Below the pieces are notes generated by a model. The model saw nothing but the letters and a program-made list of their open reading frames with translations. It was not told where the DNA came from and made no database searches. This document shows positions 1 through 38,990 of a stretch of DNA of 38,990 nucleotides, in pieces. This DNA comes from Bacteroidota bacterium. Lineage in GTDB: Bacteria; Bacteroidota; Ignavibacteria; Kapaibacteriales; UBA2268. The stretch covers positions 1 through 38,990 of the forward strand of contig JAKAKE010000068.1 in the NCBI GenBank assembly GCA_021824625.1, written 5' to 3'. The translations under genes were made by a program, and so were the position numbers. How positions within the stretch are numbered: position 1 is the stretch's first letter; the number at the start of each line of letters is the position of its first letter.

Positions 1-457
1 CATCCGCGGTTCGGCAAAAGTAGACTACATCGGCGATTCGGCAAAAGTAGACTACATCGGCGATTCGGCAAAAGTAGACTACATCGGCGATTCGGCAAAA
101 GTAGACTACATCGGCGATTCGGCAAAAGTAGACTACATCGGCGATTCGGCAAGTGTGAACTACATCCGCGGTTCGGCAAGTGTGAACTACATCCGCGGTT
201 CGGCAAAAGTAGACTACATCCGCGGTTCGGCAAGTGTGAACTACATCGGCGATTCGGCAAAAGTAGACTACATCGGCGATTCGGCAAAAGTAGACTACAT
301 CGGCGATTCGGCAAATATTTTGGGTTATTATAATTTTGATATTTCAAATATCAAAAACATTCAAGATAACGCCTTAGTCATTAATAAAAATAAAGATGCT
401 ATAAAAATTATAACATCAAAAGGCATCATTGAAAATATATATGATTTAATCAAATAG
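1..457 (+). CDS. C-terminal part of a 9-residue-repeat protein (open at the left edge)
   Basis: The frame is open from base 2, and an in-frame GTG at 155 is only an internal codon of the array. Eleven full 27-bp units (2-298) and a partial one encode I-[RG/GD]-SA-[KVD/SVN]-Y. A unique tail follows (about 317-457, ending IYDLIK). Period and composition suggest a beta-solenoid built from short repeats. The gene at 38474-38990 has a unique N-terminal domain followed by the same repeat in the same frame logic, so I infer one gene broken at the contig ends. Joining the ends directly would lose the frame: four bases (plus any multiple of 27) are missing. The stop lies 9 bases before the SSB-like gene, which has its own AGGAGG site. 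Function unknown. Confidence 0.8.
   Translation, partial: IRGSAKVDYIGDSAKVDYIGDSAKVDYIGDSAKVDYIGDSAKVDYIGDSASVNYIRGSASVNYIRGSAKVDYIRGSASVNYIGDSAKVDYIGDSAKVDYIGDSANILGYYNFDISNIKNIQDNALVINKNKDAIKIITSKGIIENIYDLIK
2..316 (+). repeat. 27-bp coding minisatellite, left block
   Basis: Eleven tandem 27-bp units plus a partial one. Units are almost identical at base level and differ only at two cassettes: CGCGGT/GGCGAT and AAAGTAGAC/AGTGTGAAC. The same array reappears at 38807-38990, where a third form, GGCGGT, also occurs. Such purity implies recent unit duplication or gene conversion. Confidence 0.95.
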
Positions 458-466
458 GAGGTAATT

Positions 467-988
467 ATGTCATTAGATTTAGAAGTAAAAGAAGAGGCGC
501 TTTTAACAGGCGAATCAAAGGCTGTTTGTTCACATGTTTACGATCTGGGAATTCAGGTTAGTACTTTCAACGGAAAAGATATTGAACAGCATAAAATCAT
601 GATCATGTTTGAATTGGAAAAACGAAGTAAGGAAACAAACAGAAGATTTCTTGTTAGCAAAGAATATACGCTTTCCAGTTCAAAACGGTCAAATCTCATG
701 AAAGATCTGGAATCATGGCGCGGAAAACCGTATGCAGTCGGCGATAAAATCGATGTTACAAAACTCATCGGAATCAATGCCAACCTTACAATCTCAGAGA
801 ATGATAAAGGGTTTCCTCTCATCGATAAAATTCTACCGCCAACCGGTGAAACTTTAAAAGCAGAAGTCAAAAGCGACTTTATGCCAGATTGGGTTTGGAA
901 AAAGATCCAACAGGGAAAATTTGAGAATCAAAATCATCTTAACCCATGGGCTGAAGAACAGAAAAACGATGATAAACCACCGTTTTAA
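467..988 (+). CDS. Probable phage single-stranded DNA-binding protein
   Basis: 173 residues, start preceded by AGGAGG at good spacing. The C-terminus is acidic and ends DDKPPF, like the DDDIPF tail that SSB proteins use to recruit partners. The body is a likely beta-rich fold. It resembles the phage replication protein family sometimes labelled NGO0469-like. It sits directly downstream of a RecA-like (Sak4-type) ATPase and the repeat gene and just upstream of Gp157, a typical recombination/replication block. SSB is inferred from the tail motif and neighbours, not from a recognised OB-fold motif. Confidence 0.6.
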   Translation: MSLDLEVKEEALLTGESKAVCSHVYDLGIQVSTFNGKDIEQHKIMIMFELEKRSKETNRRFLVSKEYTLSSSKRSNLMKDLESWRGKPYAVGDKIDVTKLIGINANLTISENDKGFPLIDKILPPTGETLKAEVKSDFMPDWVWKKIQQGKFENQNHLNPWAEEQKNDDKPPF

Positions 989-1006
989 ATGATTAAGGAG
1001 GAATAA

Positions 1007-1504
1007 ATGCAGCTCTACAATATTGATAAGATGCTTGAGGATCTCTTTGACGAAATGGACAAATATGCTGAGGAACATGAAGGCATAGTTGATCAATCTT
1101 ATGTCGAACTTCTTGATATGCTCAATATGGCAAAAGATGAAAAGATTCTTAACATCGCAAAATATATGAAAGGACTTGACGTTGAAATAAAAGCCTTTCA
1201 GGAAGAGATCAAAAAACTTCAAGCAAGAAAATCAGCAATTGATAATAAATACGATTATCTTCACAATTATATTTGCAATCATGCTGATAAAGGTAAAAAA
1301 ATCCAGGACTCAACAACTGTTGTTTCATGGCGAAAAAGTGAACAGGTTGTTGTTGTTGATGATGTTGATGGATTACCGGAAATTTTTGTAAGAACCAAAA
1401 CCGTCAAAGAACCTGACAAGCAATTGATAAAAGAATCTTTCAAAATGGGAAATGAAGTTCCAGGGGCAAAGATCGTTGAAAACATGAATCTACAGATAAA
1501 ATAG
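1007..1504 (+). CDS. Siphovirus Gp157-family protein
   Basis: 165 residues with an AAGGAGGAA ribosome site. The order of parts matches the Gp157 family: a short acidic N-terminus, a central coiled coil (IKAFQEEIKKLQARKSAID), then a beta-rich C-terminal domain with a VVVDDVDGLPEIFV core and the closing EVPGA segment. Gp157 has been linked to phage resistance in Streptococcus thermophilus; its biochemical role is unsettled. It usually sits among SSB, recombinase and nuclease genes, as here. A strong terminator follows at 1517-1565. Confidence 0.8.
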   Translation: MQLYNIDKMLEDLFDEMDKYAEEHEGIVDQSYVELLDMLNMAKDEKILNIAKYMKGLDVEIKAFQEEIKKLQARKSAIDNKYDYLHNYICNHADKGKKIQDSTTVVSWRKSEQVVVVDDVDGLPEIFVRTKTVKEPDKQLIKESFKMGNEVPGAKIVENMNLQIK

Positions 1505-1516
1505 ATTTATAAATTA

Positions 1517-1565
1517 TTGATCTTATCTGTAAAAGTTTACCGATAAGATCAATTAAATTTTTTTA
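1517..1565 (+). terminator. Rho-independent terminator after the Gp157 gene
   Basis: Perfect 11-bp stem TTGATCTTATC (1517-1527) with GATAAGATCAA (1542-1552), a 14-base loop, then a run of seven T from 1558. It lies 12 bases after the Gp157 stop and before the next gene's AGGGAGG site. It probably lowers expression of the genes that follow. Confidence 0.85.
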
Positions 1566-1581
1566 AAGGGAGGCTAATTAT

Positions 1582-1932
1582 ATGTATGAAAAAATTACAC
1601 TTGAAAATCTGAAAGGCGGTATTGTCGAGGAACGATTTCAGTATGAATTAAACAGGGTTCTGGAAAACATTTCCGATCCAAATACCGATCACAGAAAGCC
1701 GAGAGAAGTCAATATAAAACTTGTCTTTAATTCGGATGAAGAGAGGGAAAACATTGCGTTTTCTCTGGTTGTGACATCAAAACTTGCGCCGGTAAAAACA
1801 ATTGGCGGAAAACTTGCGTTATCGGCAGCAGGTGAGCAACCCGGATTATTCCAGGAAACATCAAAGGAAATTCCTTTGCCAATACCTGAAAATAATCAGG
1901 AATTAAAGATTGGAGGATTAAATGTTAGATAA
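1582..1932 (+). CDS. Phage replication-terminator-like protein
   Basis: 116 residues, ribosome site AGGGAGG. It resembles small phage proteins annotated as replication terminator protein: an N-terminal GG(I/A)xEERFxxELxxVLENIxDPNTD motif, then a strand-rich region with TSKLAPVKT. The DPNTD segment is at about residues 32-36. Such genes occur near Gp157 and SSB in phages of Firmicutes and others; actual replication-fork arrest activity is not shown. It overlaps the next gene by 11 bases, suggesting translational coupling. Confidence 0.6.
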   Translation: MYEKITLENLKGGIVEERFQYELNRVLENISDPNTDHRKPREVNIKLVFNSDEERENIAFSLVVTSKLAPVKTIGGKLALSAAGEQPGLFQETSKEIPLPIPENNQELKIGGLNVR

Positions 1933-2644
1933 AAGTTTTATTGAAAAAATTGAAGACATGGTAAAAGAATCAACAGTAGAAATTGATGGAAAAACTTTTG
2001 CCAGAGAAAAACTAAATCCTATAAAAGATTACGATAATATTGATCCTATTAAAGCGCAAACACTGACGGCTCTTATTGACTATATCGATTCTCAACCAGA
2101 TCCAAAAATATCGGATTTGATAATTACTATTGAAAATGAAAAATCCGTAAAAATCATGTCAAGTCTTACAGGCTGTTTTAATGAAAGAATCTGTTTTATG
2201 GAAACAAAATATAATGAACCAAAAAGAGAAATGGATAATTTTATTTCATTGGAACGGTTTATTGTTATGTGTATTTCAAATTTCAAAATGAATGAAGATT
2301 TACAAAAAGTTCTTATACTTCTCTCCAAAGTCACAGATTCAAATATTAAAACTATTCTTGATGACGGAATAACTCAGCAGGTAAATATCAAAGCCGGGAT
2401 ATCAATGGAAGGAGAAGCGAAACTTCCTCCAATTGTTTCGCTTATTCCATACCGGACATTTAGTGAAATTGAACAACCTGAAAGCAAATTTCTTTTAAGA
2501 GCAAAAAAAGTTGATGACGAAATTAAATATGCTCTTTTTGAAACCGATGGCGGAGCATGGAAAAACGATGCAATATCAAATATTAGAAATTGGCTGCTTT
2601 CACAATTATCATTGATAAACAAATCAATAGTAATTTTGGCATAA
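1922..2644 (+). CDS. DUF2303-like phage protein
   Basis: 240 residues, starting inside the end of the previous gene with GGAGG nearby. The C-terminal half carries PYRTFSEIEQPESKFLLR and an LFETDGGAWK segment, which I associate with the DUF2303 (YfdQ-like) family of phage proteins. Function is unknown. Neighbours suggest an early role beside the replication genes. Confidence 0.55.
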   Translation: MLDKSFIEKIEDMVKESTVEIDGKTFAREKLNPIKDYDNIDPIKAQTLTALIDYIDSQPDPKISDLIITIENEKSVKIMSSLTGCFNERICFMETKYNEPKREMDNFISLERFIVMCISNFKMNEDLQKVLILLSKVTDSNIKTILDDGITQQVNIKAGISMEGEAKLPPIVSLIPYRTFSEIEQPESKFLLRAKKVDDEIKYALFETDGGAWKNDAISNIRNWLLSQLSLINKSIVILA

Positions 2645-2657
2645 TCAGGAGAATACA

Positions 2658-2996
2658 ATGATAATTGCAGTTGATTTTGATGGAACTATTGTCGAACATC
2701 GTTTTCCTGCTATAGGACCGGAAAAACCTAATGCCTTACAGACATTGAAACATCTTCAAGGTCAGGGCCATAAAATTATAATTTGGACTTGCAGGGAAGA
2801 TTCATACATTGAAGAAATGAATATTTGGTTTAAAGAAAAAGGATTTAAGCCTGATGCAGTCAACCATAATTTTGATAAAAAATTGAATTTCGCCAGACAT
2901 AAAATATATGCTGACATTTACATTGATGACCGGAATCTGGGTGCGATCATCGACTGGTCAAAAATTGAGAATGAACTAAAAAGGATTAAGTTTTAA
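2658..2996 (+). CDS. Small HAD-superfamily hydrolase
   Basis: 112 residues. Motif I is DFDGT (D6, D8), motif II is the Thr of IIWTCRED (T44), and the acidic motif IV is IDDRN (D90-D91); a Lys-containing helix precedes it. There is no cap insertion, as in the compact BT0820-like HAD group. Predicted Mg-dependent phosphatase, substrate unknown. The ribosome site is CAGGAGA. The gene sits one base before the nuclease gene, so the two are probably co-translated. Phage HADs can process nucleotides or DNA 3' or 5' ends; that role is only a guess here. Confidence 0.75.
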   Translation: MIIAVDFDGTIVEHRFPAIGPEKPNALQTLKHLQGQGHKIIIWTCREDSYIEEMNIWFKEKGFKPDAVNHNFDKKLNFARHKIYADIYIDDRNLGAIIDWSKIENELKRIKF

Positions 2997-2997
2997 A

Positions 2998-3336
2998 ATG
3001 GAACAGAAAATAAAAGAAACTGATATCGTTAATCAAATTCTTGCATACTTACGAATAAACAAAGTTTTTTGCTGGAGACAGGGGACGGGGAAATTTTTCA
3101 GTGAATATAAGGGCAAGCGACGGGCTTTTTCCAGCGGAGTACCGGGCTTGCCCGATATTATCGGGGTATTAAAAAACGGAAGAATGCTAGCCATAGAGGC
3201 AAAAATACCAAAACGGAAAGGAAATCTTTCGGAACATCAAAAAGAAATTATTGCAATACTTGAGAAAAATAATGCATTGGTTTTTGTTGCTACAGGTATT
3301 GATGATGTTATCGAAAAAATGGAAGGTATTATTTAG
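2998..3336 (+). CDS. VRR-NUC domain nuclease
   Basis: 112 residues, essentially a stand-alone VRR-NUC domain (PD-D/ExK fold). Visible catalytic elements are G-LPD (D53), the AIEAK core (E67, K69) and Q81 in the following helix. VRR-NUC proteins cut branched or structured DNA and are common in phage replication modules. The start lies just after the HAD stop with little ribosome-site signal of its own, consistent with coupling. Role in resolving recombination or replication intermediates is inferred. Confidence 0.85.
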   Translation: MEQKIKETDIVNQILAYLRINKVFCWRQGTGKFFSEYKGKRRAFSSGVPGLPDIIGVLKNGRMLAIEAKIPKRKGNLSEHQKEIIAILEKNNALVFVATGIDDVIEKMEGII

Positions 3337-3348
3337 GAGGGGAAAAAA

Positions 3349-3702
3349 ATGAAAATGTCAGATGATCTTTTAAAACTTGAATCGATCGTCGGTAAAAATA
3401 AACTTCGTGAAATTTGTACATCATTAAAAAAGCGGATTATTTATTTTCCAAGAAAAAAAAGACCTTCACGGCAGATAATAAATTTATTCGGAGATCAATT
3501 TCAAAATGTATATGAGGAATTTAAAGGATATGCGATTTATTTTCCTGAATCAATTGGAAAAGAAATTATCAAAGAAAACATCAGGATTGATTACTGGAAA
3601 AATAATAAATCGTTTTCAAGACTTGTCAAAGAATACAACAGGTCTATTGATAATATCAGAAAAATATGCCGAAAGCATCCGGATAACCAGAATGAAATAT
3701 AA
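3349..3702 (+). CDS. Mor-like/HTH transcriptional regulator
   Basis: 117 residues, ribosome site AGGAGGGG. The C-terminal third (RIDYWKNNKSFSRLVKEYNRS) reads as a helix-turn-helix in which a basic helix recognises DNA, as in the Mor/C family of Mu-type middle and late activators. The N-terminal half could dimerise. Head genes of this phage are Mu-like, so a Mor-type late activator would fit. Its 3' end overlaps the start of the transglycosylase gene by 11 bases. Confidence 0.55.
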   Translation: MKMSDDLLKLESIVGKNKLREICTSLKKRIIYFPRKKRPSRQIINLFGDQFQNVYEEFKGYAIYFPESIGKEIIKENIRIDYWKNNKSFSRLVKEYNRSIDNIRKICRKHPDNQNEI

Positions 3703-4228
3703 AATATTATTTATTTTGTTATTTATTGAGTTCAATCTATTTTCTGAAAGTTCAATACAAATAAATAACGAAGTTATTCGATTATCTTTTAAGTATAAAG
3801 TTAATCCAAATCTTGTTTTTGCAATAATTGAATGCGAATCAACTTTTAACGAGCGAGCAATTTCAAAAAATATAAGCGGCTCCGGGATGTCAATAGGCCT
3901 TATGCAGTTAAATACTTGTAATAGAAATTGGCCGTTATGCGATTATTTTAATGTTTCAAAGAATATCGAGGAAGGTGTTAAAACGCTGAAAGAATGTTTG
4001 GAATTATCAAAAGGCGATATTGATAAGGCTTTGATTTATTATAATTTTGGTTATGGAAATTATGAGATGAAAAAGAGACCCCTTCCGCAGATCACAATAA
4101 ATTATGTCAAGAAAGTAAAATCATACTACATTTATTATATGGGAAAAAAACAGGACATTCTGTCCGGTAGCGAATGTAGAATTATAAAGGTTTTAACATG
4201 GAGGAAAAACAATGTCAAAAACATATAA
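3692..4228 (+). CDS. Secreted lytic transglycosylase (SLT domain)
   Basis: 178 residues from the ATG at 3692. I prefer this start over an upstream extension because a signal peptide (MKYKILFILLFIEFNLFSES) begins there. The mature part has the SLT fold: VNPNLVFAIIECESTFN (catalytic Glu in IIECES), a GLMQLN motif and a YNFGYGN motif, all hallmarks of Slt-type transglycosylases. It would cut peptidoglycan in the periplasm. It lies among early genes, not in the lysis or tail cassette, so a role at entry, superinfection or envelope remodelling is possible. The 3' end overlaps the J-domain gene. Confidence 0.8.
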   Translation: MKYKILFILLFIEFNLFSESSIQINNEVIRLSFKYKVNPNLVFAIIECESTFNERAISKNISGSGMSIGLMQLNTCNRNWPLCDYFNVSKNIEEGVKTLKECLELSKGDIDKALIYYNFGYGNYEMKKRPLPQITINYVKKVKSYYIYYMGKKQDILSGSECRIIKVLTWRKNNVKNI

Positions 4229-4715
4229 AGCATCAACGTTTTATGAAAAAAAACTTGAAAAAGTCATGGAGCGTTTTAATATAACAAAAGATGATTATCT
4301 TTATAATTGGGATCGCTTTGGATGCTGGGTGCAGTTCAAATATAAGGGTGAAATGTATCGTTTTGATCATAGTGTCGAGAATGCAAAACAGCATGGCCAT
4401 GAAATCAATTATGGATCTGACTCTTTTGCTCAATTGATTCTTGCCCTTGAGGATCTGGCCCGGATTGCAGAACGCGGAATTTATGATATACAAAAATGGA
4501 TTGTTGGAATGAGATATCTCCCCGCTCCGGATTTACCATCGTTTTTCCGTGCTTTAGGATTTTCTGAAATGCCTACCATTGAAGATGTAAAAAAGAAATA
4601 TAAAATGTTGGCCCGTAAACTTCATCCGGATGCAGGAGGAACATCAGAAGATTTCAACACTTTACAAAATGCTTATGAAAAATGTTTAGGTTATCTAAGT
4701 GAAAAGAATGAATAA
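4212..4715 (+). CDS. J-domain (DnaJ-like) protein
   Basis: 167 residues. An unrecognised N-terminal region (1-105) is followed by a C-terminal J domain (about 108-165) with the essential HPD at 138-140 (KLHPDAGG) and a preceding basic helix KKKYKMLARK. J domains stimulate the ATPase of host DnaK. No Gly/Phe or zinc region is present, so the N-terminus probably supplies the target. Phage J proteins can redirect Hsp70 to replication complexes. It overlaps the transglycosylase gene by 17 bases and has a GGAGGAAAAAC ribosome site. Confidence 0.85.
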   Translation: MSKTYKASTFYEKKLEKVMERFNITKDDYLYNWDRFGCWVQFKYKGEMYRFDHSVENAKQHGHEINYGSDSFAQLILALEDLARIAERGIYDIQKWIVGMRYLPAPDLPSFFRALGFSEMPTIEDVKKKYKMLARKLHPDAGGTSEDFNTLQNAYEKCLGYLSEKNE

Positions 4716-4719
4716 CAAT

Positions 4720-4863
4720 AAATGGAGTAGTGGCAGAATTATAATGCAGGTTTTAATGAGAAGGATCGCAACCTTTGGCTTCCTGGCTTTCATCAGACCT
4801 CGTGATTTTTGCGAGTAAGCCCAGGTGAAAAAGTCTGTTATGGATGATTATCCTACTCCATTT
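4720..4863 (+). ncRNA. Candidate structured RNA with 11-bp closing helix and pseudoknot
   Basis: A 169-base gap between genes is almost filled by a compact structure. A perfect closing helix AAATGGAGTAG (4720-4730) pairs with CTACTCCATTT (4853-4863). Inside, CCTGGCTT (4782-4789) pairs with AAGCCCAGG (4817-4825, one bulged C). CTCG/CGAG (4799-4802/4812-4815) forms a nested hairpin. CAGAC (4794-4798) can pair with GTCTG (4833-4837), which crosses the previous helix and makes a pseudoknot. AGGTT/AACCT (4748-4752/4770-4774) adds a side hairpin. No ORF, no own promoter and no terminator are evident, so it is probably processed from the early transcript or acts in cis upstream of 4885. It matches no RNA family I recognise. 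Confidence 0.55.
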
Positions 4864-4884
4864 ATCTTTATATAGGAGATTACT

Positions 4885-5220
4885 ATGAGAGAAACATGTC
4901 TTTTTTGTGTATCAAAACACATAGCGCAGGCGATAGTTTTAATCGCAGAATCAGCCAAGGGATATCCGTTTCATTTATGGATTGCAGTCGGTCATCTTGC
5001 CGAGGCTGAGGATGAATGTGTTAGTGAATTCCCTGAATTGACTGACAACATTCGAAAAGTCAGATTGTCAATAATGGGACAGGAAGGAACTTTCCTCCAT
5101 ACTGACTTGATGGATCTGCTTATAAAAGTCCGAAGAATCGCAGAACCTTATAATAAAATATCAGAGGAAGAAAGAATCAAACGGATAATAATTAATCAGT
5201 GTATACGAGAAAAGAAATGA
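4885..5220 (+). CDS. Hypothetical phage protein with N-terminal CxxC and AEAEDE motif
   Basis: 111 residues, ribosome site AGGAGAT. Starts with ETCLFCVSKH, a CxxC...H arrangement that could bind a metal, followed by a helical region with HLAEAEDECVSEFPELTDNIR. The rest is predicted helical and basic at the end. Similar small proteins with a helical body occur in phage early regions, but I know no function. It starts 21 bases after the structured RNA candidate, so that RNA could regulate it. Confidence 0.6.
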   Translation: MRETCLFCVSKHIAQAIVLIAESAKGYPFHLWIAVGHLAEAEDECVSEFPELTDNIRKVRLSIMGQEGTFLHTDLMDLLIKVRRIAEPYNKISEEERIKRIIINQCIREKK

Positions 5221-5252
5221 TCGGTATAATTGGTTTTGAAATGGAGGATAAA

Positions 5253-5477
5253 ATGAAAAGATTGCTTAAAAACATCATAGATTATTTATGGAGATGGTCA
5301 AACACTCATTTGTCATTATCAATGCAGTGTACTTTTTGCGGACAATTTGGAATGTGGTTATTAACAATGAGAAATAAAGAAAGATATCATATATGTGATA
5401 AGTGTTATAAAGATTTTAAGTATTTTGAGAGTCGCGGATATAAATCATCATATTGGGGAGGGCTTGGTCATAAATGA
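5253..5477 (+). CDS. Small zinc-finger-like protein
   Basis: 74 residues from the ATG at 5253, chosen because GGAGGATAAA precedes it. Earlier in-frame codons (from 5199) lack a ribosome site and overlap the previous gene. Two CxxC pairs (CTFC and CDKC, about 20 residues apart) suggest a zinc knuckle. The N-terminus is basic and amphipathic (RLLKNIIDYLWRW). Function unknown. Confidence 0.55.
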   Translation: MKRLLKNIIDYLWRWSNTHLSLSMQCTFCGQFGMWLLTMRNKERYHICDKCYKDFKYFESRGYKSSYWGGLGHK

Positions 5478-5478
5478 T

Positions 5479-5646
5479 ATGCTGAGCAAGGAAAGAAATG
5501 TGAGAACTAACGAAATATCGGATTTCTGGATAGATCAAGCCTGTAAAATGGTAAAGATATGGAGTGGCGTTTCACAAAAGATTGAACAGCAGAAAGATAT
5601 TAAAGATGGTCGTTATAATTGGTATGGATTTGGAGAGGAGGAATAA
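5479..5646 (+). CDS. Small hypothetical protein
   Basis: About 55 residues from the ATG at 5479. The frame extends upstream, and a TTG nearer to GGGGAGGG cannot be excluded. Charged and probably helical, ending WYGFGEEE. It lies between two small early genes with tight spacing, and its end overlaps the ribosome site of the next gene. No family recognised. Confidence 0.4.
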   Translation: MLSKERNVRTNEISDFWIDQACKMVKIWSGVSQKIEQQKDIKDGRYNWYGFGEEE

Positions 5647-5648
5647 TC

Positions 5649-5834
5649 ATGAAAATAGTACAAGTCGGAAATCGATATATTTTTGAATGTGAATTTGAAG
5701 AAAGGCATTTTCCGAAACAAGCAGGGTTCAAGTGGGATCCTGAAATCAAGAAATGGTGGACGGATGATTATGAAAAATGCAAGAAACTTGATTGTATTGT
5801 AACACTGGCGAAAAATAAAGATATTTTAAATTAA
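5649..5834 (+). CDS. Small protein with DUF5710/HARP-like motif
   Basis: 61 residues, strong GGAGAGGAGGAAT ribosome site. The core F-P-K-QAGFKWDPEIKKWWT matches the motif of small domains (DUF5710, HARP-like) found alone or attached to DNA-metabolism proteins such as primases and helicases. The motif probably binds nucleic acid. This is the last gene before a strong promoter at 5838-5866. Confidence 0.6.
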   Translation: MKIVQVGNRYIFECEFEERHFPKQAGFKWDPEIKKWWTDDYEKCKKLDCIVTLAKNKDILN

Positions 5835-5837
5835 TAT

Positions 5838-5866
5838 TTGACTTTTTCTGGAATGGGCTATATAAT
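5838..5866 (+). promoter_or_regulatory. Strong sigma-70 promoter for the 5873-6068 RNA
   Basis: TTGACT (5838-5843), a 17-base spacer, then a perfect TATAAT (5861-5866). The predicted start is near 5873. It lies immediately after the previous gene's stop. No ORF starts until 6097, so it appears dedicated to the RNA below. Confidence 0.8.
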
Positions 5867-5872
5867 ATTCCT

Positions 5873-6068
5873 TGAGAAACAAAAAAGTTTTGTTTTAACA
5901 GTTAGACCCTGTTAATTCAAAATATACAGATTCGCAAGGAAACAAAAACGGCTTTTATCCGTGTTACGGGTGAAATTCGTACTGAGAAGCCCATGCATGA
6001 GGTGGGATATTCAGGCTTTCCTTGTGAGGTCTGTTTATCCGGTCTACACCTCTTGCATGGGCTTTTTT
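5873..6068 (+). ncRNA. Candidate stand-alone phage small RNA, about 196 nt
   Basis: Bounded by a near-consensus promoter and a terminator. Elements in order: hairpin TTAACAG/CTGTTAA (5895-5901/5909-5915) with loop TTAGACC; unpaired CGCAAGGAAA (5933-5942); hairpin ACGG/CCGT (5948-5962); and a long terminal hairpin with stem 5987-6004/6047-6064 (18 bp, one mismatch). That hairpin is extended by GGATA/TATCC (6005-6009/6036-6040). Its apical region carries TTTCCTTGTG (6017-6026), complementary to 5933-5942 over 10 bp with one G-U. This crosses the terminal stem and would make a long-range pseudoknot. Target and class unknown. Confidence 0.65.
5987..6068 (+). terminator. Terminator forming the 3' end of the small RNA
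   Basis: AAGCCCATGCATGAGGTG (5987-6004) pairs with the segment at 6047-6064 with one mismatch, followed by T-run 6063-6068. The 42-base loop is unusually large and itself structured, so this stem probably both ends transcription and belongs to the RNA fold. Confidence 0.75.
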
Positions 6069-6096
6069 GTTTCCTAATAATTCACAAGGATATTTT

Positions 6097-6291
6097 ATGA
6101 CAAAATTCGATTCCGAATTAAGGTTCATGAACGCCTATTCCCATCTTACAGCAATCGCCGACTTATTAAGACAATGTTTTAAAGCGGAATTTTATGAAGA
6201 TACTTTGCCGGCTTTAAGTTCATTGATCCAATTTCAACTAAAAGAAATCAATGATGCATATTATCAATTATGGAGAGGAGACTTAAAATGA
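6097..6291 (+). CDS. Small hypothetical protein upstream of the antirepressor
   Basis: 64 residues from the ATG at 6097 (AAGGA six bases upstream). A TTG 30 bases earlier lies in the terminator T-run and is unlikely. Predicted helical (MNAYSHLTAIADLLRQCFKAEF). Its TGA overlaps the ATG of the antirepressor (ATGA), so the two are translationally coupled and may work together. Confidence 0.55.
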   Translation: MTKFDSELRFMNAYSHLTAIADLLRQCFKAEFYEDTLPALSSLIQFQLKEINDAYYQLWRGDLK

Positions 6292-7118
6292 AAGAATTAA
6301 CAAAAATTATCGAAGAAAAAGACGGTATCCAGACCGTCAATGCAAGAGAATTACATGAGTTTTTAGAATCAAAACAGGATTTTTCAACATGGATTAAAAA
6401 CCGTATTGAGAAGTATGGCTTTATCGAAAATGAAGATTACACGCTCCATAAATTTGTTGAACGTGGAAATTCGGGAGCCCAAACAAAAATCGATTACCAT
6501 ATTTCCATCGACATGGCAAAAGAGTTGTCAATGGTTGAAAACAACGAAAAAGGAAGACAGGCAAGACGATATTTTATTGAATCGGAAAAAAAACTAAAAA
6601 AAGTTATTGCTATTAAAGATGATGCAAAGATCACAACTGCATATCTTGAAGGACTGCTATATCTTATAAAAGCGCATGACAGAAAACAAAGCGAATTCGA
6701 AATAAGGTTAAGGACTCTTGAAAGGGAAGTCGATAACAAACCATTTAATCCCTTGCCAATTATTAAGAATAAAAGTAATGATTCTTCAATTATTCTTTTC
6801 TGGAAATATTTTCTGAAATGTTATTCTGAGGATTTACTTGAAAACCAGGTTATTCCATACGGCAACGAATTGATTTTAAGTATTCCAAATATTTTGAAGA
6901 TAGTAAAATCTTCCGCTAAGCTCGACGGATATAAAATAAATCTTAATATATCCGATGCCGATGTTCATCTTCGCAGCTGTCATAAAGCCGTGCGTATCAA
7001 TAAATCACTTATAAATGATTTGTTTCATCTCGACATTACTTTTGGAAATGCTTTCTATGTCTATTCAGTCCAGAATGAATACGATGAATTCATCCGAAAA
7101 ATCGAGAAAGATTACTGA
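6288..7118 (+). CDS. AntA/AntB-type antirepressor
   Basis: 276 residues, ribosome site GAGAGGAG. The N-terminal AntA domain (about 1-90) has the hallmarks VNARELHEFLESKQDFSTWIK, YGFIENEDY and IDMAKELSMVEN...GRQARRYFIE. A coiled linker (100-145) leads to an unrecognised C-terminal domain (about 160-276). AntA-type proteins block phage repressors or alter developmental choice. The obvious target here is the CI-like repressor at 33735-34427. Its stop codon lies inside the first integrase arm-type repeat at 7116. Confidence 0.8.
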   Translation: MKELTKIIEEKDGIQTVNARELHEFLESKQDFSTWIKNRIEKYGFIENEDYTLHKFVERGNSGAQTKIDYHISIDMAKELSMVENNEKGRQARRYFIESEKKLKKVIAIKDDAKITTAYLEGLLYLIKAHDRKQSEFEIRLRTLEREVDNKPFNPLPIIKNKSNDSSIILFWKYFLKCYSEDLLENQVIPYGNELILSIPNILKIVKSSAKLDGYKINLNISDADVHLRSCHKAVRINKSLINDLFHLDITFGNAFYVYSVQNEYDEFIRKIEKDY

Positions 7119-7308
7119 CAGTAAAAGTGACAGTAAGCCGCCAAGAAATCAATAAAAAAAGCCTTTAAAACACCGTTATATTGCGTTTTAAAGGCTTATT
7201 TTCAGCCCCTAGGGGGATCGAACGCATTTCATTTTCTGACACAAATCATGTCTATATAACAATTTACAAGATTTTTGAATTTTAAAATGACAGTAAGAAT
7301 GACAGTAG
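7116..7308 (+). other. attP region with paired arm-type repeats and a tRNA-like core
   Basis: Four direct copies of TGACAGTA(A/G) sit in two pairs with 12-base spacing: 7116 and 7128 on one side, 7288 and 7300 on the other. Between them, 7204-7223 reads AGCCCCTAGGGGGATCGAAC. Its complement looks like a tRNA 3' half: T-loop TTCGATC, T-stem CCCC, acceptor end AGGGGCT. This is the layout of a tyrosine-integrase attP (arm sites, core, arm sites) just upstream of the integrase gene. The crossover would rebuild a host tRNA 3' end. Host tRNA identity cannot be read from the core alone. Confidence 0.7.
7159..7197. terminator. Bidirectional terminator between antirepressor and attP core
   Basis: Perfect 13-bp stem AAGCCTTTAAAAC (7159-7171) with GTTTTAAAGGCTT (7185-7197). 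T-rich sequence follows on the plus strand and an A-run lies on the left (T-run on the minus strand). It would isolate the antirepressor operon from integrase and, after integration, from host transcripts. Confidence 0.8.
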
Positions 7309-7312
7309 ACTC

Positions 7313-7341
7313 TTGTATTTTTTAGCAGATTATTCTATAAA
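7313..7341 (+). promoter_or_regulatory. Integrase promoter
   Basis: TTGTAT (7313-7318), 17-base spacer, TATAAA (7336-7341). The predicted start near 7348 is only about three bases before the integrase ATG at 7351. The last arm-type repeat (7300-7308) ends five bases before the -35 box, so integrase could repress its own promoter. Confidence 0.65.
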
Positions 7342-7350
7342 ATTCCATTT

Positions 7351-8409
7351 ATGGAAATACGACTATTGTCGCTTTTTAAGCGGTCTGACAGGAGATACTA
7401 TACTGCGGAATATGAATTAAATCAACAAAAACATTCAGTAAGTCTCAAAACAGACAATGAAAAAGAAGCCTGGGAAAGATGGCATAAGATTGCAAGATTC
7501 TATGATGAAGACAATATCTTAGTTGTAAAAAAAATCAATCTCGATCTTGCATTGAATGAATTTATTTTATCACGTGATAAAACAATTCAGGAAAGTACAA
7601 AGGTCTCAGATAAATATCGAATAAATTTTTTCAGAAATTATTTTAAAAAAAATAATATTATTGACACAAGTCAACTTGATGAATCATTTATAGATAATTT
7701 TTTCTCGAATCTTAACAATAAGGATTTATCCAATAAAACAATAAATAATTATGTAACGGTATTGAATATGTTCTTTAAGTTTTGTGAAGAAAAAAAATAT
7801 ATCCGGATTATATTTAATCTAAAAAAGTTCTGGAAGAAAAGAAAAAAAGAAAAGATAAAAATAATCGATATAAAAGAAGCCCGATTTATTATTGAAAAGA
7901 TAAAAGAAATTCAAAATATAAAAATTAAAACATTTCTACTTTTCCCGTTTTTCACCGGATTACGGCATTCGGAAGTCAGAGGATTGAATCGGAAAAACAT
8001 TGATTTTAAAAATAGAATTATCTCGGTTTGCGAAAAAATGACGGTTGGAAATAAAAAGCCAATATCATTATTGAAGTCAAAAGCAGCGTATCGCAAGGTT
8101 CCTATAATGAAGGAATTCGAAGTGTATCTTAAAGAATACCTGGACTTTAATAAAAACGAATATCCTTTTATCTCAATGTCAAACGATGCTACAATGTGGC
8201 ATATCAGCAAACTGAATAAAGATCATAAAACTGCTTATAACTTTCATCAAGGAAGGCACTTTTTTGCATCGCTTTTAATCGATAATAAATTCAGTATGAA
8301 AGAAATACAAACCATTCTCGGACACGAAAATATTTCAACTACCCTTGATACTTACGGGCATCTTATCCGGGAATGGGATATTAAAAAGTTCGATGATATT
8401 GATTTTTAA
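7351..8409 (+). CDS. int: Tyrosine recombinase integrase
   Basis: 352 residues. An N-terminal arm-binding region (1-60) is followed by a core-binding SAM-like domain (about 65-155) and a catalytic domain (170-345). Catalytic residues visible: R205 (TGLRHSEVRG), H299-R302 (FHQGRHF), H325 (LGHENISTT) and nucleophile Y335 (LDTYGHL). No ribosome site precedes the ATG, and the promoter places transcription start at the codon, so the message is effectively leaderless. It integrates and probably excises the phage at attP 7116-7308. It converges with the tail genes. Confidence 0.93.
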   Translation: MEIRLLSLFKRSDRRYYTAEYELNQQKHSVSLKTDNEKEAWERWHKIARFYDEDNILVVKKINLDLALNEFILSRDKTIQESTKVSDKYRINFFRNYFKKNNIIDTSQLDESFIDNFFSNLNNKDLSNKTINNYVTVLNMFFKFCEEKKYIRIIFNLKKFWKKRKKEKIKIIDIKEARFIIEKIKEIQNIKIKTFLLFPFFTGLRHSEVRGLNRKNIDFKNRIISVCEKMTVGNKKPISLLKSKAAYRKVPIMKEFEVYLKEYLDFNKNEYPFISMSNDATMWHISKLNKDHKTAYNFHQGRHFFASLLIDNKFSMKEIQTILGHENISTTLDTYGHLIREWDIKKFDDIDF

Positions 8410-8422
8410 AAACAAAATATAT

Positions 8423-8680
8423 TCATACTTGTATGATTGAATAAACATTGGGTGCTGATCCACTCGTATGAGGACGAATTATTTCACCTTTATTTAAATG
8501 CAGAAAAAAACCCGCCGAAGCAATGACAAATTGGCCCGCTCCGGGATTTATGTAAAAATAAGCCAATCTACTGTTTAGCCCTATTGAGATAACAGATGTT
8601 GTCAACTCACTTGAATTTTTTGAAAAGCCCCAAGCACTACCATACCTTTCCTTTTTCCCTTATAGTCAAGAAGGTCTGGA
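8423..8680 (-). pseudogene. Detached C-terminal tail-fibre tip cassette
   Basis: An open frame on the minus strand follows an in-frame TAA near 8673. It encodes about 80 residues resembling the C-terminus of the fibre gene just upstream (8710-10065). Shared features are an ERxG...(W)G start, a hydrophobic strand before L-K-GxIxRPHTSG, and a short end strand. It has no ATG and no ribosome site. A TTG at 8605 is the only start candidate, and it cuts the domain. The +1 frame upstream reads coherently to about 8690, suggesting a frameshift in the AAGGGAAAAAGG run. Probably a displaced or stored alternative receptor-binding tip. Confidence 0.6.
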
Positions 8681-8709
8681 AATAAAGAAAATAACTTATC
8701 TGACGTAAT

Positions 8710-10065
8710 TTATCCTAAATATGATATTTCAAATATCGCATAATTGGCATAACAAGAATTGCCAGAAGTGTGCGGTCGTAAAATATCACCTTTTTTGAAG
8801 TAAAGACATATTGATACTGTTTCGGGGAATAGAGTTGGCTCGGCACTCAAATTCCATCCAATAAATCCACGTCTTTCAGAAGCGGATAATGATGACGCAT
8901 TAGTTGTCAATGATGAACTATTAACTGAAATACACATTCCTCCCGCAACACCATATCCAGTATTAACGGCGAACGTTATTGCATATCTCCCGCTTCTATT
9001 TATTATGATTTCAAGTCCTTTTGTATTTGATGAATATCCCGTTGAATGATTTTCAGAAAACATATTTCCGATATTCTCTACAGAGTTTGTAAAACGCATT
9101 ATCTTATTGTCTGTTGAACCATAACCAGCATACGTGTTCAATACGATCTGACTTGTTATTCTCTCACCTACAACTTCCCAAAAACCACTTGTTGCGGATT
9201 CTTGCAATACAATATAATCATCTATTTTTGGCAGCCATATTGCGGCCAATCCGTCAGATGTTATTTTACTCTCTCCGCCATCAGCATCAATTATTACTTT
9301 GTTTGTCCCGCCTTTTACGTTTGCTATTTCAATACGCCGCCCTAAATTGTCTGCTCTTGTAGGCAATGTTATTGTTATATCTCCAGAAGTGGTATCAACT
9401 TCTATTCTATCATATCCATCACCGTCAAGAATAACATAGGAAGCATTTTTCATTATAGTTGATTGAGTTATCGTAGGAGTAGCCCAAAGAGATTTCCCGT
9501 TTCCCAGCGATGATATCCTTTGGCCGGAAGTTCCCATATCAGCCGGTAAAACAACCTTATACAACGAAAGTGATCCAACAACCCCACTTGCCGATGCAAA
9601 CGACCCGAGACACCTTCCATAAGTTGCGTGATAATACCCGCCTTTAACTTCCGACCAGGTAGGCGCTGTTTTTGAAACTGTATATAATCCTTTACCGATA
9701 TTTGCATAAGAGTCATTTTTCCCGGCGGCACAGTAAATATACCATGTTCCGTCGGATTGAGTTGCTCCGATCGACGCCCAGGTAAATGTCTGGTCCGCGG
9801 ATTCCCAGACTGTATCAATATTCGGTATTGTATAAGCGGATCCTTCCGGCAGTTCTGCCCGAAGGGTAGGATAATCGGCATCTATTATCTTTGTGGTTTG
9901 AGTAGATTCGACAAAAAATCGTGTTCCGGTTTTGATTGTCGGCGGGTTATTACCGTTAAGTTCAACGAGAAAAAGTTCACCTTTTGCAAGGATATTCTTT
10001 TCATAAGCATCTATAATATGCTGAAGGTTGGAATCGTGGATTAAATCGTCTTTAAATGATAACAT
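8710..10065 (-). CDS. Tail fibre / receptor-binding protein
   Basis: 451 residues, ribosome site AAGGAGAAAT. The N-terminal part (1-90) probably attaches to the baseplate. The middle has a region rich in T/S strands. Residues about 205-300 resemble a phage trimerisation segment (VILDGDGYDRIEV...TITLPTRADNLGRRIEI). The last 130 residues look like a C1q/TNF-like jelly-roll tip (SGRYAITFAVNTGYG, LYFKKGDILRPHTSG). It would form the host-recognition fibre. It is followed by a degenerate second copy of the tip (8423-8680) and preceded by plus-strand lipoprotein genes. Confidence 0.75.
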   Translation of the reverse strand: MLSFKDDLIHDSNLQHIIDAYEKNILAKGELFLVELNGNNPPTIKTGTRFFVESTQTTKIIDADYPTLRAELPEGSAYTIPNIDTVWESADQTFTWASIGATQSDGTWYIYCAAGKNDSYANIGKGLYTVSKTAPTWSEVKGGYYHATYGRCLGSFASASGVVGSLSLYKVVLPADMGTSGQRISSLGNGKSLWATPTITQSTIMKNASYVILDGDGYDRIEVDTTSGDITITLPTRADNLGRRIEIANVKGGTNKVIIDADGGESKITSDGLAAIWLPKIDDYIVLQESATSGFWEVVGERITSQIVLNTYAGYGSTDNKIMRFTNSVENIGNMFSENHSTGYSSNTKGLEIIINRSGRYAITFAVNTGYGVAGGMCISVNSSSLTTNASSLSASERRGFIGWNLSAEPTLFPETVSICLYFKKGDILRPHTSGNSCYANYAIFEISYLG

Positions 10066-10085
10066 ATATTTCTCCTTTTTTTTAC

Positions 10086-10114
10086 TTGATTTATTATCAA
10101 TTTGAGCCTATAAT
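10086..10114 (+). promoter_or_regulatory. Promoter of the first moron lipoprotein
   Basis: TTGATT (10086-10091), 17-base spacer, TATAAT (10109-10114). Only six bases separate the -10 box from the ATG at 10121. Seven bases downstream of the box is the A of ATG, so the transcript should start on the start codon. Confidence 0.8.
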
Positions 10115-10120
10115 TTATAT

Positions 10121-10417
10121 ATGAAACAATTTTTAGTCGTATTTGCATTCTTCTTTCTTTTTTCATGTGCCACTAATAGTGATTATCGAAGTAAGGTAAA
10201 ATTCGCCGTTATACCTGATAATACTGTTGTTTCAATGACAATTAATTCGACAAATTATGATTTGCCTACTAAAATAATCATCGAAAATAAAACTCATTTG
10301 ATTACTTTTCAACGGCTACTTACAACAAAAACAATTCAATATTTTCCAACTTTTAATGATGTTTATATAAAATTGGATGATTGTACCGTTGATATTTCTT
10401 CGAAAGAATCACTTTAA
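10121..10417 (+). CDS. Small lipoprotein, probable moron (superinfection or surface function)
   Basis: 98 residues. Signal peptide MKQFLVVFAFFFLFSC ends in a lipobox (LFSC, Cys16), so the product is predicted to be a membrane-anchored lipoprotein. The mature part is strand-rich (KFAVIPDNTVVSMTINSTNYDLPTK) like a small PEGA-type beta domain; that is only a resemblance. It is transcribed against the surrounding tail operon from its own promoter, with no ribosome site (leaderless). These are the marks of a lysogenic-conversion moron; blocking superinfection is a common role for such lipoproteins. Confidence 0.7.
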   Translation: MKQFLVVFAFFFLFSCATNSDYRSKVKFAVIPDNTVVSMTINSTNYDLPTKIIIENKTHLITFQRLLTTKTIQYFPTFNDVYIKLDDCTVDISSKESL

Positions 10418-10438
10418 TTTTACCATTTAACGAATTAA

Positions 10439-10479
10439 AAATTTAATACGAATGAATTAAATTTTAAAATTTTATTTTT
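10439..10479 (+). repeat. Dispersed hairpin repeat, copy 1
   Basis: AAATTTAAT (10439-10447) and ATTAAATTT (10456-10464) flank loop ACGAATGA and are followed by a T-rich tail. A near copy lies at 30321-30360 with a compensatory T-A to C-G change in the stem. The position, about 20 bases after the lipoprotein stop, suggests a terminator. Confidence 0.7.
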
Positions 10480-10489
10480 TAATTTTTTT

Positions 10490-10518
10490 TTGTTATTTTT
10501 ATGAAAATATGATATAAT
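10490..10518 (+). promoter_or_regulatory. Promoter of the second moron lipoprotein
   Basis: TTGTTA (10490-10495), 17-base spacer, TATAAT (10513-10518). The predicted start near 10525 is just before the GAGGG ribosome site of the gene at 10536. Confidence 0.75.
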
Positions 10519-10535
10519 TATATTTGAGGGAATTT

Positions 10536-10862
10536 ATGAAAAAGATTTTATTTGGATTGATAATTATAGGATTATGGATCGGATTGACAGGGTGTGAGAT
10601 AAAGCAAGATTATGAAGAAAATGATACAACAATTCATGAAAGATTGATTACGCTCACAGTAAACAGTCCTATTTTAGAATCCTTTTGTATTCCGAAATCT
10701 TTTTCAGAGTTTACGGAATATAATACAAATGAAACTTATGTTATTAACTATAAATATTTGCCAAATCATCCAGATTATGAATACATAACTATTATATATC
10801 ATGGATCAAAATATGAATTTAATATTTATAATCAAACAATAGTCAATATTACATTTAATTAA
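10536..10862 (+). CDS. Second small lipoprotein, probable moron
   Basis: 108 residues from the ATG at 10536 (GAGGG upstream; a TTG 12 bases earlier is less likely). Signal peptide MKKILFGLIIIGLWIGLTGC gives a lipobox LTGC with Cys20. The mature part is short and strand-rich, with several Tyr/Asn near the end. No family recognised. It has its own promoter and runs opposite to the tail genes, overlapping the end of the minus-strand gene at 10859 by four bases. With its neighbour it forms a two-gene island inserted in the tail module. Confidence 0.7.
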   Translation: MKKILFGLIIIGLWIGLTGCEIKQDYEENDTTIHERLITLTVNSPILESFCIPKSFSEFTEYNTNETYVINYKYLPNHPDYEYITIIYHGSKYEFNIYNQTIVNITFN

Positions 10863-12037
10863 TTTAAGTATTTTTCCCATCCTAATAATTTAAATGTTAT
10901 TTGTGCATCCGCACCTGAATTGTTACATCTATATTTAATCTGTTTGTTAGAATCAACAAATAGATTATCATTGATATGTGAAAAATCATTGACTTCCGGT
11001 GTACTTGATAACATAAATGTTCCTCCAGTCGTAGGAGTTGTTAAAGTTTCGTTTGTTTGTCCCCAATTTATACAAGCATTTCCATAAGTTAAGCTTCCTC
11101 CGTGAATTCCAATATTAAATAATATTTTAGTGTTAATAGGAGTAGTGGCTGTAATATTAATATCTATATCCCGTGTGGGAACGTTGCTATAATTAAGCAC
11201 TGTAATAAGCGTTTTAAATCTAAATAGCAAAATATCATTTATTATTTTCCATGTCCCTTGATATATATAACCGCTTCCGTCTGTTTGGCATACACAAATT
11301 AATTGTGATAAATTCCATCCATTTGGTAAAGTTGGAGCCGAAGTATTTGTACTCGCTATAATATCGCCTTGCAACGGATCTCCGTCTTTTCCAATCGCAT
11401 ATATATAATAATCTGTATTTATTGCGACTGTTCCCGCGTCAAGAATACCGCCATTATTTCCAGCACTCCACGTTGAAAGAAAACTTTTTGTCATCGCCAA
11501 TAATGTTATAATTTGTTGAGCAGATGGGCAGCAAATAATTGCTGATGAAAAATCAAGTTTTGAATTGGGTGTTCCGACATTATTTATAACAGTTAAATTA
11601 TTCACTTTATTCTTATATGAAAGATAATCAGCATTGGAAGGCGTTAAAACTCCACCTATTCCATACATATCAAAATCAAACAAATGCCCTGCTTGTGCAA
11701 TGTTTACCTCAATAATATTTCGTCTTCCGCTTAATTGGTTTGAAACAAGTTTGTACTGGCCTGCTGCCGGAGCCGATTCTGTTCTTGTCAATTCAATGCC
11801 GCTTGTGGCATCCCAGACCGTTATCGGTCTCAATGTGGCAAGTGCTGAAACATCAATTATGTAATTTGTAATCACATAGTATTTTGTCGGCGTTCCGCTT
11901 AAAATATGCGGAAAGTTCGGAGATGATGGGGCCGTTATTTGATTCTCAGTTCCACCATATTTTGCAGTTCTAAGGTGAAGATAATATTGTTTATCGCCAT
12001 CCATAGGATCCACGTTATAATCATAAAAGTTTTTCAT
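10859..12037 (-). CDS. Phage tail/baseplate-associated protein
   Basis: 392 residues, GAGGT ribosome site eight bases before the ATG. The N-terminus (MKNFYDYNVDPMDGDKQYYLHL) is followed by strand-rich sequence with DVSALATLRPITVWDATSG and a C-terminal Ser/Thr-rich region. The position between Tal and the fibre gene suggests an upper fibre, collar or adhesion component. Specific family not recognised. Confidence 0.55.
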   Translation of the reverse strand: MKNFYDYNVDPMDGDKQYYLHLRTAKYGGTENQITAPSSPNFPHILSGTPTKYYVITNYIIDVSALATLRPITVWDATSGIELTRTESAPAAGQYKLVSNQLSGRRNIIEVNIAQAGHLFDFDMYGIGGVLTPSNADYLSYKNKVNNLTVINNVGTPNSKLDFSSAIICCPSAQQIITLLAMTKSFLSTWSAGNNGGILDAGTVAINTDYYIYAIGKDGDPLQGDIIASTNTSAPTLPNGWNLSQLICVCQTDGSGYIYQGTWKIINDILLFRFKTLITVLNYSNVPTRDIDINITATTPINTKILFNIGIHGGSLTYGNACINWGQTNETLTTPTTGGTFMLSSTPEVNDFSHINDNLFVDSNKQIKYRCNNSGADAQITFKLLGWEKYLN

Positions 12038-12047
12038 GTTATTTACC

Positions 12048-13739
12048 TCAATTTATAGTGATAATATTTCCGAGAGTGTTAAGTTTTTTATTATAACTTA
12101 TCAACCGGTCATTTGTTTTTTTATCATAATCATTTAATTTCAAACTTACATTTTCAATCAGTCCGGGAGTAACTTTAAAATCAGCCTGGACAATATTTCC
12201 CTCATGTTTTTTCTGGTGATTTACAAAAAATGAAATATTATCGACTTTAAAAGTCACAGTCGGATCGGAACACCGGAAGCCTATTGCCCGGATTTCAGAT
12301 ATTGGCAATGTAAGCGAATATTCCCGCCATTGCGCCGGCTGTTCTACATAAAAAATCGATGAATATGCACCGAATAATTGTTCCTTTTGAGTCTCATAAA
12401 ACCTGTCTAAAAACCTGTTATTTGATCCGGCATAATGAGTTGAATTTGTTACTGAAAATTCAAGATTGCATATTTTATTCGTCTTTATGGATATTTGAAG
12501 TGTGACCGCATCATCAAAGCGTATCACCCTGTCGAATTCATAAGCGATATAATCGGAGGTATAAACGACGCTCCCGGCTCCATGAGAAAAGTCAGAAATA
12601 TCAAGAGTCGCATTTTTCCAATATCCGTATATTGACAGGTCTTGAATATCATCATCACAGTCATTTGTAAGACTGTCGCATTTGATAATATTTCTTATTT
12701 GTTTATTATAATTTGAAAAACAGGAAATTCTTTTCCCGATCAAGTTATCGATGTCAATATCATCAAGTATGATGTTGTCGATTGTAATTGTCTGAAAATC
12801 CCGGCAATAAGACTGTAATGTTAACCAGGCAATTTCAAGCGCTTCTCCTTCAGTATATACACCTTCCGCAGTGAATTTCTTAACGATCTTTCCGACGACA
12901 CTTGAAACAACCCGATTATCTTTGAATTTTAAAGCAGTATTCGGATAACTTGCATTATAAAGCGCATCAGTTGATAAAAATCCAACACCGGTTGAACACG
13001 TTACAAGATTATCGCTTCCATCCTTATATTGAACAATAAAACAAGTCGCTTCCATCTTTGAATAATCTATTTCAGATTCACATTTCGAATATTTATCTGA
13101 ATAAAATTCATAATCAACGGTACTATTAGGTTGGTATATTTCAAGAACATTATTTGCATTAATCCGGTATTCCCGATCGTCCATTGATTCAACAAGTTTT
13201 TCAATAATGGCCTTTGGAGTGTCAAAATCTCCATCTTGACCAAGGGTAAATTGTGTAGTATTATCACCTGAATCAATCAAATATTCATTATACGATATTC
13301 CTGTATCAGCCTGAATATCATTCACCACTCTCTGAAATATTTCTTTATATGTCAACTGATAAAAATATGCTGATATTTGCAACTCATCCAGTCTTTTTAA
13401 AACCGGATAGAGATTCAGTTTCCCGTCATTATCGATTTCCTTAAGTACCAATCCCCTATAGATCTGAATTCCGTATCGATATATCAAAACAGATGAATAA
13501 GTATTCAGGTTAAAATCCAGATATCCGAATGATATTGACCCGGATCCGCAACCGTTTTTATTTAATCCATATGAATAATCTCTTATTGGACAATCAATCA
13601 AATTATCAAGATCATATGATTTTATAATCGCACCTGATTTATTTATTATTTCGATCTTATAGAAAGGAGACACAAGTTGATTTTGGGAAAGATTTGTGAT
13701 GAAAAAACTTGATAGTATTTGCCGGCCTAAATTATACAT
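12048..13739 (-). CDS. Tail-associated baseplate protein (Tal-like)
   Basis: 563 residues from the ATG at 13739. A longer frame begins at 13805, but the 13739 start overlaps the Dit stop by eight bases (ATGTATAA) and has GAGG upstream. N-terminal half: strands forming a gp27-like hub (YRYGIQIYRGLVLKEIDNDGKLNLYPV...). Middle: VVNDIQADTGISYNEYLIDSG and KAIIEKLVESMDDREYRIN. C-terminal part resembles a carbohydrate-binding jelly roll. The place after Dit is the canonical place of Tal, the hub below the tail tube. Confidence 0.65.
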   Translation of the reverse strand: MYNLGRQILSSFFITNLSQNQLVSPFYKIEIINKSGAIIKSYDLDNLIDCPIRDYSYGLNKNGCGSGSISFGYLDFNLNTYSSVLIYRYGIQIYRGLVLKEIDNDGKLNLYPVLKRLDELQISAYFYQLTYKEIFQRVVNDIQADTGISYNEYLIDSGDNTTQFTLGQDGDFDTPKAIIEKLVESMDDREYRINANNVLEIYQPNSTVDYEFYSDKYSKCESEIDYSKMEATCFIVQYKDGSDNLVTCSTGVGFLSTDALYNASYPNTALKFKDNRVVSSVVGKIVKKFTAEGVYTEGEALEIAWLTLQSYCRDFQTITIDNIILDDIDIDNLIGKRISCFSNYNKQIRNIIKCDSLTNDCDDDIQDLSIYGYWKNATLDISDFSHGAGSVVYTSDYIAYEFDRVIRFDDAVTLQISIKTNKICNLEFSVTNSTHYAGSNNRFLDRFYETQKEQLFGAYSSIFYVEQPAQWREYSLTLPISEIRAIGFRCSDPTVTFKVDNISFFVNHQKKHEGNIVQADFKVTPGLIENVSLKLNDYDKKTNDRLISYNKKLNTLGNIITIN

Positions 13740-14523
13740 AAAGAGCCTCAAATTCAATTGTAAAGTCCGCGCTTCCATTTCCTGAGTGCTGAATATACAG
13801 ATCATTTGTTCCGGGATTAAGTATTATCGGCTTTCCTGCTACTTTGTAGTTTGAAACATTGACAGCGACATTATCAATTAATAATGAGTTATCCTCAGTA
13901 TCATAATCGACAACGATATTTGCTTGAAAATAAGTTTTCTGAAATTTAAAACCATTTGAATTGAAATTATTTTCAACTTTGAAATATGATTCTTCCGCGT
14001 TAGGATCAAAAGAAATTCTAAACGGACAGGGAATATTCCCCGGATTTGTTACAACAAGTTTTGTATTTGTTGAATCGGCAATAGTCAAATTGTATGTCGT
14101 TGTCGTACTTGATTTCAATACGCCGCTTGGGCTGAGTAATGAAAAACTTTTTTTTATAAGTCCTCGCTGATAATCAATGGTTTCATCACCCATTGTTGTA
14201 CAATAAACCCTGCAATATCTTTCCAGTCCTTCGCCTGTTTTTTCATAAAGATATATTTCATCATTCAGAAGTTTTGAAATCAATATATCTCTGTTTACGT
14301 TCATGTAAGTATCATGACCGTTAAGAGCTTTTAGATTGACTTCGATTTCAAATGTTTTTTCTGAACAAAGGCCTATACCTTTAATATATTTTCCGTTTTT
14401 TGTCAGAAGTGCAGTTAATGAAAAATCTTTTTTGGTTCCACCGCGTTTTAATGATTGAGCATTCCCGATATCATATAAAACAGTTCTGTTTTTATCTTCA
14501 ATCCACCAGTAAGGAGCTGCCAT
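13732..14523 (-). CDS. Distal tail protein (Dit-like)
   Basis: 263 residues. Dit would form the hexamer linking the tail tube to the baseplate hub. The N-terminal half (1-135) has the strand-rich belt domain with KNRTVLYDIGNAQSLKRGGTK. The C-terminal half (140-263) looks like the galectin-type domain seen in Dit (ITNPGN-type segment VTNPGNIPCPFRISF, then YLFF-like strands). The ATG shares a base with the TGA of the tape measure gene (TGATG). Position between tape measure and Tal supports the call more than sequence motifs do. Confidence 0.65.
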   Translation of the reverse strand: MAAPYWWIEDKNRTVLYDIGNAQSLKRGGTKKDFSLTALLTKNGKYIKGIGLCSEKTFEIEVNLKALNGHDTYMNVNRDILISKLLNDEIYLYEKTGEGLERYCRVYCTTMGDETIDYQRGLIKKSFSLLSPSGVLKSSTTTTYNLTIADSTNTKLVVTNPGNIPCPFRISFDPNAEESYFKVENNFNSNGFKFQKTYFQANIVVDYDTEDNSLLIDNVAVNVSNYKVAGKPIILNPGTNDLYIQHSGNGSADFTIEFEALYV

Positions 14524-16889
14524 CAGTATACTCCTTCGCTTATCATAAGATCATCTATCGCCATCTTAAGTTCTTTTCTATCAGGTATCGACTGGACATA
14601 TAAATTAAGGTTCTGTATCGTTATTCCCCCGCCGAACTTACCAGTCTTATAATCCTGGAACATTTGAACTGTTCCCTGATATGTATCATCCCGGTATACT
14701 ACTTCTTTTGAGTTCATCATAACCGGTATTTTATCGCCGGTTGTTGATGTTCCGGAAAGAACGCCACCCATTTCAGCATAAGGATTTTTTTGCTGGTATA
14801 TGATGCCTGTTTCGGCTCCTGCTGTCGCAAGAATGGCCGCCGTTAATATTCCTGCCATGATTGGGCCTGCTATAGGACCGAGTTGCATTGCAGTACCCCA
14901 GATTGTTGCAATTCCGGCAAGTGCTGATATCCATAATCCAGTCACCTGGCTGTCCCGGTTGGCATCCCATGCTTCTTTTTTAAGTTTCTTTTCTTCCGCA
15001 GCTTCCTTTTTCTTTGCAGCGGTTATATCCGCATTCATCTTTTCTTCAAGTGCGATCCGTGCATTTGCATCCTGCAATTCTTTGATTTGTTCCTGTAGTT
15101 TTGCCTTCTTTTTTATATCTTTTTCATTTTCAAGTTGTTCTTGAAGATCCGCTATAGATTTATTATTTTTCTCGGTTTCCGTCTCTTCCGCTATACCCAT
15201 TTCCTCTGCTTGTTGTGCATAATAAGCCTGAATTGAGGCAATTTGAGCATCAAGCGCTTCCTGCAAAGCCTGTTCCTGCGCCTGATATTCGGATTGTCTC
15301 AATGAATTGATTGACGAAATAATGGATCCAACCATATCAAGAACACCCGAGGCAATTCCTCCGGCAAATGATGCTATTTCTTTTCCTGATACCTGAATAC
15401 CGTTTTTAAGGTCAGCCCAAAGACTTTTAGAAGCATTTGCGATATTTACGGCGGCGGCCTGAAAGGCGTTGTATATGGCAGAATAAGAATTCCCTGCAAG
15501 TTCTTTTGTTTGAATTGAGCCTTTTTTATCCTCTTCATATTGCTTTTTTCGAGCGTCTTCTTTTGCTTTGGCTTCATCTTCAAGGTGTTTTTTTTCATTA
15601 GCCAGTCTTTTTTTTCTTTCGGCTTCTGTTTCACTATCAAATTCTTCTTGCTGTTTTCCCATCGCAATTTGATATTTTTGATTGATTTCTAATTGAGCAT
15701 TATAAGCGTCCTGTGAATTTTTTTTCATTGTTTCAGCTAATGATTTTGTTTGTTCCGGGAACGTTTTAAATCCATCAATCGCGGTTTTTATTATGTCTTT
15801 CGTGTTTTCAATTGAATGTTGGGTGAAGTTTTTAATTGCGTTACCGACATTATCAATAGCGGTTAATACTGTTTTTGGATTTGCTTTATTAAAAATAACA
15901 TCATATAACGCACCGACAACCTTACCCGTATTGATACCTATAAGACCAAGATCAATTAATCCTTGAATAACTGAACTGGTAAACTTTGCCGATATAGAAA
16001 AAGCGAGTGAAAGACCTTTAACGCCTGCTGCCAACACATCAAATATTGATATGCCGTTTTTCGATTCATCAAAAAGATTTTTTAAACTGTTTTTTATTTT
16101 ATCAAACTCTTTAAGTCCTATGTTTTTTATAGTAGTACCAAAAGACTTTAATACATCACCGACAGTGGTAAAAATTGCAGAAAATGAAGCAAGATTTTGT
16201 TTGTTTGAAAGAAAATCTTCAATTGATTTATTGATATCAACCTGTGTTTTTAAATAATCTGTCTGAGCAATCTGAACATACTTACCAAGACTTTTTAACA
16301 TGTCATCATATCCAAGTTTTACTTTTGTTTGTAAACCTTCATATGAGTTTGTTTCCTGTTCCAGTAATTTTAAACCAAGAGCCGATTTTTCGTTTATAAC
16401 GCTTAATGCTTCGGTTTGATCTTTCACGCCTTTTAACTGAGGCATCAAGCGGCCAAGGACTTCAACATGTCCATCCTGTGCCAGTTTAATTACCTTAATC
16501 GCAGTATTAAGATCGGTACCCATTGCCCTTGAAAGTCCGAGTGCCTCTTCGGTAGTTTCTTTCATCTTGTCTGTCTGGACTCCTATCATGTTGGCGTAAA
16601 GCATCCCGGATTTTATCAGATCATCATCGCGGTTATATTTTTCTTTCATTACATTTGCAAGACCGCTTAATACACTTGTTTGATCTCCGAAAACCGTTAT
16701 CATTTGATTATTAACTTTTTGTGCTTCATTTGTAGCGGCGACTGATTCATTAATGGATTTTTTAACTTCCTGAAAAACAGATTCAAGTGCTTTTGTGGCC
16801 AGTTGTGCAAGTCCTATTGATGAAATAAGTCCTTTTATAGCCCCTTCGGCATGATTTTCAGCAGTAATATCAAGTTTAATATTAGGCAT
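14523..16889 (-). CDS. Tape measure protein
   Basis: 788 residues, the longest tail gene. N-terminal MPNIKLDITAENHAEGAIKGLISSI is followed by a long helical core, with a coiled coil between about 410 and 660 (NQKYQIAMGKQQEEFDSET..., KKKAKLQEQIKELQDANAR) and hydrophobic segments near 665-710 (ALAGIATIWGTAMQLGPIAGPIMAGILTAA in two stretches). Tape measures set tail length and enter the host envelope. The start overlaps the end of the frameshift chaperone by eight bases. No peptidase motif seen. Confidence 0.9.
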   Translation of the reverse strand: MPNIKLDITAENHAEGAIKGLISSIGLAQLATKALESVFQEVKKSINESVAATNEAQKVNNQMITVFGDQTSVLSGLANVMKEKYNRDDDLIKSGMLYANMIGVQTDKMKETTEEALGLSRAMGTDLNTAIKVIKLAQDGHVEVLGRLMPQLKGVKDQTEALSVINEKSALGLKLLEQETNSYEGLQTKVKLGYDDMLKSLGKYVQIAQTDYLKTQVDINKSIEDFLSNKQNLASFSAIFTTVGDVLKSFGTTIKNIGLKEFDKIKNSLKNLFDESKNGISIFDVLAAGVKGLSLAFSISAKFTSSVIQGLIDLGLIGINTGKVVGALYDVIFNKANPKTVLTAIDNVGNAIKNFTQHSIENTKDIIKTAIDGFKTFPEQTKSLAETMKKNSQDAYNAQLEINQKYQIAMGKQQEEFDSETEAERKKRLANEKKHLEDEAKAKEDARKKQYEEDKKGSIQTKELAGNSYSAIYNAFQAAAVNIANASKSLWADLKNGIQVSGKEIASFAGGIASGVLDMVGSIISSINSLRQSEYQAQEQALQEALDAQIASIQAYYAQQAEEMGIAEETETEKNNKSIADLQEQLENEKDIKKKAKLQEQIKELQDANARIALEEKMNADITAAKKKEAAEEKKLKKEAWDANRDSQVTGLWISALAGIATIWGTAMQLGPIAGPIMAGILTAAILATAGAETGIIYQQKNPYAEMGGVLSGTSTTGDKIPVMMNSKEVVYRDDTYQGTVQMFQDYKTGKFGGGITIQNLNLYVQSIPDRKELKMAIDDLMISEGVY

Positions 16890-17199
16890 AGTCTTCCCAT
16901 GTTGGATACAATAATCGCAACTGATTCATGATCGACCATATCTCTTGATCCTGATCGAGTATTCCGCCCGCGGTCAAAAGATATTTCCATGTAACGATAT
17001 AATAATGGCGTCCTTCATAATTTACTTTTTTTATGTCTGCAATTTCATAAAAAAGGCTTATGAGTTCACGCCATTCCATATATTCCGGCTCGTTTTTTAT
17101 TTCCTTTTCCCTGCCCGATTCGATCATGAAAAATACGAATTGTACTTCCCTAAGTTCGCCGGGCGTTAACCAAAAAAAGCGGTATTCCAGTCCTTGCAT
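16882..17199 (-). CDS. Tail assembly chaperone, frameshift extension (GT-like)
   Basis: 105 codons open from 17199, overlapping the end of the preceding chaperone in the -1 frame. Its own ATG has no convincing ribosome site, so the expected product is a fusion made by -1 slippage at the seven-T run (17178-17172). Downstream sequence begins FFWLTPGELREVQF, typical of T-part proteins rich in aromatic and acidic residues. It ends eight bases into the tape measure gene. As in lambda G/GT, a small fraction of long product would bind the tape measure. Confidence 0.7.
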   Translation of the reverse strand: MQGLEYRFFWLTPGELREVQFVFFMIESGREKEIKNEPEYMEWRELISLFYEIADIKKVNYEGRHYYIVTWKYLLTAGGILDQDQEIWSIMNQLRLLYPTWEDYA

Positions 17200-17645
17200 T
17201 CCGAAAATATGAAATCAATGAGTTTAGGTTTTCCAAGTTGATTGGCTATTTTCATCAATGATTCATAATTGATATTATGAAACTTTTTTTCACCGTCTTT
17301 TTCATAATAAAAGGTGTGTTTTTCATCCGGAATTACCGAAAGATCAATAAATGTCTTACAAGTCAATTCACCGATATCCGCAAGCGATTTGATTGTCGCT
17401 TCATTTTCCTGATTGTACACGTCGTTATCAATCAATTCATCGATGATTTCATCATAGGTCTTTTTACTTTCTCCTATGATTTTATTTTTTCTTATCTTTT
17501 TGAGATAGAGATTATATTTGATTTCATCGACTTTATTTATTTTTTTGATTGTGATGAATTCTTCATCAGTACTATCAGGAAAAAAAGCATTTAAGATAAT
17601 TTTTTTTTCGTTGCTTACAACGCTGTTTTCAAGATTAATATTCAT
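17166..17645 (-). CDS. Tail assembly chaperone (G-like) with slippery site
   Basis: 159 residues, ending ...WNTAFFG. The last codons read GCT TTT TTT GGT TAA, so the heptamer T-TTT-TTT lies in phase for -1 slippage. After slippage, translation continues into the frame at 16882-17199. Acidic, mostly helical protein. It lies between the tail tube and tape measure genes, the conserved place of the G/GT pair. Confidence 0.75.
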   Translation of the reverse strand: MNINLENSVVSNEKKIILNAFFPDSTDEEFITIKKINKVDEIKYNLYLKKIRKNKIIGESKKTYDEIIDELIDNDVYNQENEATIKSLADIGELTCKTFIDLSVIPDEKHTFYYEKDGEKKFHNINYESLMKIANQLGKPKLIDFIFSECKDWNTAFFG

Positions 17646-17646
17646 A

Positions 17647-18957
17647 TCAGTATGTTGTTAACTCCGCATCGACAGTATAGACATTGATTCCTTTGACAAC
17701 CGATCCTTCACCCTGGATAAATAATTTATCCCGTGTTGAAACAGCACTTGAAAAATTGCTGAGTGTAACATTCGGCATTTCAAAGAAAAGAGACGGCATA
17801 ATGTGATTTATTGAGTCGACTTCCTGGACTCCGCCGATAAAAAGATAACATCTTACTTCATCAGCATTCTGCCAGTTTGGACGCAAGGCCATATTTGCCG
17901 CATTGTTCGCGCATGAAAAAGAATTCTTGATTTCATAATTCTGGTAATCCGGTTCTTCAATGTATGCGGATTGTATTGATTTTGAATCATGAAGACTTGG
18001 ATTTACGCTCAATCCTGCTGATTTGACTTCCGATAAGGTGTATATAACTCCATCTTTATCGACAAACACCATTTTTGTATTGGCTATTGTCATGGGTTTG
18101 ACTGTTCCAAGAGTCAAAGCAAGATCTGTCTGATCAGGATTTTCTTTCTTGCCAACAATACCGAAAGTGGTCTTCAAAAGTCCCTGTGGTTCAAGGGAAA
18201 GCGAGAAGTTCGAGAATTTACAACTCTCGAAATTTATTGATTTGTTTGTTCCCTGATCTGCTTTCGCCCTGAAAGTATAACTCGGTAATGAGTTTGTGTT
18301 ACCGATAGTCAATTTGTGAGTTTTTGCGGTTGTTGACGCCGCAATCTGGCTTTTCAGGAGTAACGGAATTCTTCCGGACGCATTTCTTACCTGTGTTATT
18401 GCGAATACAGGTATGCTTGACGATGCTTCTGTTCCGGTCCCAAACATTACACAATCCCATCCTGAAGTGGCGTTGATTGCAGCCACAAGTTCAGCAATTG
18501 TATCATAAGCCCCTGCGCTTATATCGATGGTTCCGGCAGTTCCAAAGCCTGTATCATCCGACCATGAGGATCCGTCAGTTGATTTTTCGGCTTTCAGGTT
18601 TGTCGTTACAAGCGAAAGGCGCTCATAAGCGTTTGATCCGGTATAAGAAATCAGAATAAATGTTTTTGTAGGATCTTCCACAGCACTTTCATCCGGGAAA
18701 ACTCCCTGCAAAAGGAAAAACTCATCAGGATGGATTCCTTCAAACTCAAGGTTTCCTGTAGTATTGTACCCTCCAACCATATGACCCTGATCAATATTCT
18801 GACCGACACAGGCGTCATCTTTGATAAGATTCGGCTTTTGTTCAACATTGAATGGTTTACATCTCAATGGTTTATCCGGTGTTATCGGCGTATCAAAATC
18901 GACCTGTTTTTTGCATGCAACGCCGGTTAATGATCCAAGTCTATTAATTCTCGCCAT
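17647..18957 (-). CDS. Major tail tube protein
   Basis: 436 residues, longer than many tail tube proteins. N-terminal MARINRLGSLTGVACKKQVDFDTPITPDKPLRCKP is followed by strand-rich sequence. Residues about 130-230 (TDGSSWSDDTGFGTAG...) look like an inserted Ig-like or extra domain. The C-terminus has FSLSLEPQGLLKTTFGIVGKK and IQGEGSVVKGINVYTV. Order (connector, terminator, tube, chaperone, tape measure) supports the assignment. Confidence 0.65.
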   Translation of the reverse strand: MARINRLGSLTGVACKKQVDFDTPITPDKPLRCKPFNVEQKPNLIKDDACVGQNIDQGHMVGGYNTTGNLEFEGIHPDEFFLLQGVFPDESAVEDPTKTFILISYTGSNAYERLSLVTTNLKAEKSTDGSSWSDDTGFGTAGTIDISAGAYDTIAELVAAINATSGWDCVMFGTGTEASSSIPVFAITQVRNASGRIPLLLKSQIAASTTAKTHKLTIGNTNSLPSYTFRAKADQGTNKSINFESCKFSNFSLSLEPQGLLKTTFGIVGKKENPDQTDLALTLGTVKPMTIANTKMVFVDKDGVIYTLSEVKSAGLSVNPSLHDSKSIQSAYIEEPDYQNYEIKNSFSCANNAANMALRPNWQNADEVRCYLFIGGVQEVDSINHIMPSLFFEMPNVTLSNFSSAVSTRDKLFIQGEGSVVKGINVYTVDAELTTY

Positions 18958-19150
18958 TTTCTATAACCTCGCTTTTGTATGATCTTTTTGCTTTTGTCTC
19001 AGTATCCGGGACATTTTCTACAATACCGCTGGTATAATAGTCTTCCGGGACCTGATACGATGCCGGCAAAGTCTCACCTATTACATAGGTTTTGACTTTT
19101 CCGTTTTCATCCGGTACAGACCGGACTTTTTCTTTTCTTACAATATTCAT
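18944..19150 (-). CDS. Small tail-module protein
   Basis: 68 residues, starting inside the ATGA overlap with the tail-terminator gene and ending 14 bases into the tube gene. Basic and charged, with VKTYVIGETLPASYQVPEDYYTSG. Unknown function; such small genes often sit before the tail tube gene in Mu-headed siphophages. Confidence 0.55.
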   Translation of the reverse strand: MNIVRKEKVRSVPDENGKVKTYVIGETLPASYQVPEDYYTSGIVENVPDTETKAKRSYKSEVIENGEN

Positions 19151-19608
19151 ATTCTTACCTCAAATTGTATACTTAAGCCTTTGTACGTTTCATTTTGTTC
19201 GGAATCCGTTATCTGCCCGATCTCCGAGCCTTTACATCTGATCCATGTGATATCGTTATCATAATAACCCTGCAAAACACGTTGACAGGCCTCGATATAA
19301 TAACAGCAATGATCTTCAAGATTTGCAGTGTTATCCATGAGAGCAAACATCACGTTAAAATAATACCGTGTTCCCATTTCATCGATCAAATCGGAGAGCG
19401 TTTCATCTTCAATAATTTCTTCTTTCAAGAAAGATACTTTACATTGAGGAAACGCGATGTTTCCCTGCAGAAGCCCGGAGGTAAAAAGATTACAATCAGG
19501 TATGGTTGCATCGCTTCTTTCTGTCCGTATCGTTGCTATCATGGTATTGAAATTGTCATCCAATATATCAACGATCGCATCAAGCGCGTCTTTATGCATG
19601 AACCTCAT
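19147..19608 (-). CDS. Tail terminator / head-tail joining protein
   Basis: 153 residues from the ATG at 19608. A longer frame from 19659 exists, but the 19608 start makes an ATGA overlap with the upstream gene and has GGAGGG eight bases before it. Mixed alpha/beta with LFTSGLLQGNIAFPQCKVSF and RYYFNVMFALMD, the profile of tail-completion proteins (gpU/gp17-like). Position between the gpG-like protein and the tail tube supports it; family not directly recognised. Confidence 0.5.
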   Translation of the reverse strand: MRFMHKDALDAIVDILDDNFNTMIATIRTERSDATIPDCNLFTSGLLQGNIAFPQCKVSFLKEEIIEDETLSDLIDEMGTRYYFNVMFALMDNTANLEDHCCYYIEACQRVLQGYYDNDITWIRCKGSEIGQITDSEQNETYKGLSIQFEVRI

Positions 19609-20066
19609 TCCATGCCCTCCATGAGAAAGTTTTCCGTTCGCTCTATCAGGATACGCCATGCCTGTATCGGAAGATCATCATCCTTGGTATTGAAGTAATG
19701 TCGCGGATTTGTTTTCCGTTCCTGAACATAGAAGAAATAATCCGCGCCCTCAACTTTCATAACAAGAGTTTTTGCTCCAACTACACTTTGAAAATTAAGC
19801 GCCGCGTTTTTTAGATCTCCGGTAATTTCAAGCATTGGCTTTCCCGGATAGTTCTTTTGCTTCCATTTCAAATAGCCCGGTGAATATTGCGCCCATCGTT
19901 CGCGTTCCATGATCTTTCCGCGTGATTCAAAGTTCTGCGCTATTATTTCCTTATATTCATTCAGGAATTCTTTGAATACAGGTGAAATATCATCGACTTT
20001 CTCGATAAGCCTGACGAATTTTTGCTTTGCTTTTTCAGTTTGCGCTACAAGCCTGATATCGCTCAT
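19605..20066 (-). CDS. Mu gpG-like virion morphogenesis protein
   Basis: 153 residues. It matches the phage virion morphogenesis (gpG-like) family: basic N-terminus, a helix with F-EYKEIIAQNFESRG, then WAQYSPGYLKWKQKNYPGKPMLEITGDLKNA and a YFFYVQERKTNPRHYF segment. Such proteins act in head-tail joining and tail completion. It overlaps both neighbours by four bases (ATGA), so it is part of a tightly coupled block. Confidence 0.75.
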   Translation of the reverse strand: MSDIRLVAQTEKAKQKFVRLIEKVDDISPVFKEFLNEYKEIIAQNFESRGKIMERERWAQYSPGYLKWKQKNYPGKPMLEITGDLKNAALNFQSVVGAKTLVMKVEGADYFFYVQERKTNPRHYFNTKDDDLPIQAWRILIERTENFLMEGME

Positions 20067-20524
20067 GGTTTGAAATCCCTATCCATGAAATTATCTTTAA
20101 TTTCAGATTCCGTATTTGTACCATCAAGGACATTACTTGAAACCTGACAGTAATCATCTTCTCCGGAAAGCCCACCGTACTTCTCAGGAGAATCAACGAT
20201 TTCTTTCAAAAGTTTTTCATACTGTGACAGATAATAGTTTGTTCTCGATGTTTCAGGATTTGTTGTATTACCGGCATTTGGAATAATTCCGATCTTTCCC
20301 GCTACTCCGTAAATGCATATCTTTTTCAATTGTGACAAAATCAAAGAATTTGTCGGTTGTGCTGATATGCCAATAGAAGATAGTTGAAGGTCAATTTCGT
20401 TTGTTGTATCTGCTATGATCACATTCAATTCCGTCAATGTAGGCTTTGTTATTGGTGCCGTGTCTGAAAAATCACGGTTAAATCCTGCAAATACTTTTAT
20501 ATCCGATGCCGTACAATAATTCAT
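20063..20524 (-). CDS. Head-tail connector (gp6/gp36-like)
   Basis: 153 residues. An N-terminal segment MNYCTASDIKVFAG and a helical body with IADTTNEIDLQLSSIG are typical of head-tail adaptor proteins that sit under the portal. First gene after the capsid gene across a 53-base gap with a small hairpin. Specific family not certain. Confidence 0.6.
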   Translation of the reverse strand: MNYCTASDIKVFAGFNRDFSDTAPITKPTLTELNVIIADTTNEIDLQLSSIGISAQPTNSLILSQLKKICIYGVAGKIGIIPNAGNTTNPETSRTNYYLSQYEKLLKEIVDSPEKYGGLSGEDDYCQVSSNVLDGTNTESEIKDNFMDRDFKP

Positions 20525-20533
20525 ATAATAATA

Positions 20534-20563
20534 GATAGGCGATCAAGTTTCCTATCACGCCTA
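20534..20563 (-). other. Alternative hairpins between capsid and connector genes
   Basis: Two mutually exclusive 6-bp stems share the same bases: GATAGG with CCTATC (20534-20539/20551-20556) and TAGGCG with CGCCTA (20536-20541/20558-20563). No T-run follows. This could be a weak attenuator or mRNA-processing element lowering expression after the abundant capsid message. Confidence 0.35.
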
Positions 20564-20577
20564 CCCGTTCCCCCTTT

Positions 20578-21477
20578 TTAACCGCATGTTCCTACGCGGA
20601 CAATGGATGTAAACCATGCCGGAGCGACATTTGATCTGGAATCCGAGATCCATTTGTAGTCTGAATCTTCAGGATCATCCTTGAATGACCAAACCGGAGC
20701 CTTTCTTTTCTGGATAAAGAATGGTTCTCTTCCTGCACGTACGTAACACATATACCAGCCGGTATTTGAATTCAACTGGTAAGGATTAACGATTATTCCA
20801 AATGCGTTATACCAGATGTTTGCAACGCCTGTTGAAGTCTGAGGATTTGAAACAATCGATCTGAAAGTCAATTCAAGAATGCTCGGACAAATGACATACC
20901 ATTTACCGATTCCGAGCGGATTGATTGGCTTTCCATCCGACCACTGAACGCCTATAATTGGATTATAAGCAAGCGGAAGATCGGTCCTGATGTTTGCCTC
21001 AGTCGTTCCTGTTTGTGAAAGATTGTTGTCAAACGCTGCAGCCGTATTAAGATTGTGTGTATCTGCAAAAATTGCAGTGCCGTCGAAAGCATTTGGATTT
21101 GCGACTAACATATCATGGATAAGTTTGTCCGGAAGGATTGTGAAGTCGTCAACGGCTTCATTGATTTTTCCATCGATATAACCCGGAACGATGGCATTTG
21201 CATCGTCATAATCATCTTTATCCATGGCAATATTGCCAGTCCAGGATTTGTTCCGGACCGTCAATTTATATTTCTTTGCCAACTCCTGGACTTTTTTCCT
21301 GTCTTCTTTTGAGGTTTTTTCAGTTATCTGAAAACCATGTTCATCAAATAGATAATCTTCAAAAGCCCCGTCTGATGGTATTTCCCTCGATACAGGCATA
21401 AAAGCCGGTGATCTGCCTTCACTTCTCAGCGTAAAGGCGGTTTGTATTCCGCGTGTTGCTAAAATTGCGTTATTCAT
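20578..21477 (-). CDS. Major capsid protein (Mu gpT-like)
   Basis: 299 residues, in the size range of Mu-like gpT. Recognisable parts: FMPVSREIPSDGAFEDYLF, the segment DDYDDANAIVPGYIDGKINEAVDDF, the AIFADTHNLNTA motif near residue 135, and C-terminal WYMCYVRAGREPFFIQKRKAP. It would build the T=7 head shell with HK97 fold. Immediately upstream is the decoration protein; the gene for protease/scaffold precedes that, the Mu order. Confidence 0.85.
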   Translation of the reverse strand: MNNAILATRGIQTAFTLRSEGRSPAFMPVSREIPSDGAFEDYLFDEHGFQITEKTSKEDRKKVQELAKKYKLTVRNKSWTGNIAMDKDDYDDANAIVPGYIDGKINEAVDDFTILPDKLIHDMLVANPNAFDGTAIFADTHNLNTAAAFDNNLSQTGTTEANIRTDLPLAYNPIIGVQWSDGKPINPLGIGKWYVICPSILELTFRSIVSNPQTSTGVANIWYNAFGIIVNPYQLNSNTGWYMCYVRAGREPFFIQKRKAPVWSFKDDPEDSDYKWISDSRSNVAPAWFTSIVRVGTCG

Positions 21478-21481
21478 ATGC

Positions 21482-22312
21482 TTAACTCCTTATTGCTATG
21501 ACTGTTACGAGCCCGATAGTGTTTCCGACGGTGTCGCCTGCGCAAACAACAACAAGAGAGCCGCCTGCTGCGATTGTTGATTTTGCATCATCAATTGTTG
21601 CTGCCCTGTCTATAGTTTTATCAACAGCGCACGTCATTGCGTCTGTGATGTCAGATGTTCCGTCAGTAATTTTCATGGTTCCGTTGGTTGATGCGCCTCT
21701 CGGCTGGATGATAACATCAACAATTTCAAATGCAAACGGCGCATTCGTGGTAAAGATTGCCTCTGCTGCTGAACCGGTCGTAATGTTTTTTGTGATTGCA
21801 AATAATTCACCTGATTTCGGAATATGTTTCATTCCGCCGAATTCGTTGATATCGAGTTCTGCAAGGGTTGCACTCAATACCTTCGAAATCCTTCCCACAG
21901 GAAGGCCAACTTCAGTCAACGAGAAGGTGAAATTGTCGCTTGCATAAACAACTTTTCCGAGATCTGCCTGTGTCAATCCGGCCATAGCAATGTTGATCTG
22001 ACCGTCAAGATATAAAACCCTGACAGTTCTATCACCTGCGGGGGCTGATTTTATCTCACCTGCACCGGAAATGGATCCGTCTGCTGTGGTGGCTGCGGGT
22101 AATCCGGTTGTGTTTACGGTTTCATCCGCCCAGATACCAACATACTGGATACCGTTCATATCCTTGATTGTTGATGCGTGGTTATAACCATAGCCGGTTG
22201 TTTTAACCACCCCGACACATCCGTGGTAAATTGTTTCGCCGGATTTTATTGGAACGGCGAGTTTCTTTTTATTGTTATTTATAACAACGGGTTTTTCGAC
22301 TGTGCTTGCCAT
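21482..22312 (-). CDS. Capsid decoration-like protein (DUF2190-type)
   Basis: 276 residues. N-terminal KPVVINNNKKKLAVPIKSGETIYHGCVGVVKTTGYG resembles DUF2190-type head decoration proteins; the middle has GDRTVRVLYLDGQINIAM and GLTQADLGKVVYASDNFTFSLT. A C-terminal extension (about 185-276) is Thr/Ala-rich and adds a second strand domain. It lies between protease/scaffold and capsid genes, four bases before the capsid start. Confidence 0.65.
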   Translation of the reverse strand: MASTVEKPVVINNNKKKLAVPIKSGETIYHGCVGVVKTTGYGYNHASTIKDMNGIQYVGIWADETVNTTGLPAATTADGSISGAGEIKSAPAGDRTVRVLYLDGQINIAMAGLTQADLGKVVYASDNFTFSLTEVGLPVGRISKVLSATLAELDINEFGGMKHIPKSGELFAITKNITTGSAAEAIFTTNAPFAFEIVDVIIQPRGASTNGTMKITDGTSDITDAMTCAVDKTIDRAATIDDAKSTIAAGGSLVVVCAGDTVGNTIGLVTVIAIRS

Positions 22313-22314
22313 AA

Positions 22315-22869
22315 TTATTCTGCCTCCTGTTTTTCGGATTCTTTGACTTTCTTGTAAGCGGCAAAGACCTTTTCGTCTTTAGGATCAAGTCCGAGTTCTT
22401 CGAACATTTTACATTCCTCTTCGCTCATCCTGGACATTTCCTGCCCGCCTGAAAAAGATTGCTGTCCTTTTTTTGGTATCTTCGGAAGGACCTTGATTTC
22501 ATCGAGAACATTATTTTTGTCCAGGATATAATCTTTGACTTTCTTGTCAAAGAGTGCAACATGAAACTGGCCGTCTTCAATCGCCTGTTTGACAACTGCT
22601 TTCGCTTCTTTCTTCAATTCGGCGGTTTTGATGACATTAAGTTCTTCTTTTTTCGCGGTCAATTCATCATTGACTTTTGAAAGTTCTTTCTTCCCGTCTT
22701 CAACGCTTTTATTAAGTTCAATGACGGTGTTGTTTGTCTTCAGTAATTCTGAATTTATTTCTTTTGCCATCCCTAAAATTTCTTTGGAAAGGCCGATATC
22801 TCCGGTTTTATCAAGCGTCATAGCCGACAATTTCCCTTCAATCTCTGCGAGTCTTTTTTCGAATTCCAT
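22315..22869 (-). CDS. Nested scaffold protein started inside the protease gene (Mu gpZ-like)
   Basis: An in-frame ATG at 22869 is preceded by AAGGAG (22880-22875) at the ideal five-base spacing, within the coding sequence for KEGDYMEF. Translation from here gives 184 residues that are all coiled coil and acidic tail. Mu makes its scaffold gpZ from an internal start in gene I in the same way. The strong internal ribosome site in a coding region is direct sequence evidence. Confidence 0.7.
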   Translation of the reverse strand: MEFEKRLAEIEGKLSAMTLDKTGDIGLSKEILGMAKEINSELLKTNNTVIELNKSVEDGKKELSKVNDELTAKKEELNVIKTAELKKEAKAVVKQAIEDGQFHVALFDKKVKDYILDKNNVLDEIKVLPKIPKKGQQSFSGGQEMSRMSEEECKMFEELGLDPKDEKVFAAYKKVKESEKQEAE

Positions 22870-23400
22870 ATAATCTCCTTCTTTGAGTAATTTCCTGAAA
22901 AATAACATCTGACTCTGAACATCTCCTATTGTTCCTTCCAGAGCCGGATAATTAACGAGTGAAGCGGCATTCAACACCGTATTATGTTTCACTCCATCTG
23001 TTCCCGTTCGTTCGCCGAACGCCGGGGATATGTAATTATAATGACGGTTAATAACCGCATCATAAAAAAGATCGTTAATATAAACGTTGGCAAAAAGCCC
23101 TTTGTCTGTTTTTTCAAGGTCTATGATATCGCCGTGACTTATTCCAAAATCATGATCTTTATCAATCTTGGGTTTCGACAGACTTGGATCGTTGAAATTC
23201 TTGATGAGTTCATCAAAGAATGCATCATCACATTCTTTCCACTCATCATATTTTTCGATATAGACTTTCCCTCGGGGGAAAATCTGTATTTTCTGCAGTT
23301 TCTTTTCTTCCGGAAGTTTTTCAAAAGGAATTGCTTTTTCAAACTTGAAGTCAGGAAGTTGAAATCCTGTATTTGCTTTTAAGTAATAATTAATAATCAT
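22315..23400 (-). CDS. Prohead protease with scaffold domain (Mu gpI-like)
   Basis: 361 residues, AAAGGAATTC before the ATG. The N-terminal protease domain (about 30-165) matches Mu gpI: FPRGKVYI, KIDKDHDFGISHGDI, a YISPAFG motif and NAASLVNYPALEG. From residue 178 the protein is a charged coiled coil (MEFEKRLAEIEGKL...) ending in an acidic tail, typical of scaffold. The start overlaps a tiny upstream ORF (ATGA). Confidence 0.8.
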   Translation of the reverse strand: MIINYYLKANTGFQLPDFKFEKAIPFEKLPEEKKLQKIQIFPRGKVYIEKYDEWKECDDAFFDELIKNFNDPSLSKPKIDKDHDFGISHGDIIDLEKTDKGLFANVYINDLFYDAVINRHYNYISPAFGERTGTDGVKHNTVLNAASLVNYPALEGTIGDVQSQMLFFRKLLKEGDYMEFEKRLAEIEGKLSAMTLDKTGDIGLSKEILGMAKEINSELLKTNNTVIELNKSVEDGKKELSKVNDELTAKKEELNVIKTAELKKEAKAVVKQAIEDGQFHVALFDKKVKDYILDKNNVLDEIKVLPKIPKKGQQSFSGGQEMSRMSEEECKMFEELGLDPKDEKVFAAYKKVKESEKQEAE

Positions 23401-23453
23401 TTTGAATTCCTTTTTCGCGGCGGGGCCGGAGTTGACTTCGGAACATCAGTCAT
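23397..23453 (-). CDS. 18-codon coupling ORF between membrane protein and protease
   Basis: MTDVPKSTPAPPRKRNSK, Pro/Lys-rich. Its ATG overlaps the TGA of the upstream gene (ATGA at 23453-23450) and its TGA overlaps the ATG of the protease (ATGA at 23400-23397). It may be a real micropeptide or only a reinitiation relay. Confidence 0.35.
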   Translation of the reverse strand: MTDVPKSTPAPPRKRNSK

Positions 23454-23704
23454 ATTATATTAGCCTTTATTTCTTTGATTTCTTTAGCGGTTTTTTCTGC
23501 AAGTGCTTTTCGTTTTTCCAGATAAGCCGGATCTTTTTCAGGATTATAATTTATAACTTTATCTTTATAAGATTTTAAATCTTTGATGATTTTTTTGAAT
23601 TGTTTAAATAACTGTTTTGAATCTGAATTATGAAATAAATCATAAACCAGACAACCGATTAAAAATCCGATAATAATAATCAAGATGTCCTTAATTATAT
23701 CCAT
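23450..23704 (-). CDS. Small single-pass membrane protein
   Basis: 84 residues. One N-terminal membrane segment (IIKDILIIIIGFLIGCLVYDLF, about 3-24) is followed by a basic coiled coil (FKQFKKIIKDLKSYKDKV). Start directly follows the stop of the 47-residue gene upstream. Function unknown; it sits between portal and protease genes, where small membrane proteins can help head assembly at the membrane. Confidence 0.65.
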   Translation of the reverse strand: MDIIKDILIIIIGFLIGCLVYDLFHNSDSKQLFKQFKKIIKDLKSYKDKVINYNPEKDPAYLEKRKALAEKTAKEIKEIKANII

Positions 23705-23705
23705 A

Positions 23706-23849
23706 TTACTTATCCTTCTTTTCTATTTTTACTTCATAGGTATTCGCGCATTTTGTTACAAGTAAAGTTGTGCAAGAGCCAATTCCTAAACACAATATGA
23801 TTATAACAATAGCCAATATACAAAGCCCTTTACCTAAACCTTCGTACAT
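23706..23849 (-). CDS. 47-residue membrane peptide
   Basis: Translates as MYEGLGKGLCILAIVIIILC... with one membrane segment (about 9-33) and a basic Lys-rich end. Strong ribosome site AAGGAGAAAAAC before the ATG. Spaced one base before the next membrane gene and 10 bases after the portal stop. A Cys follows the hydrophobic stretch (GSC), so a lipid anchor is possible. Unknown function. Confidence 0.65.
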   Translation of the reverse strand: MYEGLGKGLCILAIVIIILCLGIGSCTTLLVTKCANTYEVKIEKKDK

Positions 23850-23859
23850 GTTTTTCTCC

Positions 23860-25878
23860 TTATACCGCTATCCAGACGCATCGACAGCGATTACCGCCTT
23901 TATGTCCTTCGCATTCATCATTGATACCGTAACCGCCCTTATCAAGGCTCAGGCCTTCAACACCGTTTTTTATCTCTGTTATCGTATATTCAAGGCCGTC
24001 CTTCCCGGCGCATACATCACAAAGATTTTTATCAAGAATTGCCGAATAGACAAACGCCAGTTCAGGCATATCCTCGGCGACAAGTTCCATCTGAGTATTT
24101 CGCCCGGCATTATAGGAAGACTCGACAATTTGTTCAAGATCGGAGCGGTCCCGTTTGAAAAATGTTTCATAATGCAGTATAAACTGTAGTGATCCTCGAT
24201 CTGTGATTTTATTGCCGAGCCTGTCTATATCCTCTTCAACTTTATATTTCAGTTTTTCATAGAGGTTATCGATTTTCTTATTTATTTGTTTGTCGTATTT
24301 GACAACCGTTTTTGTCTCAAACTCATATTTTTCAAGTTTTGTTTCTTTTTTTACTTTCCCGATTTCTTTCAGCATATCCTTCTTGCCCCGGTCAAATCCT
24401 TCACCGTATAGAACTTTCAAAGCGTGTATGTATTCGGCATGATACGGGATATTTATTTCAGTCTTGCCTTCCTCGATTTGCGAATAAATCGATTCCAGAA
24501 CCTTTTTATACATGTCATTGACAAGTTTTGAGGCCTTCTCAGCCATTGTTTCATAATGTTCAACGGCGCTTGATAACTCAAAGTTTTTTGTTTTTCCAGA
24601 TTGAACTGAAAATAACTGCTTCTTTAAGTCACCTTCATCATCCGCTTTCTTTTCATCATCCTTTTTTTGTATCTCTGTAAGGTCTATTGTTGGCATTCCG
24701 AACAGAGACCTCAACCACACCTGATCTTCAGGTGTAAAGTTCAATATATTTGCCATTTTTTGCATATTTGCGGACACAGCATCAAGGTCAGCTGATGTAT
24801 AATTTATCTTAACCTGCGGATACTCATCATCCTGAAATCGTCCTGCATAAGGCGACATTTCAATAATTTCTTTGATCAGTTGATTGTCATTATCCTCGAT
24901 CTCTTTTTTAGCGGCCTGAATTGACAACTCGTAAATGGTTTTAACGGTTTTTGATGCCGCAAAAGAGCCGGAAGAATTCACGCCAATAGTCGTAAACTGT
25001 GATGATGTCAAAAAAAGCATCTGTTTATCACAATACTCAAGCATCGGAGGAATATTCCCAAGCATTGTAATCTGTTCCAGGGTTATCTCGTAAATACCTT
25101 CCTGACTTGACATATAGACATTGTCTTCAATGGTTATATTTCTTGCCATTGTTTCGATTTTCTTTTTAATAGTATCATCGATTGTTTTTTTATATTTAAC
25201 ATGTGGGATAAATCCGCCTTTGACCGCCGATTTTCCGAAACCTGTTATCAATTTATCTTTGAGAAGATAAAATTTTCTTGCCGGCCGTAAGATCGGAGAT
25301 CCGTTCGGGTTTTCGAATTCCGAATTGTATGAATATAACCATAAATTATCTATTTCAATATCCACGTAAGACGATGATTTGTTCGGAATATTTTTAATGT
25401 GTTGAACTCCGGACAATTCAATTCCCTTATAGTTCCACATATTCACTGTATCCGGTTGGATCGGTGAAAGTTTACCGTATATCGTTGTCGGTTTTCCGTT
25501 ATAATCTGTTGATTCCTTAACTTTTTCAAAGAGCGCAAAACCATAGTCAAGCGCAAGTAGTTTGTGCCGCTTATAGTTTTGATAGTTGACTTTTTCCAGC
25601 CACCATGACAGGTAATCGATTACTTCCTGGTCTTTTTCTTTCATGTCAATGCGATAATCCGCTAAAACAAGCGGCATTTTCATAATACGGAGGCTGGATG
25701 CTGCAATACAATCACCGTTTCTCATCCGGGTAATATCCTGAATAAGCGTCTCGGTAGAAAGATCATCATAACTGCTTTGACGGATTTTACCGCCTGATAC
25801 CATTATTCCGGGCGCGCTTTTTTGAGAATCTGTTTGAGTATTTGTGTTTTTAGCATACAGTCTTTGTTTTCTTGACAA
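23860..25878 (-). CDS. Portal protein fused to a MuF-like domain
   Basis: 672 residues. Residues 1-450 match the Mu gp29-like portal (DUF935): QSSYDDLSTETLIQDITRMR, LDYGFALFEKV, SPILRPARKFYLLKDKLITGFGKSAVKGG and TIGVNSSGSFAASKTV. A charged linker is followed by a C-terminal region (about 540-672) with the MuF head-morphogenesis signature: AYSAILDKNLCDVCAGKDGLEY-type Cys pair and closing GGNRCRCVW. In Mu these are two genes (29 and 30); here one chain. The fusion gives the portal its own interior MuF domain. Confidence 0.85.
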   Translation of the reverse strand: MSRKQRLYAKNTNTQTDSQKSAPGIMVSGGKIRQSSYDDLSTETLIQDITRMRNGDCIAASSLRIMKMPLVLADYRIDMKEKDQEVIDYLSWWLEKVNYQNYKRHKLLALDYGFALFEKVKESTDYNGKPTTIYGKLSPIQPDTVNMWNYKGIELSGVQHIKNIPNKSSSYVDIEIDNLWLYSYNSEFENPNGSPILRPARKFYLLKDKLITGFGKSAVKGGFIPHVKYKKTIDDTIKKKIETMARNITIEDNVYMSSQEGIYEITLEQITMLGNIPPMLEYCDKQMLFLTSSQFTTIGVNSSGSFAASKTVKTIYELSIQAAKKEIEDNDNQLIKEIIEMSPYAGRFQDDEYPQVKINYTSADLDAVSANMQKMANILNFTPEDQVWLRSLFGMPTIDLTEIQKKDDEKKADDEGDLKKQLFSVQSGKTKNFELSSAVEHYETMAEKASKLVNDMYKKVLESIYSQIEEGKTEINIPYHAEYIHALKVLYGEGFDRGKKDMLKEIGKVKKETKLEKYEFETKTVVKYDKQINKKIDNLYEKLKYKVEEDIDRLGNKITDRGSLQFILHYETFFKRDRSDLEQIVESSYNAGRNTQMELVAEDMPELAFVYSAILDKNLCDVCAGKDGLEYTITEIKNGVEGLSLDKGGYGINDECEGHKGGNRCRCVWIAV

Positions 25879-26010
25879 TTACTTTCCCTTATCAAAAAGT
25901 TTCTTGAATCCGTTTAAAATATTTTCTTTTGTCGTTTCAATTTCGGATTCAGTAAGTTTTCTTAGTTTAAGAATTAAACCGATAATAAAACCTTTAATTT
26001 TTCTGAACAT
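25879..26010 (-). CDS. 43-residue basic membrane-associated peptide
   Basis: MFRKIKGFIIGLILKLRKLT... : a short hydrophobic/basic helix followed by charged helix ending LFDKGK. AAGGAATTTTAT upstream. Its TAA overlaps or abuts the portal start (25878). Unknown function; too short to assign. Confidence 0.55.
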   Translation of the reverse strand: MFRKIKGFIIGLILKLRKLTESEIETTKENILNGFKKLFDKGK

Positions 26011-26025
26011 ATAAAATTCCTTACT

Positions 26026-26331
26026 TCAATTTAAGATTAATTTTCTAGAAGTATTTTCCAGAAATTTTTCTCGAACTTGCCAATAACTCTTAAAACACGG
26101 ACTTAATTCAGAGATGTTCATTGCGTTTAGTGTTTTTTTACTGATATCTTTTATTGATATCAAAGCCGGCTCCATGTCATCGCCGAGAAAAAAACTGAAT
26201 TGATATAATGGTCCGCTTTGTTTTTGCGGTATCAATTGCAGATGCATAGAATTATGAAGCGTATCACTTGTTTCATCGTATTCACCGATGTAAAATGCCG
26301 AAGCATTCTGATTTGTAAAAGTTTTTATCAT
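26026..26331 (-). CDS. Hypothetical protein between terminase and portal genes
   Basis: 101 residues, alpha/beta, with YIGEYDETSDTLHNSMHLQLIPQ and a C-terminal helix. Start overlaps the zinc-ribbon gene by four bases (ATGA). No family recognised. Position suggests a head-assembly accessory. Confidence 0.6.
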   Translation of the reverse strand: MIKTFTNQNASAFYIGEYDETSDTLHNSMHLQLIPQKQSGPLYQFSFFLGDDMEPALISIKDISKKTLNAMNISELSPCFKSYWQVREKFLENTSRKLILN

Positions 26332-26531
26332 CCCTTTACTTCCTGTAATTTCCTTCGTTCTTTCTTACTCATTCTAATTTTTCGCTCTTTGCGGATCATC
26401 TGCCCGTTTTTAAGAATAAGCATATCAGCCGTTTTGCCGATATATTTATACTTAATTCCGCAATGAGGACATTTAAGAAGGCGGGTTCCTTCCGGTACCG
26501 CGATCTCATGTTTGCATTTTTCGCATTTCAT
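26328..26531 (-). CDS. Zinc-ribbon protein (Com-like)
   Basis: 67 residues. CEKC (3-6) and CPHCG (21-25) form a zinc ribbon; a basic tail follows (RKERKIRMSKKERRKLQ). Size and layout resemble the Mu Com family of RNA-binding zinc fingers, also seen near terminase genes in Mu-like phages. There is no mom-like modification gene in the window, so the target would differ. Overlaps the large terminase stop by four bases. Confidence 0.6.
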   Translation of the reverse strand: MKCEKCKHEIAVPEGTRLLKCPHCGIKYKYIGKTADMLILKNGQMIRKERKIRMSKKERRKLQEVKG

Positions 26532-27826
26532 ACAATAAACCCCTTATATTCAAACTCATCTTCATAATCATCTTCAATAACCTTGCCGGATGGAATAGAA
26601 GACATTGCCGTGTTCATATCGGTGAGTTCTTCAATTGCATACCTGCAAGCGGCAATTCCGTCATCTTTAAATGATACAGGCTCATCCAAAGGATTCCCTT
26701 CTTTATCTTCCTTCCACTTAAAAGAACCTACTTCATTTGCAAGTCCTGGGCATTTACTTGGATCTATTATCCAGGTACCGCGGTTTAAAAACCCTATCTG
26801 TGTTTTAACACTGTCTTTCCCTTTAACCGCGCCTGTTACATCATACCCGGCATTTGACCACTCTTTGATTGACTTCGGTTCTGCCGAATCTGCCGTACAA
26901 GGTTGTTGTTTTAATAAAACCTGCTTTTCTTCATTTGCTGCAATGATTTCATTATTTGTCATATACCTGACATACAATTCAGCAAATGAATACTTTACTC
27001 CGTCCTTTATGCCTATCAGTTCGATCGCATGATAATGATTGTATCCAAAATCCATACCAGCATAAACATGATCAAAATCCCAATATCCGTACGGGCAAGT
27101 ATCGAACTTAACATTTCGAAAAACAAGATTTCCAATAGATCCCCAATTCCCCAAAGCGTATATTTCGTAATATACTTTATCCTGAAATTCGAGTTGTTCA
27201 AGTTCCTGTCTATATTCTTTATCAATGAACCTGTTATCAAGATAAGTCGATTCGTGGATTATTGCCCGGTCACGCTTTCCGCCGACATTATCAAAAAAAA
27301 CTTTCTTCAACCAATGAGTATCCGATACGGGATTAAACATCATTGTCATCTGAAAAGGCTGTTTTGCCTGCCCTCTCAAGCGCAAATTAAGACCCATGAA
27401 ATCTTTTTCAGTGGCCTCTGTTGCTTCCTCGATTATTATATCTGTCAAAGGTCCGTTATCAAATGTTATGGACTTAACTTTTTCTATGTCGTCAAGCCCT
27501 ATAAACTTCATCTGATTACCAGTTGCCAGGCTGGTAATTGTCTGGTTAGATTTGTTTTCTTTAAAAACAGGCCATAAGTTCCAATCCGATATACAGGCAC
27601 GCATGAGCGGTATAGTAGAAATTGAGTTTGTCACTCCATATTTTCTACATACCAAATAATTATGGCCTTTTTCTGCGGTCATCCTGTATGTTGCACATCG
27701 AAATGTATCAACGGATTTCCCGGATCCTGCTCCGCCTTTTTTTATTACAAATCTATGTCTATCAAACCAAAGCGGATAAAACTTTTTATTTACCCATTCC
27801 GGCAATGTTGAAAAATCAATATTCAT
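26528..27826 (-). CDS. Terminase large subunit (PBSX/Terminase_3 type)
   Basis: 432 residues. N-terminal packaging ATPase: Walker A GGAGSGKS (31-38), Walker B DIIIEEATE, coupling motif near MMFNPVS. C-terminal RNase H-like nuclease: AGMDFGYNHYHA (first catalytic Asp), CTADSAEPKSI (second), and DDGIAACRYAI (third). It powers DNA packaging and cuts concatemers. The ATG overlaps the small subunit's TGA. Confidence 0.92.
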   Translation of the reverse strand: MNIDFSTLPEWVNKKFYPLWFDRHRFVIKKGGAGSGKSVDTFRCATYRMTAEKGHNYLVCRKYGVTNSISTIPLMRACISDWNLWPVFKENKSNQTITSLATGNQMKFIGLDDIEKVKSITFDNGPLTDIIIEEATEATEKDFMGLNLRLRGQAKQPFQMTMMFNPVSDTHWLKKVFFDNVGGKRDRAIIHESTYLDNRFIDKEYRQELEQLEFQDKVYYEIYALGNWGSIGNLVFRNVKFDTCPYGYWDFDHVYAGMDFGYNHYHAIELIGIKDGVKYSFAELYVRYMTNNEIIAANEEKQVLLKQQPCTADSAEPKSIKEWSNAGYDVTGAVKGKDSVKTQIGFLNRGTWIIDPSKCPGLANEVGSFKWKEDKEGNPLDEPVSFKDDGIAACRYAIEELTDMNTAMSSIPSGKVIEDDYEDEFEYKGFIV

Positions 27827-28362
27827 TCAAACTTGGCATCCTCCGGTTTTGGCGGAGTGCCGATAGTTATGTTATTGATAAAATTCACATCTGCCTGTTT
27901 GATAAGTCCCATGTATAAAGTCAGTTGTTCAAGAGCCTTTTCCCTGTTTGCAAGTTTAATAACTGTATATGTATCACCTGATTTTGTAGGTCTGGTTTCA
28001 ATACCATCAATTACCCTTACATTGTCACCCAGGTCTTCGAGCCGCTCAACTTTTAAGGCTCCGTCTTCTGTTAAAATATCTGAAGTGTTATAGAAAGCCC
28101 TGATCTTATATGTTTTGATAATTTCAAACTCCAGGGTATCTTTATACTGTCCTAGGATTTCATCAAGATACGCTTTTATGCCGTTTCTTATTTCAGCATT
28201 CTTCAACATTCTTCCGGCCTGTGTCCCCGCTCCTTTTTTTGAATAACCGGCGATTATTGCTGCCTGAGAACCGTTAAAACCATTATTGCAATATTCTGCA
28301 ATAAAAAGGATTTCGCGTTCATTTAATTGTCTTATTCCTTTATTTTTAGGCTTTCCTTTCAT
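27823..28362 (-). CDS. Terminase small subunit
   Basis: 179 residues from the ATG at 28362 (ATGA with the endolysin stop; a GTG 18 bases earlier is possible). Terminase_2-like: N-terminal LNEREILFIAEYCNNGFNGSQAAIIAGYSKKGA is the DNA-binding helix-turn-helix, followed by AGRMLKNAEIRNGIKAYLDE and a C-terminal oligomerisation segment. It recognises the packaging start; no cos or pac site can be located by eye. Confidence 0.88.
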   Translation of the reverse strand: MKGKPKNKGIRQLNEREILFIAEYCNNGFNGSQAAIIAGYSKKGAGTQAGRMLKNAEIRNGIKAYLDEILGQYKDTLEFEIIKTYKIRAFYNTSDILTEDGALKVERLEDLGDNVRVIDGIETRPTKSGDTYTVIKLANREKALEQLTLYMGLIKQADVNFINNITIGTPPKPEDAKFE

Positions 28363-28886
28363 TTCCGCTTTCCTAACCACTTTATGGCGTGATCAAACGG
28401 ATCAACAGCGAATTGCTGGTTAAGAAATCCGTTCGAATTATAAAGCCCTTTCAGGCCGCCTTTATCATAAATAAGTGTACTTTCAACAAAATAAACACCG
28501 AGATGAAAATGAATCGGTGCTATGCCTCTAAACCCTCCGGAATTTCCGGAAAAGGCTACAATGTCACCGGGTTTTAATGGTTGTCCGAGTTTTACTAATA
28601 TCTGAGAAAGATGACCTCCGAGATAAAAAAGCCTCCGATCTGTTATATCTTGAATAACCAGGCATTTTCCGTATCCATCCGGACGTTCAACGGCTGTTAT
28701 GACATTTCCGTTTATATTGCATTTTACTTTTGACCCGTAAGGAGATGCTTCATCATATCCTTCATGTTTTGTATATATGGCATTTGGAACAGTCGAATAA
28801 TCTTCATTGAATTTTCCTTCGCCGATGATATTATGTTTTTTGTCATATACCCGAACCATTTCAAATCCAGTTGTCAGTGGTAACAT
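28359..28886 (-). CDS. M23-family endolysin (zinc metallopeptidase)
   Basis: 175 residues. Zinc ligands of the LytM/M23 fold: H41 and D45 (HEGYD), HxH at 126-128 (PIHFHLGVYF); a further His at 92 (GGHLSQI) is the usual catalytic helper. The GDIVAFSGNSGG loop is typical. No signal peptide, so it needs the holin for export. It would cut peptide crosslinks in the cell wall. Its ATG overlaps the TAA of the upstream membrane protein (TAATG). Confidence 0.85.
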   Translation of the reverse strand: MLPLTTGFEMVRVYDKKHNIIGEGKFNEDYSTVPNAIYTKHEGYDEASPYGSKVKCNINGNVITAVERPDGYGKCLVIQDITDRRLFYLGGHLSQILVKLGQPLKPGDIVAFSGNSGGFRGIAPIHFHLGVYFVESTLIYDKGGLKGLYNSNGFLNQQFAVDPFDHAIKWLGKRK

Positions 28887-29374
28887 TAAGGGTGTCCTTT
28901 AAATAAAGTGCGAAAAAAAGTAAAAATCATTTTTCCAAATTCTCCAAAAATAGCCGTAAAGATTACTGTTGTTCCGAGTGCAATAGCTCAGATCCATTTC
29001 TTAAAATTTTCTTTGAATTCTTTTTTTCTGTTGAATTCATCTTCACATTTTTTGCGTCTTTCTGATGAACATTGATTTTTTTCAATTGCCGTAAGTCTTG
29101 ATTTCATGTCTTTTGCAAATTCCCGCCATTCGTTATCACGTGTCATCATGAGTTCAAAAGGCTTGTTGACCTTGTCAATTAACTCTTTGACGCTTCCATT
29201 CAATTCCCGGTAGTTTTCTGCAATATCATCAATACGCCGGCTTATTACTTCCATTGATAAACGGTCAAAGGGTTTCTCTTCTTGTTTTTCTATTTTTTCA
29301 ATTTCGATTTGAGAAATCCTTTCCATTTCGGCTTCCTCGATCTCTTCAATTGTCCGTTCAAAATCATTCATCAC
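28886..29374 (-). CDS. Coiled-coil membrane protein of the lysis cassette, interrupted by in-frame TGA
   Basis: Frame from 29374 gives 128 residues (acidic coiled coil ending KENFKKWI) to a TGA at 28990-28988. In the same frame a membrane helix follows (AIALGTTVIFTAIFGEFGKM, then IFTFFRTLFKGHP) to a TAA whose last base is the first of the endolysin ATG. The reading frame thus continues as a coherent C-terminal anchor of an XhlA-like layout (coiled coil then membrane segment). TGG to TGA (Trp) would explain it, as would readthrough. The full frame is 163 codons including both stops. Confidence 0.65.
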
Positions 29375-29621
29375 TTTTTTTCCTCAGGTCAATTACATTT
29401 TTTAATTTATATTTGATCTGATTTATAAGTTCATCAATGTATGTTTTAAGATCAATATTAAGTTTTGTTGATGTTTTCATGTATTCTTGAATTGTCATAT
29501 CATCACTTAGATCTGCAGTAGGGATATCATTGATAATGATAGGTTCTTCATATGATACACAGGAGAAAAACAAGATTATAAACAATGTAATAATTCCAAA
29601 TATAATTATAAGTGTTTTCAT
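29364..29621 (-). CDS. Outer-membrane spanin lipoprotein (o-spanin)
   Basis: 85 residues. Signal peptide MKTLIIIFGIITLFIILFFSC with lipobox FFSC (Cys21) gives a lipid-anchored protein; the rest is helical (DLKTYIDELINQIKYKLKNVIDL). Just after the i-spanin gene and overlapping it by four bases. In two-component spanins the lipoprotein binds the periplasmic part of the i-spanin and fuses the two membranes at lysis. Implies a diderm host. Confidence 0.65.
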   Translation of the reverse strand: MKTLIIIFGIITLFIILFFSCVSYEEPIIINDIPTADLSDDMTIQEYMKTSTKLNIDLKTYIDELINQIKYKLKNVIDLRKKSDE

Positions 29622-29878
29622 TTTTTTATCCCGAGATCATATTTTTTTAATATTGCAATAAAATCCTTGACTGTTTTTGCCTGATTAAGTTCATCATATG
29701 CCTTTTGTTGACGATCATACATTTCCTGTCGTTCAATATATTGTTCTTTAATTTTTACCAAGTCCGGTATTTGAGCGGCTTCTTTATTCAGATTTGATAT
29801 AATAAATGACAATATGATCACAGTAATAATAAGGCATGCATTTAATACTGCAGATGCAATCAAAATATATTTCATCAT
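29618..29878 (-). CDS. Inner-membrane spanin (Rz-like)
   Basis: 86 residues. One N-terminal membrane helix (about 5-29) and a periplasmic coiled coil (KEQYIERQEMYDRQQKAYDELNQ), the Rz-like layout. Overlaps the holin gene and the o-spanin gene by four bases each. Rz identity is inferred from topology and neighbours. Confidence 0.65.
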   Translation of the reverse strand: MMKYILIASAVLNACLIITVIILSFIISNLNKEAAQIPDLVKIKEQYIERQEMYDRQQKAYDELNQAKTVKDFIAILKKYDLGIKK

Positions 29879-30210
29879 TGCTTTGCCTCCGGGAAAAAAT
29901 GATCTTTAACATCTTTTGCAAGGTTCATTATATCTGTTGAATATCCCGAAAGAATTGTATTTATAATTGCATTGGTAATAACTATCTGAATGGTTAAACC
30001 CATAAATAAAGCAAAAACAACGGCAAAACTAATGCCGAGAATAAACGCCGTCAAGATAGTCCACATTTTTTTTAATTTTCCGTTATAGATAAGCAGGTTT
30101 TCTTTTAAAAGATGAGTAATTCCTATAACACCGATAATGGCGAAAGGATTGATTCCGTTTTCATATAATTTATCGAATATAGCAAAACAACCATTTATAA
30201 TATCCATCAT
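29875..30210 (-). CDS. Holin
   Basis: 111 residues with probably three membrane segments (about 18-36, 49-72, 74-95). Basic linker YNGKLKKM between the first two; the C-terminus is soluble and charged (LAKDVKDHFFPEAKQ). First gene of the lysis cassette, directly behind a late promoter. Ribosome site AAAGGAATTATTTT. Controls lysis timing by making holes that release the endolysin. Confidence 0.7.
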   Translation of the reverse strand: MMDIINGCFAIFDKLYENGINPFAIIGVIGITHLLKENLLIYNGKLKKMWTILTAFILGISFAVVFALFMGLTIQIVITNAIINTILSGYSTDIMNLAKDVKDHFFPEAKQ

Positions 30211-30231
30211 AAAATAATTCCTTTAAATGAT

Positions 30232-30259
30232 GGACCTTGAAATAAACAAATCAAGGTCC
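30232..30259 (-). other. 5' stem-loop of the late transcript
   Basis: GGACCTTGA and TCAAGGTCC form a perfect 9-bp stem with a 10-base loop. On the minus strand the stem begins at the predicted transcription start (about 30259) of the promoter at 30266-30293. A hairpin at the very 5' end typically protects mRNA from decay. Confidence 0.55.
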
Positions 30260-30265
30260 GGAGGA

Positions 30266-30293
30266 ATAATAAAGCCACAAAAAAACAAGTCAA
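30266..30293 (-). promoter_or_regulatory. Late promoter for lysis and structural genes
   Basis: On the minus strand TTGACT (30293-30288), 16-base spacer, TATTAT (30271-30266). It lies between the iteron region and the holin gene; all genes from holin to tail fibre follow in one direction with many overlaps and few gaps. Confidence 0.6.
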
Positions 30294-30320
30294 TTTTGAT
30301 TTTATCATTTGATGAAGTGT

Positions 30321-30360
30321 AAATCTAATACGGATGAATTAGATTTTAAAATTTTATTTT
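30321..30360 (+). repeat. Dispersed hairpin repeat, copy 2
   Basis: AAATCTAAT (30321-30329), loop ACGGATGA, ATTAGATTT (30338-30346), then TTTTAAAATTTTATTTTT-like tail shared with the copy at 10439. The stem differs from copy 1 by a compensatory pair (T-A to C-G). No plus-strand gene lies upstream here. Confidence 0.7.
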
Positions 30361-30432
30361 TCTTTGAAATTATTTTTTATTAAAAATAAATATGTAGAGA
30401 TCGATATGAAATAACATTAAAAAATAACAAAA

Positions 30433-30707
30433 GTACAGAAAGTACAGAAAAATAATAAAAGGTACAGAATGTAACTATAGGTATATAATATATTTAAATA
30501 TGTTTTCTGTACTTCTGTACTTTCTGTACCTTTTTTTAATAGCTAATATAACTTATTGTTTTTGTTATTTTATAATAAATTAATATTGTATATTACCTCT
30601 TATTTTAAAGTACAGAAGTACAGAAAGTACAGAAAGTTAGGCTAAGTTATTTTGTGATAATAATTTACAAGTCTGTACTTTTTTATGAATTTCTGTACTT
30701 TCTGTAC
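30433..30707. repeat. Iteron arrays of GTACAGAAA in alternating orientation
   Basis: About a dozen copies of a 9-base unit in four blocks. Forward: 30433, 30442, 30462. Reverse (TTTCTGTAC): 30504, 30512, 30521. Forward: 30610, 30618, 30627. Reverse: 30671 (partial), 30690, 30699. Within blocks the units abut at 9-base spacing or nearly so. They lie in a gene-free, AT-rich 535-base stretch between the primase-helicase 3' end and the holin start. This is the look of a replication origin or of a cluster of protein-binding sites. Forward and reverse blocks can also fold into two large hairpins. Confidence 0.85.
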
Positions 30708-30745
30708 CATTTTTATTGAATTGATAAATATGAAAAAATGATTAT

Positions 30746-33001
30746 TTAAAAAAGTGCTTTATTTTCATTAGGAAAACTATCTGGCCAGTTAAATTTTTGA
30801 ATTAAAAGCTTCATAGGTAATGCATAACCGCCAATTGTATTTTGATCCGCAGGCCTATATATCGCTTTTTGATAAGGTAACTTTAAAATATTCTGAATGT
30901 AATCTTTAATATCTTTCTGAGTGAAAATAATTTCACGCGTTGATTTATTATCCATTTCTTTGATCTTATAAAAACATTGCCGTAAATTTATATTCAAACA
31001 TTCATTATGAATATAAACAAAATCAGTTAATTCTTTCTTTTCAAACAAATCTTTAAGATGATCAAAAAATACTTGATAAATATTTGAGTCTCTGGATAAT
31101 TCCTGAAGAAATCCTATCTCTTTTTTTATGTCGTTTTTAAGTTCATCAACATTACCGTAATAATATGGATTATCCCTATTTATAAATCCAAACTCTTTAA
31201 AAAACATAAATACCGAACCATATACTATCGCATAATTTTCAATTATTCGGATATCAATATCCGGAAGTTCTTTGTAAAGTTCATTTTTTAATATATCAAT
31301 AAAATAAATCAACTTATATTCGTTTATTTTTGATAAAATCTGAATAATAAAATTGGAGAATTTTACCTTTTCTTCGAATACTTTGTCAAATAATTCTTTA
31401 TCTTTTTTTATTTCCGAAAATTTGCAATGAACGGTCCTATTCAAAACGGCTTCTCTATTTGGAAGAAATTCCGACATAAAAAGACAACTGGAATTTATTT
31501 TAGCCTTTATAGTTTGAAGCGAATTGTCGGCTTTTGCCCTGGTATATCCCTCATTGTCATATATAGAAATCAAGAATTTATCCTGATCATCATTATTTGC
31601 ATTATATTCATTTACCCGGATTAATAGATTTTTAAAACGTTCAAGATGCCGATAAATGCTTTTTGTTGTCGATGTGTAATTGAATGGAATAATATTCTGA
31701 CAGGCCAGCAATGAAGACATGATATCAGATGCCCGACTTTTGCCTGACTGTGATTGACCAGAAAAAAATAAAAGCGGAAAGCAGCCGAATTTCTTTTGAA
31801 TACTGTCTTTGAACAAAGTTGCAATAGAAAAACCGAACATTTTATGAGCGATATTGCCGTAAAGATTATAAAAATCTTCAAAAAGTTGTCTTAAATCAAT
31901 TTCTTCTTTATTCAAAATAACCTTTTGTTCATTATTCAGGACCGAATAACCGACATCATCGTTTATAAATGCCGTATCATTTTCATCATTCTGATAAAAC
32001 TGTCCTTCCTGGAATATTCCGTTTTCAAACAACCATGTTTTATCGTCTATTTTTCCGATATGAATCGGAGTTTTTATTTCTTTATCGCGATAATTTAATA
32101 CCAAATACCGCTTAAGTGCCTCAAAATCGTATTTATTACCCCAGAAATTGAACTCCCCTTCCCCGGCAATGGCGATCTTGAACTTCTGGACATCAACCCA
32201 ACTGATGTCATTCAATAATTTTGTCTTAGTTTTTTGTCCTTTAAGGATAATTTCCCGAAGACTGGTTGAATTGTTTTTTTCCATTTCTGTGGAATAACGA
32301 CATTTAAGTTCAATAACGAAATCAGAAATCATTTTATTGTCGCCGGTTCCGTCTTTTTTTTCAATATAATAACAATTATCTTTCTCAAAAATATTCGATT
32401 GTGAAGATTGTTTATAATAATCTGTTTTTTCAATTTCTTTTAAAACTTCCTCTTTGGTACAGTTTGAAATATTATACCAATCAGAAAAATCCTTTATTTC
32501 TCCCGGGATCCGGACAAATTTTATTTTTGAGCTATCATTAAAACCTTTGATATGCTTTAGTTTTAATCTGGGTGTATCATCGCTATCAAGCATAAAAATA
32601 TGCTCATATCCATCAGATACAATTATTTGTGTAGTTTTATTTTGTTCAGAAGCAAGACAAAACTCGGTTTCAAGACGGAGTTCTCCTGCAGTAAGCCAGT
32701 CAGTCCGGCCTTCAAAATGCAATATTTTCTTATGTTCAAATGGATTAAAAATTAACTGATGTTTATCATTTTCACCGAAAAAAGCCAGGCCATAAGGTCG
32801 TTTGGAAATCCTGACATTCATTTTCTGGCAGGTATCGAGAGTGTATTTTTTATTAAGATCAACACGGATATCAGTAAGATCTGATTCTTTTATATCCTCA
32901 AAAATATGGTCATCGATATTGATATAAATAAACCGGTTTGCTTTCGGGATATTTTTTCCGATGCATCTGATGTGAACTTGTTTCGTCTTTACATTCTCCA
33001 T
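30746..33001 (-). CDS. Primase-helicase (TOPRIM-like plus SF3/D5-like ATPase)
   Basis: 751 residues from the ATG at 33001, chosen because AAGGA sits six bases upstream; the ATG at 33007 directly abuts that site. The N-terminal region has TOPRIM-like elements: FEGRTDWLTAGEL (E, D of motif I) and FMLDSDD (acidic motif). Around residue 415 is a Walker A, GQSQSGKS, opening a helicase-like domain with later INSSCLFMSEFLPNREAVLNR. No N-terminal zinc ribbon is seen. It would unwind and prime phage DNA. Downstream lie the GTACAGAAA iterons, a natural origin for it. A terminator precedes it (33025-33061). Confidence 0.75.
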   Translation of the reverse strand: MENVKTKQVHIRCIGKNIPKANRFIYINIDDHIFEDIKESDLTDIRVDLNKKYTLDTCQKMNVRISKRPYGLAFFGENDKHQLIFNPFEHKKILHFEGRTDWLTAGELRLETEFCLASEQNKTTQIIVSDGYEHIFMLDSDDTPRLKLKHIKGFNDSSKIKFVRIPGEIKDFSDWYNISNCTKEEVLKEIEKTDYYKQSSQSNIFEKDNCYYIEKKDGTGDNKMISDFVIELKCRYSTEMEKNNSTSLREIILKGQKTKTKLLNDISWVDVQKFKIAIAGEGEFNFWGNKYDFEALKRYLVLNYRDKEIKTPIHIGKIDDKTWLFENGIFQEGQFYQNDENDTAFINDDVGYSVLNNEQKVILNKEEIDLRQLFEDFYNLYGNIAHKMFGFSIATLFKDSIQKKFGCFPLLFFSGQSQSGKSRASDIMSSLLACQNIIPFNYTSTTKSIYRHLERFKNLLIRVNEYNANNDDQDKFLISIYDNEGYTRAKADNSLQTIKAKINSSCLFMSEFLPNREAVLNRTVHCKFSEIKKDKELFDKVFEEKVKFSNFIIQILSKINEYKLIYFIDILKNELYKELPDIDIRIIENYAIVYGSVFMFFKEFGFINRDNPYYYGNVDELKNDIKKEIGFLQELSRDSNIYQVFFDHLKDLFEKKELTDFVYIHNECLNINLRQCFYKIKEMDNKSTREIIFTQKDIKDYIQNILKLPYQKAIYRPADQNTIGGYALPMKLLIQKFNWPDSFPNENKALF

Positions 33002-33024
33002 ATTCATTCCTTATCTCATTCCTA

Positions 33025-33061
33025 AAAAAAAGAATAAAGTGGCAGGGAATGAGGCTGCCAC
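33025..33061 (-). terminator. Terminator before the primase gene
   Basis: On the minus strand GTGGCAG (33061-33055) pairs with CTGCCAC (33045-33039), loop of nine bases, then TTTATTCTTTTTTTT. It lies between the PL-proximal small gene and the primase gene, so PL transcripts must pass it for primase to be made unless another promoter exists. Confidence 0.75.
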
Positions 33062-33178
33062 CTTATCAATCTATTTTAACCGGCATTTCGTATCCGGATA
33101 AAATCATATTTTAAATCCGCTCCGAATTATGTTATAATAAAGTCGCTAAAATCTATTAAAACCAATAAGGAGCGAACC

Positions 33179-33337
33179 ATGAACCAAAAAGAACTTAAAC
33201 TAAAATGCGTTGAACTTGCATTAAGCATTTATCAAAATCAAAAATCTGATAATTCAGGCGAATCTTATACAACCAGAATTATAAATATCGCAAAGGAAAT
33301 TGAGATTTATATCAACTCACCTTTTTCAAAACAATAG
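33179..33337 (+). CDS. 52-residue plus-strand ORF with promoter and ribosome site
   Basis: MNQKELKLKCVELALSIYQNQ..., helical, ending INSPFSKQ. AAGGAG six bases upstream. A TATAAT (33132-33137) with TTTAAA 17 bases before it could be its promoter. It runs against the surrounding operon and its 3' end overlaps the end of the minus-strand gene at 33312. Probably a small regulatory or moron gene; unknown family. Confidence 0.5.
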   Translation: MNQKELKLKCVELALSIYQNQKSDNSGESYTTRIINIAKEIEIYINSPFSKQ

Positions 33338-33551
33338 TAATATCCCTGAAATCCATTTTCATCGTGATATAACCTAATTTCTCCATTTCTCTTATAAAAG
33401 GAATTTGTTGATCCGGTTTCCATGATAAAGCCAATTCGATTTCTTTTTCATTTACTGGATTTATCTTAAATGCAACATGTCTATTATCAAGATCAATGCC
33501 AATATCTTTGATTTTATTTATAATCGTAATGACATCTTTATTGGTAATCAT
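33312..33551 (-). CDS. First gene behind PL, hypothetical
   Basis: 79 residues, strong AGGAGGAAATA ribosome site. Small alpha/beta protein (VAFKINPVNEKEIELALSWKPDQQIPFIREMEKLGYITMKM). No helix-turn-helix, so it is unlikely to be Cro. As the first product from the repressed PL promoter it could be an early regulator or inhibitor. No family recognised. Confidence 0.6.
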   Translation of the reverse strand: MITNKDVITIINKIKDIGIDLDNRHVAFKINPVNEKEIELALSWKPDQQIPFIREMEKLGYITMKMDFRDITIVLKKVS

Positions 33552-33634
33552 TATTTCCTCCTAAAATTCCTTTGACAAAATATCAATAATAATCAAATTT
33601 AATGCCAGCCTTAGCCGATAATTAAATTATCAAA

Positions 33635-33663
33635 TTGATAAAAACTATCGATATATCGTTAAT
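33635..33663 (+). promoter_or_regulatory. Probable repressor promoter overlapping the operator
   Basis: TTGATA (33635-33640), 17-base spacer, GTTAAT (33658-33663), reading toward the repressor gene. The spacer holds the palindrome CGATATATCG, a repressor half-site pair, so the repressor would control its own gene, as lambda PRM does. The -10 is weak. Confidence 0.45.
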
Positions 33664-33689
33664 TATATTAATATATCGTATTTTGTCAA
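33662..33689 (-). promoter_or_regulatory. PL: repressed leftward promoter with operator
   Basis: On the minus strand TTGACA (33689-33684), 16-base spacer, TATAAT (33667-33662). The 19-base block GTTGACAAAATACGATATA is identical to PR at 35814-35832. The operator-like TACGATATA and CGATATATCG motifs lie in the spacer and just downstream. Drives the gene at 33312-33551 and perhaps primase. Confidence 0.8.
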
Positions 33690-33734
33690 CAAAAAAATTA
33701 ATTTAATAAAAAAAAATATTTTTAGGACAGTTAA

Positions 33735-34427
33735 ATGGAATGGAACGATAAAATTGAGACAATAATGCGTGTATGTAAATTAAAACAAAAAGAATTAGCT
33801 GAAATTATCTCCGTTTCACAAGGATATTTAAGCGATATTTTAAATAGCAGATCAAAAAATCCAACTTTTTCTTTTATGTATAATTTAGTTGAAAAATTAA
33901 AAATAAGTCCAGATTGGCTTTTAACCGGCGAGGGATCTATGTTCAAAAATCAGGAAATCTATCTCCAGAAGGATCAGCGCATTATTATTGCTGATACCAA
34001 TATTGAAAGCGATGTTGTTTTGATTTATGGAGGAACTAATAAAGCCTCTGCAGGTACCGGACAGGAATTATTGAATAATTCTTCCGAAAAAGCGATTCCG
34101 ATGCTTGAAAAGTTCATTTTACCGTTTAAAGGGCGGGAAGCCGGCTGGGTGGAAGTAGTCGGGGATTCCATGGTAAATGAAAAGCTGTTTGACGGCGATA
34201 TCGTTATTTATATCAAGGGCCTTATCCGAAATGACGGCATTTATGTCATCCAGTATGCCAATGAAGTTATGGTAAAACGCCTGGAATTCGATCCTATCGA
34301 TAAAAAGATTTATATAAAATCAGCAAATGAAAAGTATGCTTACCGGGATAAAATTGTAAATGCCAATGATGAAAACCTTGTTATTTTGGGAAAAGTCAAA
34401 GCCTGGGCACATCAGCATCCGTATTGA
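33735..34427 (+). CDS. CI/LexA-type phage repressor
   Basis: 230 residues, AGGA seven bases before the ATG. N-terminal helix-turn-helix (about 14-60: LKQKELAEIISVSQGYLSDILN). Linker 70-135 includes SAGTG with the probable Ala106-Gly107 cleavage bond. C-terminal S24 peptidase: nucleophile S145 (VVGDSMVNEKLFDGDIV) and general base K181 (EVMVKRL). It should bind operators at PL and PR, hold the prophage silent, and self-cleave in the host SOS response. AntA (6288-7118) is a likely antagonist. It converges on the small gene at 34433 with only five bases between. Confidence 0.9.
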   Translation: MEWNDKIETIMRVCKLKQKELAEIISVSQGYLSDILNSRSKNPTFSFMYNLVEKLKISPDWLLTGEGSMFKNQEIYLQKDQRIIIADTNIESDVVLIYGGTNKASAGTGQELLNNSSEKAIPMLEKFILPFKGREAGWVEVVGDSMVNEKLFDGDIVIYIKGLIRNDGIYVIQYANEVMVKRLEFDPIDKKIYIKSANEKYAYRDKIVNANDENLVILGKVKAWAHQHPY

Positions 34428-34432
34428 TTATT

Positions 34433-34615
34433 TTATCGAATTATTGTTTGATATTGTGTCTTTTTTTCTAAAGTTTTATCTATAGCAATAGACAAATTAG
34501 TTTCTTTATATTTATTATTGCTATTAATCAATGTTGAATTTATTGGTTGATAAATTACATTAATACACGAATTACTAAAAAGATCAGCTTTTGGTAAATA
34601 ATTTAAAATATCCAT
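34433..34615 (-). CDS. 60-residue gene with its own promoter in the immunity region
   Basis: MDILNYLPKADLFSNSC..., Ser/Asn-rich. AAAGGA seven bases before the ATG. Promoter on the minus strand: TTGATT (34662-34657), 17-base spacer, TATAAT (34639-34634). It runs tail-to-tail with the repressor gene with five bases between, so antisense interference is possible. Unknown family. Confidence 0.55.
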   Translation of the reverse strand: MDILNYLPKADLFSNSCINVIYQPINSTLINSNNKYKETNLSIAIDKTLEKKTQYQTIIR

Positions 34616-34666
34616 AAAAGTATCCTTTCTTTAATTATAATATATATTTTTATTTAAATCAATAAC

Positions 34667-35656
34667 TTATTGCCATCCAGCATAAACTGTTTCCTCAATA
34701 ATTTGGTTCATTATTCCCATTTGTGTCTGAACCTGCATTTCTGATATTTTAACTTTTCTTATCGCTTTGTCTATTTTATTTGTACTTTCAATAATAGCTA
34801 AAATTTGAGTGGCATTAGAAAATCTTGGCATTGATGGCTGTTGAGCTAATAAAATAGATGGATCATAAGGAATGCCTAGTTCCATTTCTTTTATATAATC
34901 TGTATAAAGATCCCAGATTAAATTTTCTACTTTTGATGTTTTATTTATTTGGGATCCTAATAAATTATACGCTTCCGTCGGATAAATTAAATAATCATGT
35001 GATCCTAATTTTTTAGATAAAGTATTTACTATTTTTTTAATTTTTTTATTATCATTTCTATGTTGTTTTAAAAGTTCGGTAGCTAGCATTTCTATTTGTT
35101 GTCTTGTCCTATAAACATCTCCAAGAGATAATGGATGAACTTTTTGAGCTAAAATACTTAATAATGCATTTTTATCTGCATGCCATTCCTTTGTCACTAA
35201 AGATAAATATCCAGCTACACTTTCTACACTTAATGGAATTATTTGCGGCGGAGTTTGAGGATTAAGCTGAACAGCCGGATTTAAAGGCCGGCTTATACTT
35301 GGATCTATAGGACTTAAAGTTGCCCCCTTAGTCATTATTATTTCTTTTGAACCAAGCGCAAATAATGTTCCTGCACTATGGCAACAATCAGGAATTAGAG
35401 TTCCAATATTATTTGAATATTCTCGAAAAAGCCTTGATAATCCAAAAGCCGTTATTATATCGCCTCCATGAGTAAAAATAAAAAGATCAATATTTTTATA
35501 CTGATTATTACCTAATTGATTTACAAATATCGGTAAAATATCTTTTTGCATTTGAGATGATGCATTAGGTCTATCAGATGTTAAATAAGTAAAAACCTTA
35601 GAATCTCTTAATTTCTCTATTTCTTTAATAATTTCAATTCTTTCATTTCGAGCCAT
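34667..35656 (-). CDS. ClpP-like serine protease of the SDH proteinase family
   Basis: 329 residues with features of the serine dehydrogenase proteinase (SDH_sah, ClpP/crotonase fold) family. An FTHGGD oxyanion-type loop (HGG 63-65) is followed by the nucleophile elbow CCHSAGTLFALG (S94) and the SPIDPS acidic element (D118); a helical C-terminal region follows. No signal peptide, so cytosolic. It lies between repressor and PR, transcribed apart from lytic genes, where lysogenic accessory and defence genes usually sit. Ribosome site AAAAGGAG. Substrate unknown. Confidence 0.7.
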   Translation of the reverse strand: MARNERIEIIKEIEKLRDSKVFTYLTSDRPNASSQMQKDILPIFVNQLGNNQYKNIDLFIFTHGGDIITAFGLSRLFREYSNNIGTLIPDCCHSAGTLFALGSKEIIMTKGATLSPIDPSISRPLNPAVQLNPQTPPQIIPLSVESVAGYLSLVTKEWHADKNALLSILAQKVHPLSLGDVYRTRQQIEMLATELLKQHRNDNKKIKKIVNTLSKKLGSHDYLIYPTEAYNLLGSQINKTSKVENLIWDLYTDYIKEMELGIPYDPSILLAQQPSMPRFSNATQILAIIESTNKIDKAIRKVKISEMQVQTQMGIMNQIIEETVYAGWQ

Positions 35657-35814
35657 AATTACTCCTTTTTTTAATTACAAATCATTTATCTAAATATTTC
35701 GTCATTTTTTTAATAAATATTAACATTTTTATTACCGCCATATTTTCACAATTTTTAAAATAATAATAAAATATATTTTTTTTTAAAAAATATAGATATT
35801 TTGTTAATTTTATG

Positions 35815-35842
35815 TTGACAAAATACGATATAGCTATATAAT
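35815..35842 (+). promoter_or_regulatory. PR: repressed rightward promoter with operator
   Basis: TTGACA (35815-35820), 16-base spacer, TATAAT (35837-35842). It shares a 19-base block with PL. TACGATATA overlaps the spacer, and an inverted TATATCGTA lies just after the -10, so repressor would cover the start. It drives the rightward early genes, including recombination and the repeat gene through the contig junction. Confidence 0.85.
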
Positions 35843-35870
35843 ATTAATATATCGTATTTAGGACAAATAT

Positions 35871-36020
35871 ATGTCAGGTTGTTATGGTGGATCAACAGAA
35901 GATCGGTATTTTGAACGAATTCTCAATGATTATCTTGATGAAGATGATGACGACGGCCTGGAACATGTTTCTGATGAAGATGAATCATCAATGTCCTATT
36001 TGACAGAGAAATTTTTATAG
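35871..36020 (+). CDS. Small acidic leader protein (49 residues)
   Basis: MSGCYGGSTEDRYFERILN... then DEDDDDG and a Ser/Asp-rich end, strongly acidic. First gene from PR, leader AGGACA similar to the repressor's. It ends in TAG (36018-36020), which overlaps the 5' end of the tRNA. Small DNA-mimic or inhibitor proteins have such composition; I only infer that. No family assigned. Confidence 0.6.
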   Translation: MSGCYGGSTEDRYFERILNDYLDEDDDDGLEHVSDEDESSMSYLTEKFL

Positions 36021-36090
36021 CGGGATAGTGTACTGGTAACACACCGGGCTCATAACCCGGAACATGCCGGTCCGAATCCGGCTCCCGCGA
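36019..36090 (+). tRNA. tRNA-Met (CAU), initiator-like, somewhat degenerate
   Basis: Cloverleaf: acceptor GCGGGA/TCCCGC (6 bp) with A1-G72 unpaired, D-stem GTGT/ACAC, anticodon stem CCGGG/CCCGG with loop CTCATAA (anticodon CAU), T-stem GCCGG/CCGGC with loop TCCGAAT. Three G-C pairs at the anticodon stem base and the open 1-72 pair are initiator features; a pyrimidine-purine 11-24 pair is not. T-loop position 55 is C instead of U. No encoded CCA. Could be a functional tRNA-fMet variant or a decaying or regulatory tRNA-like element. Confidence 0.65.
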
Positions 36091-36110
36091 ATCCGGCTCC
36101 CGCGAATCCG
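36075..36110 (+). repeat. Tandem duplication of the tRNA 3' end
   Basis: AATCCGGCTCCCGCG occurs at 36075-36089 (inside the tRNA) and again at 36090-36104, followed by AATCCG. The second copy is identical. Confidence 0.9.
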
Positions 36111-36130
36111 ATGTTACTCACAGCATCGGA
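36107..36130 (+). other. Hairpin after the tRNA
   Basis: TCCGATG and CATCGGA form a perfect 7-bp stem with a 10-base loop, first of three hairpins in the PR leader. No T-run follows, so it may be a processing or pausing element. Confidence 0.5.
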
Positions 36131-36142
36131 ACTATCAGCATG

Positions 36143-36185
36143 TGGAATAGCATTTACTGAAATTCAAGGCTATTCCAGTTTTTTT
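36143..36185 (+). terminator. First PR-leader terminator
   Basis: Perfect 9-bp stem TGGAATAGC/GCTATTCCA (36143-36151/36169-36177), then G and seven T (36179-36185). It would stop PR transcripts after the tRNA unless antitermination occurs. Confidence 0.8.
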
Positions 36186-36191
36186 AGGTTA

Positions 36192-36241
36192 CCGGTTGCT
36201 TTACCCTCCCCCACGAGAGAAGTAACCGGCGGCCTTTTTTT
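36192..36241 (+). terminator. Second PR-leader terminator
   Basis: CCGGTTGCTT/AAGTAACCGG (10 bp, one G-U) with an 18-base loop, then CGGCC and seven T from 36235. The five-base gap before the T-run makes it weaker than the first. It lies directly before the ribosome site of the next gene. Confidence 0.6.
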
Positions 36242-36257
36242 CAAAAAGGAGGATGGG

Positions 36258-36404
36258 ATGAAGTGCGGCGCATGTGAAAAACCTATTGAAACCGAATCAG
36301 TCCTCTTTGATAATGTCTATTGCCAGCAATGCTATGAAGACATTTTGGCAAATAGTGAAGATCCAATTATAAATATTTCAGATAAAGAATTAGAGACAAA
36401 GTAA
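36258..36404 (+). CDS. Small zinc-ribbon protein
   Basis: 48 residues from the ATG at 36258 (AAAAAGGAGG upstream; a longer frame from 36111 runs through two terminators and is rejected). CGAC (3-6) and CQQC (22-25) form a zinc knuckle; the C-terminus is acidic. Function unknown. Confidence 0.6.
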   Translation: MKCGACEKPIETESVLFDNVYCQQCYEDILANSEDPIINISDKELETK

Positions 36405-36418
36405 ATGAAGATTTATTC

Positions 36419-36435
36419 GGTATTGTTAATACCGA
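36419..36435 (+). other. Short inverted repeat before the 90-residue gene
   Basis: CGGTATT and AATACCG form a 7-bp stem with a three-base loop, just after the previous stop. A TTTTTT run starts 14 bases later. May be an operator or weak terminator. Confidence 0.35.
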
Positions 36436-36461
36436 TATTGACTAATTTTTTGGAGGTAAAT

Positions 36462-36734
36462 ATGAAAACAAATGAAAGGCTTTACATCGAAAAAAAATGT
36501 CAGGACCATGGAATAAAAATAAACGATACAATCAGCGATCAGGATGCGCTTGTAATGTTATATGAAAAAAACGTAAAAGAAAAAATCACAAATAAATCAA
36601 TTTTCATTGAATGGAAATTGTCAAAAGACGGATTGCCTTATGAGACGGTTTGCGAAATGGAAAGGGAAATTTCAGCGCAATATCTTGCTGCAGTTGAAAA
36701 AGAGAAAGCCGATTCTATTTTATCTTTATGTTAA
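36462..36734 (+). CDS. Hypothetical early protein
   Basis: 90 residues from the ATG at 36462 (GGAGGTAAAT upstream; the in-frame ATG at 36405 lacks a ribosome site). Charged and helical; has YEKNVKEKITNKSIFIEWKLSKDGLPYETVCEMEREISAQYLAAVEKEKADS. No known family. Confidence 0.6.
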   Translation: MKTNERLYIEKKCQDHGIKINDTISDQDALVMLYEKNVKEKITNKSIFIEWKLSKDGLPYETVCEMEREISAQYLAAVEKEKADSILSLC

Positions 36735-36744
36735 GGAGAAGACA

Positions 36745-36831
36745 ATGAAAGGTTATCAATGGTTTTTACTTGTTTTGGTTTGCATTATTTTCTTTACGGG
36801 ATTATTTATGTTTCCTGTCTTTTTCAAGTGA
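36745..36831 (+). CDS. 28-residue membrane peptide
   Basis: Short basic start (MKGYQW), then one hydrophobic helix (FLLVLVCIIFFTGLFMFPVFF). Good ribosome site TAAGGAGAAGAC. Single-helix phage peptides of this size often modulate host membrane proteins; the role here is unknown. Confidence 0.6.
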   Translation: MKGYQWFLLVLVCIIFFTGLFMFPVFFK

Positions 36832-36843
36832 ACGGCGGATAAT

Positions 36844-37044
36844 ATGACGATTAAAGTAAATCTTACTGATAAAGACATTGAAGAACTGGTCAGGACAAAA
36901 AAACTTGAATTGAATGTCGAAATGAAACTTGAAAAGTATTATCCCCCGCTAACTCGGGAAACAGTCAATAAAATAATTGGAATAAAGCCGGCTCCCAAAA
37001 GGAACCGGCAGAAAAACAACCCGGCGTTGCCGGAAAATAAATAA
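36844..37044 (+). CDS. Small basic hypothetical protein
   Basis: 66 residues: MTIKVNLTDKDIEELVRTKKLEL... with PPLTRETVNKIIGIKPAPKRN and a basic Pro/Asn-rich tail. Weak ribosome site GGCGGATA. The tail may contact nucleic acid. No family recognised. Confidence 0.5.
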   Translation: MTIKVNLTDKDIEELVRTKKLELNVEMKLEKYYPPLTRETVNKIIGIKPAPKRNRQKNNPALPENK

Positions 37045-37047
37045 AAA

Positions 37048-37070
37048 AGGCCGAGTAATCGGCTCGGCCT
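37048..37070. terminator. GC-rich hairpin between small early genes
   Basis: Perfect 8-bp stem AGGCCGAG/CTCGGCCT with a 7-base loop. A T-run follows only on the minus strand (A-run on the left), so it is a good minus-strand terminator and at most a weak plus-strand one. Confidence 0.6.
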
Positions 37071-37084
37071 GTTAAGGACAATCT

Positions 37085-37309
37085 ATGGATAGACTACTTG
37101 AAAAAAAGTTAATTGTCAATGACTTTCTTGCTGTCAGGAAGAAAGTTGAAACCGCATTCGGTTCAATGATGCCTACAGACAAGAAAGACAAGATCGTTGA
37201 AAAAGCGATTTTTGCACAACTTGAATATCCTGCATGGGATATGGATAAGTGCATGGCATTCGGATATGAATGTATGTTGCAGGATACTATTACGGATTTG
37301 GAGGAATAA
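37085..37309 (+). CDS. Hypothetical protein before the ATPase gene
   Basis: 74 residues, AAGGA six bases upstream. Helical with MDRLLEKKLIVNDFLAVRKKVETAFG and YPAWDMDKCMAFGYECML. It ends one base before the ATPase ATG, so the two are coupled. No family recognised. Confidence 0.55.
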   Translation: MDRLLEKKLIVNDFLAVRKKVETAFGSMMPTDKKDKIVEKAIFAQLEYPAWDMDKCMAFGYECMLQDTITDLEE

Positions 37310-37310
37310 A

Positions 37311-38474
37311 ATGAGTGGATTTAAGAAAGCGACAAAAAAACAAGCAAAATTAAGGTTAGCGGTTTTCGGACCGTCAGGATCAGGAAAAACCTTTTCAGCA
37401 CTCAGGATTGCTAAAGGAATGAATGGGAAAACAGCCGTGATTGATTCAGAACGTGGATCCGCATCAAAGTATTCTGACAGGTTTGATTTTGATGTTTTAG
37501 AACTTCAACCATGTAATATTGATAATCTGGTAAAAGGAATCGGTGATGCTGAGGAAGCTGAATATAATATTCTGATTATAGACTCGTTAACCCATGCATG
37601 GCAGGAACTTCTCGAAGAGATAGATAAACTGGCTAATGCAAAATATAAGGGCAATTCGTGGGGTGCCTGGAATGAAGGTACACCAAAGCAAAAAAAACTT
37701 GTTAATGCCATTTTGAATTATAACGGGCATATAATTGCCACTATGAGATCTAAGACGGAATGGACTATTGAACAGACACAAAGTGGGAAAACAAAGCCGG
37801 TTCGTGTTGGCCTTGCGCCTGAACAGGGAAAAGGCATAGAATATGAATTCGATATGCTTATGGAAATCACTCCGGAGCATTTTGCAAATATCATTAAAGA
37901 CAGAACCGGAATGTTCCAGGATCAGATAATCGAAAAACCAGATGAAAAGTTCGGGAAAAAACTTGTTGAATGGCTTAATTCCGGCGAAAAAGTTGAGATT
38001 CAGGAACAGAAAAAACCAGAGTCAAAACTTAATCCAGGTCTTCAAATGTATGTCGATAGTTTGAAGTCGTATATGGACACCTTTGAACTTCCGGAAGCGG
38101 CTTATACCAATCTTGAAAAGGAAATAACCGAAGAAAAAATCACAGAAAAGCGGCTTGATGAATACAAGGCTCAATGCGAAAAGTTTCCACTTAAGGCCAA
38201 GTATATGGCTACAGAGGAAGAAATTCTTTTGTTTCTTCACGGTTTAACAGAGATCGATATATCCGGAAATCAGGAACTTCTTAATAAATCAATCAATCTA
38301 GAAAAATCAATGAAGATTTCAAAATCACTTTTACAAAACTTGATTGAAGAATCAAAAACCTGCCCGAAGAAAGTTCCGGCTAAGTTAGGCATTGATAGCA
38401 ATGAGAAGGCTCCAGAATTCGGCTTTGAGGCAAAAGAAGTTGAAGATAAGAGTTTACCGAAGGGGGTGTTATAA
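37311..38474 (+). CDS. RecA-like ATPase (Sak4-type single-strand annealing/recombination protein)
   Basis: 387 residues from the ATG at 37311 (GGAGGA upstream; an earlier in-frame ATG at 37197 lies in the previous gene). Walker A GPSGSGKT (20-27), AVIDSERGSASKY, and Walker B YNILIIDSLTHAW. The C-terminal quarter is a helical extension. Matches phage AAA_24-type ATPases such as Sak4, which work with SSB in phage recombination; an SSB-like gene lies just across the contig junction. The stop overlaps the repeat-gene ATG (TAATG). Confidence 0.8.
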   Translation: MSGFKKATKKQAKLRLAVFGPSGSGKTFSALRIAKGMNGKTAVIDSERGSASKYSDRFDFDVLELQPCNIDNLVKGIGDAEEAEYNILIIDSLTHAWQELLEEIDKLANAKYKGNSWGAWNEGTPKQKKLVNAILNYNGHIIATMRSKTEWTIEQTQSGKTKPVRVGLAPEQGKGIEYEFDMLMEITPEHFANIIKDRTGMFQDQIIEKPDEKFGKKLVEWLNSGEKVEIQEQKKPESKLNPGLQMYVDSLKSYMDTFELPEAAYTNLEKEITEEKITEKRLDEYKAQCEKFPLKAKYMATEEEILLFLHGLTEIDISGNQELLNKSINLEKSMKISKSLLQNLIEESKTCPKKVPAKLGIDSNEKAPEFGFEAKEVEDKSLPKGVL

Positions 38475-38990
38475 TGTGTAAATTTTTTAGCGCGATCATA
38501 ACAAAAGAAAATATTTATTTTGATTATGATCTGGATTCTCATGAAGACATAATAAAAAAATTCAATCTGGTTGAGGGTGAAATTCATCACGGCTTTAATT
38601 TTGTCAGAGTTGAATTAACCCCAAACGATGAAAATCTTTTCAATCATAATATGGATAATTGGTCATTGCATGTAGATCAAGATTATACTCCGGATTGGTT
38701 CAATCATGATCAAATAGAGGATGAAGTAAAAATTAAACTAAAAGAAGTGATTGAAAATCGTTTTGTTCTTGGAGAAATGAAAGAAATAAATCAAGGTAGA
38801 TGGTTTATCGGCGGTTCGGCAAGTGTGAACTACATCCGCGGTTCGGCAAAAGTAGACTCCATCGGCGGTTCGGCAAGTGTGAACTACATCGGCGATTCGG
38901 CAAAAGTAGACTACATCGGCGATTCGGCAAAAGTAGACTACATCCGCGGTTCGGCAAGTGTGAACTACATCGGCGGTTCGGCAAAAGTAG
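38474..38990 (+). CDS. N-terminal part of the 9-residue-repeat protein (open at the right edge)
   Basis: A unique N-terminal domain of 111 residues (MCKFFSAIITKENIYFDYDL..., ending EINQGRWF) is followed by six full repeat units and a 22-base partial one (38807-38990). Each unit is I-[GG/RG/GD]-SA-[SVN/KVD]-Y. The frame stays open to the last base. The N-terminal domain has a YTPDWF segment and an acidic helix; I recall related phage proteins in which this domain leads into similar repeats, but know no function. ATG overlaps the ATPase stop. Continuation is at bases 1-457 after a gap of four bases plus any number of 27-base units. Confidence 0.8.
   Translation, partial: MCKFFSAIITKENIYFDYDLDSHEDIIKKFNLVEGEIHHGFNFVRVELTPNDENLFNHNMDNWSLHVDQDYTPDWFNHDQIEDEVKIKLKEVIENRFVLGEMKEINQGRWFIGGSASVNYIRGSAKVDSIGGSASVNYIGDSAKVDYIGDSAKVDYIRGSASVNYIGGSAKV
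38807..38990 (+). repeat. 27-bp coding minisatellite, right block
   Basis: Six full 27-bp units plus a partial one, same sequence classes as at 2-316, with GGCGGT as an extra variant and one D-S exchange (38834-38860). Confidence 0.95.

What the first reader, a model, noticed from the sequence alone, without database searches (positions are those of the whole stretch)
2..316. Minisatellite with two independently shuffled cassettes
Units differ almost only at RG/GD/GG and KVD/SVN positions, and combinations are mixed. Nucleotide identity is far above what protein constraint needs. This suggests active unit exchange in a phage gene placed between a Sak4-like recombinase and an SSB-like gene, whose products could drive the shuffling.
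Basis: partly seen in the sequence, partly recalled or inferred. Interest (0 to 1): 0.7.

Follow-up and report, generated by a model that had tools for sequence, protein, structure and literature searches.

The report
Shuffling repeat array in phage protein
This is part of a phage gene whose repeated tail is rebuilt by recombination, and in related phages the same front domain instead carries a tail hypermutated by a reverse transcriptase, so the protein looks like a general platform for making variable binding surfaces.

Summary
The repeat array is real and larger than reported. Bases 2-315 and 38807-38990 are two pieces of one 27-bp array. The 38,990-bp contig, a temperate phage genome, breaks inside it. 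The gene (start 38474, stop 457) has an unannotated ~111-aa N-domain, at least 18 nonapeptide units predicted with high confidence to form a beta-solenoid, and a short C-terminus. Six unit types mix two cassettes in all four combinations.

About 96 other loci carry the same N-domain. Most have nonapeptide arrays. In two contigs with near-identical flanks the arrays differ by exactly six units, and recent paralogues share N-domains but not arrays. Homogeneous arrays vary almost only non-synonymously (65:4), while the N-domain is under purifying selection. One strongly supported nested clade (27 loci) has replaced the array with a DUF6273/C-lectin-like tail; 24 of the 27 have template repeat, Avd-like gene and reverse transcriptase. 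This suggests that the array is a variable recognition module evolving by unequal recombination plus diversifying selection.

Driving by the adjacent Sak4 and SSB genes is not: most array relatives lack a detected Sak4 nearby. The bound partner and the N-domain's activity are unknown.

The parts
38474..38806 (+). N-terminal domain (111 aa, MCKFFSAIITKENIYFD..RWF) of the repeat protein; family-wide conserved C2, S6, K11, H23, R45, E47, P50, W63, D68-Q69-D70, P73, W75
   Evidence: ORF; homologues; alignment A2; no Pfam, PHROG, NCBIfam or PDB match
38807..38990 (+). first piece of the 27-bp array (6.8 units) running to the contig end
317..457 (+). C-terminal segment and stop of the repeat protein (..NILGYYNFDISNIKNIQDNALVINKNK..IENIYDLIK*), related to the C-terminus of L009 (NIADNAIVIKRSND..IENIFDLQK)
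37311..38474 (+). Sak4-like AAA protein directly upstream
   Evidence: PHROG 1366 E 8e-87, PHROG 124 Sak4 E 2e-11, PF13479 E 1e-26
467..988 (+).
1007..1504 (+). Gp157 / Mu Gam-like protein
   Evidence: PF05565 E 4e-31, PHROG 253
33735..34427 (+). CI-like repressor
   Evidence: PHROG 4 E 6e-37
7351..8409 (+). tyrosine integrase (temperate phage)
   Evidence: PF00589 E 1e-20

Best explanation
The array is the variable recognition module of a non-structural protein of a temperate phage, encoded in its early region. A conserved N-terminal domain holds a beta-solenoid built from 9-residue units. Unequal recombination or slippage between near-identical 27-bp units deletes, duplicates and recombines units. 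This homogenises the invariant codons, while selection keeps amino-acid differences at the non-core positions, so arrays with new surface patterns arise quickly. In a nested clade of relatives the same N-domain instead carries a C-lectin-like domain hypermutated by a diversity-generating retroelement, which suggests that variability of this part is the selected trait. Shown: the array, the single split gene, the family, unit turnover between close relatives, the non-synonymous bias, the DGR replacement. Inferred: that the array binds a changing partner inside the host cell, probably in a phage-host or phage-phage conflict.
For: Array and split gene. Early-region context (Sak4, Gp157, CI repressor, integrase; structural genes on the other strand). 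Family of 96 related loci. Copy-number change in register between near-identical contigs. Paralogues with near-identical N-domains and different arrays (L022/L023; L094/L108 in one genome of a named Clostridium porci strain). Twelve homogeneous arrays have 65 non-synonymous and 4 synonymous changes against 16.1 synonymous expected, P = 1e-4; N-domain pN/pS is mostly 0.07-0.35. Entropy peaks at unit positions 1, 2 and 8 and is lowest at 4, 6 and 9. Model pLDDT 93.6, pTM 0.85, one strand per unit. DGR relatives: TR mismatches mostly at adenines in 24 of 27, Avd-like gene and RT in 24 of 24 of those loci, RVT_1 in 11 of 13 DGR-type and 0 of 32 other records. DGR clade has support 100/96, nested among array types. 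19 of 66 repeat-type contigs and 0 of 27 DGR-type contigs end inside the gene, P = 0.001.
Against: No binding partner, expression or phenotype is known. The L037/L045 difference has a 100-nt identical tract at its junction, so short-read assembly collapse could mimic it. The window's own array shows 6:1 non-synonymous to synonymous, not significant alone, and over all arrays, including the diverged ones, the bias is only P = 0.06. The non-synonymous count is on few independent mutations. The N-domain has no assigned fold or function.
Confidence: 0.66

Rival explanations
1. Neutral minisatellite: the units expand and contract by slippage and are homogenised by drift; the solenoid is a spacer or stalk whose exact sequence does not matter.
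For: Copy number ranges from about 3 (L009) to at least 18 units. Tandem repeats slip without any special machinery. In the most diverged arrays pN/pS is near 1 or below.
Against: Homogeneous arrays keep amino-acid differences and almost no synonymous ones (65:4). The same N-domain is served by a DGR in a sister clade, which a stalk would not need. Core positions 4, 6 and 9 stay constant while positions 1, 2 and 8 vary.
Confidence: 0.2
2. The neighbouring Sak4 and SSB-like proteins are a dedicated engine that shuffles the array.
For: They are adjacent in the window; SSB and exonuclease genes also flank the L037/L045 arrays that differ by six units.
Against: Sak4 relatives were found near only 5 of 60 relatives with nonapeptide arrays; many others, including the paralogues L022/L023 and L094/L108, show none in the held flanks. 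Gene content fits a general replication/recombination region.
Confidence: 0.08
3. The variation is an assembly artefact: short reads from a mixed population were stitched across identical repeats.
For: The window's contig and 19 of 66 repeat-type contigs end inside the gene, so assemblers do fail here; the ends do not join in phase.
Against: Collapse can change copy number but not create new unit sequences. Paralogues in one genome of a named strain (L094/L108) have N-domains 97% identical but different units. Open reading frame and phase are kept throughout.
Confidence: 0.06

Closest known systems
Diversity-generating retroelement targets with DUF6273/C-lectin tails, including non-structural targets (Quimbyvirus, PMC8008677; tentaclins, PMC10743442; Faecalibacterium prophages, PMC11792537; survey PMC8144416)
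   Same: The same N-domain carries such a DGR-mutated tail in 24 of 27 homologues of that type examined. Variation is concentrated in a C-terminal binding-type module. Quimbyvirus has a DGR target outside the structural module.
   Different: The window's protein has no C-lectin tail, no TR/VR and no RT on its contig. Its variation lies in a tandem array. The cited papers, as far as read or searched here, do not describe this N-domain or the array form.
BACON-domain tandem repeats in crAss-like phages (PMC6949934)
   Same: Tandem protein repeats in gut phages that evolve by duplication and exchange.
   Different: BACON repeats are whole domains in tail-associated proteins; here the units are 9 residues, near-identical in DNA, in an early-region protein.
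Pentapeptide-repeat and other beta-solenoid proteins (PDB 2g0y; bactofilin 2n3d)
   Same: Predicted solenoid geometry with one strand per short repeat; VIA-align Z 6.3, rmsd 2.4 A over 77 residues to 2g0y and Z 5.3 to bactofilin.
   Different: Period 9 rather than 5; no Pfam pentapeptide match; Z below 8 is not proof of relationship.

Membership tests
Diversity-generating retroelement (the window's own locus) | Reverse transcriptase near the target | tested here: not met
   RVT_1 found in the genome only on C105, none on the window's contig C21
Diversity-generating retroelement (the window's own locus) | Template repeat with adenine-directed variation in the target | tested here: not met
   The only related copies are tandem units of the array; differences include G/C, C/G and G/A sites and linked 4-nt haplotypes
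Diversity-generating retroelement (class c homologues, e.g. L032, L047, L081) | RT + Avd + TR/VR with mismatches at TR adenines | tested here: met
   24 of 27 loci have a TR with mismatches mostly at A and none or almost none with A in VR; Avd-like ORF and RT in all 24 of these; RVT_1 in 11 of 13 records searched
DUF6273 / C-lectin variable domain (class c homologues) | Match to PF19789 or C-lectin fold | tested here: inconclusive
   PF19789 E 0.0006, below its cut-off, for L032 and weaker for L047; AlphaFold model pLDDT 87 with weak C-lectin matches (CD23, CD94) and one strong match, an IgA peptidase
Pentapeptide-repeat protein | A(D/N)LXX repeats of period 5, Pfam Pentapeptide | tested here: not met
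   Period is 9 and no Pfam pentapeptide match
This N-domain family | Conserved MC..S....K, (D)SH, RxExxP, W, DQDxxPxW motif | tested here: met
   Window has all of these residues; 68% identity over the N-domain to L009, 25-48% to others

The most novel reading that the evidence does not exclude
Temperate phages carry a previously undescribed intracellular variable-recognition protein. One conserved effector domain can be loaded either with a recombination-shuffled beta-solenoid array or with a DGR-hypermutated lectin domain, or more rarely with LRR-like or MORN-like repeats, giving two interchangeable engines of diversity for the same biological task, probably recognition of a fast-changing host-defence or rival-phage target.
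Probability: 0.45. Interest if true: 0.86.

Novelty: new variant of a known kind. Interest (0 to 1): 0.72.

Why it matters
It would show that phages diversify a non-structural protein in two unrelated ways on one scaffold, with repeat recombination standing in for a retroelement. That gives a route to what DGR targets outside phage tails are for, a question left open for Quimbyvirus (PMC8008677), because the shared N-domain is small, conserved and testable. It also explains a recurrent assembly break in phage contigs.

Tried and rejected
Exact DNA pattern for the window's own units in IMG/VR: no match. N-domain against Pfam, PHROGs, NCBIfam and the PDB by sequence: nothing credible. Foldseek of the window model: no match with E below 0.001; the VIA-align rows cover residues 54-172 only, so the N-domain fold remains untested. 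N-domain in relatives of the host: only the window's own genome among 60 relatives and 197 genomes of its class, so no allelic arrays from sister species. A second viral scan with a Clostridia profile gave few new loci. Considered and rejected for the window itself: DGR (no RT or TR), pentapeptide repeat (wrong period), and coding of the other strand or frames (open frames on the array are by-products of a 27-bp period free of stops). Non-synonymous excess over all non-duplicate arrays is only P = 0.06; it is strong only in the homogeneous ones.

Full report
What is there. The finding at 2-316 is a perfect-phase 27-bp tandem array (11.7 copies). The window is a whole 38,990-bp contig (C21 of the genome), and its last 184 bases are 6.8 more units of the same array. 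Read around the junction, one gene starts at 38474, runs through the array and stops at 457; the ends are 4 nt short of phase, so the true number of units is unknown and at least 18. The contig is a temperate phage: integrase, CI-like repressor, antirepressor, portal, capsid, maturation protease and terminase. The gene lies in the early region, between a Sak4-like gene and a 173-aa gene of unknown family, followed by Gp157.

The observation. Seventeen complete units fall into six types. Variation is at GG/RG/GD and KVD/SVN, plus a single Y-to-S. All four combinations of RG/GD with KVD/SVN are present. Since the KVD/SVN cassettes differ by four linked nucleotides, recurrent mutation is an unlikely source of the mixing.

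The family. The 111-aa N-domain has no match in Pfam, PHROGs, NCBIfam or the PDB, but 71 viral and 25 genome loci encode relatives. C2 is present in 94 of 95 sequences counted, and the one exception (L081) has also lost H23, which hints at a functional pair. Behind this domain lie different tails: nonapeptide arrays in about 60 loci; LRR-like repeats of about 20-25 residues in L029, L030, L031, L035 and L063; MORN repeats in L064 (PF07661 E 3e-12); and a DUF6273/C-lectin-like tail in 27.

The DGR relatives. In 24 of the 27 loci with the lectin-like tail there is a template repeat roughly 500-600 bp downstream of the variable 3' end, with mismatches falling mostly on template adenines and almost never with A in the variable copy. 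All 24 have an Avd-like gene and a reverse transcriptase downstream. RVT_1 is in 11 of 13 such records and 0 of 32 records with other tails. The N-domain tree puts this type in one clade (100/96), nested within array-bearing proteins, so an array was most simply replaced by a DGR tail once. This is the strongest clue to function: DGR targets are known binding proteins whose variability is selected, so the array occupying the same place is most likely a variable binding module too. That step is inference.

Turnover of arrays. L037 and L045 come from two metagenomes with flanks 99.2-99.96% identical, and their arrays differ by exactly 162 bp, six units, in register. The junction lies in a 100-nt tract shared by both endpoints, as expected for recombination between direct repeats; assembly collapse can give the same picture and is not excluded for this pair. 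Paralogues avoid that problem in part: L022/L023 have N-domains 99.7% identical but different unit orders, and L094/L108, both in one Clostridium porci genome, have N-domains 97% identical but units as different between arrays as within them. Repeat-type contigs end inside the gene in 19 of 66 cases, DGR-type in 0 of 27 (P = 0.001).

Selection. In 12 arrays with mean unit identity of 88% or more, 65 changes are non-synonymous and 4 synonymous, against 16.1 synonymous expected (P = 1e-4). Over all non-duplicate arrays, including diverged ones, the bias is weak (P = 0.06). The N-domain of the same genes is under purifying selection, with pN/pS mostly 0.07-0.35. Variation is highest at unit positions 1, 2 and 8 and lowest at 4, 6 and 9, the small and hydrophobic positions that would form a core. 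AlphaFold2 models the window's N-domain plus its first units at pLDDT 93.6, with one strand per unit; the best solved neighbours are short-repeat solenoids at moderate Z.

Mechanism. Near-identical units recombine unequally; homogenisation removes silent differences, and selection keeps useful residue changes. Adjacent recombination genes may help, but Sak4 relatives were found near only 5 of 60 array-type relatives and SSB relatives near 8, so a dedicated engine is not supported. What is bound, and what the N-domain does, is unknown. The early location and the lack of any sign of a virion protein point to an intracellular role in conflict with the host or other phages, which is inference.

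Literature. DGR targets with DUF6273 tails (PMC10743442, PMC11792537), DGR targets outside the structural module (PMC8008677) and tandem-domain evolution in phage tail proteins (PMC6949934) are known. Eight searches of the held library found no account of this N-domain or of arrays and DGR tails alternating on one domain; papers outside that library were not searched.

Noticed in passing
window 36018-36110: tRNA-Met gene whose 3' part carries a 15-bp direct duplication (CGAATCCGGCTCCCG, two adjacent copies plus a partial one), possibly a trace of an attachment site or recombination.
   Followed up: partly
L081 1-90 of the protein (locus 3001 onward): The only homologue without C2 has also lost H23 (MGKF.., NESYSDLL), suggesting that C2 and H23 act together.
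   Followed up: partly
L047 702-2192 and relatives: Eleven loci, all of the DGR type, have a gene with weak similarity to GmrSD_N (below cut-off), and ten a weakly sigma-like gene, just upstream, a possible defence-related neighbourhood.
   Followed up: partly
L022 and L023: Two near-identical N-domains with different arrays lie a few kb apart in one viral contig, a possible donor and recipient pair for array exchange.
   Followed up: partly
window 34667-35656: ORF with a PHROG match of unknown function and a weak ATP-dependent protease match, next to the CI-like repressor on the opposite strand.
   Followed up: no
window 4212-4715: Phage-encoded protein with a C-terminal DnaJ domain (PF00226) in the early region.
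   Followed up: no
L064: Same N-domain followed by MORN-type repeats, a further kind of repeat tail.
   Followed up: partly

Follow-up and report, generated by a model that had tools for sequence, protein, structure and literature searches.

A candidate small RNA upstream of a prophage antirepressor operon with a C4-like arrangement of mimic, antisense and target elements

Among the closest described counterparts of the locus presented here is C4 of phages P1/P7, which was catalogued from Proteobacteria and their phages; its upstream a1b1 copies are the motif 'c4-a1b1' of Weinberg et al. 2010 (PMC2864571). C4 carries two loops, a′ and b′, of which b′ covers the ribosome-binding site and a′ provides specificity, and its precursor is cut by RNase P (PMC5320573). 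The gene order in phage P1 is c4–icd–ant1 (PMC10695390). The sar RNA of phage P22 is a small antisense RNA that represses translation of the antirepressor (PMC12197685), and IsrK of the Salmonella prophage Gifsy-1 is tied to the antirepressor-like gene antQ (PMC12197685, PMC4825925). Searches of the open-access literature found no report of such an RNA outside the Proteobacteria. We consider it likely that the segment 5838–6069 described below is a phage small-RNA gene that represses an antirepressor operon by antisense pairing, in a manner resembling that of C4.

Prophage setting and anatomy of the predicted RNA

The window, by which we mean the whole stretch of DNA analysed, is one entire contig of 38,990 bases. 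It carries genes of a temperate phage, including an integrase, Mu-like head and portal proteins, a terminase, an S24/CI-type repressor and an AntA antirepressor. One tandem repeat, of the GATTCGGCAAAAGTAGACTACATCGGC type, makes up both ends of the contig (positions 1–80 and 38911–38990), which was therefore probably broken at the repeat. Misbinning of the contig was considered because Shine–Dalgarno use is lower on host stretches than in the window (26% versus 53%), with similar GC content. The features of the locus and the repressor gene are as follows.

5838..5866, + strand: promoter TTGACT-17-TATAAT, predicted from sequence, with 11/12 sigma-70-type matches
5873..6069, + strand: small RNA, predicted transcript of about 197 nt; fold z of −7.1; no ORF of at least 60 aa
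5887..5923, + strand: 5′ hairpin with the a1-like loop TTAGACC (5902–5908), complementary over 6 nt to the junction 6041–6046
5931..5942, + strand: b1-like 5′ mimic of the target, pairing with the apical loop 6017–6028
5948..5980, + strand: middle hairpin, from the predicted fold
5984..6069, + strand: terminator hairpin with a 14+6 bp outer stem and a T tract; −48.4 kcal/mol
6017..6028, + strand: b′-like antisense loop of 12 nt on a 5-bp stem, a geometry shared with C4 hairpin 2
6041..6046, + strand: a′-like junction GGTCTA, complementary to the loop 5902–5908; second target not found
6082..6090, + strand: b2 target in the Shine–Dalgarno region of ORF64, a perfect 9-nt complement of 6019–6027
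6097..6291, + strand: ORF64, 64 codons, directly upstream of antA; no known family, relatives not found
6288..7118, + strand: AntA antirepressor gene; PF08346 at 97.6 bits, PHROG anti-repressor
33735..34427, + strand: S24/CI-type repressor; PF00717 plus HTH

The predicted promoter consists of TTGACT (5838–5843) and TATAAT (5861–5866) separated by a 17 nt spacer. It ranks first among the 11 promoter-like sites in 4700–7400, a total to be read beside the 11.8 sites that shuffles yield at the looser 9/12 threshold. No ORF of at least 60 aa lies inside 5873–6066. The predicted fold of 5873–6069 has an energy of −74.1 kcal/mol, compared with −44.2 kcal/mol for dinucleotide shuffles, none of which is as good (0/200). 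An earlier note on this DNA had claimed this promoter and about 196 nt free of ORFs, and both claims are borne out. It had also pointed to a recurrence of TTCCTTG at 5868–5874; the repeat is real, but the site lies at or before the expected transcription start, and most of it is therefore probably outside the RNA. The repeat spells the same letters as the antisense loop.

In the predicted terminator, 5984–6004 pairs with 6047–6067 to give a 20-bp stem (14+6 bp, close to the 18 bp claimed earlier), which is followed by a TTTTTTG tail. A simple terminator scan missed this hairpin because its loop is too long for the scan. The apical loop also pairs with an upstream segment across the intervening structure: 5933–5942 (CGCAAGGAAA) and 6017–6026 (TTTCCTTGTG) form 10 bp with one G·U, as had been proposed, and the crossing helix extends to 12 bp with a second G·U (5931–5942 with 6017–6028). 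Its pairing score is equalled by 7/1353 other phage windows of equal length and its duplex energy by 5/2000 shuffles, which upholds the proposal. A second crossing pair, absent from the earlier note, connects the loop 5902–5908 with the junction 6041–6046, where all 6 nt are complementary; the chance of such a pair is ∼5.5e-4 for loops of equal size and composition. Holding the apical loop open carries a cost of 4.3 kcal/mol and does not alter the terminator stem, so that the crossing helix and the terminator can coexist. This favours the earlier view that the element is not a simple attenuator. The same geometry speaks against the crossing helix acting as an antiterminator, a role that was considered and rejected. 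The anatomy of a small RNA that stands alone, with a promoter and a terminator of its own and a long-range crossing helix, is well supported, and to this extent the earlier description of a stand-alone regulatory RNA holds; what it overlooked is the most informative feature, the complementarity of this loop to the ribosome-binding site of the next gene, in an antirepressor operon.

The antisense loop and the antirepressor operon

The tip of the terminator hairpin (6019–6027) is perfectly complementary over 9 nt to 6082–6090, in the Shine–Dalgarno region of ORF64. The ATG of antA overlaps the ORF64 stop codon as ATGA, an arrangement typical of translationally coupled genes, and the AntA product passes the Pfam domain test with 97.6 bits against a cut-off of 27. 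The elements follow one another in the order a1–b1–b′–a′–b2. Nine contiguous Watson–Crick matches to the hairpin tip occur in 1/83 other phage start regions, 0/129 start regions on host contigs, 0/69 starts in kin genomes and 5/2049 starts from other loci. The computed energies are −14.2 kcal/mol for loop:target and −15.3 kcal/mol for loop:mimic, against the 4.3 kcal/mol cost of opening. With AAGGA held fixed, shuffled flanks match the target duplex energy in 239/2000 trials; the 9-nt match is partly an anti-Shine–Dalgarno effect and is modest once the Shine–Dalgarno core is discounted. In exact letters the mimic/antisense/target triple of the window comprises 6 nt only (CAAGGA) and is unremarkable in the exact-word triple test, and with G·U allowed it scores 47.5, in the top 0.4–0.8% of mismatched controls.

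Given the complementarity between the terminator loop and the start site of the antirepressor operon, there is a good probability, on this analysis, that the RNA works like C4. We infer transcription of the RNA in the lysogen, with a start near 5873 and termination at the T tract 6063–6068. The b′ loop (6017–6028) would then pair with the Shine–Dalgarno region 6082–6090 and block translation of ORF64, which through the coupling at the overlapping start codon would turn off AntA as well. With AntA absent, the S24/CI-type repressor, the presumed object of AntA, would not be disabled, and lysogeny and immunity to kin would be kept. The mimics b1 (5931–5942) and a1 (loop 5902–5908) would occupy the antisense elements and release them on processing of the RNA or in competition with the target. 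In the case of C4 it is processing that takes off the leader. The two modelled duplexes, loop:mimic and loop:target, differ little in energy, and the mimic therefore probably serves to gate or delay the antisense.

The same elements could also be read as a cis-acting leader, in which the RNA is the 5′ end of the ORF64–antA mRNA, antirepressor output is set by read-through of the terminator or by the loop binding the Shine–Dalgarno region in cis, and mimic and target compete for one loop as a switch rather than belonging to a separate RNA. This reading draws on the collinearity of promoter, RNA and operon, on the promoter being the single promoter-like site of such strength and on the close energies at which mimic and target bind the same loop; Citron and Schuster are said to have described in 1990 a P1 antisense RNA and ant mRNA that arise from one transcript, which also counts in its favour. 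We nevertheless regard it as unlikely, as the loop helix spares the 20-bp terminator stem and no antitermination follows. A cis-acting leader is, moreover, compatible with action in trans, and both may act.

We give little credence to the proposal that the hairpin is a plain terminator of the upstream early operon, with a separate promoter for antA and coincidental loop complementarities. The upstream genes on the + strand do run into the site, relatives of the RNA were not found and the target match is not rare with the Shine–Dalgarno core fixed, as the shuffled flanks indicate; but the RNA has its own promoter 5′ of the terminator and a fold z of −7.1, the two crossing pairs are independent of each other, and the same layout is found at other antirepressor loci (see below). 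The host-factor decoy suggested by the earlier note, or an RNA acting in trans on host mRNAs, is very improbable: a stably folded RNA whose loop is rich in pyrimidines could have other binding partners, but no support for a decoy was found, the longest match among the tested phage and host starts is that of the adjacent gene (equalled by one other phage start), and the place before antA offers a simple target.

Antirepressor loci with a word in triplicate

An Rfam scan of the window gave a tRNA as the sole match, with no family, C4 included, assigned to the RNA region at the gathering threshold; at E ≤ 10 the window yielded only mir-1991, Spd-sr07, Dianthovirus UTR and MIR4245, far below threshold. 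The RNA is thus new in sequence, as the earlier note had claimed, whereas its working principle is probably the C4-like one and not new. DNA relatives of 5838–6100 were not found in 100 related genomes, where the nine short matches outside its own genome are attributable to chance, and searches of plasmids and phages for relatives of the RNA returned nothing, or matches at E ∼0.8. Relatives of ORF64 were likewise not found in the collections searched. Because neither the RNA nor ORF64 has relatives in these searches, the pairings of the window itself come without direct covariation.

The comparison was made at the level of the antirepressor gene. AntA relatives were taken from viral contigs and named genomes and their upstream regions were examined; a PF08346 search of phylum, class and order samples contributed one useful extra locus (L093) and one uninformative locus (L292). 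Rfam C4 (RF01695) is found upstream of AntA relatives in L012, L014, L029, L051 and L236. At C4 loci short words occur in triplicate: one copy lies upstream of C4, its complement is inside C4, and a further copy stands between C4 and the gene that follows (TTAGCAG and TCAGAGG in L012; TTAGAAAG and CGTAAGG in L236). The order in L012, L029 and L236, with a1–b1 upstream, b′–a′ inside C4 and then the target, is the same as in the window, and in C4 hairpin 2 a 12-nt loop sits on a stem of 5 bp, a geometry also seen in the window.

The three-part plan of a 5′ mimic, an antisense element and the start site of a small ORF or of antA is present with unrelated words at further loci, where the antisense is directed at the start codon region, either of the small ORF before antA or of antA. 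The words, which were picked by this same criterion and then reported, are TGTTAAACCATC in the Riemerella phage RAP44, TGTTAATCCAAG in CRP6 and PJA1, TGTTCAAACAAGA in CRP34 and CRP19, and TGTTCAAATACC and TGTTGAAATCAGA in the two tandem units of Riemerella columbina. In L093, which belongs to the phylum of the window, the word TGCCAAACAACA has 16 nt and its target is the antA start itself. Among six alleles the word varies at 9/12 positions, with both pairings preserved in every variant, which is descriptive and not an independent test since the alleles were chosen for having the triple. Across 970 start sites at 177 non-redundant loci, exact start-site-anchored triples of at least 9 nt number 10 (one of them an sRNA-Xcc1 locus), compared with an expectation of 0.5 from controls in which loci exchange their start sites. 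Among the Riemerella loci the Rfam scan covered CRP6, PT33 (whose sequence equals that of RAP44 at this place) and R. columbina, and gave no match at the RNA. A pattern for the Riemerella-type RNA, searched in viral contigs, recovered the known locus and one match judged to be chance.

Several further observations were made at these loci. In R. columbina (L018) the two tandem units, each of RNA and small ORF, lie at 1231–1326 and 1572–1669 before one antA, and the first ORF encodes 36 aa. In the Riemerella phages, including RAP44 (L287), blastn reports a second stretch with similarity to the RNA region in most genomes, and a DinD-type gene is located upstream of the antA unit in RAP44 and other members. 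sRNA-Xcc1 (RF02221), which has been discussed as a possible virulence RNA (PMC12189769), lies directly upstream of AntA genes at L239 (2312–2400) and L255 (2317–2403); it carries the triple of mimic, antisense and target there too (CTTACAAG; GCAAAAAGA), placed at the ribosome-binding site, and sRNA-Xcc1 may be an antirepressor-controlling RNA like C4. Triples are also present at L105, L113, L126, L159, L167, L225 and L240, mostly AntA loci of Bartonella or viral contigs, with M at ∼−233, A at ∼−66 and T at ∼−30 from antA and with the differing words TAGAAAAC, TGAAAAACA, TAACAAACA and TAAGAAAC; Rfam was unmatched upstream of antA in L105, L113, L159 and L225. Terminator hairpins abut antA in L013 (1888–1981), L023 (1915–1997) and L053 (1902–1977), where the loops pair with an upstream element and, in L023, the Shine–Dalgarno sequence lies inside the terminator stem; these are possibly cis-acting antA leaders.

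The evidence is about evenly balanced for the broader proposal that many unrelated small RNAs with one common plan guard the antirepressor genes of several bacterial groups; in this plan a short word present in triplicate would be changed in all places together and serve as an exchangeable tag of immunity specificity. C4 and sRNA-Xcc1 would be two known cases, and the RNAs of the window and of the Riemerella phages new ones, either independently evolved or very diverged. The window and the Riemerella-phage loci suggest that mimic/antisense/target control of antirepressors is far wider than the catalogued C4, and that it has escaped notice because sequences vary between phages. The concerted change of the word at its three sites is evolutionary evidence both that the antisense pairs with its target and that the mimic pairs within the molecule, and it offers a simple means of finding such RNAs. 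If the proposal is true, phages whose words differ should fail to cross-repress at the antirepressor step, and swapping the word at all three sites should shift the specificity.

Comparison with described systems

The prophage RNA IsrK resembles the window RNA in being a small RNA linked to an antirepressor-like gene. It differs in being described as both an sRNA and an mRNA, and antQ is described as acting on transcription termination, unlike a simple blocker of an AntA gene. The likeness to sar of P22 lies in a small antisense RNA directed against antirepressor translation, as proposed for the window RNA; sar is reportedly transcribed opposite to the ant transcript, whereas the window RNA and its target are arranged in tandem on the same strand.

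The RNAs of RAP44, CRP6, CRP34, PJA1 and R. columbina have in common with the window a promoter, a 5′ mimic, an antisense element in the terminator hairpin and a small ORF before antA. They have another sequence and fold, their mimic is near the presumed 5′ end, and their target is the start codon region, that of the window being the Shine–Dalgarno sequence. A covariance model of the Riemerella type (R1), run with filters off, gives the window 9.0 bits on the + strand and 10.9 bits on the − strand, compared with 79–108 bits for its training members.

With respect to C4, the window RNA matches RF01695 neither at the gathering threshold nor at E ≤ 10. Of the three-stem fold, the outer stem, the b′-like loop and the junction are present but hairpin 1 (with its tetraloop) is absent; an extra inner helix is present and the long stem doubles as the terminator. 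The stem base, GAGAAGCC, is without GGW, whereas the RNase P cut of C4 lies at GG(W) there (PMC5320573). On reading the sequence between 6069 and 6097, no complement of GGUCUA that would serve as a second target (a2) for a′ was found. The window RNA is therefore not a demonstrated member of RF01695, since the model gives no match, hairpin 1 is missing and no second target of a′ was found. The likeness to C4 lies in the arrangement: the window RNA, too, lies ahead of a small ORF and an antirepressor gene that share its strand, in the layout of P1/P7 c4–icd–ant; its b′ element complements the ribosome-binding site of the ORF that follows, perfectly over 9 nt and in part as an anti-Shine–Dalgarno sequence; the upstream copies a1 and b1 are complementary to a′ and b′; and a′ occupies the junction just 5′ of the 3′ arm of the outer stem. 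The window RNA thus probably represents a sequence family that is not yet catalogued and that operates on a known working principle.

Follow-up and report, generated by a model that had tools for sequence, protein, structure and literature searches.

A gene in the lysis operon of the window, the whole 38,990-nucleotide stretch of DNA analyzed here, is interrupted by an in-frame TGA, most likely the result of a nonsense mutation that arose recently; the product would have been an accessory lysis protein with a membrane anchor, one that the phage can probably do without since holin, spanins and endolysin are intact. The gene lies on the minus strand, with GTG at 29374 and ATG at 29371 as candidate start codons, and its N-terminal part (28991 to 29374) comprises 128 codons of a highly charged, helical protein ending in KKWI. 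The TGA (28990 to 28988; next base G, hence UGA-G) stands in frame with this upstream open reading frame, exactly where the sequence-only reading had located it. The same frame then continues through 33 sense codons with coding-like usage and a membrane helix (minus strand, 28889 to 28987; AIALGTTVIFTAIFGEFGKMIFTFFRTLFKGHP) and closes with a TAA (minus strand, 28886 to 28888) overlapping the ATG of the endolysin gene (28886 to 28884) by a single base, a junction that had likewise been described correctly. Besides the TGA at 28990 to 28988, this frame contains neither a stop nor a frameshift up to its TAA, so the interruption is either recent or the frame is still under selection.

Codon usage of the extension was scored as log-odds trained on 34 genes from the window and compared per 33-codon window. 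By this measure the 99-nt extension reached 0.217 per codon, against 0.233 ± 0.155 for real-gene windows and −0.239 ± 0.166 for out-of-frame readings; its score was attained by 0.36% of out-of-frame windows (the extension did better than 99.6%), and none of the remaining five frames across the stretch exceeded 0.06. It is very improbable that the 33 codons belong to AT-rich sequence between genes and are open merely by chance. Although 18% of 20,000 dinucleotide shuffles of the extension were free of stops at this length, 0.5% were stop-free and equalled or surpassed the extension in codon score, and 0.07% matched its hydropathy as well, a result to which the TAATG junction comes in addition. 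Reading through the TGA also converts the sole gap in the operon (+101 bp) into a 1-base overlap, the other junctions overlapping by 4 to 22 bases. Given the coding-like codon usage and the closure of this gap, the extension is the C terminus of the same gene, at present or until recently, and automatic annotation here splits a single lysis gene and loses its anchor. A second gene, in which the extension would be translated separately by reinitiation at an ATT just past the TGA to give a small membrane peptide, is improbable: a coding-like frame with a one-base overlap with the following start would suit it, but codons 1 to 19 of the 33 include no ATG, GTG or TTG, the sole ATG would yield 14 residues that miss the helix, and an overlapping frame that does contain an ATG (28997 to 28899) does not score as coding.

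The sequence-only reading had placed the gene in a lysis cassette, and profile searches agree with that setting. Immediately downstream, the endolysin gene (28359 to 28886, minus strand, as are all genes of this group) encodes a Peptidase_M23 domain (PF01551, E = 1.6 × 10−11) and has its own Shine-Dalgarno-like AAAGGA, which lies within the end of the upstream frame. On the other side of the interrupted gene is an 85-aa protein (29364 to 29621) with an N-terminal hydrophobic segment and a lipobox-like FFSC, a probable outer-membrane (o-) spanin on the basis of its anatomy alone. It is preceded by a probable inner-membrane spanin of 86 aa with an N-terminal transmembrane segment (29618 to 29878; weak match to the Rz-like spanin family phrog_739, E = 0.036) and by a probable holin, a membrane protein of 111 aa (29875 to 30210; weak match to phrog_1299, E = 0.02). 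All of these remaining lysis genes (holin-like gene, spanin-like pair and M23 endolysin) are unbroken. Past the endolysin follow the small (27823 to 28380; PF03592) and large (26528 to 27826; PF04466) terminase subunits.

Several other features of the contig were recorded in passing. A 27-bp tandem repeat, encoding in one reading frame a 9-residue unit similar to DSAKVDYIG, occurs at both ends (1 to 315 and 38807 to 38990), and because this repeat is identical at the two ends, the contig probably represents a circular phage genome (about 39 kb) that was broken within the repeat gene. The portal protein (23860 to 25878, minus strand) appears to be a fusion with a Mu F-like portion at its C terminus (Portal_Mu, E = 5.8 × 10−21; Phage_Mu_F, E = 0.0039, which falls below the cut-off of that family), and between it and the next gene lies a 47-codon frame that is not among the listed ones and encodes a strongly hydrophobic segment (23706 to 23849, minus strand). 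The phage carries an integrase-like gene (7351 to 8409), and a tRNA-Met on the plus strand (36018 to 36110) is continuous at its 3′ end with a 15-bp repeat (CGAATCCGGCTCCCG) present in 2.5 exact copies, possibly a recombination or attachment site. Also on the plus strand (36745 to 37044), a membrane peptide of 28 residues is terminated by TGA (36829 to 36831) and its frame continues to an ATG (36844) and a charged protein of 66 residues; this junction of membrane and soluble parts at a TGA is explainable as two genes.

With its TGA translated as Trp, the interrupted gene would encode a charged, helical protein whose C terminus forms a membrane helix, the N-terminal domain probably being a coiled-coil. 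The maximum hydropathy over 19 residues is 1.47 for the residues after the TGA alone and 1.71 when a Trp in place of the stop and the residue before it are counted in, which puts the TGA at the membrane end of the helix and not ahead of it. The sequence-only reading was therefore right that a membrane segment follows in the same frame, and slightly overstated the case in calling this helix clean. A single-sequence AF2 model of low confidence (mean pLDDT 61.7) predicts one helix over residues 104 to 143, passing through residue 129; the combination of a soluble helical N-terminal part with a single C-terminal transmembrane segment requires readthrough of the TGA. The sole lysis family touched by the protein was phrog_689, with a match that spans the TGA when this is taken as Trp and falls short of significance (E = 0.013 for a 99-aa fragment, 0.075 for the full protein); in the PHROG profile search it was absent with Ala or Gly at this position, and the three substitutions (Trp, Ala and Gly) gave matches that did not point consistently to any one residue. 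This family (PHROG 689, “holin”) we take to be XhlA-like, a label that draws in part on its matches in the Bacillus subtilis and Lactococcus lactis controls. Pfam XhlA gave no match to the interrupted protein, so that no significant profile match assigns it to the XhlA type, while its surroundings are those of such a gene, with M23 directly downstream and a holin-like gene (itself a weak match) upstream.

Relatives of the interrupted protein (TGA as Trp) were sought widely. None was found in IMG/VR, GTDB species genomes, INPHARED or PLSDB, nor in 395 genomes of the phylum plus five related phage records, and 198 related genomes returned only weak, chance-like matches. An exact DNA pattern across the TGA with any third base had zero matches, and with the endolysin and the holin as bait no homologous cassette was retrieved. 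The terminase as bait did identify related phages (68 to 72% identity), but the regions fetched from them held no relatives of the lysis genes; just one record (L133) had a weak match to the endolysin, and it was set aside, its cassette being a different one. A scan of 88 related loci for lookalikes with a coiled-coil and a tail anchor produced none that was convincing. In one related phage (L009), the large terminase frame of 765 aa (548 to 2845, plus strand) contains an insertion after GAGSGK that resembles an intein.

The possibility that TGA is recoded in the phage or its host, as Trp or as selenocysteine at this codon, can hardly be entertained. A recoded phage would be expected to carry an in-frame TGA in a late gene for lysis, as seen here, but TGA terminates 21 of the 50 gene-like open reading frames listed in the window (∼40%, with the interrupted frame counted in) and is thus a normal stop codon here. 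The host genome, a draft of 231 contigs and 3.58 Mb that is 96% complete and includes the window as one contig, contains 45 tRNAs by covariance search, one of them in the window, and typing with ARAGORN, which covered this list, found no UCA anticodon among them. The view in the sequence-only reading that global recoding is unlikely thus holds, as neither phage nor host has a UCA tRNA. A suppressor tRNA was rejected on the same ground, there being no UGA-reading tRNA in either. Decoding of UGA by a tRNA-Trp with a 4-bp anticodon stem has been described (PMC13092985); this was rejected as well, because the host tRNA-Trp(CCA) is canonical with a full 5-bp anticodon stem. Selenocysteine at the TGA was also rejected, as neither SelB nor tRNA-Sec was found over cut-off in the 96% complete draft. 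The best SelB match and a second one, each at the end of a contig, are pieces of EF-Tu, whose gene is split between two host contigs.

Functional leaky termination, in which the UGA is partly read (mostly as Trp) to give soluble and anchored forms in a ratio useful for lysis timing, appears unlikely. In its favour are the unbroken, coding-like extension frame, the position of the split exactly at the boundary between soluble and membrane parts, and the stop context: of the stops in a reporter library in E. coli, TGA leaked most, and readthrough rose when a G came next (PMC11126739), which makes UGA-G a leaky context by that study. The older work reviewed in PMC5289835, on the other hand, names UGA-A and UGA-C as leaky bacterial contexts, and UGA-G is not among them. 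TGAG, moreover, also ends three other TGA-terminated genes of the window. No stimulatory mRNA structure was detected 3′ of the TGA (fold against shuffles, z = −0.22), there is no suppressor tRNA, and no homologue shows conservation. The proposal that programmed readthrough tunes lysis through two forms of the protein accordingly gained no positive support, since neither a downstream structure, a dedicated decoder nor a conserved homologue was found, only a +4 G that is leaky by one E. coli study. We regard as doubtful, too, the specific case of a double-stranded DNA phage with a deliberately leaky UGA-G bordering a membrane helix, producing mostly soluble and a minor amount of anchored lysis protein through the ordinary tRNA-Trp of its host. 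Basal misreading of UGA may nonetheless yield some full-length protein.

Another explanation is a consensus base error in the assembly, in which case the true codon would be a sense codon and the gene would encode one ordinary protein of 162 residues. The host assembly is a draft of many contigs and one codon alone breaks the frame, both of which would fit such an error, but substitution errors in a consensus are rare, and we consider this not likely.

A nonsense mutation, the first of the options offered by the sequence-only reading, is best supported, with coding-like sequence continuing in the same frame past an ordinary stop. Under this scenario, the gene at 29374 to 28886 would formerly, or until recently, have produced a protein of about 162 residues with a charged, probably coiled-coil domain and a C-terminal anchor, until a nonsense mutation placed a TGA where the soluble part meets the membrane helix. 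Ordinary translation would now give a soluble fragment of 128 residues and little or no anchored protein, and basal UGA misreading may still supply a little full-length protein. The phage can probably afford to lose this accessory part because the remaining lysis set is intact, the endolysin with its own ribosome-binding site included. Since the searches returned no intact homologue, we infer rather than observe the ancestral state and the direction of the change, and the same applies to its recency, the function of the protein and its dispensability. Two further points weigh against a mutation: an undamaged extension frame is equally expected under functional readthrough, and the rest of the phage is without clear decay, so that a defective element need not be invoked.

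As a broken accessory gene, the locus is of minor importance and serves as a warning about annotation that splits a lysis gene. If the stop were leaky on purpose, it would be an unusually simple means by which a DNA phage balances soluble against anchored lysis protein, needing neither recoding nor a suppressor tRNA. A broken gene is nothing unusual, which limits the interest of the case, and the two-form reading has nothing positive in its favour besides stop context and position.

Compared with known systems, the locus resembles nonsense-interrupted phage genes in having a single in-frame stop with an otherwise intact frame downstream, and differs from them in having no known intact relative for comparison. 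With stop-codon-recoded phages (Crassvirales and others; PMC11210395) it shares an in-frame stop in a late gene, but there is one clear case on the whole contig, TGA is a common terminator and a suppressor tRNA is lacking. The inferred full-length product is like XhlA-type proteins (Bacillus PBSX XhlA; PMC5589764) in being small, with a soluble, charged helical N-terminal part and a single C-terminal membrane helix, and its gene likewise adjoins holin and endolysin genes; it differs in its nonsignificant profile match, the missing Pfam XhlA domain, the broken frame and a cassette with spanin-like genes of Gram-negative type. The cassette itself is arranged like the two-component spanin cassettes of phages that infect Gram-negative bacteria (PMC6139136), in which the gene for a transmembrane protein overlaps a following one for a lipobox protein and genes for a holin-like protein and an endolysin lie close by, whereas the sequence matches here are weak and an extra gene, for a coiled-coil protein with a membrane anchor, stands between the spanins and the endolysin.

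What the first reader, a model, noticed from the sequence alone, without database searches (positions are those of the whole stretch)
38807..38990. Both window ends lie in one hypervariable repeat gene; the circle closes with a 4-base (mod 27) gap
The right end encodes a unique domain plus repeats; the left end encodes repeats plus a unique tail. Direct joining gives GTAG|CATC where the repeat has GTAGACTACATC, so exactly ACTA (plus n x 27) is missing. Repeat number is therefore unresolved and may vary between phage particles.
Basis: seen in the sequence. Interest (0 to 1): 0.75.

Follow-up and report, generated by a model that had tools for sequence, protein, structure and literature searches.

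The report
Phage repeat gene splits circular map
The two ends of this bacterial-virus contig are halves of one gene whose tandem repeats break genome assembly, and the gene belongs to an undescribed phage protein family in which one shared front part carries different kinds of highly variable back parts.

Summary
The window is a whole contig (C21 of a 231-contig genome). Its right end encodes a 111-residue N-domain plus 6.8 units of a 27-bp repeat; its left end encodes 11 more units plus a unique tail. The register gap is 4 bases mod 27. N-domain, tail and repeat occur only there in that genome. A relative (68% identical N-domain) carries all three in one ORF, so the ends are almost certainly one gene and the map circular. 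The same break recurs: MT835516.1 and 4 of 15 IMG/VR contigs that end inside this gene have the rest of it at the other end.
The N-domain has no Pfam, PHROG or NCBIfam model. In 71 IMG/VR loci it is joined to 8-9-residue solenoid repeats, LRR-like or MORN repeats, or (19 loci) a C-lectin-like DUF6273 domain that is a genuine DGR target (RT in 17 of 19 records; template changes nearly all at adenine). Repeat units differ more at amino-acid than at silent sites in 29 of 38 arrays, against 0 of 20 N-domain control pairs. I read it as an early, hypervariable binding protein. Its target, and variation between particles, are untested.

The parts
38474..38806 (+). N-domain (111 aa) of the repeat gene; Met-Cys start, conserved S6, DSH, E47, P50, W63, DQD and P..W positions
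   Evidence: no Pfam, PHROG or NCBIfam model covers it
38807..38990 (+). right half of the 27-bp tandem array (6 full units and 22 bases of a seventh)
1..310 (+). left half of the same array (11 full units from base 2, then the start of the last, diverging unit)
311..457 (+). unique C-terminal tail and stop codon of the repeat gene
   Evidence: related tail in L002
37311..38474 (+). Sak4-like recombination ATPase, directly upstream
   Evidence: phrog_1366 E 8e-87, phrog_124 (Sak4-like) E 2e-11; L024 also has a Sak4-like gene just upstream of its repeat gene
467..988 (+). next gene downstream (173 aa); no PHROG match; distant tblastn relatives in five Caudoviricetes records, in one of them next but one to a gp157-like gene
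1007..1504 (+). Gam-like end-protection protein
   Evidence: phrog_253 E 5e-31
7351..8409 (+). integrase
   Evidence: phrog_1 E 5e-47
33735..34427 (+). CI-like repressor
   Evidence: phrog_4 E 6e-37
26528..27826 (-). terminase large subunit
   Evidence: phrog_3717 E 4e-64
23860..25878 (-). portal protein
   Evidence: phrog_113 E 3e-22

Best explanation
The window is the circular map of a temperate tailed phage, cut by the assembler inside the tandem array of one gene. The gene makes an N-terminal alpha/beta domain, then a solenoid of at least 17 nine-residue rungs, then a short tail. It lies among same-strand recombination genes, not among the virion genes. The array gains and loses whole 27-bp units, most simply by recombination between units, and selection keeps a few residue positions per rung diverse while silent sites stay nearly uniform. 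The most likely job is an early-expressed binding protein whose variable solenoid face recognises a fast-changing partner, most plausibly a host or rival-phage protein or surface molecule; relatives put a retroelement-mutated lectin domain in the same place. Shown: one gene in relatives, the recurring assembly break, the selection pattern, and the DGR relatives. Inferred: circularity of this molecule, unit recombination as the mechanism, and binding. Unknown: the partner and the N-domain's activity.
For: One gene and circle: L002 has all three parts in one ORF; unit, N-domain and tail are unique in the genome; MT835516.1 and 4 of 15 IMG/VR contigs open in the gene show the same two-ended split. 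Contig ends lie within 500 bp downstream of the N-domain in 15 of 71 loci against 3 of 71 within 500 bp upstream (binomial P 0.0075); 4 of 25 GTDB loci also run off in the array. Unit gain or loss: L044 and L052 are identical over 4340 and 3421 flanking bases and differ by exactly six units. Selection: pN > pS in 29 of 38 arrays (medians 0.144 and 0.046), 26 of 33 with near copies dropped, against 0 of 20 N-domain pairs. Variable relatives: the N-domain of L039 (lectin type) is 56% identical to that of L078 (repeat type); RT in 17 of 19 lectin-type records and 223 of 242 TR-to-VR changes at TR adenine (hand count). Solenoid: AlphaFold2 pLDDT 91.4, pTM 0.82, a strand every 9 residues.
Against: No reads span the junction; a tandem or concatemeric linear form would give the same contig. 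The L044/L052 difference could be an assembly collapse of one repeat block. In 9 of 38 arrays pN does not exceed pS, and in the window itself the excess is small (0.170 against 0.142, and 0.112 against 0.070). 11 of 15 open contigs show no matching other end, most simply because they are fragments. No binding partner, expression or activity is known; Foldseek found no PDB match below E 0.001. Of 20 neighbouring genes scanned in 10 repeat-type loci, only a few have known functions (Sak4-like, dUTPase, an HNH-related one, MazG-like pyrophosphatase, an amidase on the other strand), so 'early' rests on few cases.
Confidence: 0.72

Rival explanations
1. The two ends are two different repeat genes (for example neighbouring paralogues), and the contig is a linear fragment.
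For: L029 and L030 show that one phage can carry two copies of such a gene about 7 kb apart. No read joins the ends here.
Against: Only one N-domain and one tail exist in the genome; no other contig has the unit; the relative has one ORF; the same split recurs in five other contigs; recombination genes flank the junction on one strand.
Confidence: 0.06
2. The array is a neutral spacer or stalk: repeats come and go by slippage and the sequence of the units does not matter.
For: Tandem repeats are unstable by themselves; L002 manages with about 2.6 units; in 9 of 38 arrays pN does not exceed pS.
Against: Arrays such as L041 (19 units, pS 0.000, pN 0.141), L066, L068, L045 and L044 differ almost only at amino-acid sites, while the N-domain control is strongly purifying (0 of 20 pairs with pN > pS). 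Relatives have a DGR-mutated lectin domain in the same position.
Confidence: 0.2
3. The repeat arrays are themselves mutated by an adenine-specific retroelement process acting in trans, as in the DGR-bearing relatives.
For: 135 of 172 variable unit sites include an A allele and A/G pairs dominate; sister members are true DGR targets.
Against: The N-domain control for amino-acid-changing sites gives nearly the same share of A-containing changes (about 0.75 against 0.785). No RVT_1 match in any of the 29 non-lectin records searched, and none in C21.
Confidence: 0.06
4. The solenoid mimics DNA or another polymer inside the cell, like pentapeptide-repeat proteins such as MfpA, and acts as an inhibitor of a host enzyme.
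For: Best structural neighbour of the solenoid part is MfpA (Z 7.8, rmsd 2.3, 77 residues); the gene lies next to recombination genes. That MfpA mimics DNA is recalled.
Against: Z under 8 can mean only a common solenoid arrangement (stated); Foldseek gave no match below E 0.001; the window's units read I-G-D-S-A-K-V-D-Y and the like, and no pentapeptide-repeat Pfam model matched.
Confidence: 0.15

Closest known systems
DGR target proteins with a DUF6273 / C-type-lectin variable domain (Faecalibacterium prophages PMC11792537; tentaclin paper PMC10743442; passages read)
   Same: 19 of 71 relatives of the window gene have such a domain after the same N-domain; RT and TR are found in 17 of 19; the C-terminus matches phrog_9958 and, weakly, DUF6273.
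   Different: The window gene has a repeat solenoid instead; no RVT_1 match in C21. The passages I read do not describe this N-domain or its repeat-bearing relatives.
Quimbyviridae non-structural DGR target in a defence island (PMC8008677; passages read)
   Same: A hypervariable phage protein encoded away from the virion genes, proposed to act in phage-host conflict.
   Different: Lectin fold and DGR only; no repeat arrays reported in those passages.
Pentapeptide-repeat proteins (MfpA) and bactofilins
   Same: Solenoid of short rungs (Z 7.8 and 6.5).
   Different: Different repeat sequence and length; no sequence relation shown; no shared N-domain seen.
Intragenic VNTR proteins such as E. coli TolA (PMC3477136; search listing and start of abstract only)
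   Same: Repeat number of a coding tandem repeat varies between close relatives.
   Different: TolA is a cellular protein; here unit residues are under diversifying selection and the array alternates with other variable modules.
DUF7666-type phage proteins with short repeats (architecture recalled; listed at E 0.4-0.6, not significant)
   Same: Recalled as a conserved N-terminus followed by short tandem repeats.
   Different: No significant match to the window protein.

Membership tests
MCxF N-domain family defined here | N-domain with Met-Cys start, DSH, E, P, W, DQD and P..W positions | tested here: met
   Positions present in the window; 71 IMG/VR and 25 GTDB loci found by pattern and tblastn
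MCxF N-domain family defined here | N-domain followed by repeats or another variable module and a tail in one ORF | tested here: met
   L002 ORF; window halves in frame; the joined molecule itself was not seen
Diversity-generating retroelement target | Reverse transcriptase in the same element | tested here: not met
   No PF00078 match in C21; the one match in the genome is in a 943-aa frame on C105
Diversity-generating retroelement target | Template repeat with adenine-specific changes in the variable region | tested here: not met
   The unit pattern occurs only in the array; adenine share in arrays of the family is close to control
Pentapeptide-repeat protein | A(D/N)LXX-type five-residue repeats (definition recalled) | tested here: not met
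   Unit is nine residues, I-[GR]-[GD]-S-A-[KS]-V-[DN]-Y; no such Pfam hit
Pentapeptide-repeat protein | Right-handed quadrilateral solenoid fold (definition recalled) | tested here: inconclusive
   MfpA best at Z 7.8, below the level at which a match is trusted
Circular or circularly permuted phage genome | Ends join to each other | tested here: inconclusive
   Frame, register, unique parts and relatives fit; no exact terminal repeat and no reads
Temperate tailed phage | Integrase, repressor, terminase and portal genes | tested here: met

The most novel reading that the evidence does not exclude
This is a phage recognition family with interchangeable diversity generators. One N-domain is fitted either with a lectin domain hypermutated by a retroelement, or with recombining solenoid, LRR-like or MORN arrays whose units act as a small alphabet: a few residues per unit are diversified, silent sites stay identical, and whole words change by gain or loss of units. 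The arrays would be a retroelement-free way to evolve binding specificity quickly, used by temperate phages against a fast-changing host or rival target.
Probability: 0.4. Interest if true: 0.85.

Novelty: new variant of a known kind. Interest (0 to 1): 0.62.

Why it matters
If right, phages use two unrelated ways to diversify the back part of one protein family: retroelement mutagenesis and repeat-unit recombination under selection. That would give a natural comparison for asking what such non-virion variable proteins bind, an open question for DGR targets outside tails. In practice, the gene is a recurrent cause of circular phage maps being reported as linear or incomplete, and short-read assemblies will understate its variation.

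Tried and rejected
Adenine-specific mutagenesis of the arrays: A-containing variable sites 135 of 172, against an expected 0.56 from codons but about 0.75 in the N-domain control, so not supported. Finding the same phage elsewhere: the 22-base unit pattern has no match in IMG/VR; 24.8 kb of the window has no megablast match in the phage collection; no kin of the N-domain in the other 53 of 54 genomes of the family; no plasmid match for L078's N-domain. Tail alone in IMG/VR: none. Downstream gene 467-988 in IMG/VR: none. A closer search around L044 gave only L044, L052 and L031 again. Genome scan with A1: none; with A2: 25 loci.

Known fold for the N-domain: the profile has no PDB sequence match below E 0.19; Foldseek gave nothing below E 0.001 for either model; the VIA list for the window model covers almost only the solenoid, so the N-domain fold remains barely tested. 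The lectin-type model has low confidence in its variable region; its best VIA match, an IgA peptidase chain (Z 8.6, 150 residues, model 98-258), was not followed up. The idea that the conserved Cys2 is a catalytic nucleophile (recalled parallels) was not tested. PADLOC gave nothing for 7 of 7 proteins. An attachment site in the host: the integrase region has only one 44-base, 84% match elsewhere and the tRNA 3' end none at up to 1 mismatch, so no site was found.

Papers: nine searches gave no title or abstract start that describes this N-domain or its repeat-bearing relatives; that holds only for those searches of an open-access library. Passages of PMC11318856 were also read and added nothing.

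Full report
What is in the window. The window is the whole of contig C21 in a 3.58-Mb, 231-contig genome. It holds an integrase, a CI-like repressor, a terminase large subunit, a portal protein, a Sak4-like ATPase and a Gam-like protein, so it is a temperate tailed phage or its prophage form. The ORF at 38474-38989 has a 111-residue N-domain followed by 27-bp units, and runs off the right end; the left end opens in the same register, with 11 units and a tail that ends at 457. There is no exact end overlap; a 23-bp overlap with one mismatch is possible.

One gene. The unit pattern occurs 17 times, all in C21, and the N-domain and the tail once each in the genome. In L002, an IMG/VR contig, a 68% identical N-domain, about 2.6 units of 27 bp and a related tail form one ORF. 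In MT835516.1 (linear, 43 kb) one end holds a related N-domain with repeats and the other end, on the same strand, repeats with a tail. The circle is therefore well supported but not shown.

A family that breaks assemblies. An alignment of five N-domains found 71 loci in IMG/VR. The contig ends within 500 bp downstream of the N-domain in 15 of 71, and within 500 bp upstream in 3 of 71 (binomial P 0.0075). The 15 include near-identical pairs (L048 and L053, 99.98%; L075 and L089, 94%), so they are not all independent. Of the 15, four (L036, L062, L086, L089) have the rest of the gene, with the same kind of repeats, at the other end; eleven do not. All 15 are among the 52 non-lectin loci and none among the 19 lectin-type loci, but lectin-type contigs are longer (medians 137 and 35 kb), which confounds that comparison. 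Among 25 GTDB loci, mostly Clostridia, four run off the contig inside the array.

Interchangeable back parts. By eye, the 71 loci comprise 43 with 8-9-residue repeats (some degenerate), 19 with a lectin-like domain, 5 with LRR-like repeats, 1 with MORN repeats (PF07661, E 3e-12), and 3 in which no back part is seen (L048, L053, L057). Lectin-type ends match phrog_9958 and, in L039, DUF6273 below its cut-off. PF00078 was searched in the records of 48 of the 71 loci: 17 of 19 lectin-type and 0 of 29 others have it. A template repeat lies about 500-600 bp downstream of the variable end in 17 of 19; by hand count 223 of 242 changes are at template adenines, most of the exceptions in L055. On a tree of 63 N-domains (60 of the 71 loci plus the window, L013 and L014; 11 loci left out as short, of unknown back part, duplicate or identical) the lectin types fall in a well-supported clade that also holds 11 repeat-type rows (100/97), while the window sits in a supported group of five repeat types (99/82); many forks are unresolved. 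The same N-domain has thus carried different variable modules.

How the arrays vary. L044 and L052 agree at 4340 of 4340 upstream and 3421 of 3421 downstream bases compared, and their arrays are identical apart from an exact six-unit difference; this may be a true indel or an assembly collapse. Between units of one array, pN exceeds pS in 29 of 38 arrays after trimming edge units (medians 0.144 and 0.046; Wilcoxon P 0.0004), in 26 of 33 without near copies, and in 0 of 20 control comparisons of N-domains, which share members (medians 0.050 and 0.479). An earlier count without trimming and with longer periods gave 31 of 41. In the window the excess is slight. The variable positions in the window are residues 2, 3, 6 and 8 of I-G-D-S-A-K-V-D-Y; blocks RG, GG or GD combine with KVD or SVN. 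The substitution spectrum does not show an adenine-specific process beyond the control.

Structure. AlphaFold2 gives the window's N-domain plus right half array pLDDT 91.4 and pTM 0.82, with a strand every nine residues. No PDB match is below E 0.001; the best viral model, A0A8S5PVB3, E 1e-8, is by inference a family member. VIA-align's best neighbour of the solenoid part is the pentapeptide protein MfpA, Z 7.8, which is not decisive.

Mechanism. Shown: the family, its alternative variable modules, DGR signatures on one branch, and the selection pattern in the arrays. Inferred: units are gained and lost by recombination; the solenoid face binds something that changes quickly; and the position among recombination genes, in the window and in L024, points to early, non-virion action. 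PMC8008677 (passages read) gives a precedent for a non-structural DGR target near defence genes. PMC11792537 and PMC10743442 (passages read) describe DUF6273 domains as DGR targets; the passages read do not mention this N-domain.

Verdict. The wider family is the more interesting result. Repeat variation between particles remains untested.

Noticed in passing
window 36018-36110: A tRNA-Met gene whose 3' end (CGAATCCGGCTCCCG) is repeated 2.5 times directly downstream, which looks like a used attachment site or a duplicated tRNA end; no other copy in the genome at up to 1 mismatch.
   Followed up: partly
L029 and L030 (IMGVR_UViG_3300031111_000008): Two copies of the repeat gene about 7 kb apart in one phage, with the same N-terminal start but different arrays.
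   Followed up: no
L039, L040, L043, L049, L054-L056, L059, L060, L073, L074, L076, L079, L081, L083, L084, L088: DGR cassettes (target, small gene, template repeat, RT) in contigs of 37-201 kb; near-identical members differ mainly in the variable end.
   Followed up: partly
L057: A family member that stops after 46 residues, either a broken gene or a sequencing error.
   Followed up: no
G000:C105:9108-9725: The host genome has one RVT_1 match, in a 943-aa open frame, far larger than the RT frames of the DGR-bearing relatives.
   Followed up: no
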